Below, piece by piece: positions 1 to 37,228 of a stretch of DNA of 37,228 bases; the first letter of the stretch is position 1, and the number at the start of each line of letters is the position of its first letter. The notes under the pieces are model-generated. The model had not been told where the DNA came from, did no database searches, and saw only the letters and a list, made by a program, of their open reading frames with translations. Source of the DNA: Thermoanaerobaculia bacterium (GTDB taxonomy: Bacteria; Acidobacteriota; Thermoanaerobaculia; UBA5066; DATFVB01); contig DASTIQ010000175.1 of NCBI GenBank assembly GCA_035717485.1, positions 1-37,228 on the forward strand, given 5' to 3'. Position numbers and translations under genes: made by a program.

Positions 1-1599
1 GGCGAGCGCTGGAACCGGCCGGGCCGGGGGGAGAAACCTCGGGTCGTACGCGGACACCGGATGGGCGAGATGAACGCGCGACCACTCCATGGTCCGGATG
101 AGATCGTCTCCGGGCGCGTACCGCGTCGCGAGCTGGCGCCGGAGACCCGGGAGAGCGGTCAGCAGCAGGAGCAGCGCGACCGCCGCGCGCCATCGGACGG
201 CCGAGCCCTTCCCGAGCTTCCGCGCCAGTCGCACCGAGAGCTGGCGCGCGATTTCCCATCCGGCGAGAGCCGCGAGCGGCGCCGCATAGTAGATGTTCAG
301 CCGCTGGGAGAGGGCAAGCCAGAGCGTGAGCGCCCCCCACGCGGCGAGCGCCACGTGACCGCTCCGCCGCGGTCCCCGCACGGCCCGCACGATCCAGACG
401 GCGATCGCGACCGGAACGAGGAAGAAGGCCGCCGAAAGGGTGTCGAAGGCGAGCCTCCAACCGTCGGCGAAAAGCGGTCGAACCTCGTAGATCTGACGGA
501 GCATCTCCCGGGGGAAAGACGTCAGGCCCCCCGCCGCCGCGGCCCCGCGGCTCGTCTTCGTGACGTAGCCGATCCCTCCGGCGACGTTTCGCGCGAGCTC
601 CGGGACCCGGGCGCCGAGCAGGACGCCGAAGGCGGCGATCACGGCCCCCCGTCCCGCGGCCGGCCGCCAGCGCCGCCGCCCCAGCGCGATCGCCGCGTCG
701 ATGCCGACGACGCCCGCGGCCATCGCGAGGAGGAATACCGGCTGGAACGATCCGAAGGAAATGAACGTGAAGGGAAGGGGGTCGCCGCGACTCCAGATCG
801 CGACGCCGGCCGCAGCCACCGCGGCCGCCGCGCCGAAGACGAAGACGGCGGCACGGAAGATCTCCCCTTCGGGGCGGCGCGCGGCGTCGATCGCGAGCAC
901 GAGCGCGAAGAGCGCGGCCCAGCAGATCGCCCCCTGCCACGTGAGGGCGGCGATCCCGAGCGCGGCGCCGGCCGCGAGCTCGCGCCGCGCGCCGGGACGG
1001 TCGCGCGCCCGGAGAAAGAGGGCGAGCGCGACGAGCGACGTCAGCGACTCGGCGACGTGCTGGTCGGTGTGCCCGTACTGCGAGTACTGGACGTGGGCTC
1101 CGCAAAGGGCGAGAAACACGGCGACCGGGATCCCCGCGCCCCGGCGGGCGGATTCCGCGAACAGACCCCCCGCGAGGACCGCCAGCGCCCCGAGAATCGG
1201 CGGGACGACCGCGGCTCCCGCCGCGACCTCTTCTTTCGAGGCCGATGCGCCGTGGAGGAGCCACGCGGGCAGGGCGAGGGCGACGTCGAAAAGCGGCGGC
1301 CAGATACCGACCGCGCCACGCGGAAAATCGATGAGCGGGTCGAAGAGGGGGATCCGGGGGAAATGCGCGACGGCGAAGTCCGCGCGCCGCACGTGGTACA
1401 GGCAGTCGGGGGAGACGAACCGGCGGGGGGAACCGTCGCGCAGCTCCGGCTCGCAGGAAAACCGCACGACCAGCGCGAGCGCCGCCGCGGCGGCCAGCCC
1501 GAGCGCGAACCCCGCCCGTCTTCGCCGTCGCGCCCCTCCCTGCCGGTTCTCGAGGATTCGGGACAACCCGGGGATGATAACCGGGAGACCCCGCGCCAT
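1..1599 (-). CDS. STT3-family oligosaccharyltransferase (C-terminus beyond window)
   Basis: The product is a polytopic membrane protein of which 533 residues are visible; the frame stays open to base 1, so the C-terminus is missing. The family transfers a lipid-linked glycan to asparagine on the outer face of the membrane. Residues 63-75 (SPDCLYHVRRADF) match the first external loop of STT3, with Asp65 as the likely metal ligand. Residues 176-184 (GHTDQHVAE) match the second conserved D.H..E region, and LSQRLNIYYAAPLAAL near residue 440 matches the late QR.NIY helix. The WWD-type acceptor motif would lie past the edge. The ATG at 1599 follows AAAGGGG about ten bases upstream; an in-frame GTG at 1611 is less well placed. 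It diverges from the small membrane gene at 1834. A related GT-C mannosyltransferase is the main alternative. Confidence 0.82.
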   Translation of the reverse strand, partial: MARGLPVIIPGLSRILENRQGGARRRRRAGFALGLAAAAALALVVRFSCEPELRDGSPRRFVSPDCLYHVRRADFAVAHFPRIPLFDPLIDFPRGAVGIWPPLFDVALALPAWLLHGASASKEEVAAGAAVVPPILGALAVLAGGLFAESARRGAGIPVAVFLALCGAHVQYSQYGHTDQHVAESLTSLVALALFLRARDRPGARRELAAGAALGIAALTWQGAICWAALFALVLAIDAARRPEGEIFRAAVFVFGAAAAVAAAGVAIWSRGDPLPFTFISFGSFQPVFLLAMAAGVVGIDAAIALGRRRWRPAAGRGAVIAAFGVLLGARVPELARNVAGGIGYVTKTSRGAAAAGGLTSFPREMLRQIYEVRPLFADGWRLAFDTLSAAFFLVPVAIAVWIVRAVRGPRRSGHVALAAWGALTLWLALSQRLNIYYAAPLAALAGWEIARQLSVRLARKLGKGSAVRWRAAVALLLLLTALPGLRRQLATRYAPGDDLIRTMEWSRVHLAHPVSAYDPRFLPPARPVPALA

Positions 1600-1694
1600 T
1601 CCGATCGGCACCCCTTTGGCGATCCGAGTCTCCCGGGCCCGCGAACGCTCACGTCGTCTTGGGGGCGCCGAAGCGGTCAGGACCTCCGGCTCGG

Positions 1695-1742
1695 TCCGCG
1701 CCGGGTCGCCGCAGGGAAAGACATCCGGCGACCCGGCGCGGA
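1695..1742. repeat. 17-bp perfect inverted repeat (strong hairpin)
   Basis: TCCGCGCCGGGTCGCCG at 1695-1711 is the exact reverse complement of 1726-1742, with a 14-nt purine-rich loop (CAGGGAAAGACATC). GGCTC at 1688-1692 and GAGCC at 1744-1748 extend the stem across a small internal loop. It lies in the 234-bp divergent gap between the STT3 gene and the gene at 1834. No T-tract follows on either strand, so it is not a typical intrinsic terminator. Confidence 0.85.
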
Positions 1743-1833
1743 GGAGCCGCGAAGCGGGGAGGCGAGCCATGCCGATCGCGCCGACGAGCCGTGGCACTCT
1801 GATTGCTGGGTTGCGCGGCGGGGAGGCCGGGAA

Positions 1834-2070
1834 ATGCACGTTCTGGGTTGGGTGCTCATGGGAGGCGCGGTCGGCATCGTCTCGAATCTCGTCTTTTCGA
1901 GCCGCGACCCGAACGGCACGCTTGCGGCTCCGCTCCTCGGCATCATGGGAGCGATCATCGGCGGGGTCGCGGCCGGGAGCTCGGGGATGGCCGTCGCGGG
2001 AGCGATCGGGCTCGTTGCGCTGTTCGGGATCTCGGCGAGCCGTTCCCCGATTGCGCCCCCTCTCCGTTAG
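1834..2070 (+). CDS. GlsB/YeaQ/YmgE-type small membrane protein
   Basis: This 78-residue protein has three short hydrophobic segments rich in Gly and Ala: roughly residues 4-20, 31-47 and 50-66. The first is followed by SSRDPNG. That is the layout of the transglycosylase-associated (GlsB/YeaQ/YmgE) family of stress-related inner-membrane proteins, whose biochemical role is unsettled. The ATG at 1834 follows GGGGAGG at 1820-1826. Longer in-frame extensions upstream are Arg/Glu/Pro-rich and are an antisense shadow of the STT3 gene. The stop is TAG at 2068-2070. The gene stands alone, with STT3 divergent on its left and the TetR gene downstream on the same strand behind its own promoter. Confidence 0.75.
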   Translation: MHVLGWVLMGGAVGIVSNLVFSSRDPNGTLAAPLLGIMGAIIGGVAAGSSGMAVAGAIGLVALFGISASRSPIAPPLR

Positions 2071-2178
2071 GAACGCGCCTCGGCGCGCCCGTGTTCGTCC
2101 TGCAGCTCTCCCGGTGGTAGTTCCCCGTTGTCCTCCGCCGAGGACCGCATCTATCCTAACATCATGAATACAAAGATC

Positions 2179-2208
2179 TTGACAAACAGATGGTAGCGGT
2201 ACTACTAT
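2179..2208 (+). promoter_or_regulatory. Promoter of the TetR gene, overlapping a candidate operator
   Basis: A perfect -35 TTGACA (2179-2184) is followed after 18 nt by -10 TACTAT (2203-2208). Between and into the -10 lies TGGTAG-CGGTA-CTACTA (2191-2207), a dyad with one mismatch and a plausible autoregulatory TetR site. The -10 ends eight bases before the ATG at 2217, so the transcript would be leaderless or nearly so. This is the only near-consensus -35 I found in the window. Confidence 0.75.
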
Positions 2209-2216
2209 GCTCGCCG

Positions 2217-2843
2217 ATGTCTACCGATCCCGATTCGACCTCCAGCAGCCGCTCCCGCCTGCTGGCCTCCGCCAAGCGCCTGATGGCGCAGCACGGGTAC
2301 GAACAGGCGTCGACGGCGGCGATCGCGCGCGAAGCCGCGACTTCGGAGTCGCAGCTCATGCGCTACTTCGGGGGCAAAGCCGGCCTCCTCGACGAGGTCT
2401 TCAACACGCTCTGGAAGCCCCTCACCGAGAACGTCCAGCGTCTCATCGCCGAGGCCTCCGACGCCCGCGAGGCGATCGAGGTGCTCCTCTCGACCGTGAT
2501 CACCGCATTCGGCGAAGATCACGATCTCGCGTATCTCTTCCTCTTCGAGGGTCGCCGCGTGCGCGGTTCGGGGCCCGGGATCAGCCTGTCGAAGGGCTTC
2601 GTGGATTTCTCGGGCCTCCTGCACTCTCTCATCCGGCGCGGGAAGAGGGACGGAAGCATCGACGCCGCATTCGACGAGAACGCGGCGGCTTCGGCGCTCA
2701 TGGGCGCCGCCGAAGGGATGATCCGCGACCGGCTGATCGCCGAACGCTCCGGCCAGCCGAAGCCGTTCTCGGAGACCCAGATTCGTTCGGTGTTCCACGC
2801 GATGCTCCTGGGGCTTTCTCTGCACCAGCCCGTCGTCCCGTAG
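2217..2843 (+). CDS. TetR/AcrR-family transcriptional regulator
   Basis: This 208-residue DNA-binding repressor type has an N-terminal helix-turn-helix at about residues 13-58. The sequence ASTAAIAREAATSESQLMRYF followed by GGKAGLLDEVF is the TetR signature. The remaining roughly 150 residues are a helical ligand-binding and dimer domain with no recognisable ligand. I chose ATG 2217 because the upstream in-frame GTG/ATG-like codons (from 2190) fall inside the promoter. No Shine-Dalgarno precedes it. The nearest possible targets are the gene itself, through the dyad at 2191-2207, or the convergent TonB-receptor operon. It is not next to an efflux pump, so its regulon cannot be told from context. 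Confidence 0.9.
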   Translation: MSTDPDSTSSSRSRLLASAKRLMAQHGYEQASTAAIAREAATSESQLMRYFGGKAGLLDEVFNTLWKPLTENVQRLIAEASDAREAIEVLLSTVITAFGEDHDLAYLFLFEGRRVRGSGPGISLSKGFVDFSGLLHSLIRRGKRDGSIDAAFDENAAASALMGAAEGMIRDRLIAERSGQPKPFSETQIRSVFHAMLLGLSLHQPVVP

Positions 2844-2846
2844 CGC

Positions 2847-2876
2847 GCGCGGCGATGCATCGAGCCGAGCGGGCGC
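2847..2876. repeat. Dispersed 30-nt repeat, copy A
   Basis: This matches 10878-10907 at 28 of 30 positions; the differences are at 2857 and 2868. It begins four bases after the TetR stop. CGAGCCG at 2861-2867 can pair with CGGCTCG at 2924-2930, so this copy also sits on the edge of a hairpin-like segment, though a much more degenerate one than copy B. Confidence 0.6.
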
Positions 2877-3040
2877 CCCGTCGCCGGAGCTGGCTCGGGC
2901 ATCGGAACGTCGTGATGGCGGCGCGGCTCGCCGAACGAGCGATTCCACTCCGCCGCCACCCCGTCTCACCTCGGATCGCACTTCGCGTACCCAAAGGATC
3001 GCGTGCCGGCGTCGAGGGGAGAGGACGGCGGCGCCCGACA

Positions 3041-5194
3041 TCAAAAGCTCACTGACAATTCCCCCGTGAACCGGCGGGGCGGCGCCACATACAGCTGCGC
3101 GTCCCCGATCTCGCTTTCGGCCACGTAGTGGCGGTCGTTCCCGAGGTTCCGCCCCACGACCGAGACCCGTGCGTGAGGGTTGAAGGACCACGACAGGCCG
3201 GCGTCCCATTCGAAGAACGAGGGCATGTACGCCTCGTTGATCTTGTCGAACGGACGATGGTTCTGGTGCCGGACGGCGGCCCAGGCGCCGACGCCCGCCG
3301 CGGGCAGGTACGCGAGCTTCACGTTCCACAGATCCCGGGGCGTGAGCTCCAGGCGCTGGCCCGACGCGTCGAGAAGACCCTCGTCCGGGTCGATGAAGGT
3401 GAAATCGACGTACTTCGCGTCGTGGTGGGCATACCCGGCGACGAGGTCGAGGTCCGGGAGCGCGCCCGGCCGGAACCCGGCCTGGATCTCCATGCCCTGG
3501 AAGCGTTCCTTGCCGGCATTGACGAGGCGCGGATTGTTGTCGGAGCCCAGGATCGAAACGACGAGATTCTCGAAGATCATGTGGAAGAACGACACGTCCA
3601 ACGAGAGCTGGCGGTCGAGCCAGCGGGTCTTGACGCCCACCTCGCCGCTTCGCGTGCGCTCGGGCTCGAGAATCCGGGCGCTCTCGGCCTCGGTCAGGTT
3701 CGGGGCCGCGGGCTTGAAGGACGATTTCGCGGCGACGTACAGATTCGCCTCGTTGACCGAGCCGCCCCGGTCTCCGATCAGGCGGAAGAGTCCCGAGATT
3801 CCTCCCGACCACTGCGCGTCGGAGCGCGCGTCGCGCGACGCCGTCGGTTCGGGAGCGTCGAATTCCTGCGCTTTCGCGAAGAGATCCTCCGATACCCAGT
3901 CGTGCCGGGCGCCCGCCGTGATTTCGAGCCACGGGAGCGGGTTCCATTCGTCGTTCGCGTAGATCCCGAAGAACGTGCGCCGGTCGTTGAACGAGCGGTG
4001 GTCGCCGGCGGGGACGTCGCCGAGCCCGGGAACGGCGATCGGATCGAGCCCGACCGTGAAATCGAACCCGGTCCCGGTCGCGACCGTGCGGCCCCACGTC
4101 AGCGCGGCCCCCGCGACGAGCCGGTGCGACCCCGCCGCCGAAAAGTTCCCGAGGAAGTGGAGGTCCTCGTAGACGTCTTCTTCGGTCGGTTTCAGGGAGA
4201 CGCCCGACGAGGCAACGGCTCCGTTTTCGACGCTTCCGGGGTCGACGAAGGAGCGAACCGAGATCTGGTCGTCGTGCGCGAAGGAGAGCGTGTTGACGAG
4301 AGCGACCGCGGTCGAGAGCGGCCTGTCGAAGCCGGTCGTCACGGAAAACACGCGGTGATCCAGTCGTGCGCCGTCGACGGCATAGTTCCGGTCGACGCGG
4401 AACCCGGGGATCACTTCTCCCGTCGGCGGATCGACCGGCAGGGGAGATCCCCAGAGCTGCGTGCTCCGGATCGCGTTGAAGACGAGAGAGGCTTGCCCTC
4501 CCGCGAGCGCATGGTCGAGCCTGAAACCTCCGCGGTCGTCCCGGAGGTCGGTCCGGTCCTGCCATCCGTTCGAGCGGTCGACGTTTCCGAAGAGGCGCAG
4601 AGAACCGCCGCCGAGCGGAACGTTCGTCGATCCGTCGACGCGGCCGTGCGAGAAGGATCCGCCCGTCAACGTCACATGCGATCCCTTTTCCCCGCCGCGC
4701 GTGAAGATCTGGACCATGCCCGCGAATCCCGACACCCCATAGAGGGTTCCCTGCGGCCCTTTCACGATCTCGATGCGGTCGATGTCGTCCACGTTGATCT
4801 GCGCGAGGCTGGGGTTGAAGGGACCTCCCACCGGCACCCCGTCGACCATGAACAGCAGCGCGTCGAATTCCTTCAGGCCCCACATGCCGACGTTCGGGAC
4901 GAGCGCGCCGTTGTCGCTGCCGATTCCCGTGTCGAGACCGACGACGTCCTGGAGCGCGGTGGCGAGATCGTGGACGTTCCGCCGGCGCAGCTCGTCGCCG
5001 GTGACGACCGTCACGTTGCCCGGGATCTCCGTCTCGATCTCGGGAGACTCGGTCGCGGAGACGACCACCGTTTCGGCGACGGGAGCGGGCGCGGCCGTCG
5101 CGTCGGGGGCGGGCGGGGGCGGGGGCGCGTTCTGACCGAGCGCGGCGGAAAGCGCGGCGGCCGACAGCGCCGCGAAGAACAGGGACGTTTTCAT
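3041..5194 (-). CDS. TonB-dependent outer-membrane receptor
   Basis: This 717-residue outer-membrane barrel imports a scarce ligand using TonB energy. Residues 1-20 are a signal peptide, followed by a Pro/Ala-rich linker (about 24-40). The plug domain runs from about 44 to 165 and includes VVVSATESPEIETEIP, DALLFMVDGVPVGGP and IEIVKGPQGTLYG. The 22-strand barrel fills the rest and ends in the aromatic residue needed for outer-membrane assembly (ELSVSF). The start has GGGAGGG five bases upstream. It is the last gene of a minus-strand series with the secreted protein at 5303 and the diiron protein at 5988. No riboswitch is evident upstream, only a 10-bp hairpin. The substrate is unknown. Confidence 0.93.
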   Translation of the reverse strand: MKTSLFFAALSAAALSAALGQNAPPPPPAPDATAAPAPVAETVVVSATESPEIETEIPGNVTVVTGDELRRRNVHDLATALQDVVGLDTGIGSDNGALVPNVGMWGLKEFDALLFMVDGVPVGGPFNPSLAQINVDDIDRIEIVKGPQGTLYGVSGFAGMVQIFTRGGEKGSHVTLTGGSFSHGRVDGSTNVPLGGGSLRLFGNVDRSNGWQDRTDLRDDRGGFRLDHALAGGQASLVFNAIRSTQLWGSPLPVDPPTGEVIPGFRVDRNYAVDGARLDHRVFSVTTGFDRPLSTAVALVNTLSFAHDDQISVRSFVDPGSVENGAVASSGVSLKPTEEDVYEDLHFLGNFSAAGSHRLVAGAALTWGRTVATGTGFDFTVGLDPIAVPGLGDVPAGDHRSFNDRRTFFGIYANDEWNPLPWLEITAGARHDWVSEDLFAKAQEFDAPEPTASRDARSDAQWSGGISGLFRLIGDRGGSVNEANLYVAAKSSFKPAAPNLTEAESARILEPERTRSGEVGVKTRWLDRQLSLDVSFFHMIFENLVVSILGSDNNPRLVNAGKERFQGMEIQAGFRPGALPDLDLVAGYAHHDAKYVDFTFIDPDEGLLDASGQRLELTPRDLWNVKLAYLPAAGVGAWAAVRHQNHRPFDKINEAYMPSFFEWDAGLSWSFNPHARVSVVGRNLGNDRHYVAESEIGDAQLYVAPPRRFTGELSVSF

Positions 5195-5231
5195 CGGAAC
5201 CCTCCCTCGCGCCCGTCGAGGGCGCGGTATC

Positions 5232-5256
5232 GCTCCGCCCGGAAGTCGGGCGGAGC
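5232..5256. repeat. 10-bp stem-loop upstream of the TonB receptor
   Basis: GCTCCGCCCG (5232-5241) pairs perfectly with CGGGCGGAGC (5247-5256) around a GAAGT loop. It lies between two minus-strand genes in the leader of the TonB-receptor gene. The minus-strand downstream side is not T-rich, so it may act as an attenuating or stabilising element rather than a terminator. Confidence 0.5.
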
Positions 5257-5302
5257 CCGTCCGCCCGACGCCGAGCGGCCGGAAGGGGACGCGGAGGGCG
5301 GT

Positions 5303-5983
5303 CTAGACGTTGAGGCGGGAGAGGGAAGCGATCGTCCGGGAGCGCGGTCGCGGAGGGCGGGACGCGGGGCGAAAGAGCACGAGGCGGACGGCCGAGCGTC
5401 CGGCGGCCGGGGCCCCGACGTTTCGCTTCGGAGCGGGAACGGGGATGCCCGACCGCGCCTTCCACCGGGTGTCGGCGAGGAGCGCGCGCGGCGATGCGGG
5501 GACGATCAGCCGCGCCCGGCCGTTCTCCCGGTCGACCCACGCGACGGTTCCCTCCTCGCCCGGCGCCGGAGTCGCTCCGACCGTCGCCGCCTCCGGGACC
5601 ACGAGCGATCCGGAATCGCCGGCTCCGAGGGACAAGGGTCCGTCCAGGAGGAACTCGCGCTCGACCCCGCGCCTCCCGAACCGGAGCTTCACGCGGACCG
5701 GGCCGGGAGGGAGCGAGGGAACGTTCCAGTCGAAGGCGCGTTCCCGGATCGGAAGATGAGGCGTCGCCCGGAGCGGATACGTCCGCCCGCCGTCGACCGA
5801 GACGAACGCCTCCCACTCGTCGGCTCCGAACGGCACGCCCGCGATCTCGATGCGGGCGATCCTTCCCGGAACGACGATCGCGCCGGAAGGGGGAGAAACG
5901 AGGCGGGGAGAGGGTTCGGACCCGCGCGCCGAAGGCGCGACCAGGATCGCGGCGAGGAGGATCGCGGTCTTCGCCGGGCTCAT
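5303..5983 (-). CDS. Exported protein of unknown function
   Basis: This 226-residue protein has a signal peptide (residues 1-22, ending near ARGS). The region at about 25-100 (SPPSGAIVVPGRIARIEI, then VSVDGGRTYPLRATP and a predicted strand pattern) looks like an Ig-like or fibronectin-like beta-sandwich. The C-terminal third is basic and Pro/Arg-rich (FRPASRPPRPRSRT). Its ATG is four bases past the stop of the diiron gene, with no Shine-Dalgarno, which suggests translational coupling. I do not recognise the family. Its place between a diiron enzyme and a TonB receptor suggests a periplasmic partner of one of them, but that is inference. Confidence 0.7.
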   Translation of the reverse strand: MSPAKTAILLAAILVAPSARGSEPSPRLVSPPSGAIVVPGRIARIEIAGVPFGADEWEAFVSVDGGRTYPLRATPHLPIRERAFDWNVPSLPPGPVRVKLRFGRRGVEREFLLDGPLSLGAGDSGSLVVPEAATVGATPAPGEEGTVAWVDRENGRARLIVPASPRALLADTRWKARSGIPVPAPKRNVGAPAAGRSAVRLVLFRPASRPPRPRSRTIASLSRLNV

Positions 5984-5987
5984 CCCG

Positions 5988-7118
5988 TCAGGATCCCGCC
6001 GCGTTCTTTCCCCGAGGCTCGATCCACTCCTCGCCGGAGGTGAAGATGCCGCGGAGGGTCTCCTGGTCGGCCGCGGTCGGCAGCACCTCGGCCAGATGCG
6101 CGGCGTAGTCCCCCGGCGAGAGCTCTTCTCCGGTCACCGAGTACCGTCCTTCGCGGAAATCGCCGATCGCCCGGTGGAACTTCAGGTCCGGAGCCGTGAG
6201 CTTCGGCTGGCCTTCCGGGACGTGCCGGTTGAGCTGGCCGATCAGCTGGTTGACCTCCTGGAAGAACTGGCCGCGGGAGGTCTCGTTCAGGTGCTCCTTG
6301 TCGGCCTCGGTCTCCTGCTTCGCCTCGTCGTAGCGGCCCTTGAGGCCCCAGACGTAGAGCCACTGGGCGGACGAGGAGTGATCGGTCCCGAACAGATCGT
6401 AGGCCGTCGGCACCCACTTGTTCACGTAGCGCTGCACGATCGGAACGGGAACGAGCCCCCGCTGGAGCACGCGCTGGAGACCCATGTGGCCGGTGCCGAG
6501 GTGGAAGGCCTCCTCCTTGAGCATCGGCCCCATCGAGCGGGCCAGCGGCGCGAACGACGAGGTCGAGAGCATGTTCAGCTGGAACTTTCCGTCGCGGTCG
6601 ACGAACTCGGTGTACGTGAAGAAGTCGAGCCAGTGGTCGACGTTGACGTTGAAGGAGCCGAGGAGCCGGTTGTTGTCCCAGGCGCGCCGCTCGAGCAGCT
6701 TGCGGGCCTCGATTTTCCCGGTCTCGCCGAAGTGCGTCACGAGGAGATGGCACATCTGCCATCCATGGCGCATCTCCTCGACCATGATCCGGCAGGCGGA
6801 GTCGAGGTCGTACGCCGACGGCGCGCTCTCCAGCAGGTGCCGCTGCTGTTCGACGGACGCGAACTCCGTGTCTCCCTGGTAGACGATGAGGTTCAGCAGG
6901 GCGTCGCGCACCGGCTGGAGCGGAATCTGCGTGACCCGGTCCCATTTGCGGGCGCCCGCGAAGTCGCCGTACTCGATCTCCCCGGACTTCAGGTCCCCGA
7001 ATTTCGCCTCGAACGGGAACTCGTCGAACTCCTTCGGGAGCTTCAATCCGATGTCGGACTTCCACTGGCGGAAGTTGTCGATCCAGTCGTCGAAGGTCGA
7101 GATCTTCCTGAGCGCCAT
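5988..7118 (-). CDS. PaaA/BoxB-like diiron protein (putative aryl-CoA epoxidase type)
   Basis: This 376-residue protein resembles the phenylacetyl-CoA (PaaA) and benzoyl-CoA (BoxB) epoxidase oxygenase subunits, which use a carboxylate-bridged diiron centre and O2. A full ligand set is visible: Glu85 (DTEFASVEQ), Glu115/His118 (EEMRHGWQM), Glu171 (TYTEFVDRDG) and Glu203/His206 (KEEAFHLGTGH). It is shorter than typical BoxB (about 470 residues) and longer than PaaA. The ATG at 7118 has GAGG five bases upstream; the GTG at 7124 overlaps that site and is less likely. A TATAAT lies 32 bases upstream. No CoA ligase, reductase or PaaBCDE gene is next to it, so the aryl-CoA substrate is unproven. Confidence 0.8.
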   Translation of the reverse strand: MALRKISTFDDWIDNFRQWKSDIGLKLPKEFDEFPFEAKFGDLKSGEIEYGDFAGARKWDRVTQIPLQPVRDALLNLIVYQGDTEFASVEQQRHLLESAPSAYDLDSACRIMVEEMRHGWQMCHLLVTHFGETGKIEARKLLERRAWDNNRLLGSFNVNVDHWLDFFTYTEFVDRDGKFQLNMLSTSSFAPLARSMGPMLKEEAFHLGTGHMGLQRVLQRGLVPVPIVQRYVNKWVPTAYDLFGTDHSSSAQWLYVWGLKGRYDEAKQETEADKEHLNETSRGQFFQEVNQLIGQLNRHVPEGQPKLTAPDLKFHRAIGDFREGRYSVTGEELSPGDYAAHLAEVLPTAADQETLRGIFTSGEEWIEPRGKNAAGS

Positions 7119-7150
7119 GATCACCTCGCGCCGCCCGCGGCCAAACCTCG

Positions 7151-7156
7151 ATTATA
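7151..7156 (-). promoter_or_regulatory. -10 box of the diiron gene
   Basis: Reading the minus strand, 7156-7151 is a perfect TATAAT with no recognisable -35. Transcription would start near 7144, giving a leader of about 26 nt that carries the GAGG ribosome-binding site. Confidence 0.5.
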
Positions 7157-7271
7157 TGGTGCATTTCCGATGCCGCGAGGGGGTCGGTGCTCCGCTTTCG
7201 TCTCGTCCGCCGCGGGGCGCGCGAGGCTCCGCCGACCCGATGAGGGCACGCGGGCGCGCCCGGCGTTTTGC

Positions 7272-7277
7272 TACTGT
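7272..7277 (+). promoter_or_regulatory. Leaderless -10 box of the methyltransferase gene
   Basis: TACTGT ends six bases before the GTG at 7284. No Shine-Dalgarno is present. Confidence 0.5.
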
Positions 7278-7283
7278 CTCCGC

Positions 7284-7967
7284 GTGCGCGACGTCCCCTT
7301 CACCCGCTCCCTGCCGATGCGCCTGCTTCGCCGCCGGGCCGCGATGAAGGCGGATTGGGACGAGCGGGCGCGACGGGACGCCCTCTTCTACATCTTCCGG
7401 GACGCCTCGGGGTCGCCGGAAGCCTTCGAGGAATCGGGCCGGCGCGACCTCGATCTCCACGTGCTCCGGGGAATCCCCCTTCCGGCGGACGCGGTCGCCG
7501 TCGAGATCGGGTGCGGCGTCGGACGCCTGGCGCGCGCGATCGCTCCGCGCGCCGCGAAGGTGTATGCCGGAGACGTGTCGGAGGAGATGCTCGACCGCGC
7601 GCGAGAGTTCTGCCGCGGCCGCGAAAACATCGAATTCCTCCGCTTCGACGGGGCGCTCGCGGGCGTGCCGTCGGGGTGCGCCGACCTCGTCTACTCGCAT
7701 CTCGTCTTCCAGCACGTCCCGGGCCTCCGTCTCATCCGGCCGTACTTCCGCGAGGCCGCTCGCGTCCTCAAACCCGGCGGCGTCTTCCGGGCGAACGTGG
7801 ACGGCCGCCACCGGCAGTGGTATCGGCGTTTCGCCGCGGACTCCTGGTCGGGGGTCGTCTTCTCGGAACGCCGGCTCCGCCGGGAGCTCGACGCCGCCGG
7901 TCTTCGGGTCGAGGCCGTCGAGGGATCCGGCACGCAGTACCTCTGGGCGACCGCACGGAAGGCGTGA
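7284..7967 (+). CDS. Class I SAM-dependent methyltransferase
   Basis: This 227-residue Rossmann-fold methyltransferase has motif I at VEIGCGVGRLARAI (about residues 75-88), an acidic end to strand 2 (VYAGDVSEEMLDRA), the post-II segment CADLVYSHLVFQHVP, and the post-III ARVLKPGGVFRANV. The acceptor substrate cannot be read from sequence. I prefer the GTG at 7284 because TACTGT lies six bases before it; the ATG at 7317 (216 residues) is an alternative and also lacks a Shine-Dalgarno. It is divergent from the diiron operon and is followed after 57 bases by the Oar-like receptor, which has its own promoter. A role in small-molecule or lipid-headgroup methylation would be a guess. Confidence 0.82.
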   Translation: MRDVPFTRSLPMRLLRRRAAMKADWDERARRDALFYIFRDASGSPEAFEESGRRDLDLHVLRGIPLPADAVAVEIGCGVGRLARAIAPRAAKVYAGDVSEEMLDRAREFCRGRENIEFLRFDGALAGVPSGCADLVYSHLVFQHVPGLRLIRPYFREAARVLKPGGVFRANVDGRHRQWYRRFAADSWSGVVFSERRLRRELDAAGLRVEAVEGSGTQYLWATARKA

Positions 7968-7986
7968 CGCGGCCGCCCGGACGCAG

Positions 7987-7992
7987 TAGAAT
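7987..7992 (+). promoter_or_regulatory. -10 box of the Oar-like receptor gene
   Basis: TAGAAT lies 32 bases before the ATG at 8025. The short leader contains a T7 run and the ribosome-binding site AAAGGAG at about 8013-8019. Confidence 0.5.
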
Positions 7993-8024
7993 CCCGCCAG
8001 TTTTTTTCCGACAAAGGAGTTCGC

Positions 8025-10868
8025 ATGCGAATCGCTCGGCGGGTTCTCCTCCTCGGGACGTTCCTCGCGTTCGCCGCGGTCACCGCCGCCCAGACGACCG
8101 GCTCCATCTCGGGACGGGTGAGCGACGAAAACGGCGGTGCCCTTCCCGGAGTCGCGGTCGAAGCGCACGGCGCCGCGCTGCAGGGCCGGGCGCAGGCGAC
8201 GACGGATTCGGGGGGCGGCTACCGCCTGCCGCTCCTTCCGCCCGGCAATTACGAGATTTCCGTCGCGCTTTCCGGTTTCGCCGCGGCCAACCGCGCGACG
8301 TCGGTCGCGCTCGGCGCCGACACCCGCATCGACTTCACGATGCGCCCCTCCGCGAAGGAGGTCGTGACCGTGACGGCCGGCACGCCCGTGATCGACCAGA
8401 CGAGCACGACGATCGGCGCCAACATCGACGAGCACACGATCCGAACGCTCCCGACGGACCGGAATTTCGCCTCGATCGCCCAGGTCGTTCCCGGCGTGTC
8501 CACCCAGACCGACCCTTACAACCCGACCAACGACTCGACGGCGATCACCGTCTACGGCTCCTCGAAGTCGGAAAACGCGTACGTCATCGACGGCGTCGAC
8601 ACGAGCGGCGTCGAATACGGGACGCAGGGAACGACGCTGAACTACGAGTTCATCCAGGAGATGGAGGTCAAGACCGGCGGTTACGAGGCGGAGTACGGCC
8701 GTTCGACCGGCGGGATCATCAACGTGATCACGAAGTCGGGCGGGAACGAATTCCACGGCGACGTGTTCGGCTACTACGACAGCGACTCCCTGCAGGCGAA
8801 CAACGCTCACGTCGGCGAGAGCGCGCAGGGTGCGTCGAACGGCTACAAGCGCGCGGACGTCGGCGTCGACGTCGGCGGATTCATCGTGCGCGACCGGCTG
8901 TGGTTCTTCGGCGCGTACAACCGCGTCGACAATACGATCAAGAACGTCCTCACGGCCGGCCCGAGCGTCGGGGAGGAGTTCGACACGAAGTCGATCCGCA
9001 ACCTCGCCGCCGGGAAGCTCACCTACCGCATCGGCGAGCAGGGAACGCTGCTGGCGTCTTATTTCGCGGATCCCCGCGTGGACACCGGCGCGATCAACGA
9101 CGCCAACCACACGCTGGACGGAGAGCCGAACACGTTCCTCGGCCGGCAGGACTTCGGCGGCCCCAACTATGCGCTGCGGGGAGACTATCTCTTCGGGGGC
9201 TCGTGGCTCGTGCAGCTCCAGGCCGCGCGTCACGAGGAGCGGAACGCGATCGGGCCGGCCTCGGCGGCCGGCGACGTCGTCGAGTACGTCGACCAGACCA
9301 ACGGAAGCTTCCAGACCGGCGGGTTCGGCCTCATCCAGAAGAAGGATTTCGCGCGCAACCATTTCGGCGCCGCGCTCACGAAGTACCTCGGCGCCCACGA
9401 GATCAAGGGGGGCCTCGAGTACGAGCGCGAGACGGCGGACGTGATCAAGCGGATGTCGGGCGGGCAGCAGGTGCTGATCTTCGCGAATCCGAATACGGCG
9501 TCGGCGCAGCCGCTCATCTACCAGCACAACTACTGGACGACGCCGACGGCCTCGATCGCCGACGCGCCGCTTTCCGAGCTCAACGCGAGTCCCGCCCACA
9601 AGATGACGACGGCGTACCTCCAGGACACCTGGAACGCCCTCCCGAACCTGACCGTCAACCTCGGCGTCCGGTGGGACCGGCAGCAGATCATCGACTCCGC
9701 GGGTGTCCAGCAGATCGACCTGAAGAAGGACTACGCCCCACGCTTCGGTTTCGTGTGGGACCCGACGCGCGACCACAAGACGAAGGTCTACGGATCCTTC
9801 GGCCGCTACTACGAAGAGATCCCGATGGACCTCGTCATCCGGTCGTATTCGTACGAGCGCCAGCCGCACATCTACAACTACTCACCGACCGACTTCCATC
9901 CCGACCCGAACGCGGAGGCGGATCTCGGGAAACAGTCGAACATCGTCGGCGCGAACATCGAACCGGCCGATCCAAACCTCCACGGCCAGTACCTCCGCGA
10001 ATTCGTGATCGGGGGCGAGCGCGAGGTGATGCCGGACTTCGCGATCGGCGTCAAGTACGTCTACCGCAACTACGGCGAGGTGATCGAGGATTTCCTCTCC
10101 GATCCCGCGGCCGGCGTCTACTCCATCGGAAATCCCGGCGAAGGAATCATGAAGAACGTCTACGACTACAACTACGACGCGACGCCGTACCCGGCGCAGA
10201 AGCCGCAGCGGATCTTCCGCGGCGTGGAGATCGACGCCACGAAGCGTTTCTCGAACCGCTGGTCCATGCTCGCGTCGTATCTCTGGTCGAAGCTCGACGG
10301 CAACTACGACGGCGAGTTCGCGCCGTTCACGAACGTCGGAGCGGATCCGAACATCTCGGCCGCGTACGACTACGCGGATTTCGCCACGAACCATTTCCTG
10401 GACGGCACGCTCGCGAGCTATTCCCCGATCACGAACGGCGGCCCGCTCTCCAACGACCGCCGGAGCCAGGCGAAGCTGTCCGGCACGTACACGGCGCCTT
10501 TCGGGTTGAACGTCGGGCTGTCGGCCTACTACCAGACGGGGGCGCCGCTCTCGCGGATGGGCTTCGTCGACGGCTACGGGCGGTACGAGCTCTTTCTGAC
10601 CAAACGCGGTTCGGAAGGACGGAGCCCGAGCATCTACGAGGCGGATCTCCACCTGGGATATCCCCTCGTCCTGAAACCGGTGACGATCAATCTGATGGCC
10701 GACGTCTTCAACCTCCTGAATGCCCAGCGGCCGGTGCTCCTCGATCAGCGATGGGATTTCCAGGAGGCGGACAATTCGAGTCCGACGCCGACGAACCCGA
10801 ATTACAAGAAGGCGGTGTTGCGCCAGCCGCCGCGCAGCGTGAGGTTCGGCGTCCGGGTGTCCTTCTAG
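8025..10868 (+). CDS. Oar-like TonB-dependent receptor with carboxypeptidase-regulatory domain
   Basis: This 947-residue outer-membrane protein has a signal peptide (1-23, cleaved near VTAAQT). An Ig-like carboxypeptidase-regulatory domain follows at about 25-105 (GSISGRVSDENGGALPGV, GGYRLPLLPPGNYEISV). The TonB plug is at about 115-240 (ENAYVIDGVDTSGVEYG, TGGIINVITKSGGNEFHG), and a large barrel ends in the terminal Phe of RFGVRVSF. This architecture is heavily expanded in Acidobacteriota and in Myxococcus Oar proteins, where it is linked to adhesion or uptake of polymers. The ATG follows AAAGGAG. No substrate-degrading enzyme is adjacent, so the ligand is unknown. A 96-nt palindrome begins 23 bases after the stop. 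Confidence 0.93.
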   Translation: MRIARRVLLLGTFLAFAAVTAAQTTGSISGRVSDENGGALPGVAVEAHGAALQGRAQATTDSGGGYRLPLLPPGNYEISVALSGFAAANRATSVALGADTRIDFTMRPSAKEVVTVTAGTPVIDQTSTTIGANIDEHTIRTLPTDRNFASIAQVVPGVSTQTDPYNPTNDSTAITVYGSSKSENAYVIDGVDTSGVEYGTQGTTLNYEFIQEMEVKTGGYEAEYGRSTGGIINVITKSGGNEFHGDVFGYYDSDSLQANNAHVGESAQGASNGYKRADVGVDVGGFIVRDRLWFFGAYNRVDNTIKNVLTAGPSVGEEFDTKSIRNLAAGKLTYRIGEQGTLLASYFADPRVDTGAINDANHTLDGEPNTFLGRQDFGGPNYALRGDYLFGGSWLVQLQAARHEERNAIGPASAAGDVVEYVDQTNGSFQTGGFGLIQKKDFARNHFGAALTKYLGAHEIKGGLEYERETADVIKRMSGGQQVLIFANPNTASAQPLIYQHNYWTTPTASIADAPLSELNASPAHKMTTAYLQDTWNALPNLTVNLGVRWDRQQIIDSAGVQQIDLKKDYAPRFGFVWDPTRDHKTKVYGSFGRYYEEIPMDLVIRSYSYERQPHIYNYSPTDFHPDPNAEADLGKQSNIVGANIEPADPNLHGQYLREFVIGGEREVMPDFAIGVKYVYRNYGEVIEDFLSDPAAGVYSIGNPGEGIMKNVYDYNYDATPYPAQKPQRIFRGVEIDATKRFSNRWSMLASYLWSKLDGNYDGEFAPFTNVGADPNISAAYDYADFATNHFLDGTLASYSPITNGGPLSNDRRSQAKLSGTYTAPFGLNVGLSAYYQTGAPLSRMGFVDGYGRYELFLTKRGSEGRSPSIYEADLHLGYPLVLKPVTINLMADVFNLLNAQRPVLLDQRWDFQEADNSSPTPTNPNYKKAVLRQPPRSVRFGVRVSF

Positions 10869-10877
10869 CGAGGCGAG

Positions 10878-10907
10878 GCGCGGCGATCCATCGAGCCGGG
10901 CGGGCGC
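10878..10907. repeat. Dispersed 30-nt repeat, copy B
   Basis: This second copy of the element at 2847-2876 (28 of 30 identical) begins nine bases after a stop codon. It runs into the left arm of the large palindrome at 10892-10987. Confidence 0.6.
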
Positions 10908-10987
10908 GGGCCGCCGCGTGACCCTCCGACGTACGTTTCAGTACGCCTGCGGGTCCCGCGGGGGCGGCCCGCATCCCGCCGGGCTCG
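10892..10987. repeat. 96-nt imperfect palindrome
   Basis: The arms fold from the outside inwards. CGAGCC (10892-10897) pairs with GGCTCG (10982-10987), GGCGGG pairs with CCCGCC, and GCGGGCCGCC (10906-10915) pairs with GGCGGCCCGC (10963-10972). GACCC (10920-10924) then pairs with GGGTC (10951-10955). The tip is CGTAC (10930-10934) against GTACG (10941-10945) around GTTTCA. Only a few mismatches and short bulges interrupt it. It lies downstream of the Oar-like receptor and upstream of the 3' end of the convergent gene at 11111. Confidence 0.8.
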
Positions 10988-11058
10988 CGTCTGGCCGCGC
11001 CATCCTCCGAAGGGTTGACCTCGAACCACCGCTGGCGAAGGTGATCTCGCCGGTCTGC

Positions 11059-11084
11059 GTCATTCCGAACGAATGTGAGGAATC
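11059..11084. repeat. Interspersed GTCATTCC...GGAATC repeat
   Basis: This intergenic segment runs from GTCATTCCGAAC to GTGAGGAATC, with ATTCC and GGAAT as inverted ends. It resembles the short extragenic repeat that translates as NE(C)EES or SFGMT-type peptides in many bacterial annotations. Only one copy is seen in this window, so membership of that family rests on recognition, not on copies here. Confidence 0.45.
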
Positions 11085-11110
11085 CTCGTCGGTTCTGCGC
11101 TGGCGCGAGC

Positions 11111-12841
11111 TCAGCGGGCGCGGGCGGGGGACGGCGCATCCCAAGGGCTCGCCGGCGTGGGCGTCATCGCCACGGGCGGCCCTTCCTTCGGCGAAAGCGT
11201 CTCCCGAAGCTGCTTCAGGAGCTGCGCCATCGTCGGATCCTTCGGCTGCGGCCAGAGATAGCGGACGATCCGGAGCGCCGCGGCCCGGTTTCCGGAGTCG
11301 AGCTCGGTCTGGGCCTCTTCTTCCAGCCGAACCCGCGTCTCCTCCGGGAAGCCCTGCTCCAGCGCGTACGCGAGCCGTTCCTCGAGCGTGCGGCGCGCGA
11401 GTCCCGTGTCGTGGAGCGCCCGTGCGAGAAAGATCCGCTTGGCGAGGATGCAGGCGACCGCGTCGTCGCAAGGGGCGTTCGCGTCCGCCGCCTTCTCGAC
11501 GGCGGCGAGCCGGGCCCATCCGTCCTCCGGAAGGGAGGACGGCGCGTATCCCGCCGTGTCGAGCCACCGCTGGTTGACCGCCAGCGCGCCGGCGAAGTCT
11601 CTTCGATCCATCGCCGCGAGCATCATGCCGTCGAGGACGTCGAGGCGCACCCCGACGGGCATGACGGTCGCCGGCAGGTCCGCGAGCGCCCGCCATTCGC
11701 GCGCCGACTCTTCCCGATCGAGGCGGTCGAGCGTCCGGATCGAGGCGAGCCGCAGGTCCCAGTTCGCCGGTTCCGCGCGGATCGCCTCGCGCACGATCTC
11801 CGCGGCGGCGGGCGCGGCGTCCTTGCCGCGCGTCCGGATGAGCCGCTCCGCGAGCGACCACGACACCGTTCGGCAGTAGTTCCCGGAGAGCGCCGCCGCG
11901 ACCGGATCGGCCGGTTCGAAAGGGCACTTCGCGAGGAGGGCGGCGAGGGGAGCGGGCTTTCCGAGCAGCCGGTCGAGATACGCGACGAAGATCGTCTCGA
12001 ACGCGGGATTGTCGTCCGCCGGATCGGAGACGAACGCCGCCGCGAGCCTCCGCGCTTCGGCGAGGTCGCCGCCGCTCAGATGCAGGTAGCCCGCCCATCC
12101 GGACCGGAAGGGCCCGGCCGCCGGTCCCTGGTCCTCGATCATCGTCCGGTAGAGGTCCGACACGAACTGGCGGACCTGCCGGTCCGATACGAAGTAGCGG
12201 GGCTTTTCTCCGGGGAGCGCGGCCGCGGCTTCGATTTCGTCCTTTCCGGGAGATCCGTACGTGGCTTCGCTTCCGTGCTCGAGGAGGAACGCGATTCCGA
12301 GGTCGTCGGAAGGACGGAGCGCGATCATCCGGACTCCCGCGCGGGCCCGTTCGTTCCCGCGCGGCAGCTCGGCGGCCGAGTTGCGGAGCTCGTATTCCGC
12401 GGCGCGGCGATCCTGCGGGGACATCTTTTCCGCGGCCGACCGTTCCTCGGCGAACCAGGCGGCGAGCAGGTCGGAGGAACCCTCGTCCTTCTTCGCGTTC
12501 ACCGCCGCGACCCGGGCCCGGTATCCGAGCGAGAGACAGACCATGTCCTCCATCGTCCGCAGCTGGGCCGCGGATGGCTCGAGAGAGCCCGGGGTCGGGG
12601 CGAATTCCGGAGAGAGCAGACGCCCGCAGACCGCCTCGCGGAGCTTCGGGTCCGACTCGAGCGCCCGCCGGACGTCGGCGCCGAACGGATGCTTCGGATC
12701 GCGGGTGAGATACGCCTCCGGCGCCGCCCCGGGCGGAAACCAGATCTTCCGCGCTTCGTCGAAGACCCCGGAGGTCTGAGCGGGGGAGGGACGTGTCGCG
12801 GCGAGGACCGCCGCGGCGGCGAAGAGAAGCGAACGGCGCAT
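11111..12841 (-). CDS. Exported alpha-helical (TPR-like) protein of unknown function
   Basis: This 576-residue protein has a signal peptide (1-20, near PSPAQT). The mature part is almost entirely helical, with alternating Ala/Leu/Arg helices from about residue 230 on (LRLASIRTLDRLDREESAREW, ARRTLEERLAYALEQGF), consistent with degenerate TPR or solenoid repeats. Four cysteines in the middle (KCPFEP, NYCRTV, PCDDAVACIL) may form disulfides. The C-terminus is Pro-rich. The start has no Shine-Dalgarno, but TAAACT lies eight bases upstream. The gene is convergent with the Oar-like receptor. I do not recognise a named family; a scaffold role in the periplasm is possible. Confidence 0.72.
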   Translation of the reverse strand: MRRSLLFAAAAVLAATRPSPAQTSGVFDEARKIWFPPGAAPEAYLTRDPKHPFGADVRRALESDPKLREAVCGRLLSPEFAPTPGSLEPSAAQLRTMEDMVCLSLGYRARVAAVNAKKDEGSSDLLAAWFAEERSAAEKMSPQDRRAAEYELRNSAAELPRGNERARAGVRMIALRPSDDLGIAFLLEHGSEATYGSPGKDEIEAAAALPGEKPRYFVSDRQVRQFVSDLYRTMIEDQGPAAGPFRSGWAGYLHLSGGDLAEARRLAAAFVSDPADDNPAFETIFVAYLDRLLGKPAPLAALLAKCPFEPADPVAAALSGNYCRTVSWSLAERLIRTRGKDAAPAAAEIVREAIRAEPANWDLRLASIRTLDRLDREESAREWRALADLPATVMPVGVRLDVLDGMMLAAMDRRDFAGALAVNQRWLDTAGYAPSSLPEDGWARLAAVEKAADANAPCDDAVACILAKRIFLARALHDTGLARRTLEERLAYALEQGFPEETRVRLEEEAQTELDSGNRAAALRIVRYLWPQPKDPTMAQLLKQLRETLSPKEGPPVAMTPTPASPWDAPSPARAR

Positions 12842-12849
12842 TTCGCGCG

Positions 12850-12855
12850 AGTTTA
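12850..12855 (-). promoter_or_regulatory. Leaderless -10 box of the 576-residue gene
   Basis: On the minus strand TAAACT (12855-12850) lies eight bases before the ATG at 12841. No Shine-Dalgarno intervenes. Confidence 0.5.
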
Positions 12856-12925
12856 CCGGACCGCGGAGGCGGCCGATAACGGGAAATTGCCGGGATTCTC
12901 CGTGCTTCCCGAGCGACGGCGGCCG

Positions 12926-12967
12926 AAAAAGGCCCGCCCCCTCCCGGTTCTCGACAGGAGGGGGCGG
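12926..12967 (-). terminator. Rho-independent terminator
   Basis: On the minus strand, CCGCCCCCTCC (12967-12957) pairs perfectly with GGAGGGGGCGG (12944-12934) around a 12-nt loop. It is followed by GCC and TTTTT (12930-12926). It faces the wrong way for the plus-strand gene at 13090 and lies before the start of the gene at 12841, so it most likely ends a short transcript arising near 13060. Confidence 0.75.
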
Positions 12968-13000
12968 AGAGGAAGGAGAGGAACCCGGAGCGCGCTGTTC

Positions 13001-13051
13001 TCAGCGCATGGAGAATAGATACCGCTCGAGCTCCGCGATGTCCTGATTCAT
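13001..13051 (-). CDS. Candidate 16-residue leader peptide or small-RNA ORF
   Basis: The minus-strand ORF MNQDIAELERYLFSMR ends in TGA at 13003-13001 and is followed 34 bases later by an intrinsic terminator. A possible -10 (CATAGT, 13069-13064) lies 12 bases upstream, back to back with the plus-strand -10 TATGAT. No Shine-Dalgarno is visible; a TTG at 13060 would add three residues. The order promoter, tiny ORF, terminator and then a longer gene (12841) resembles a transcription-attenuation leader. The unit could instead be a stand-alone small RNA whose ORF is accidental. Evidence is positional only. Confidence 0.3.
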   Translation of the reverse strand: MNQDIAELERYLFSMR

Positions 13052-13065
13052 TTTGATCAACGGAC

Positions 13066-13071
13066 TATGAT
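13066..13071 (+). promoter_or_regulatory. -10 box of the cyclase-family gene
   Basis: TATGAT lies 18 bases before the ATG at 13090. It sits in a near-symmetrical GGACTATGATCC, so the same AT-rich core could open transcription in both directions. Confidence 0.45.
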
Positions 13072-13089
13072 CCGCCGCAGGAGCAAGCC

Positions 13090-13902
13090 ATGAAATTCGG
13101 AATCCTCGCGCCGGCGGCCGCCGCCGTGGCGCTCGCCATCACCGGCGCCGCGCGGCGAGCGATCACCGGAGTTCCCGTGAACCTTTCCGCGGCGCGCATC
13201 GCCGACCTGTCCCACTCCTTCGACGAGAAGACGATCTACTGGCCGAATGCTCCGTCCGGATTCGTTCTCCATCGGGAATCGTTCGGGAAGACCCCGGCGG
13301 GCTTCTTCTACGCGTCGAACGACTTCTGCGCGCCGGAGCACGGCGGGACGCATCTCGACGCGCCGATCCACTTCTCGGAAGGGAAGTGGTCGGTGGACCA
13401 GATATCCGTGCGGCAACTCGTCGGTCCCGGCGTCGTGATCGACGTCGCGCGGCAGGCGGCGGCGGACCGCGATTACCGGCTGACCCTCGACGACGTGCGC
13501 GCCTGGGAGAAGAAGCACGGGCCGGTGCCGGCGGCCGCGATCGTGATCCTGCGGACCGGTTGGGCCAGCCGCTGGCCGGACCGGAAGGCGTACCTCGGCG
13601 ACGACACCCCCGGCCGGATCACGAACCTCCATTTCCCCTCCTACGGCCGCGAGGCGGCCGAATTCCTGGTGAGCGTGCGGAAGGTCGCGGCGATCGGCGT
13701 CGACACGGCGAGTCTCGACTACGGCCCGTCCGCGGATTTCATCGTGCATCGGACCGTTCTCGGCGCGAACGTGCCGGGCCTCGAGAACCTGACCGGACTC
13801 GAGGCCCTGCCCGAGACGGGCTTCTGGGTGATCGCTCTCCCGATGAAGATCGCCGGAGGGTCGGGCGCGCCGTTGCGGGCGATCGCGGTGTTGCCCCGAT
13901 GA
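13090..13902 (+). CDS. Exported cyclase-family (kynurenine-formamidase-like) metal hydrolase
   Basis: This 270-residue protein has an N-terminal hydrophobic export signal (about 1-22). The family signature HGGTHLDAPIHF at residues 84-95 supplies the metal ligands His84, His88 and Asp90, with His94 nearby. IADLSHSFDEKTIYWP near 37-52 is the usual family opening. Members hydrolyse N-formylkynurenine, isatin or related amides and cyclic compounds; the substrate here is unknown. No kynurenine-pathway gene is adjacent, and export argues against a purely cytosolic kynurenine role. GGAG lies seven bases before the ATG. The stop overlaps the next start (ATGA), so the next gene is probably co-translated. 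Confidence 0.87.
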   Translation: MKFGILAPAAAAVALAITGAARRAITGVPVNLSAARIADLSHSFDEKTIYWPNAPSGFVLHRESFGKTPAGFFYASNDFCAPEHGGTHLDAPIHFSEGKWSVDQISVRQLVGPGVVIDVARQAAADRDYRLTLDDVRAWEKKHGPVPAAAIVILRTGWASRWPDRKAYLGDDTPGRITNLHFPSYGREAAEFLVSVRKVAAIGVDTASLDYGPSADFIVHRTVLGANVPGLENLTGLEALPETGFWVIALPMKIAGGSGAPLRAIAVLPR

Positions 13903-14765
13903 GCGGACGCCTGGCCCTGCTCGCGATCGCCGCGCTCGCGGCTGCGGCGCCGGCGCTCCCGCCGGGCTCGCGCCGGGAGGCGACCTCATGGGCGGAATCG
14001 CGGACGGAAAAGGACGGGCGCCGCATCACCCGCACCGTGAATCGGCGGTTCACGTTCGTCGGGGCATACCGGGATCGCACGACCGCGGTGCGGATGCTGC
14101 TGGCGGAAACGTTCGACCGTGAGCTGGACTCCGGCGCCGAAGGAGAGCGATCGACGGTGTCGGTCGAGGCGTACCCGGCGACGGGCCCGGGCGGAGCGCT
14201 CTGGTCCTTCCGCGCCGAAGGAGCGAGCGGCGACGCGCGGGAGGACAACCTCTATCGCGTCATCCGCCCCGGGTGCTGCGGCGCCCGGGACCTCGCGATC
14301 TACTTCAGCCTGCTCGACGGGCGCGAGCTCTTCGACGCCGACGCCCCGATCCTCTCGATCGAGGTGCCCAACTCGCCGCTCCGGCGCTTCGCGGCGTACC
14401 ACGATCTGATGGCGGCGGCTCCCGTTCCGGAATCGAAGAACGAACCGCGGGTGATCGGGGCGCTGTCGTGGGGGAGCGACCGGGAGCCGGCGCGCCGCGT
14501 CCGCGTTCTCGCCGACACCGACCACCCGGGCGAGGAATTCGCCGCCAGGAAGCTGTCGATCGTCGCCGCCGGCAAGGAGATCGACGACGCGCGATACGAA
14601 CTGTGGAGCGCGGACAAGAGCGCCGACCCGTCCCGGATCGGCGGCTTTTCGATCCGCGTCTCCGCGTTCACCGAACCGGATCTCCTTTTCGAGATTCCCG
14701 TCGAAGGGGATCGGCTGGTGATCGAGAAGGCGAAGCTCGGGAAGGGGATCCGCCTGGCGAGCTAA
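13899..14765 (+). CDS. Exported protein of unknown function, coupled to the cyclase gene
   Basis: This 288-residue protein starts at an ATG overlapping the previous stop by four bases (ATGA), a sign of translational coupling. Residues 1-22 are an Ala/Leu-rich signal peptide. The mature part is mostly beta-strand with a Cys-Cys pair (PGCCGARDLAIYF, about residue 125). I do not recognise a family. Co-expression with the exported hydrolase suggests a shared periplasmic job. The gene ends 67 bases before the convergent msrA. Confidence 0.65.
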   Translation: MSGRLALLAIAALAAAAPALPPGSRREATSWAESRTEKDGRRITRTVNRRFTFVGAYRDRTTAVRMLLAETFDRELDSGAEGERSTVSVEAYPATGPGGALWSFRAEGASGDAREDNLYRVIRPGCCGARDLAIYFSLLDGRELFDADAPILSIEVPNSPLRRFAAYHDLMAAAPVPESKNEPRVIGALSWGSDREPARRVRVLADTDHPGEEFAARKLSIVAAGKEIDDARYELWSADKSADPSRIGGFSIRVSAFTEPDLLFEIPVEGDRLVIEKAKLGKGIRLAS

Positions 14766-14832
14766 CAGGTTGCGAGTCTCGGGTCCGAGAGAGAGCCCGA
14801 CCTTCGACCCCTCGCTCTCCGGTTCGCCGACC

Positions 14833-15453
14833 TCATCGGTTCGACGTTCCCCACAGCTGTTTCAGACGCGCATCGCGCCCGCAGCCGCGGCGGTAAGTCT
14901 GATAGCGGATCGGGTCCTTCTTCCAGTAATCCTGGTGATACTCCTCGGCGCGGTAGAACGGGCCGGCCGGCGTGATCTTCGTCAGGATGGGTTCTTTGAA
15001 CGTCTTCGTCCGTTCGATCTCCTGCTTCGACTCGAGAGCGTCACGCTTCTGCTCGTCCGAGTGATAGAAGATTTCCGAACGGTAGGGACCCCCCACCCCT
15101 CCCCAGTCGCAGAACTGCCGGTCCTCGGTCGTCGGATCGACGAGGCGCCAGAAGCGATCCACGAGCTGGCGGTAGGTGATCTTCGACGGATCGAAGAGCA
15201 CTTCGATCGCTTCGGCATGGCCGGTCGTGTGCGTTCCGACCTGTTCGTACGTCGGATTCGCGACGTGCCCTCCGGTGTACCCGGCCGTGACCGAGAAGAC
15301 GCCCGGAATCTCTTCGAAATCGTGCTGGGTGCACCAGAAGCAGCCGCCGGCGAACGTCGCCTTGTCGAGCCGAGGCTTCGCGGCGGGAGCCGCACCGAGG
15401 ACGATCCCGGGCAGGAGCAGGGAGACGGCGAGAACGAGGAATCGGCCTTTCAA
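14833..15453 (-). CDS. msrA: Peptide-methionine (S)-S-oxide reductase, exported form
   Basis: The enzyme reduces methionine-S-sulfoxide in proteins back to methionine. This 206-residue copy has a signal peptide (1-20), so it should act outside the cytoplasm. The active-site motif GCFWC is at residues 37-41, with Cys38 catalytic. YTGGHVANPTYEQVGTHTTGHAEA and the C-terminal RRGCGRD, with a likely resolving cysteine, also fit MsrA. The start is a TTG at 15453 preceded by GGAAGG four bases upstream. It lies downstream of the peroxiredoxin gene on the same strand, 206 bases away, with its own candidate promoter and a 14-bp palindrome between them. Confidence 0.92.
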   Translation of the reverse strand: MKGRFLVLAVSLLLPGIVLGAAPAAKPRLDKATFAGGCFWCTQHDFEEIPGVFSVTAGYTGGHVANPTYEQVGTHTTGHAEAIEVLFDPSKITYRQLVDRFWRLVDPTTEDRQFCDWGGVGGPYRSEIFYHSDEQKRDALESKQEIERTKTFKEPILTKITPAGPFYRAEEYHQDYWKKDPIRYQTYRRGCGRDARLKQLWGTSNR

Positions 15454-15467
15454 GCGTCCTTCCTTTC

Positions 15468-15481
15468 GCGGATCGATCCGC
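15468..15481. promoter_or_regulatory. 14-bp perfect palindrome in the msrA leader (candidate operator)
   Basis: GCGGATCGATCCGC is a perfect dyad 15-28 bases upstream of the msrA TTG. A CACAAT -10-like box (15493-15488, minus strand) lies just upstream, so the palindrome would cover the expected transcription start, a common place for a repressor. It could also form a short RNA hairpin. Confidence 0.5.
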
Positions 15482-15659
15482 CCGACGATTGTGCCACGCG
15501 GCTGCGCCTCGGCAACCCGCTTTCATACGGTCCGAGAATCGGGGCGGGAGGGGCGATGGAACGCCGCGTGCTCGGATCCCCGCGGTCGCTCCGAAGGGGC
15601 GTGGCGGCGCCCGCGCGGTACGACGCGGCCGGTCCCGCGTCAATCGCCGAGCGGGAGGC

Positions 15660-16121
15660 TCATTCCGCCGCGGCGAGCACTTCCTCGGCGTGGTTCTCGG
15701 GCTTGACCCTCGGCCAGACCGCCGCGATCTTTCCCTTCGAGTCGATCAGGTACGTGACGCGGTTCGTTCCCATGAATTTCCGGCCGTAGAGGCTCTTCTC
15801 TCCCCAGACGCCGTAAGCCTGCACGATCTTCTTCTCCGGATCGGCGAGCAGGCGAAACGGGAGCGAGAACTTTTCGGCGAACTTCCTGTGCGATTTCTCG
15901 TCCTGCGCCGAAACGCCCAGGACTTCGATCTTGCGGCGCCGGAACGCGCTCCACCCGTCGCGGAACGAGCACGCCTCTTTCGTGCACCCCGGCGTGTCGT
16001 CCTTCGGGTAGAAGTAGAGGACGACCTTCTTTCCGCGAAAATCGGAGAGCTTCACGGGCTCGCCCTCCTGGTCCACGGTCTTGAAATCCGGAGCCTTGTC
16101 GCCGACCTCGAGAAGCGCCAT
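15660..16121 (-). CDS. bcp: Thioredoxin-dependent peroxiredoxin, Bcp/PrxQ type
   Basis: This 153-residue cytosolic thiol peroxidase reduces hydrogen peroxide and alkyl hydroperoxides with thioredoxin. The peroxidatic Cys46 and resolving Cys51 sit in [15 protein letters not shown], the CX4C spacing of the PrxQ subgroup. [13 protein letters not shown] and the C-terminal thioredoxin-fold strands ([13 protein letters not shown]) are complete. The ATG at 16121 follows GGAGG, and TAAGAT lies 17 bases upstream, leaving a leader of about ten bases. Open frame continues far upstream, but that part is an antisense shadow. It is divergent from the gene at 16182 and probably shares stress regulation with msrA. 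Confidence 0.93.
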
Positions 16122-16138
16122 GCGGGACCTCCGCCGCG

Positions 16139-16144
16139 ATCTTA
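16139..16144 (-). promoter_or_regulatory. -10 box of bcp
   Basis: On the minus strand TAAGAT (16144-16139) lies 17 bases before the ATG. It is 24 bases from the oppositely directed TAGCAT of the gene at 16182, making a compact divergent promoter pair. Confidence 0.45.
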
Positions 16145-16168
16145 ACCGCAACTTCAGAGCGATCGGGT

Positions 16169-16174
16169 TAGCAT
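16169..16174 (+). promoter_or_regulatory. Leaderless -10 box of the gene at 16182
   Basis: TAGCAT ends seven bases before the ATG. No Shine-Dalgarno is present. Confidence 0.5.
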
Positions 16175-16181
16175 CGCACGG

Positions 16182-16886
16182 ATGAAGAGGCGGATGGTTC
16201 TCGTCCTTCTCGGAGCCGCCGCGACCGCCTCGGGGGCGCCGGTCACGCGGGACCAGCTGGTTTCGATGGCGCGCGACAAAGTGGATCCCGGCGTCATGCG
16301 CGCCATCGTCGAGCGGGACTGCGTCGATTTCGACGTCGCCGCGGACAACGCCGCGGAATTGTCGCGCGTCGTTCCCGCCGCGGTCCTCGAAGCCGCGATC
16401 GCTTGCCGGCGTTCCGAGACCGCGCGCCCCGCCCTCTCTCCGCGCGCGGAGATTCCGGCGACGTCCGGGGCGCCCGCCGACGCTCCGCCCGCCACGGCTC
16501 CGCCCGCCACGGCTCCGCCGTCCCTGGCGTCTTCGGCGGCAGCGCCCTCGGGGGCGCCCGCCGACGCCCGGATCCGGCTGCGGGCCGTATTCATCGGGGA
16601 ATCCGGCGCGTTGCGCTGCTCGGCGTCGATCGACGGCGTCGAAGCCGCGACCTTCGTCAAGCAGGAGGAAGGAAAGTTCGGCGAGGCAGTCGAGCGGACG
16701 AAGATCGGCCGCGAAAGCGGGTACCTGCCGGTCGCGCCGGGGCGCCATCGCGTGATCTTCCGGTGCGATCCGAAGGCTCAGGCCGTCACGGTCGACGTCG
16801 ACGTACCGGCCGGCGGGAGCCGCACGATCGAGATCGGCGAGACGACGTTGCGGCACTGGAAGCTCCGCCGCATCCGCACGCCGTAG
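16182..16886 (+). CDS. Exported two-domain protein with Pro/Ala linker
   Basis: This 234-residue protein has a signal peptide (1-18). An N-terminal helical domain at about 20-78 ([33 protein letters not shown]) is followed by a low-complexity Ala/Pro/Ser linker (about 83-127). The C-terminal beta-rich domain (130-234) contains [18 protein letters not shown], which resembles PEGA-type surface domains. Two cysteines in the first domain could pair. The linker is encoded by a short tandem repeat. I know no function. It is divergent from bcp and is followed after 37 bases by another exported protein with its own leaderless promoter. Confidence 0.7.
16486..16520 (+). repeat. Tandem 15-bp repeat encoding a PPATA linker
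   Basis: GCTCCGCCCGCCACG occurs twice in tandem, with a third partial unit, inside the gene at 16182. It encodes repeated A-P-P-A-T, so copy-number slippage would stay in frame and only change linker length. Confidence 0.6.
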
Positions 16887-16910
16887 CCCTTTCGAGCGGG
16901 AGATTCCCGG

Positions 16911-16916
16911 TATATT
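16911..16916 (+). promoter_or_regulatory. Leaderless -10 box of the gene at 16924
   Basis: TATATT ends seven bases before the ATG at 16924. No Shine-Dalgarno is present. A TTG at 16915 overlaps the box and is therefore rejected as the start. Confidence 0.55.
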
Positions 16917-16923
16917 GATCGGC

Positions 16924-17700
16924 ATGGATCGCACGAAATTTCTCCCGGCTCTCCGGCGGCTCTTCGTCTTTTCCGTCGTCGTGTGGCTCTTCTTCGCGGG
17001 CGCGGCCGGCGCGAAACCTCCGTCGAACGCCGGAGGGGCGGATCTCGACCGGATCGTCCGGCTGTGGGCCGCCGCGACCGGGGGTCTCGAGCGTCTCCGC
17101 GCCCTCCGCAGCGTTCGAATGACCGGTCGGATCACGGTCGGCAGCGATCCGCCGCATCCGATCACGGTCGAAATCGCGCGTCCGGGAAAGATCCGGACCG
17201 AAGTCCGGTTTCCGGAGGGCGCCTGGGTTCAGGTGTTCGACGGGAGCCGGGGATGGACGATCTCTCCGTCCCCGACTCACCGGGAGGCGCTGCCGATGAC
17301 GCCCGAGCAGGCCGCCAGCGCTCCGGAGCAGGCCGACATCGACGGCCCGCTCGTGGATTCGGCCCGGAAGGGGATCCGGCTCGCGCTCGAAGGGAAGACG
17401 ACGGTCGGCGGCAAGGAAGCGTGGCGGATCCGGGTCACGCGTCCGGACGGCGTCGTGCGCTATCTCGACATCGACGGCACGACCTCGCTCAAAGTGCGCT
17501 GGCTCGGGGAACTCGGGGAGGGCTCGAACCGGCAGATGAACGCCTCCGTCTTCCTGGATTACCGGTCCGTCGGCGGACTTTCCTTCCCGTTCCGGATCGT
17601 CTCGGGAATCGCCGGAGGCGCCGTGAACCAGGAGATCGATTTCGACAGGATCGAGGTGAACCCGACGATTCCGGAATCCGATTTTTCCCGGCCCCGGTGA
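16924..17700 (+). CDS. LolA/LolB-fold exported protein
   Basis: This 258-residue protein has a signal peptide or N-terminal membrane helix (about 10-30, [17 protein letters not shown]). The mature domain has the alternating short strands and signature phrases of the lipoprotein-localisation fold: [40 protein letters not shown], and the late strand [17 protein letters not shown]. In LolA this half-barrel carries lipoprotein acyl chains across the periplasm. Many paralogues of unknown ligand occur in Acidobacteriota, so this need not be the housekeeping LolA. Only seven bases separate its stop from the convergent methyltransferase. Confidence 0.72.
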
Positions 17701-17707
17701 CGCCCGG

Positions 17708-18430
17708 TCACCGCTTGCGGGCGACGAGGCGGAAGAGGACGAGGAGCTCTTCGTCGTCGGCGACCACCGCCCGGGCGATCTCGTCGCTGCGGTCGGTCGC
17801 CGCGCGGTCCAGCACGTATTCCTGCAGGAGACGCCGGCTCCCGGGGAGCGCGTCGGCGGCGACAACTTCGACGAGGCCGGTCCGCTCCCACTCGTTCTTC
17901 CACCATTCGACCGAATGGACGAACGACCAGTGCTCTCCGAACGTCTCGCGCAGGAACCCGGGCGCGGCGTCCGGCGATTCGATCTCGCGCGTGAACCCGA
18001 TGTCCGCGATCGCGAGGTGGCCGCCGGGACGGACGAATCCGGCGAGGTAGGGCAGGAACCGGTCGTCGGTGCCGTAATAGAGATACGAGTCGATCGCGAT
18101 CGCGGCGTCGAAGTATTGCTCGGCGAAGGGAAGGTCTCGCGCGTCGGCGCGGAGGGGGAAGACGAGCGCTTCGCAGGCCGCCCCGCGGATCGCCTCGAGA
18201 TTTTCGGACGGCGAAACGTCCCGGTCGACCGCCCAGACCGAGACGCCGAGTTCCCGGGCGAACCAGATCGAGCTCACCGCCCGTCCGCAGCCGAGATCGA
18301 GGATCCGCATTCCCGGCGAGAGCGGCATGGCGTCGGCGAGGCTCGCCGCCTGGACGATCGGATTCTGGCCGTCGGAGAGGCGCCGGATGCGCTCGTCGCT
18401 CAGGCCGGCCGACGCCGGAGAATCGCTCAA
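17708..18430 (-). CDS. SAM-dependent methyltransferase coupled to a glycosyltransferase
   Basis: This 240-residue class I methyltransferase has motif I at MRILDLGCGRAVSSIWFA (about residues 42-59), an acidic strand 2 end (VWAVDRDVSPSENL), motif II at DAAIAIDSYLYYG, and post-III VRPGGHLAIADIGF. The start is a TTG that overlaps the stop of the upstream glycosyltransferase (TTGA); no ATG or GTG gives the complete domain. Coupling suggests the two modify the same molecule, perhaps a glycan or glycolipid, but neither substrate is identifiable. Frame continuation further upstream is antisense-like and rejected. Confidence 0.82.
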   Translation of the reverse strand: MSDSPASAGLSDERIRRLSDGQNPIVQAASLADAMPLSPGMRILDLGCGRAVSSIWFARELGVSVWAVDRDVSPSENLEAIRGAACEALVFPLRADARDLPFAEQYFDAAIAIDSYLYYGTDDRFLPYLAGFVRPGGHLAIADIGFTREIESPDAAPGFLRETFGEHWSFVHSVEWWKNEWERTGLVEVVAADALPGSRRLLQEYVLDRAATDRSDEIARAVVADDEELLVLFRLVARKR

Positions 18431-19530
18431 CGTCCGGCGGCCCTTCGCGCGCGCGCGGGCGCCTCCCGCGCGATCCGGAGGTAGAGCTTCTCGTAGTTGG
18501 CCGCCATCCGCCGGTAGCCGAAGCGTTCCCGGGCGCGGTCGCGGCATCGGCGCCGGTCGAACGCCTCCGTTCGGCCGGCCGCGGCGACGAGATCGTCGAT
18601 CGTCGCTCCGAGCCAGCCGGTCACGCCCTCCTCGACGAGCTCCGGGAGAGCTCCGCGCGGCGTCGCGATCACGGGCGTGCCCGCGGCCATCGCTTCGGCG
18701 GCGACGAGCCCGAAGGGCTCCTCCCATTCGATCGGAAACAGGAACGCCCGCGCCCGGCTCATGAGATCGAGCACTTCGCGGTTCGGGAGCCGCGGATGGT
18801 GAACGACACGCGACCCGTCGACGTGAGGCGCGATCTCGGACTCGTAGTAGCGGCGGCTCTCCGGGAGATACGGGGAAACGTCGCCGACGATGACGAGCGG
18901 GAGCCCCGAGCGCCGGGCGATCTCGATCGCCGCCGCGGCCCCCTTCGACGGAACGAGTCTGCCGACCGTCAGCAGGAAGCCGCCGGGCGAGCGGCCGAAC
19001 GGCACCCGGTCCACGTCGATTCCGTTGGCGACGACCGGCAGGCCCGGGTCGAGGGCGTCCGCCTGCGCCCGGGAAACGCAGGCGAACCGCAGCCGCGGGA
19101 ACCGCTCGCGGTAATACTCGTAAACGGACTTTTCCATGTAGTCGAAGGTGAGAAGCGTGGGGCACGGGGCGGTGGCCGAGAAGTACGGCGCGGGCGTCGG
19201 CCAGTGGGCGTGGATGACGTCGAAATCCCCGGAGTTCCCGTACGCCTCGAAGACGTTTCGTACGTCGAGCTCGCGTTCGAGATAGAGGTTCGACGACGGG
19301 TCGTCCTGCGCCGCCCGCGGCAGTACCGAGCGCAGCTCCGCGTCGGTCCGGGAATCTCCCGAGGCGAAGAGGGTCACGCGGTGGCCTCGCTCGCGCAATC
19401 CGCGCGTCAGATTCGCGATGACGAGCTCGGTGCCTCCGGTCGATCGGGGCGGAACCCGGAACGCGACTCCGGCGATCTGCGCGATCCGGAGGGGCTCGCT
19501 TCGCTCGAACGGGATCCAGGACGCGTCCAT
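18427..19530 (-). CDS. Glycosyltransferase family 4
   Basis: This 367-residue cytosolic or membrane-associated glycosyltransferase of the GT-B fold transfers a sugar from a nucleotide donor with retention. The N-terminal acceptor domain opens with LRIAQIAGVAFRVPPRSTGGTELVIANL and contains DFDVIHAHWP. The C-terminal donor domain has LLTVGRLVPSKG and the retaining EX7E motif in EEPFGLVAAE, followed by MAAGTPVIATPRGALPEL. I chose the ATG at 19530; longer frames run into the divergent SDR gene. No clear Shine-Dalgarno or TANNNT box precedes it, only the palindrome GCAAATTTGC. It overlaps the methyltransferase start by four bases. Confidence 0.9.
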   Translation of the reverse strand: MDASWIPFERSEPLRIAQIAGVAFRVPPRSTGGTELVIANLTRGLRERGHRVTLFASGDSRTDAELRSVLPRAAQDDPSSNLYLERELDVRNVFEAYGNSGDFDVIHAHWPTPAPYFSATAPCPTLLTFDYMEKSVYEYYRERFPRLRFACVSRAQADALDPGLPVVANGIDVDRVPFGRSPGGFLLTVGRLVPSKGAAAAIEIARRSGLPLVIVGDVSPYLPESRRYYESEIAPHVDGSRVVHHPRLPNREVLDLMSRARAFLFPIEWEEPFGLVAAEAMAAGTPVIATPRGALPELVEEGVTGWLGATIDDLVAAAGRTEAFDRRRCRDRARERFGYRRMAANYEKLYLRIAREAPARARRAAGR

Positions 19531-19536
19531 CGGAAG

Positions 19537-19546
19537 GCAAATTTGC
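19537..19546. promoter_or_regulatory. 10-bp palindrome between the glycosyltransferase and SDR genes
   Basis: GCAAATTTGC is a perfect dyad, and AT-rich for this DNA. It lies seven bases upstream of the glycosyltransferase ATG in a 58-bp divergent gap. It may be an operator or part of the promoter. Confidence 0.4.
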
Positions 19547-19588
19547 AAGAAACGTTCCCCCGACGGAGGATTCGGGCGGGGAGGCCGG

Positions 19589-20278
19589 ATGGCACGCACG
19601 GCGCTCGTGACGGGCGGAAACCGCGGGATCGGATTCGAGGTCTGCCGGGAGCTCGCGCGAGCCGGCCTGACGGTCGTCCTCGCCGCGCGCGATCGCGAGG
19701 CCGGAGAGGCGGCGGCCGCGAAGATCCGGAAAGAGGGGACGGACGTGCGTTTCGAGATGATGGACGTCTCGAGGGACGCCTCCGTCGAGTCCGGCGCCCG
19801 CCGGCTCTCGGCGGCCGGCCTCGCCGTCGACGTTCTCGTCAACAATGCCGCCATCTATCCCGGCGACCGGCTGCTCGACGCCCGCCGCGACGCGGTGCGC
19901 GAGACGATGGAGATCAACTTCTTCGGCGCGGTGCGGACGTGCCGTGCATTCGTGCCGGGAATGATCGCGCGGCGATACGGAAGAGTGGTGAACGTTTCCT
20001 CGGGCTCGGGCTCGTTCGCGGAAGGTCTCCCCGGGCCGCCCGCCTACGCCCTTTCGAAGGCCGCGCTGAACGCGCTGACCGTGAAGCTCGCGGCGGAGGT
20101 TTCGGGAGACGTCAAGGTGAACGCGGTGTGTCCGGGGTGGGTCCGAACGCGCATGGGAGGACGGAACGCGTCCCGCTCGGTCGAGGAAGGCGCCGAGACG
20201 ATCGTCTGGCTCGCGACGCTGCCGGCGCGGGGCCCGAACGGAGGGTTCTTCCGCGACCGGAAGCCGATCCGCTGGTGA
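19589..20278 (+). CDS. Short-chain dehydrogenase/reductase (carbonyl-reductase-like)
   Basis: This 229-residue cytosolic NAD(P)H-dependent oxidoreductase has the cofactor motif TGGNRGIG (residues 8-15), followed by VVLAARDREAG. The AARD stretch, with Arg34 at the end of strand 2, favours NADPH. The NNAAI motif is at 85-89 and the catalytic set is Asn110, Ser138, Tyr153 and Lys157 (YALSK). The sequence style is that of the CBR1/neomenthol-dehydrogenase branch, which reduces carbonyls; the true substrate is unknown. The ATG has GGGGAGG six bases upstream. Confidence 0.9.
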   Translation: MARTALVTGGNRGIGFEVCRELARAGLTVVLAARDREAGEAAAAKIRKEGTDVRFEMMDVSRDASVESGARRLSAAGLAVDVLVNNAAIYPGDRLLDARRDAVRETMEINFFGAVRTCRAFVPGMIARRYGRVVNVSSGSGSFAEGLPGPPAYALSKAALNALTVKLAAEVSGDVKVNAVCPGWVRTRMGGRNASRSVEEGAETIVWLATLPARGPNGGFFRDRKPIRW

Positions 20279-20378
20279 GGTCGCGCCGCCGGGCTCGCTC
20301 GAGCGCGCCGGGTCCTGTCACGATTTTGCCGAGAACCGGGACCGCCCTTCCTTCGTAGCTCTCCGCCAGGAGGTGCTC

Positions 20379-22259
20379 ATGGACCGAATCTGGACGCGGC
20401 TGCTGCTCTGTTTTGCGATCGGCGGCGCGCCCCTACGCGGCTTCGGCGCCGAACCGCCGCGATCGTGCGCGGGGCCGCAGTTCCGCGGCGGCGGCGCGCA
20501 CGAAGCGGTCTACTGCGGCGATCCGGTGCGGAGGGTGGCGGGCGCGCTCTGGCGATTCCGGTCGGGCGGGGCGATCGAATCGAGCCCCGCGGCCGCTGGC
20601 GATTTCGTGTATTTCGGGAGCGAGGACGGCTTTCTCCACGCGGTGGCTCTCTCGACCGGGCGCGAGATCTGGCGGTTCGACGCGGGCGGGGCCGTGGACG
20701 GATCTCCCGCGGTCGACGCGGGCTCCGTGTACGCGACGAGCCGCAACCGCCGGGTCTTCGCGCTCGACCGCGCGACGGGCCGGCAGAAGTGGAGCGTCTC
20801 GTTCGGCGACGATCTTCCCTTCGCGTGGGGATACGACGTGTTCCTGTCGTCCCCCGTGGTCGACGGGCCCTCGCTCTACGTCGGAGCCGGCGACGGAGGC
20901 GTGTACCGTCTGTCCGCGGCCGACGGCGAGGTGATCTGGAAATTCCTCACGGGAGGCCGCGTGCGGTCGTCTCCCGCGCTCGCCGGCGGCGTCGTGTACG
21001 CCGGCAGCTTCGACGGCGTCTTCTACGCGATCGACGCGCGTTCGGGGAAGCTCCGATGGAAATACGCGACCGAAGGCGCCGCGATCGACTGCGCGAAGTG
21101 GGGCTTCGACCGGCGGTCGATCAATTCGTCGGCCGCGGTTGCCGACGGCGTCGTCACGTTCGGCTCCCGCGACGCCCACCAGTATGCGCTCGACGCCGCG
21201 ACGGGAAGATTCCTCTGGAAGATCGCGCACCCCGTCGCGCTCTCGGCGGACCACGCGGAGCTCGCCTGGTGCGAGGGCTCTCCGGCGATCGCGGACGGCG
21301 TCTCGTACGTCGGGAGCTCGGACGGCCACTTCGTCGACGCGGTCGAGCTCCGGACCGGACGGGAGCTCTGGAGGCGATCGACCCCCGGGCGGGTGATCGG
21401 CTCGCCGGCGATTTCGGGCGATCTCCTGGTTTGCGGGGGAGAAGACGCGACGGTGTTCGCCCTCGACCGGAAGGAGGGGAACCCCGTCTGGAGCTTCCGG
21501 ACGGGAGGGCGCGTCTACTCTTCGCCCGCGGTCGCCCGCTCGACGGTCCTCGTCGGATGCGCGGACGGCTCGATGTACGCGCTCTCGGACGCGCGGCCGG
21601 GCGCGGGGTTCGTTCCGCGGCGGGCGGTCTACTGGGACGAGAAGCTCTCGGGATGGTTCTCGGGGGCCGCCGCGATCCGCGACTACCTGGCGAGCGAGGG
21701 ATACGAGCTCCTCGACGCCGCGGCGCTGCCCCGCTTCCTCGAAAACCGCATCGAGGACGGCGTTCCGTCGGTCGTCGTCTTCGCGTCGGACGAGCCGCCC
21801 TCGTCGCTGACCGAAACGGCGGGCGACACGCCGCCGCTGGTCCGCCGCTATCTCGAAGCGGGCGGACGCGCGGTCTGGGTCGGGTTCCCTCCGTTCGCGC
21901 TGAAGTTCGACGAGTCGACCGGCAAGCGCACGGGTCTCGACGCCGCCCGGGGACTCCGGATCCTCGGCGTCGGACGGAGCGCGTTTTCCTCGGAGGACGC
22001 CGAAGACCGGGGAGCCACCCCGACGGCCGAAGGGCTCTCCCGGGGCCTGCCGAGGAGCTGGATGGGCTCCTTCCCGGTGTCTCCGGCCGACGTGGGCACG
22101 GTCCTCGCGCGCGACCGGGACGGGCTCGCCAACGCCTGGGCGAAGCCCTTCGGCAGGGGGGAATTCGTCCGCGTCTGGGGCCTGCGCTCGCCGATGACCG
22201 ATCTCGAAGCGCTGAGGCGGATCGCCGAGCACGGATTCGAACGGGAGGGCGCCCGATGA
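20379..22259 (+). CDS. Exported PQQ-like eight-bladed beta-propeller with C-terminal alpha/beta domain
   Basis: This 626-residue protein has a signal peptide (about 1-25). Eight consecutive propeller units follow (about 48-408), each of the form SSPA...VYVGS.DG.VYALD..TG...W, as in BamB and PQQ-enzyme propellers. None of the quinoprotein dehydrogenase catalytic residues is evident. Residues 409-626 form a second domain (AVYWDEKLSGWFSGAAAIRD, SVVVFASDEPP, YLEAGGRAVWVGFPP) with a class I glutamine-amidotransferase-like or ThuA-like flavour but no obvious nucleophile. The ATG follows AGGAGG by five bases; the GTG at 20373 overlaps that site. The function is unknown; a ligand-binding or scaffolding role on the cell surface is inferred. 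Confidence 0.82.
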   Translation: MDRIWTRLLLCFAIGGAPLRGFGAEPPRSCAGPQFRGGGAHEAVYCGDPVRRVAGALWRFRSGGAIESSPAAAGDFVYFGSEDGFLHAVALSTGREIWRFDAGGAVDGSPAVDAGSVYATSRNRRVFALDRATGRQKWSVSFGDDLPFAWGYDVFLSSPVVDGPSLYVGAGDGGVYRLSAADGEVIWKFLTGGRVRSSPALAGGVVYAGSFDGVFYAIDARSGKLRWKYATEGAAIDCAKWGFDRRSINSSAAVADGVVTFGSRDAHQYALDAATGRFLWKIAHPVALSADHAELAWCEGSPAIADGVSYVGSSDGHFVDAVELRTGRELWRRSTPGRVIGSPAISGDLLVCGGEDATVFALDRKEGNPVWSFRTGGRVYSSPAVARSTVLVGCADGSMYALSDARPGAGFVPRRAVYWDEKLSGWFSGAAAIRDYLASEGYELLDAAALPRFLENRIEDGVPSVVVFASDEPPSSLTETAGDTPPLVRRYLEAGGRAVWVGFPPFALKFDESTGKRTGLDAARGLRILGVGRSAFSSEDAEDRGATPTAEGLSRGLPRSWMGSFPVSPADVGTVLARDRDGLANAWAKPFGRGEFVRVWGLRSPMTDLEALRRIAEHGFEREGAR

Positions 22260-22396
22260 AGCGGCCGTGGGGCGGGCGCCCGAGGATTCGAAAAGCGGAG
22301 ACGGGATCTCTGCCCCGGATTCATTCCGGGCACCGGGCGACCGCCGGTTCGCTCGGGACTCGGTCCCGCGCACTCACCGCCGGGAGCGTTCCGGAC

Positions 22397-22402
22397 TAGG
22401 AT
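22397..22402 (+). promoter_or_regulatory. Leaderless -10 box of aat
   Basis: TAGGAT ends seven bases before the ATG at 22410. No Shine-Dalgarno and no recognisable -35 are present. Confidence 0.5.
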
Positions 22403-22409
22403 TTTCCGG

Positions 22410-23165
22410 ATGCCCGTCTTCCGGCTCGACGACCGTCTCGTTTTCCCGCCGCCGTCGCTCGCCGAGGACGGGCTCCTCGCCGTCGGCGGCGATCTCCGCC
22501 CGGATCGGCTCCTCCTCGCGTATTCCTCGGGGATCTTTCCCTGGTACGACGAGGGGCAGCCGATCCTCTGGCATTCGCCCGACCCCCGAATGGTGCTCGA
22601 GGCGGAGGAGCTCCACGTGCCGAGGAGCCTCGAGAAGCGAATGCGGAGGGCACCGTTCCGGCTGACGATGGACACGGCCTTCCGGGAGGTGATGGACGGG
22701 TGCGCGTCGGCGCCCCGGCCGGAGGGGCCGGGAACCTGGATCACGCCGGAGATGCTCGAGGCCTACGTCGAGCTCCACCGCCGGGGTTTCGCGCATTCGG
22801 TCGAGGCGTGGAGCGGCGAGACGCTCGCCGGCGGGCTCTACGGCGTCTCGCTCGGCGCCGCGTACTTCGGCGAATCGATGTTCGCCCGCCTTCCGGACGC
22901 TTCGAAGATCGCCTTCGTCGCCCTCGTGCGCCAGCTCGCCCGCTGGGAGATCACGCTCATCGACTGCCAGGTGTACACGGAGCACCTCGACCGGTTCGGC
23001 GCGGCGGAATGGCCGCGGGAACGGTACCTGAACGCGCTCGCGGCCGCGCTCGCGAAGCCGACCCGTCGGGGGAAGTGGGAGTTCGAGGAGCGGGAAGAGA
23101 GGGAGCGGCGCGTCAGGCCGGCGCCGCCGAGAACGTCAGGGCGTCTCCCGCGACACCGATCGTGA
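22410..23165 (+). CDS. aat: Leucyl/phenylalanyl-tRNA--protein transferase
   Basis: The enzyme adds Leu or Phe from aminoacyl-tRNA to proteins with an N-terminal Lys or Arg, creating a primary N-degron for ClpS-ClpAP. This 251-residue protein is slightly longer than the usual 230-240, owing to an Arg/Glu/Pro-rich tail of about 25 residues. Family landmarks are GIFPWYDEGQPILWHSPDPR (residues 41-60), TWITPEMLEAY, GGLYGVSLGAAYFGESMF and LIDCQVYTEHL. The tail overlaps the convergent clpA by 53 bases. The gene appears leaderless. Confidence 0.95.
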   Translation: MPVFRLDDRLVFPPPSLAEDGLLAVGGDLRPDRLLLAYSSGIFPWYDEGQPILWHSPDPRMVLEAEELHVPRSLEKRMRRAPFRLTMDTAFREVMDGCASAPRPEGPGTWITPEMLEAYVELHRRGFAHSVEAWSGETLAGGLYGVSLGAAYFGESMFARLPDASKIAFVALVRQLARWEITLIDCQVYTEHLDRFGAAEWPRERYLNALAAALAKPTRRGKWEFEEREERERRVRPAPPRTSGRLPRHRS

Positions 23166-25371
23166 CCGTGCCGCCCTTTTCGAGCTTGCCGAACAGGATC
23201 TCGTCGGTCAGCGGGTCCCGGACCTCCGCCTGCAGCACCCGCGAGAGGGGGCGCGCGCCGAACGCCGGGTCGTAGCCCTTCCGGGCGAGATAGGTCCGCG
23301 CCTCCGGCGTGAGCGTGATCGCGATCTTCCGCTCGGCGAGCTGCGTCTCGAGCTCGCGGACGAATTTCTCGACGATCGCTTCCATCACCGCGGGATCGAG
23401 CGGACGGAACGTGACGATCGCGTCGAGGCGGTTGCGAAACTCGGGCGCGAACAGGCGATCGATCGCCTGTTTCGTTCGGTGCGGTGCGTCGTGGAGCGTG
23501 TCCGCCGAGAACCCGATCGAGCCGGCCGAGGCCTCGCGGGAGCCGGCGTTGGACGTCATGATGAGGACGACCTGCCGGAAGTCGGCCTTCCGGCCGTTGT
23601 TGTCGGTCAGCGTGGCGTGGTCCATCACCTGCAGCAGAATGTTGAAGAGATCGGGATGAGCCTTCTCGATCTCGTCGAGGAGCACGACGCTGTACGGGTG
23701 CGACCGGATCGAGTCGACGAGGAGCCCTCCCTGCTCGAACCCCACGTAGCCGGGAGGCGCGCCGATCAGCCGCGCGACGGCGTGTTTCTCCATGAATTCG
23801 CTCATGTCGAAGCGGACGAACTCGCTGTCGAGCTGGCGGGCGAGCTGCCGCGCGAGCTCGGTCTTGCCGACCCCCGTCGGCCCGGTGAAGAGAAAGCTCC
23901 CCGCCGGGTGGTCGGGATGTCCGAGCCCGGCCCGGGAACGCTTGATCGCGCGGGCGACGGCGCGGACCGCCTCCTCCTGCCCGAAGACCACCGACTCGAG
24001 CGCCGCTTCGAGCCCGAGGAGCCGGTCCTTTTCCGAGACGGTCACCTGCTGCGCCGGAATCCGCGCCATCCGCGCGACGACGCGCTCGACCTCGGTCTCT
24101 CCGACGGTTCCGGGCCGGTCGCCGGAGCGGAGGCGGAAAGCCGCGCCCGCCTCGTCCATCACGTCGACGGCGCTGTCGGGGAGTTTCGACTCCCGAAGGT
24201 GCCTCGACGCGAGCCGGACGGCGGCGTCGAGCGCTTCCTCGGTGTACGTCACCCGGTGATGTTCCTCGTAGCGGGAGCGGAGCCCGCGGAGGATCTTGCG
24301 CGCGTCCTCGAACGACGGCTCGTCGACGGCGATCTTCTGCAGGCGCCGCGCGAGCGCGCGATCCTTCTCGACGTGCTTGAACTCCTCGTGCGTCGTCGAG
24401 CCGATGAGGCGCAGCTTTCCCTCCGTCAGAACGGGCTTGACGAGGTTCGCGAGGTCCATCGTGCCGCCGGTCGTCGCGCCGGCGCCGACCATCGTGTGGA
24501 GCTCGTCGATGAAGAGCACGGGCTTCGGCTTCTTCGCGAGCGCGCCCATGAGGGCCTTGAACCGCTCCTCGAAGTCTCCCCGGTAGCGGGTGCCGGCGAG
24601 CAGGGCGCCTCCGTCGAGCGCGAATATCTCCGCGTCCTTCAGGAGCGGCGGGACGTCGGCCGCGAGGAGGCGCTGCGCGAGGCCTTCGACGAGGGCGGTC
24701 TTTCCGACGCCGGCCTCCCCGACGAAGACGGGGTTGTTCTTGCGCCGGCGGGCGAGGACCTCCATCGCCCGGTCGAGCTCGTCGGTGCGTCCCACGAGAG
24801 GATCGAGCTCTCCGCGCCGCGCGCGCTCCGTCAGGTTGACGGTGAACGCCGCGAGCGGGTCTTTCGGGGAGGGCGCTTCGCCTTCCCCCGCCGGAACGGG
24901 GGCGGAGCCCTCCGCCGTCGCTTCGGCGGGCGGAACCTTCGTGATCCCGTGCGAGACGTAGTTCAGCACGTCGAGGCGCGTCACGCCGTGAGCGAGGAGC
25001 ATCTTCGCGGCCGCGGTCTTCGGCTGCCCGAGAATCGCGGCGAGCAGGTCTCCCACGCTCACGCCCTCGTCCCGCCCCGAATTCTCGACGTGGAGAATCG
25101 CGATCTGGAGGACACGGCGGAACGCGAGCGTCTGGATCGGCTCGGCGGTCCCGACGCCTTTCGGCAGCGTCTCGACGCCGTCCTCGAGGTGCCGCTTGAC
25201 CTCGCCGCGGAGCCGGGCGGGGTCCGCGCCGCACGCGGCGAGGATTTCCTCGCCGGCCGGGTCGTTGACGATCGCGTAGAGGAGGTGTTCGAGCGTCAGG
25301 TGCGCGTGCCGCCGGCTCTGCGCCTCCCGGAAGGCGACGGTCAGCACCATTTCGACGGCCGCGGACAGCAT
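23113..25371 (-). CDS. clpA: ATP-dependent Clp protease ATP-binding subunit ClpA
   Basis: This 752-residue AAA+ unfoldase feeds substrates, including ClpS-delivered N-degron proteins, to ClpP. It has an N domain (1-140), a D1 ATPase with Walker A GEAGVGKT (218-225) and Walker B VLFIDE (285-290), and a D2 ATPase with Walker A GPTGVGKT (497-504) and VVLLDE. There is no long coiled-coil middle domain, which separates it from ClpB and ClpC. The ClpP-docking loop IGF is at 619-621, matching the position of the IGL loop in the E. coli protein. TACAAT lies nine bases upstream of the ATG, with no Shine-Dalgarno. clpP is not in the window. Confidence 0.96.
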   Translation of the reverse strand: MLSAAVEMVLTVAFREAQSRRHAHLTLEHLLYAIVNDPAGEEILAACGADPARLRGEVKRHLEDGVETLPKGVGTAEPIQTLAFRRVLQIAILHVENSGRDEGVSVGDLLAAILGQPKTAAAKMLLAHGVTRLDVLNYVSHGITKVPPAEATAEGSAPVPAGEGEAPSPKDPLAAFTVNLTERARRGELDPLVGRTDELDRAMEVLARRRKNNPVFVGEAGVGKTALVEGLAQRLLAADVPPLLKDAEIFALDGGALLAGTRYRGDFEERFKALMGALAKKPKPVLFIDELHTMVGAGATTGGTMDLANLVKPVLTEGKLRLIGSTTHEEFKHVEKDRALARRLQKIAVDEPSFEDARKILRGLRSRYEEHHRVTYTEEALDAAVRLASRHLRESKLPDSAVDVMDEAGAAFRLRSGDRPGTVGETEVERVVARMARIPAQQVTVSEKDRLLGLEAALESVVFGQEEAVRAVARAIKRSRAGLGHPDHPAGSFLFTGPTGVGKTELARQLARQLDSEFVRFDMSEFMEKHAVARLIGAPPGYVGFEQGGLLVDSIRSHPYSVVLLDEIEKAHPDLFNILLQVMDHATLTDNNGRKADFRQVVLIMTSNAGSREASAGSIGFSADTLHDAPHRTKQAIDRLFAPEFRNRLDAIVTFRPLDPAVMEAIVEKFVRELETQLAERKIAITLTPEARTYLARKGYDPAFGARPLSRVLQAEVRDPLTDEILFGKLEKGGTVTIGVAGDALTFSAAPA

Positions 25372-25380
25372 GACGGATTC

Positions 25381-25386
25381 ATTGTA
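25381..25386 (-). promoter_or_regulatory. -10 box of clpA
   Basis: On the minus strand TACAAT (25386-25381) lies nine bases before the ATG. The leader would be only about two bases, so this is a borderline member of the leaderless set. Confidence 0.4.
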
Positions 25387-25419
25387 CGTTCGCCGGGCCC
25401 GGAGCGGCGACGCGCGGCG

Positions 25420-26211
25420 TCAGCGCTCGTGGCCGGTTCGCTTCGTGCAATCGAGAGGCGGATCGAAGGCCGGCGGCGGGATCGTCTCCCGATGCAGGCC
25501 GGTCACCTCCGTGCGGGTCGTCGTCGTCGCGGGTCTGCCGCCGTCGAACGCGACCGTCGTGGAGGTCACGCGCCTGACGGGTGCGCCCGGAACGCCGGTC
25601 AGAACGGCGTCGAGCTTCGCGCCGAGCTCTCCTCCCGCCGCTCCGGGGCTCCCTTTCGTCAGCCACACCGAGAAAGCGGGATCGCGAAGCTCCTCCGCGA
25701 CCCAGAGATCGTCGATCGTCACCGTGTGGGCGCGGCGGGAGCTTCCCTGGCCCTGGAGGAGGGTGTCGTACTCGCTCTTCACGCGGCAATGACGCGTGGA
25801 AAGTCCCGCGATCACCGGGCCGGCGTCGTCGAGGACTTTTTCGACGCGGACGTTCCGGAACGACGTCGAAACGGGAGAGCCGGGCCCGATCCGCGTCTCC
25901 CGGGCCGCGGGAGGCGTCCAGGGGCGGCATTCCTTCCGTTCGAGGTCGAAATATCGAAGCGTCTTCCCCCCGTCGGTCGTCAGAAGCACGTCCCCTTTCG
26001 GCGTGGCCGGGTTGTCGCTTTCGACGAATTCGATCTTTCCCCGTTCCGCATCCACCCACCCCCGGACGGTCGAGCCCCCGATTCCGGCCAGACGCCGGGC
26101 CGGGCCCTCGACTCGGGTCGTCGCGGTGAAGGTCGCGCCCGCGCGGGCCGGTACCGGCGCGATCGCCGCCGCCGCGAGCGCCGGCAGAATCAGAAGACGA
26201 CGGACGCTCAT
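25420..26211 (-). CDS. Exported protein of unknown function
   Basis: This 263-residue protein has a signal peptide (1-24, near PARAGA). The mature part is beta-rich: GATFTATTRVEG, VRGWVDAERGKIEFVES, GDVLLTTDGGKTLRYFDLERKEC and a late EVTGLHRETIPPPAFDPP. The pattern resembles DUF4412-like or LolA-like half-barrel proteins that read out surface state, but I cannot name the family. Cysteines near 93, 144 and the C-terminus (DCTKRTGHER) are noted. GAGGAG precedes the ATG. It follows the Asp-box protein on the same strand, across a likely terminator. Confidence 0.68.
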   Translation of the reverse strand: MSVRRLLILPALAAAAIAPVPARAGATFTATTRVEGPARRLAGIGGSTVRGWVDAERGKIEFVESDNPATPKGDVLLTTDGGKTLRYFDLERKECRPWTPPAARETRIGPGSPVSTSFRNVRVEKVLDDAGPVIAGLSTRHCRVKSEYDTLLQGQGSSRRAHTVTIDDLWVAEELRDPAFSVWLTKGSPGAAGGELGAKLDAVLTGVPGAPVRRVTSTTVAFDGGRPATTTTRTEVTGLHRETIPPPAFDPPLDCTKRTGHER

Positions 26212-26234
26212 CGAACGCTCCTCGAGCCTCCGGG

Positions 26235-26267
26235 CCGGAAGAAGAGGGGCCGCCTCGCGGCGGCCCC
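26235..26267 (-). terminator. Likely intrinsic terminator after the Asp-box gene
   Basis: On the minus strand GGGGCCGCC and GGCGGCCCC (26267-26246) form a perfect 9-bp stem with a GCGA (GNRA) tetraloop, followed by TCTTCTTCC. The T-tract is broken, so termination may be partial and let through some transcription into the gene at 26211. Confidence 0.6.
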
Positions 26268-26288
26268 GATGCCGAACTCCGTGAACGA

Positions 26289-28790
26289 TCAATTGAGGGA
26301 CAGCTCCCAGACGCCCCGGCCGTAGCTCGAGACGCGAAGGAACGTTCCGGTCGGGGAGAGGTACATGTCCGAGATCATCGAGAGCGGGAGGCCGCTGCCC
26401 AGGGCGTCCCAGTGGGATCCGCCGTCGGTCGTCCGATAGACGCCGATCCAGTTCGCGGCATACACCGTGCGGCCCGTCGGATCGGACGGGTCGACGACGA
26501 TCTTGTTGATCGGGAGCTGGGGAAGGTCGCCCGTGGCGTCGCTCCAGGTCGCGCCGCCGTCGGCGCTCGAGGCGACGTGGGGAGCGGAATAAGCGGCTTC
26601 CGAAGCGAGATAGATCTTCGAGTTGTCGGCGCTCCATCCGCTCGTCGAGTTGTATCCGGGCCAGGTCGGCACGCCCGAGGCGGCGACGTTGACGTCCGTC
26701 CATGTGGCACCGCCGTCGTGCGTGTAGAGGAAATGTCCGCTCGTGCATGCGAGGCCGACGTAGTGGAGGTCCGTCGGCGAGAGCCCGATGCCGTGACTGA
26801 CTCCCCGGATCTGCCGTCCGGTGAAGTTCGGATCCGGAAGGTCGGCCGAGCTCCAGACCGCGCTCCAGGTGTCGCCTCCGTCGGTCGTCCTCAGCAGATA
26901 GTGGGCGGTGTTCGTGTAGAACACGCGGCCGGTCGGATCGGCGGCCGAAGTCGGCGTCGCGATCGGCGTGACGAAATACGAGTCGTAGTACCACGGATAA
27001 TCCGGGGCCGGTCCCGCGAGGTTCGACGTGTTCAGCAGCACGTCGTACTTGGCCTGGTTGTTGGGCGGGTTGCTCTTCCACCGGCGGATGTCGAGGTAGT
27101 AGAGGCTCCCCATCGAAACGTCGTCGTTGGCCTGGCTCCAGCCCGTGCCGAAACCGTCGCCGCCGATCGATCCGGTGTACGTGTTGCCATTGACCCGGTA
27201 GAGCGTGCCGTTGTCCTGAAGGCCGATCAGGGTGTCGTCCGGGTGGACCGTGCCCGCCGCGAGCGCGTAGATCAGAGCGTTGCCGAGCCCCTGGTTGGCA
27301 TTGTCCTTCCACGACCGGCCGTTGTCGTCGCTGTAGAAGATCCCGCCGTCGTTGCCGAAGAAGATCCTCTTGCCCGCGGCCGTCGAGATCGCCGCCGCGT
27401 GGAAGTCCGCGTGGGCGTAGGGGAGGAGGAGGGGAGACCCCCCCATCTGGTAAGCCGAGAGGTCGCCCAGCCAGCTCGTGAGCAGCGTCCAGGTCGCCCC
27501 GCCGTCGCGGGAGACCGCGGAGCTGTAGTTTCCGCCGGCGTAGACGGTGTTCCCGGTCGCGTCGGAGGGGTCGGACAGGATCATCTGGTTGTACCAGCCC
27601 TGGCCGTGCATGAGGTTCATGTTCGGGTTGAAATAGTTCGGGTTCGTCGGCGCCTTCGAGTTCATTCCGAGAGCCGTGAAGTGCTGCCCGCCGTCGGTCG
27701 ACTTGTAGACGTCCTTCTGGTTCGTGCCGGCGGCCGTCGCCGAGAGGGCGTAGACGATGCTGCCGCCCGGCCCCCCGACCGTGAGCGTCGTGCGCCCCGC
27801 GCTCCCGGAGTATCCGAGGACTCCCGTGTCGGCGATGTAATCCCAGGTCGCGCCCTGGTCGGTCGAGAAATAGACGAGCGTGTTCTCGTAGTAGTTCGGC
27901 GAGACCTGCCAGTACGCCTGGGAGGCGAGCCATCCCGTGCTGGTCTTCACCAGGCTCCAGTCCTCGTGGCCGCCGCCGAAGGACGCGAAGTAGGCCTCGG
28001 TGCCCGGATCGATCGACACGTAGCTGAAGGATGCCCCCCCGTCGGCCGAGCGGTACAGGCCGACGTCGGTCCCGATGAGAACGATGTCGTCCGCCGTGGT
28101 CGTGCCCTGCGACGTGTCCACCTTCACGTCGAGGATGCGCTGGGCGCCCGGGAGCGGGATCGGAGCCGACCAGGTGTCCGCGCCGTCGGTCGACTTGTAC
28201 ACGACGCCGCCGACCCCGAGGTCGAAGGGGTCGCCCGATCCCAGGTAGAGGACGTCCGGCGTGCGCCCGAAGGCCGCGGCGCCGCCGGAGGTCGCGTAGA
28301 TGCCGTCCGTCTTCGCGGTCCAGGTCGGTTTGCTGGCGCCGAAGTTCGTCGTCTTCCACAGACCGCCGCCCGAGGAGAGGAGGTAGACCGTGTTGGCCCT
28401 GGCGGGGCGCGGATCCGGGAGGATCGTCCGCAGTCGGCCGCTGATTTCGCTCGCCTTGTTGACGCCGTTCTGCCATCGAGTGGTGGTCGTCGGTCCGAGC
28501 GACCTCCACGATCCTCCGACCGGCGACCTTCCGCCGGCCTGGAGGCGTTTCGCCTCGTCGAGGATCATCGCCCGGAACTCGGACGTGAGCTCGCCCCCCA
28601 TCCTCGCCTTCATCCACTCGATTCGGGCTTCCGGCGACTCGGCCTGGTCCTGGCCCGCGCTCGCCGGAAGGTCTCCCGCCTTGATCCGGCTCGTGTAGCC
28701 GCCGTCCGCCCACGTCGCCGCCGAGATCCCGCCGGCGAGCGCGGCGAGACCGGCGAGCTTCAGGAGTCTCCCGGGAATATTGGTCTGCAT
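26289..28790 (-). CDS. Exported Asp-box (BNR/VPS10-like) beta-propeller protein
   Basis: This 833-residue secreted protein has a signal peptide (about 1-28). At least ten Asp-box motifs follow, for example STDGADTW, SADGGASF, STDQGATW, SRDGGATW, SDDNGRSW, TTDGGDTW, THDGGATW and TTDGGSHW. Such repeats build six- to ten-bladed propellers found in sialidases, GH74 xyloglucanases and sortilin-like receptors. No sialidase arginine triad or clear GH74 acid pair is recognisable, so catalysis is unproven. The C-terminus, SSYGRGVWELSLN, is typical of secreted Asp-box proteins. AGGAGG is four bases before the ATG; upstream in-frame extension is not needed. It lies between clpA and clpS, with no evident functional link to them. 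Confidence 0.85.
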   Translation of the reverse strand: MQTNIPGRLLKLAGLAALAGGISAATWADGGYTSRIKAGDLPASAGQDQAESPEARIEWMKARMGGELTSEFRAMILDEAKRLQAGGRSPVGGSWRSLGPTTTTRWQNGVNKASEISGRLRTILPDPRPARANTVYLLSSGGGLWKTTNFGASKPTWTAKTDGIYATSGGAAAFGRTPDVLYLGSGDPFDLGVGGVVYKSTDGADTWSAPIPLPGAQRILDVKVDTSQGTTTADDIVLIGTDVGLYRSADGGASFSYVSIDPGTEAYFASFGGGHEDWSLVKTSTGWLASQAYWQVSPNYYENTLVYFSTDQGATWDYIADTGVLGYSGSAGRTTLTVGGPGGSIVYALSATAAGTNQKDVYKSTDGGQHFTALGMNSKAPTNPNYFNPNMNLMHGQGWYNQMILSDPSDATGNTVYAGGNYSSAVSRDGGATWTLLTSWLGDLSAYQMGGSPLLLPYAHADFHAAAISTAAGKRIFFGNDGGIFYSDDNGRSWKDNANQGLGNALIYALAAGTVHPDDTLIGLQDNGTLYRVNGNTYTGSIGGDGFGTGWSQANDDVSMGSLYYLDIRRWKSNPPNNQAKYDVLLNTSNLAGPAPDYPWYYDSYFVTPIATPTSAADPTGRVFYTNTAHYLLRTTDGGDTWSAVWSSADLPDPNFTGRQIRGVSHGIGLSPTDLHYVGLACTSGHFLYTHDGGATWTDVNVAASGVPTWPGYNSTSGWSADNSKIYLASEAAYSAPHVASSADGGATWSDATGDLPQLPINKIVVDPSDPTGRTVYAANWIGVYRTTDGGSHWDALGSGLPLSMISDMYLSPTGTFLRVSSYGRGVWELSLN

Positions 28791-28917
28791 GCATCCTCCT
28801 TCATCGGGGATTGCGGCCGGGTTTTCGGCGCGCAAGATGGACCGTGGCGTTTTCGAACGAAAATGCGGGAGACGGCGAAGCGCGGACGCCCGCCCGGCGC
28901 GGAGGCTGCGGGAGGCG

Positions 28918-29172
28918 TTACGCGCTCGCGTGAATGGCTTCGAACTTCGCCTGCAATACCTCGCGGCTCTCCGTGTGCGCCGGATCGATCACGATCGTTC
29001 CGTCGACGGGGCAGAGCTGGGCGCACGTGGGCTCGTCGGCATGGCCGACGCATTCGGTGCAGAGATCCGGGTTGACCATGTAGATCCCGTCCCCCTGCGT
29101 GATCGCGTCGTTGGGGCACTCGGGCTCGCACTTTCCGCAATCGATGCAGGTGTCGAGGATGACCATTGCCAT
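28918..29172 (-). CDS. 2[4Fe-4S] ferredoxin, YfhL-like
   Basis: This 84-residue cytosolic electron carrier binds two cubane clusters. The first site is Cys9, Cys12, Cys15 and Cys19 (CIDCGKCEPECP). The second is Cys38, Cys41, Cys50 and Cys54, with an eight-residue spacer between the second and third cysteines, the insertion typical of the YfhL/Allochromatium type. That type has unusually low and well-separated redox potentials. The ATG at 29172 follows GGAAGGAG nine bases upstream; the ATG at 29166 is the alternative. A 7-bp stem (29189-29195 with 29205-29211) lies just before the ribosome-binding site. The redox partner is not obvious from context. Confidence 0.94.
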   Translation of the reverse strand: MAMVILDTCIDCGKCEPECPNDAITQGDGIYMVNPDLCTECVGHADEPTCAQLCPVDGTIVIDPAHTESREVLQAKFEAIHASA

Positions 29173-29315
29173 GGGAATTTCTCCTTCCGCGCCGGATCCG
29201 ATTCCCGGCGCAAAAGGATCATCGCAACCGAAGGAATCGCCGGCCTGATTCATCCTCATCACTTCGCGGCGGGAGCGAGAGGTCCGGACAAGGAGCGTGG
29301 CGGAAAGACCGGGAG

Positions 29316-29630
29316 TTACTCCTCTTCGAGGCTTGCCCTCAGCGGAAACTCGTTCTCCCGGGCCCGCTGGTGGACGAGATCGACCTTCGTCTCGGCGATC
29401 TCGAAAGGGTAGACGCCGCACACTCCGTGTCCCCGGGTGTGGACGTGCATCATGATCCGGTGCGCCTCGGCGGGCGATTTGTGGAAGACCGTCTCGAGGA
29501 TCTCGACCACGAAGGGCATCGTCGTGTAGTCGTCGTTGTGGAGGAGGACCCGGTACAGCGGCGTCTTTCGGACGTCCGGCTTCTTCTCCGGGAGGACCTG
29601 CCCGTCCGAGGCGTGTCGAGGCTCGCCCAT
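29316..29630 (-). CDS. clpS: ATP-dependent Clp protease adaptor ClpS
   Basis: This 104-residue adaptor binds N-terminal Leu, Phe, Trp or Tyr and hands the substrate to ClpA. The ligand pocket is intact: Asn32-Asp33-Asp34 in HNDDYTTMPF, the gatekeeper Met38 and His64 (VHTRG). The C-terminal ETKVDLVHQRARENEFPL segment is fully conserved. The first 22 residues are the flexible tail needed for delivery to ClpA. clpS usually sits immediately upstream of clpA; here clpA is on the same strand but 3.9 kb away. TAGAAT lies six bases before the ATG, with no Shine-Dalgarno. Confidence 0.96.
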   Translation of the reverse strand: MGEPRHASDGQVLPEKKPDVRKTPLYRVLLHNDDYTTMPFVVEILETVFHKSPAEAHRIMMHVHTRGHGVCGVYPFEIAETKVDLVHQRARENEFPLRASLEEE

Positions 29631-29636
29631 CCGCGC

Positions 29637-29642
29637 ATTCTA
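29637..29642 (-). promoter_or_regulatory. Leaderless -10 box of clpS
   Basis: On the minus strand TAGAAT (29642-29637) lies six bases before the clpS ATG at 29630. Confidence 0.55.
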
Positions 29643-29684
29643 CGCGGCGGCCGCCGGCAACACCTTCCGCCGAGGGGCATCGCG

Positions 29685-29690
29685 TAAGAT
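29685..29690 (+). promoter_or_regulatory. Leaderless -10 box of the gene at 29697
   Basis: TAAGAT ends six bases before a GTG start. It shares a 66-bp divergent gap with the clpS promoter. Confidence 0.55.
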
Positions 29691-29696
29691 CGGCGG

Positions 29697-30518
29697 GTGA
29701 GGAGAGGAGCCGCCCTCGTCGCGCTCGCGATCGCCGCCCGGCTTTCCGCGGCCGATCCCTTTTCGGCCGACCTCCTCCGGGACCGCCTGTGGGACGACGG
29801 ACGCGCCGAGTACGACGTCTACACGGCGTCGGAGCTCCGCGAAGGGGTCGTGCGCCCGGCGCGCGTGGTCCACGTCGTCGTGAAGGAACCGTTCGACCTT
29901 CGGACGCGGGTGAAGTCGGAGCGGCCCGGCGCCGTCGACGTCCTGAAGATGAACCAGGTGATCGACGTCGCGACGGGCGTGTACGGCTTCCACCAGATGC
30001 AGTCGACGTTCTGGCAGCGGGCGACCGGATCCGTCGTGAAGCTGTCGCTCTCGTCCAACGATTCGTGCGGCAACACGTTCAAGGAGGGGTGGCTCGAGGG
30101 AGGCTTCCTGCGGTTCGTCTTCCACACGTACTGGGACGGCGAGGCCGACGGCGAGCGCCGCGTGCCGATGCCTCCGGGCGGGATCTTCGCCGACGAGCTC
30201 CCGATGAAGCTTCGATGTCTCCGCCGGTTCGACCCGGCGGAATACCGCGTGCGCCTCTTCCCGTCGGTGATCGGGTCGAAGTTCGGCGATCCCCGATTCG
30301 CGGATGCGACGATCCGGGTGCTCCCGCCCGCTTCGGGCGCGGTCCGCATCGAGGTCGCGCACGCCGGGGGCGTCGACCGTTTCGTCTTCGACGAGGCGCC
30401 GCCGCACCTCCTGCGTTCGTGGAAGCGCGCCGACGGGAGCTCGCTCGAGCTCCGGAAATCGATCCGCCTCGACTACTGGAAGCACGGCCGTCCCGGCGAC
30501 GAGAAGCTCCTCGACTAG
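29697..30518 (+). CDS. Exported protein of unknown function
   Basis: This 273-residue protein starts at GTG, placed six bases after TAAGAT. It has a short signal peptide (1-19, near RLSAAD). The mature domain is beta-rich with YDVYTASELREGVVRPARVVHVVVKEPFD, VYGFHQMQSTFWQ, and a CGNTF / LRCLRR cysteine pair at about 122 and 175. I do not recognise a family. It is divergent from clpS and is followed ten bases later by the TPR-like gene, so the two probably form an operon. Confidence 0.7.
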   Translation: MRRGAALVALAIAARLSAADPFSADLLRDRLWDDGRAEYDVYTASELREGVVRPARVVHVVVKEPFDLRTRVKSERPGAVDVLKMNQVIDVATGVYGFHQMQSTFWQRATGSVVKLSLSSNDSCGNTFKEGWLEGGFLRFVFHTYWDGEADGERRVPMPPGGIFADELPMKLRCLRRFDPAEYRVRLFPSVIGSKFGDPRFADATIRVLPPASGAVRIEVAHAGGVDRFVFDEAPPHLLRSWKRADGSSLELRKSIRLDYWKHGRPGDEKLLD

Positions 30519-30528
30519 GAGACGATCG

Positions 30529-31293
30529 CTGGAACTCCCGGAATTCGACCGCGTCCGCGCCGAGCTCCGCCGGCGGCTCTCCGCCGACCCCGTGGGGAGC
30601 TACCGCGACTGGCACGCGGTGCAGCACGAGCTCGAGGAGGCGGGCGACGCGGACTTCTGCCGCGCGCTCGCCGACGATCTGTGGGCCCTCCTCCCCGATC
30701 TCGATCCCCGGCTCGGCGAGGAGCGAGGCCGCTTCTGGAACAACCTGGGGGCTTTCTTCGGAACGCCCGGGCCCGCCGCGAGCCTCGACCGCGCCGAATC
30801 GTGCTTCGCGCGCGCGCTCGACGCCTGGCGCGGAGACGCGGACCGCCGCGCCCGCGCGCTCCACAACCGCGGGAGCGCCCGTACCGGGGTCGGCGCATCG
30901 GCGGAGGACCTCGGGCGGGCGGCGGCCGATCTCGAGGAGGCGCTCGTGTACCGCAACGGCGAGCGGGAGATCGCACGGGCGGTGACGCTCCACCACCTCG
31001 GCATCGCGCGGCGGAAGCTCGCGGAACTCGCCCCGGAGGGCGCGGCGGAGGAGCTCGAGCGGAGCGCCGGCGCGCTGTCGGAAGCGCTCGAGATCCGCGC
31101 GCGCCTGGGGCTCACGGGGGGAACCGCGTCGAGCCGGTTCCAGCTGGGGATCACGCTCGCCGGGCTGCGGCGTTTTTCCGAGGCGCGGCGGGCGCTCGAA
31201 ACGGCCGCCGGAGAGCTCGACGCCGCGGGGAGCCCGGAGCAGGCCGGGATCGCGCGGGAGGCCGCTGCCCGCCTCCCGCCCGGGAAGTCCTAA
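30529..31293 (+). CDS. TPR-like helical protein, apparent CTG start
   Basis: This cytosolic, all-helical protein of 254 residues contains TPR-type pairs such as SLDRAESCFARALDAWRG, DLGRAAADLEEALVYRNGE, ELERSAGALSEALEIRARLG and RFSEARRALETAAGELDA. There is no signal peptide. No ATG, GTG or TTG gives the full N-terminus. A CTG at 30529 is seven bases after GGAG and ten bases past the previous stop; the first standard start (GTG 30592) lacks a Shine-Dalgarno and would drop 21 residues of apparent coding sequence. A protein-protein interaction role is inferred from the fold. Its stop overlaps the A-tract beside the terminator that serves the convergent peptidase gene. Confidence 0.72.
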   Translation: MELPEFDRVRAELRRRLSADPVGSYRDWHAVQHELEEAGDADFCRALADDLWALLPDLDPRLGEERGRFWNNLGAFFGTPGPAASLDRAESCFARALDAWRGDADRRARALHNRGSARTGVGASAEDLGRAAADLEEALVYRNGEREIARAVTLHHLGIARRKLAELAPEGAAEELERSAGALSEALEIRARLGLTGGTASSRFQLGITLAGLRRFSEARRALETAAGELDAAGSPEQAGIAREAAARLPPGKS

Positions 31294-31322
31294 AAAAACC
31301 GGCGGGGTTCGTCCCCGCCGGT
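31292..31322 (-). terminator. Rho-independent terminator of the DUF885 gene
   Basis: On the minus strand ACCGGCGGGG (31322-31313) and CCCCGCCGGT (31307-31298) form a perfect 10-bp stem with a 5-nt loop. It is followed by a run of T covering 31298-31292. It lies 36 bases after the stop of the peptidase gene, and its T-tract overlaps the last codon of the convergent TPR gene. Confidence 0.9.
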
Positions 31323-31357
31323 CGTTCGCGTTCGGGCGGCGGACCGGCCGCGCCGGT

Positions 31358-33133
31358 TCAGGCGGCTCTTTGAGCCGCGATCCACGCGTCGATGCGCGCC
31401 TGCAGCACGTCCATCGGCAGCGCGCCGGCGCCGAGCACCTCGTCGTGGAATTTCCGGATGTCGAACTTGTCCCCGAGCTCCTTCTTCGCCTTCTCGCGGA
31501 GCGCGAGGATCGTGAGCTGCCCGATCTTGTAACCCAGCGCCTGCGCGGGCCAGGAGATGTACCGGTCGGTCTCGCTCTGGACCTCGACTTCGTCCGTGCC
31601 GGAGTGGGCGTGGAAGAAGTCGACGACCTGCTGCCGCGACCACCTCTTGTAGTGGAGGCCGGTGTCGACGACGAGCCGGATCGCCCGGAGCATCTCGTCC
31701 TGGTAGTGCCCGTAGAGCTGATAAGGGTCCTGGAAGAAGCCGACGTCGCGGCCGAGGTCCTCCGAATACAGTCCCCAGCCCTCGATGTAGGCGGTGTTGC
31801 CTCCCTGCTGCCGGAACGGCGGGATCGTCGGGAGCTCCTGCGCGATCGAGAGCTGCATGTGATGTCCCGGGACGCCTTCGTGATACGCGGTCGTCTCGAT
31901 GTTGATGATCTTCCGCTTCGCGAAGTCGCTCGTGTTCACGTTGACGACGCCGGGCCGGGAGCCGTCGGGCGTCCCCGTGTTGTACTCGGCGCCGGAGGCC
32001 GTCGCCTCGCGGAAGGGCTCGGTCGGCTTGACGACGACTTTCGCCTTCGGGAGCCGGCCGAAGATCTGCGGCAGCTTCGCCCACATCTGGTCGATGTACT
32101 TCGTGTAGAGGTCGACGATCTCCTGCCGCGAATGGGCGTGGAGCTTCGGGTCCTTCTCGATCGCGGCGTCGAACGCCTTCCGGTCGGCATAGCCGAGCTT
32201 CCGGGCGATCTTCTCCATCTCTCCTTCGATTCGCGTCACCTCGCGGAGGCCGAGCTGGTGGATCTCTTCCGGCGTCATCCCGGTCGTCGTCGATTCCTTC
32301 ACGCGGAACGCGTAGCGCGCCTCCCCGTCGGGGAGCGACCAGATCCCGACCTCGCTGCGTCCCTTCGGCGCGTACTCGTCCTTCACGAACTTCGCGAACT
32401 TCGCGTAGGCCGGCTCGATGTCGTTCTTGATGACGGCGACGAGCGCGTCGTGGATCCGCTTCTGGTCTTCGGCGGAAACCGTCTTCGGGAACTTGGTCAG
32501 GCACTGCGCGAACGGCGACTTCTCCGGGTCCGCGCCCGCGATCGTTTCCGCCTGCGGAACGACCTTCTCGAGGAGGAACTTCGGAGGCATGAGGCCGTCT
32601 TTCATGCCCGCCCGCATGTTGTCCATCACGTCGTTCAACTGCTTCGGGAAATTCCGCATGCGCGTGAGGTAGTCGTCGTAGTCCTTCGTCGTGTCGAACG
32701 GGAGGTAGGCGACGAACTGCGGGGCCTGGATGTGGATCCCGGAGATCTGCGTGACCGGCATCTCCCATCCCTTGAACTTCGCCCCCTCGAGGCCTTCCTT
32801 CAGCTCCCGGACCATCAGCGTCTTGTTGAGCTGCTCCTGTTCGGGGAAGCCCGTCGTGTCGACCGCCTCGAACCGATCGAGGAATTCCTTCGTCTTGGCG
32901 AGGTCCTTCTGGATCGCGGCGAGCGAGTTGTCGCTCGACTTGTCGTTCCAGCGCTTGTCCCCGAGATACGAGGCGAATTCGGGGTTCGTCGAGAGGTTGT
33001 ATTCCCACTGCTCCGCGATCAGGTCGTTCATCGCCTTGCGGCGCGCCTCCAGCGAAGCGGACGGCGCGTCGGCGCCGAAAGCCGCCCCGGCGGCGAGAAC
33101 GCCGATCAGGGACAAAGTCATGAATCGAAACAT
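31358..33133 (-). CDS. DUF885-family exported zinc peptidase-like protein
   Basis: This 591-residue protein has a signal peptide (1-20, near AAFGAD). The family hallmark HEGVPGHH at residues 418-425, a variant of the HEXXH zinc site, is preceded by NIETTAYHEG and followed by the third-ligand region YIEGWGLYSEDLG (about 449-461). The length fits the family, which is related to M32-like carboxypeptidases and is usually extracytoplasmic. The peptide or ester substrate is unknown. AAGGAGG precedes the ATG by four bases, and a strong intrinsic terminator follows the stop. It is a single-gene unit. Confidence 0.9.
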   Translation of the reverse strand: MFRFMTLSLIGVLAAGAAFGADAPSASLEARRKAMNDLIAEQWEYNLSTNPEFASYLGDKRWNDKSSDNSLAAIQKDLAKTKEFLDRFEAVDTTGFPEQEQLNKTLMVRELKEGLEGAKFKGWEMPVTQISGIHIQAPQFVAYLPFDTTKDYDDYLTRMRNFPKQLNDVMDNMRAGMKDGLMPPKFLLEKVVPQAETIAGADPEKSPFAQCLTKFPKTVSAEDQKRIHDALVAVIKNDIEPAYAKFAKFVKDEYAPKGRSEVGIWSLPDGEARYAFRVKESTTTGMTPEEIHQLGLREVTRIEGEMEKIARKLGYADRKAFDAAIEKDPKLHAHSRQEIVDLYTKYIDQMWAKLPQIFGRLPKAKVVVKPTEPFREATASGAEYNTGTPDGSRPGVVNVNTSDFAKRKIINIETTAYHEGVPGHHMQLSIAQELPTIPPFRQQGGNTAYIEGWGLYSEDLGRDVGFFQDPYQLYGHYQDEMLRAIRLVVDTGLHYKRWSRQQVVDFFHAHSGTDEVEVQSETDRYISWPAQALGYKIGQLTILALREKAKKELGDKFDIRKFHDEVLGAGALPMDVLQARIDAWIAAQRAA

Positions 33134-33203
33134 CGGGCCTCCTTCTTCCTCAACGCTGATACGGACGAAACGCCGTTTTGTTCCGGCGCGGAGGATCGCG
33201 GGC

Positions 33204-33209
33204 TACGAT
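33204..33209 (+). promoter_or_regulatory. Leaderless -10 box of the DUF983 gene
   Basis: TACGAT ends six bases before the ATG at 33216. No Shine-Dalgarno is present. Confidence 0.5.
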
Positions 33210-33215
33210 ATCGCG

Positions 33216-33686
33216 ATGCGTCCCGAGGAGCCGTCCGCCCCCGCCGCGCTTCCGGTCCGGGGGCCGTTCACGGCCGGGAACGCCGCGACCTATTTCCGCC
33301 GGGCGATGCGGCTGCGCTGCCCCGTCTGCGGGGAGCACCCGATCTTTCCGGAATGGCGGCGGACGCGCAGCGTCCGGCAGTGGCTGACGCCTCTCGAAGG
33401 ATGCCCGCGCTGCCGGTACCGCTACGATCGCGAGCCGGGGTATTTCCTGCTCGCGATATGGGCGTTCGATTACGCGGCCGTCGGCGGCGCGGCGCTCGTC
33501 GCCTGGTTCCTCCTCTCGACGTTCGCGGACCTTCCGCTCGTCCCGATGCTCCTCCTCCTGCTCCTGCCGATGCCCGTCGCGAGCGTCCTGCTCGTGCGGC
33601 ACGCGAAAGCGCTCTGGATCGCGTTCGACCATTTCGTCGATCCCGCGCGGAAGCGTTCGCCCGGAGGACCGCGCGCACGGAACTGA
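33216..33686 (+). CDS. DUF983-family membrane protein
   Basis: This 156-residue protein has two CXXC pairs (Cys35/Cys38 in RCPVCGEHPIF and Cys63/Cys66 in GCPRCRYRY) forming a probable zinc ribbon. Two transmembrane helices follow (about 77-100 and 107-128) and the tail is basic. This is the DUF983 layout; members are often near cytochrome-oxidase genes, but none is present here. The role is unknown. The gene ends 26 bases before the convergent SLC13-type permease, with a TCCCGGCCGGGA palindrome (33693-33704) in the gap. Confidence 0.85.
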   Translation: MRPEEPSAPAALPVRGPFTAGNAATYFRRAMRLRCPVCGEHPIFPEWRRTRSVRQWLTPLEGCPRCRYRYDREPGYFLLAIWAFDYAAVGGAALVAWFLLSTFADLPLVPMLLLLLLPMPVASVLLVRHAKALWIAFDHFVDPARKRSPGGPRARN

Positions 33687-33692
33687 CGGCGT

Positions 33693-33704
33693 TCCCGGCC
33701 GGGA
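33693..33704. repeat. Palindrome between convergent genes
   Basis: TCCCGGCCGGGA is a perfect 12-bp dyad, with partly paired flanks, in the 26-bp gap between two convergent stops. It may slow polymerases arriving from both sides. It has no T-tract. Confidence 0.35.
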
Positions 33705-33712
33705 GCGCGCCT

Positions 33713-35524
33713 CTACAGCGGGAAGAAACGGGGCACGAGCAGGATGATCCCGGCCACGAGCCCGATGGTGAGAGGAAGACCCGCCCGGACGTAGTCGCCG
33801 AAACGATAACCGCCCGGACCCATGACGAGCACGTTCACCGGATGCGAAAAGGGGGTGAGCATCGACGTCGACGTCCCGAGCGCGACGGCCATCGCGAACG
33901 CCCGCGGGTCCGCTCCGACGTGGCCGGCCGTCGCGACGGCGATCGGCCCGACGATGAGGGGGGTCGCCGCACCTCCCGGGATGATCTGGGTGAGCGCGGC
34001 GGTCAGCACGGTGAAGAGCGCGAGGAGACCCCGCGGGCTCCGGGCATGAGACGCTCCGACGAGCGTCCGCGAGACCATCGCGGCGGCCCCCGAATGCGTC
34101 AGGGCGATCGAGAGCGGGAGCATCGCGCCGATCAGCGCCACGGCCCGCCAGTCGACCGATCGGTACGCCTCGTCCGAGGACAGGCCGCCGAAGAGGAGGA
34201 GAGCGACGGCCCCGACGAAGAGCGCCGTCGCGACCGACGAGGGGAAGATCATCGCTCCGGCGAGCGCGCCGAGGATGATCGCGAGGCAGGTGCGGGTGCG
34301 CGCCGGATTCGCCGGAGGCGTGAGGTCTTCGTGGCCGAGCACGAGGACGTCGCCCTCCTCCCGCATGCGCCGGAACGCCGCGCGCGGGCCCTGCATCAGG
34401 AGGCCGTCTCCGAACTTGAGCGGCGCTTCCGCGAGCCGCGCGCTCTCGACGAACCCGCCGTCCCTCCAGATCGAGAGGACGGAGACGCCGCCGAGCGCCT
34501 CGCGGAAGTTGACTTCGCGGAGGCTCTTGTTGGCGAACCGGGAGCGGGGGCCGACGACGCCCTCCACGAGGGCGACGCGCGGCGAGGAGAGATACCGGGT
34601 GGGCTTCTTCAGCCGGATGACCTCGAGGCCCGCCTCCCGGATCACCGCCGGGTCGGGAGGCACGCCGTCGAGAACGAGGATGTCGCCGGCGCCGAGCGGG
34701 AAATCCCTCTCCGGGGCGCGCCGCTGGGAGCCGTCCGGGCGCACGACGGCGACGACCACGACGCCGAGGGCGTGAGCCAGGCCGCTCTTTCCGAGCGTCG
34801 TTCCCGCCAGCGGAGACCCGGGAAGGATGCGCGCGCTCTCGATCCGGCGACCGAGCTCGTAGATCTGCGTGAGCGACCGGCCCGCGGCCCCGCGCGCGAG
34901 GCGGTCCTCGGGCTCGGATCGCGCGGGGAGGAGACGCGGCGCCACGAAGCCGGCGTAGAGCAGCCCCGCGATCGCGAGCGTTCCCCCGATCGGAAGGAAA
35001 TCCATCAGGCCGAACGGCCGAAATCCCCTCTGACGCAGCATCTCGCCGACCACGATGTTCGACGTCGTCAGGAGCGTGGCCATGCCGCCGAGCTGTGTGG
35101 CGAAGGCGAGCGGGAGCAGGACCTTCGACGGGGAGATCCGGCGCTGGCGGAGCGCGTCGCTCACCCCCGGCAGGAGCACGGCCGCGGCGGCGATGTTGTT
35201 CATCACGAGAGAGAAACCCGCGGCGGTCACGAGGATCGCGCCCTGCAGAACCCCGTTCCGGCGTCCGCTCCATCGCACGAGCGCCGAACCGAGGCGCCGC
35301 GTGATGCCGCTTCGCTCGAGGGCGCCGCTGAACAGAAAGGCGGAGACGAGGATGACGATCGCCGGGCTCGCGAATCCGGAGAAGGCCTCCTCGAAATCGA
35401 CGTATCGGAGGAGCAGGAGAACCGCGAGGAGGCCGAGCGCAACGCGGTCGGGGGAGATCACCTCCCCCAGGAATGCGGCGGTCGCGAGCGCCACGAGGAC
35501 GAGAAGCGCCGGAGCGCCGAGCAT
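33713..35524 (-). CDS. SLC13/DASS-family permease with RCK_C (TrkA-C) domains
   Basis: This 603-residue inner-membrane transporter is probably a sodium-coupled anion symporter (sulfate, phosphate or dicarboxylate). Two bundles of transmembrane helices (about 1-200 and 405-603) flank a soluble middle of about 200 residues carrying two TrkA-C modules (ESARILPGSPLAGTTLGKSG, GVVGPRSRFANKSLREVNFR). The re-entrant loop regions are visible: SLVMNNIAAAAVLLP in the first bundle, and the later PGGAATPLIVGP and GTSTSMLTPFSHPVNVLV. The architecture is that of the bacterial SLC13-plus-TrkA-C group; the ligand is unproven. TAGAAT is seven bases before the ATG. Confidence 0.9.
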   Translation of the reverse strand: MLGAPALLVLVALATAAFLGEVISPDRVALGLLAVLLLLRYVDFEEAFSGFASPAIVILVSAFLFSGALERSGITRRLGSALVRWSGRRNGVLQGAILVTAAGFSLVMNNIAAAAVLLPGVSDALRQRRISPSKVLLPLAFATQLGGMATLLTTSNIVVGEMLRQRGFRPFGLMDFLPIGGTLAIAGLLYAGFVAPRLLPARSEPEDRLARGAAGRSLTQIYELGRRIESARILPGSPLAGTTLGKSGLAHALGVVVVAVVRPDGSQRRAPERDFPLGAGDILVLDGVPPDPAVIREAGLEVIRLKKPTRYLSSPRVALVEGVVGPRSRFANKSLREVNFREALGGVSVLSIWRDGGFVESARLAEAPLKFGDGLLMQGPRAAFRRMREEGDVLVLGHEDLTPPANPARTRTCLAIILGALAGAMIFPSSVATALFVGAVALLLFGGLSSDEAYRSVDWRAVALIGAMLPLSIALTHSGAAAMVSRTLVGASHARSPRGLLALFTVLTAALTQIIPGGAATPLIVGPIAVATAGHVGADPRAFAMAVALGTSTSMLTPFSHPVNVLVMGPGGYRFGDYVRAGLPLTIGLVAGIILLVPRFFPL

Positions 35525-35531
35525 CGCCCCG

Positions 35532-35537
35532 ATTCTA
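35532..35537 (-). promoter_or_regulatory. Leaderless -10 box of the SLC13-type gene
   Basis: On the minus strand TAGAAT (35537-35532) lies seven bases before the ATG at 35524. Confidence 0.55.
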
Positions 35538-35606
35538 GTGTTCCGACCCGGGGATCGCGACCCCTTCGAGCGTCGGGTCGACGCGGCGGGCCTCGCGCGC
35601 CCGAAG

Positions 35607-35612
35607 TAAGAT
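35607..35612 (+). promoter_or_regulatory. Leaderless -10 box of the fRMsr gene
   Basis: TAAGAT ends six bases before the GTG at 35619. It is the same hexamer, spacing and GTG start as at 29685-29699. Confidence 0.55.
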
Positions 35613-35618
35613 CGGTCC

Positions 35619-36116
35619 GTGCACGAATCCGCGTTCGATCACGCGGCCCCGAAGCCCGAGCTCTACGCCGCGCTCGCGAGGTCGCTCGAATCGCTCGTCT
35701 CCGACGAGCCGGACGCCATCGCGAATCTTGCCAATGCCGCCGCGCTCGTGTGGGAAGCGCTCCCCGGCATCAACTGGGCCGGCTTCTATCTCCTGCGCGG
35801 CGGAGAGCTCGTGCTCGGGCCCTTCCAGGGGCGGCCGGCATGCGTGAGGATCGCTCTCGGAAAAGGCGTCTGCGGCACCGCGGCCGCGTCCCGCGAAACG
35901 GTGGTCGTCGAGGACGTGAACCGTTTCCCGGGCCATATCGCGTGCGACGCGGCGTCCCGATCCGAGATCGTCGTTCCGCTCGTCCGCGGCGGGCGCCTCC
36001 TCGGGGTGCTCGACGTGGACGCGCCGGCGGTCGGCCGGTTCGACGGAGACGACCGCCGGGGCCTCGAGGCCGTCGCGGCGGTCGTCTCGGAAAAGCTCCC
36101 CGAAACCGGATTCTGA
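35619..36116 (+). CDS. msrC: Free methionine-(R)-sulfoxide reductase (GAF-domain fRMsr)
   Basis: This 165-residue cytosolic enzyme reduces free, not protein-bound, methionine-R-sulfoxide. A single GAF domain carries the three redox cysteines Cys75, Cys85 and Cys109 (PACVRIALGKGVCGTAA and FPGHIACD), with exactly the 10- and 24-residue spacing of the E. coli enzyme. The substrate-pocket segment SRSEIVVPL and the closing GVLDVDAP are present. The start is GTG, and no Shine-Dalgarno precedes it. It complements the exported MsrA elsewhere in the window. It is divergent from the SLC13-type permease. Confidence 0.93.
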   Translation: MHESAFDHAAPKPELYAALARSLESLVSDEPDAIANLANAAALVWEALPGINWAGFYLLRGGELVLGPFQGRPACVRIALGKGVCGTAAASRETVVVEDVNRFPGHIACDAASRSEIVVPLVRGGRLLGVLDVDAPAVGRFDGDDRRGLEAVAAVVSEKLPETGF

Positions 36117-36158
36117 CGAGCGCGCCGCCCGGAGGCGGATCCTGGAGTTCGTCCTTCC

Positions 36159-37228
36159 TCAGCGCCGCGCGGCCCACAGTCCGGCCCCGGCGAGCAGAAG
36201 ACCGAGCATCGCGAGTCCCGGCCACGACAGCATCGGAACCGGCGAGGCGCTTTCCGCCTGATTCGTCAACGCGAACGTCTGGAAGATCGGTTTCTCGATC
36301 GTCGTGTGGAAGACGTACGCTCCCGCGCCATACGAGCCCGGGGTGCCGTTGGCCGTCGCCGTGACCTCCGCGACGCCGTTGGCGTCCGTCAGGACGGCGT
36401 TGGCGGAGAGCGTCGCGCTCGGGCCCGACGTGGGCGTGACGAAGTAAACCAGGACCTGCGGCGTCGGGTTGCCCTGGGTGTCCGTCAACCTGACCGACAG
36501 CTTCTGACCGAACGTCGTCAGGATGGCGGTCGTCTGGGGCGTTCCGCCGGCGAGCGCCATGAAGTGGGGGAGCGGAGCGTAGTTTCGCAGGCTGATGTTC
36601 TGGGGAGCGACGCTCGCGTTGCTCTGGATCGCGACCTTCACGCTGTAGGAGCCGACGAGCCCGTTGGCCGTCGCGGTGACCTGCGCGAAGCCCGAGCCGT
36701 CGGTCGTCGCGGTGGCGGCGGAGAGGTCCGCCGCGGCCCCGTTGGCGGCGGAAAGAACCGTGTACGCGACCGTCGCGCCGCTCACCGGGTTGGACCCGCT
36801 GTCGAGGACCTGGACCTTCAGGGGGAACGAGAACGGCTGGTTGATGAGCTGGCTCTGCGGCGACGTCAGAAGGTCGAGCGTGATCTGCGCGGCCGCGGAG
36901 GCGACGTTCGAGTTGGAGAGCGAGAACGACACCGGCGCGAGGCCGGGCGCGGTGGCGCCGACGGTGAATGCTCCGGCGACCGGATTGGCCGTCGCGGTCA
37001 CCTGGGCGATTCCCGAGCCGTTCGTGACCGCGGTCGCCGAGGAGAGGACCGCGCTCGGAGCGCTTCCGCCGGGAGGAGGAGCGAAGAACGTCACCGCGAC
37101 GCCCGCTTTGGGGTTGCTCGCGCCGTCGAAGACCGTGACCTGCAGGGGCAGGGAAAAGGCCGTGTTGATCAGCGTCGACTGGGAATCGCCCCCCGTCGCG
37201 GTCATGTGGTCCGGAGCGAGATTGCAGA
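36159..37228 (-). CDS. Secreted Ig-like repeat protein with IPTL-type C-terminal sorting tail (N-terminus beyond window)
   Basis: This is the C-terminal part of a surface protein; the frame continues off the right edge, and the ATG at 37205 is internal to a repeat. Three bacterial Ig-like units of about 105-110 residues are visible. Each ends in a form of TDGSGxAQVTATANGxxGSYxV, as in Big_1/invasin-type adhesins. The last 30 residues are a Pro-Val-Pro-Met-Leu-Ser-Trp motif, a hydrophobic helix (LAMLGLLLAGAGLW) and a basic end (AARR). This order resembles the IPTLxxWG-CTERM signal handled by exosortase H. No exosortase gene lies in the window. Confidence 0.8.
   Translation of the reverse strand, partial: CNLAPDHMTATGGDSQSTLINTAFSLPLQVTVFDGASNPKAGVAVTFFAPPPGGSAPSAVLSSATAVTNGSGIAQVTATANPVAGAFTVGATAPGLAPVSFSLSNSNVASAAAQITLDLLTSPQSQLINQPFSFPLKVQVLDSGSNPVSGATVAYTVLSAANGAAADLSAATATTDGSGFAQVTATANGLVGSYSVKVAIQSNASVAPQNISLRNYAPLPHFMALAGGTPQTTAILTTFGQKLSVRLTDTQGNPTPQVLVYFVTPTSGPSATLSANAVLTDANGVAEVTATANGTPGSYGAGAYVFHTTIEKPIFQTFALTNQAESASPVPMLSWPGLAMLGLLLAGAGLWAARR

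Follow-up and report, generated by a model that had tools for sequence, protein, structure and literature searches.

Which described repeats come closest to the palindrome reported here? REPs are units of 20–40 bp that lie less than 20 bp from the 3′ ends of open reading frames, where their GTAG ends provide TAG stops (PMC3733652). Those of E. coli reportedly cause ribosome stalling if the distance to a stop codon is 15 nt or less, according to a paper that cites earlier work (PMC12306157). REPINs, e.g. those of Pseudomonas fluorescens SBW25, are composed of conserved ends and a variable spacer and display compensatory changes; the GI REPIN holds ~71 bp between its two conserved ends (PMC3116915). 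TIRtrons and TIRYT elements are known from Acidobacteria, among others; here, a tyrosine transposase is accompanied by longer terminal repeats able to form small repeat families, and the motif GGGGWSAS has been published for TIRYT elements (PMC3733652).

The window analyzed here, a stretch of 37,228 nt from a Thermoanaerobaculia bacterium, contains a full-length copy of a palindromic element that has much in common with these repeats. As in REPINs, two inverted, conserved ends enclose a less conserved, base-paired middle with compensatory changes, and the copies are extragenic, partly clustered in tandem with repeated spacers, and accompanied by solitary remnants. As with the REP/BIME sequences of E. 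coli and the GTAG/CGTC-tagged REPs, we are dealing with high-copy palindromes, of which tens to hundreds are scattered over extragenic DNA near the 3′ ends of open reading frames and with TAG stops at their edge, and going by the account for E. coli, an effect on translation is conceivable where the stop is no more than 15 nt away. There are differences, too. At ~125–130 bp, the element exceeds the REPIN in length and, compared to REPs, forms one long asymmetric hairpin; its orientation is fixed, the left end being placed at a stop codon; a fixed GTAG (or GTGG/CGTC) tag is missing from the foot of the hairpin; and a cognate RAYT flanked by the inverted repeat was found neither in its own genome (G000) nor in that of a congener (G001). 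Given the lack of a fixed tag and of a cognate RAYT, the greater length and the strict orientation, we report the element as a variant rather than filing it as a REPIN. Since near-stop REPs have already been published, the kind as such is known, and the element represents a variant of it that is long and strictly oriented.

The palindrome in the window

The initial annotation had described a 96-nt palindrome downstream of an Oar-like receptor gene, far longer than an intrinsic terminator and devoid of a T-tract. Its pairing and tip stand: sequence inspection confirmed the inner pairing at 10892–10987, with the tip CGTAC-GTTTCA-GTACG at 10930–10945, and the segment 10880–11000 folds at −85.7 kcal/mol, as compared to a mean of −67.3 (s.d. 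3.9; z = −4.8) for 200 dinucleotide-preserving shuffles, none of which (0/200) was as stable as the native segment. Its ends, in contrast, had been drawn too narrowly. Comparison with other copies extends the full element to ~10874–11003 and adds an 8-bp outer stem, in which GGCGCGGC (10877–10884) pairs with GCCGCGCC (10994–11001) and which, in the window copy, is separated from the inner palindrome by a small internal loop. The window copy is a full-length member of what we term family 1 and scores 110.7 bits against our covariance model (R1). The lack of a T-tract at the palindrome was borne out, and neither terminator-like nor promoter-like matches occur at 10800–11200; likewise, no Rfam 15 covariance model matches the element at its gathering score. 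The relevant features of the window are as follows:

2844..2873, + strand: truncated second family-1 copy, left end only (left-end pattern search)
8025..10868, + strand: Oar-like TonB-dependent receptor with CarboxypepD_reg, Plug and beta-barrel domains (open reading frame, Pfam, codon-based gene call)
10866..10868, + strand: TAG stop codon of the receptor, anchor of the element, 5 nt before the model start (sequence)
10874..11003, + strand: family-1 palindromic element, full-length copy (model R1, alignment)
10877..10884, + strand: left arm of the outer stem, GGCGCGGC (sequence, alignment A1)
10892..10934, + strand: left arm of the inner palindrome (fold)
10935..10940, + strand: apical loop GTTTCA (fold)
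10941..10987, + strand: right arm of the inner palindrome (fold)
10994..11001, + strand: right arm of the outer stem, GCCGCGCC (sequence, alignment A1)
11111..12841, − strand: convergent downstream gene without a Pfam family (open reading frame, gene call, Pfam)

The stop codon of the convergent gene is 107 nt away from the right end of the element. Neither this gene nor the receptor has a match in the congener, so the window copy lacks an ortholog for comparison. The truncated second copy resides directly 3′ of the TAG (2841–2843) of a TetR-like gene (2283–2843), and the bases following it, up to ~2990, resemble another repeat found behind stop codons of the congener.

Across the copies aligned (alignment A1), the ends are conserved whereas the middle varies, yet remains base-paired, with 94.5% of cells being paired. 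Changes on both sides affect 12 of 29 pairs, as opposed to 5.8 in shuffles, and cells with double changes amount to 60, compared to 18 in shuffles and to 3–13 when the partner is slid by 1–3 columns. Some pairs are fully reversed among copies, as exemplified by columns 52–89 (CG 13, GC 13). Compensatory changes, which the initial annotation had named as something to look for, are thus seen across copies, and also between orthologous ones: in 11 orthologous copy pairs, both partners of 22 base pairs had changed with the pairing retained, while the same substitutions placed randomly in the stems produce ~10 double hits of any kind. Paired bases of orthologous copies change less than unpaired bases. 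The stem structure is under constraint; the covariation counts cannot tell apart selection on the RNA, selection on a DNA hairpin, and hairpin-templated repair.

Copies behind stop codons in two species

In the own genome (3.81 Mb, 339 contigs), BLAST with a 121-nt query yielded 49 matches, and a covariance model built from 29 copies yielded 92. After removal of opposite-strand duplicates and the weakest matches, the latter fall on ~86 distinct places, amounting to at least 80 copies, and the only congener examined has at least 150 model matches. The palindrome is hence anything but single-copy, and with the repeats probably breaking the assemblies, these counts would be lower bounds. Left ends alone are found 103 times in the own genome (≤2 mismatches), versus 3 times for the reversed pattern, so many truncated copies exist as well. 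Another 59 genomes from this order or class yielded 0 matches, under stricter filters that weak copies could escape. We also considered a wider distribution, as an exact 22-base pattern met five single matches in 85k named genomes (a set that may lack records of the own or very near genomes), but these fall into unrelated phyla, score no higher than 22.7 bits against the model and were taken as chance. Viral contigs contain no match to the element. Copies are often located at contig ends (e.g. G000:C107:5553–5680 and G001:C289:14648–14777).

Where do the copies lie relative to genes? Over both genomes, the left end is within −6 to +15 nt of the upstream stop codon in 120 of 143 codirectional cases. 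Specifically, a codirectional upstream gene precedes 72 of the 86 copies in the own genome (65 of the 72 within that range) and 71 of 87 in the congener (55 of the 71), with genes being called with a codon-usage model that renders stop codons exact and starts rough. Most of the 23 remaining cases (17) are more than 150 nt away, these being mainly copies in second or third place within tandem arrays. Placing a 130-bp segment randomly, in random orientation, in intergenic DNA brings only 7.1% and 4.7% into range; the corresponding binomial probabilities are below 1e-53, albeit array copies are not independent. On the downstream side, convergent and codirectional genes are similarly frequent. A functional link between the upstream genes did not emerge, with 113 Pfam families over 46 genes and no family common to them, and a regulon reading was dropped. 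Some copies without an adjacent stop codon follow T-rich tracts instead (G000:C27:2188–2486, G001:C164:12853, G001:C91:8862), of which the one at C27 belongs to a canonical intrinsic terminator.

Stop-codon usage differs at the element. Genes bearing it end in TAG (79), TGA (24) or TAA (12), as compared to 182, 490 and 59 for genes without it. The share of TGA is ~20% at elements versus 59–67% at other genes (Fisher p ~1e-20) and TAG differs weakly from TAA (p = 0.025), the effect being mainly a loss of TGA. At one locus aligned in both flanks (G000 C87:6777), TAG is accompanied by the element and the ortholog has TGA and no element, a comparison made in absence of an outgroup. We considered a fixed GTAG tag as in REPs, but while TAG is enriched, it is mostly the stop codon itself, at variable distance from the hairpin, and unlike in REPs the preceding base is not enriched for G (0.32 at elements, 0.43 elsewhere). 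Such a varying distance is hard to reconcile with a stop-like tag being recognized directly.

To our knowledge, the reason why REP-type repeats gather directly behind stop codons is unsettled. Here, the anchoring is nearly absolute, one-sided and replicated in two species, and it comes with a threefold depletion of TGA. Insertion preference and later selection should thereby become separable with a few more genomes.

Roughly a dozen orthologous sites carry a family-1 copy in both species. The fraction of such sites is biased upward, as many congener loci had been chosen for holding copies, and the notion that most copies are conserved at orthologous sites proved an artefact of this choice: in contigs taken regardless of site, most orthologous stops hold a remnant, another repeat (the second palindromic family described below included), or nothing at all. 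Since occupied and unoccupied orthologous sites coexist, there is gain or loss of sites alongside copies that persist, whereby presence or absence in two species without an outgroup is not readable as gain rather than loss.

Origin and possible role

Taken together, the element is probably a non-autonomous dispersed repeat of REPIN-like type that is restricted to the genus and whose hairpin would form part of the transcript, immediately following the stop codon. It would spread in the form of a hairpin of single-stranded DNA, which an enzyme acting in trans, probably a single-strand transposase of the HUH type, would move. As its left end follows the stop codon at −5 to +15 nt, the element would be transcribed along with the gene, and the very stable hairpin would then encounter the terminating ribosome and 3′ exonucleases. 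Most likely it would dampen translation or set the 3′ end of the mRNA, as is reported for E. coli REPs within 15 nt of a stop; judging from its location and the work in E. coli, the hairpin probably influences the termination of translation or of the mRNA. Depletion of TGA might arise from insertion itself, through the target or through donated bases, or alternatively because the leakiest of the stops is selected against when a stable hairpin follows. Going further, insertion of the mobile hairpin might be specific to the stop codons of genes under translation, occur in a single orientation and be coupled to the termination of transcription or translation, shifting the stop usage of the host genes from TGA to TAG, which we deem decidedly unlikely. 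Of the three readings in the initial annotation, a REP/BIME-like mobile palindrome was largely right, given the dispersed copies, the tandem clusters, the compensatory changes and the mixture of occupied and unoccupied orthologous sites. A structured 3′ RNA end would be compatible with the sense-oriented placement at stop codons, whereas the small RNA found no backing.

Could the element instead be a non-mobile, cis-acting RNA module, i.e. a stabilizer of mRNA 3′ ends or a U-less terminator, whose rare duplications were kept for function? Its sense orientation and stop-codon anchoring argue for this, as do the dozen or so copies at orthologous congener sites and the covariation of orthologous copies amid flanking intergenic DNA that often cannot be aligned. 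However, such a module sits uneasily with the restriction to a single genus, with unrelated upstream genes, with tandem arrays whose spacers are duplicated, and with the many orthologous stops at which a remnant or the other palindromic family takes its place or the site is empty; moreover, a canonical terminator of hairpin and T-run is present in the own genome (C27). We therefore consider it unlikely. An ordinary intrinsic terminator or small RNA gene, to which a stable hairpin after a stop codon might likewise point, is very improbable: the GC-rich hairpin is not followed by a T-tract, which contradicts a canonical terminator, there is neither a promoter-like match nor an Rfam family at gathering score, and the sequence is conserved in ~86 copies.

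Two further explanations invoke mobility of other kinds. A classical MITE, non-autonomous but related to a DDE insertion sequence and having GGCGCGGC as terminal inverted repeats, would account for inverted ends, which are common to the second palindromic family (GAGGCGCGGCSAGRCG). Yet, a target-site duplication was not recognized at the compared sites, a non-exhaustive search retrieved no transposase with matching ends, and compensatory evolution along the whole stem would not be expected, leaving this origin quite improbable. In integron gene cassettes, an imperfect palindrome directly follows the stop codon, in fixed orientation and position. The element resembles attC in precisely these respects, and might by analogy be a hairpin recombination site at the ends of genes that move as cassettes. 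This is scarcely credible, though, as the GTTRRRY core (R′/R″) is absent from both ends in alignment A1, no cassette arrays are seen, and at an orthologous site (C94/C272) both flanking genes are conserved and the element alone differs, implying that it does not travel with the gene.

Transposases and neighboring repeats

Searching for a mobilizer, we found Pfam Y1_Tnp, and with it a RAYT transposase, to be absent from the own genome. The congener encodes a single Y1_Tnp protein, directly behind an array of family-1 copies (Y1_Tnp/DnaA-C transposase at G001:C147:6072–7019), with atypical codon usage (GC3 0.76). Its terminal repeat, GGGGTCAG, fits the GGGGWSAS motif of TIRYT elements. This gene adjoins the copy array, yet its boundaries are formed by an inverted GGGGTCAGATCTGT repeat of its own, which does not match the ends of the element, and the gene was hence rejected as the mobilizer; going by these boundaries, it is more likely a guest that inserted into the array than the mover. 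What we observe is a REPIN-like family that persists without a detectable RAYT.

A second palindromic family of similar length has the ends GAGGCGCGGCCAGACGTG...CGTATAACGGCGCG (e.g. G000:C245:7256–7396). The own genome contains 49 matches to it, a number that includes fragments or opposite-strand duplicates, and in some orthologs it is this family that sits at the same stop codons. One of its ends resembles the reverse complement of the right end of family 1. In the congener, at G001:C338:1360–2060 and G001:C178:2209–2779, family-1 copies are interrupted by, or interleaved with, a CGCCTTCGCCGAGGCTTCGGCGCGAC-type repeat, and arrays with duplicated spacers occur.
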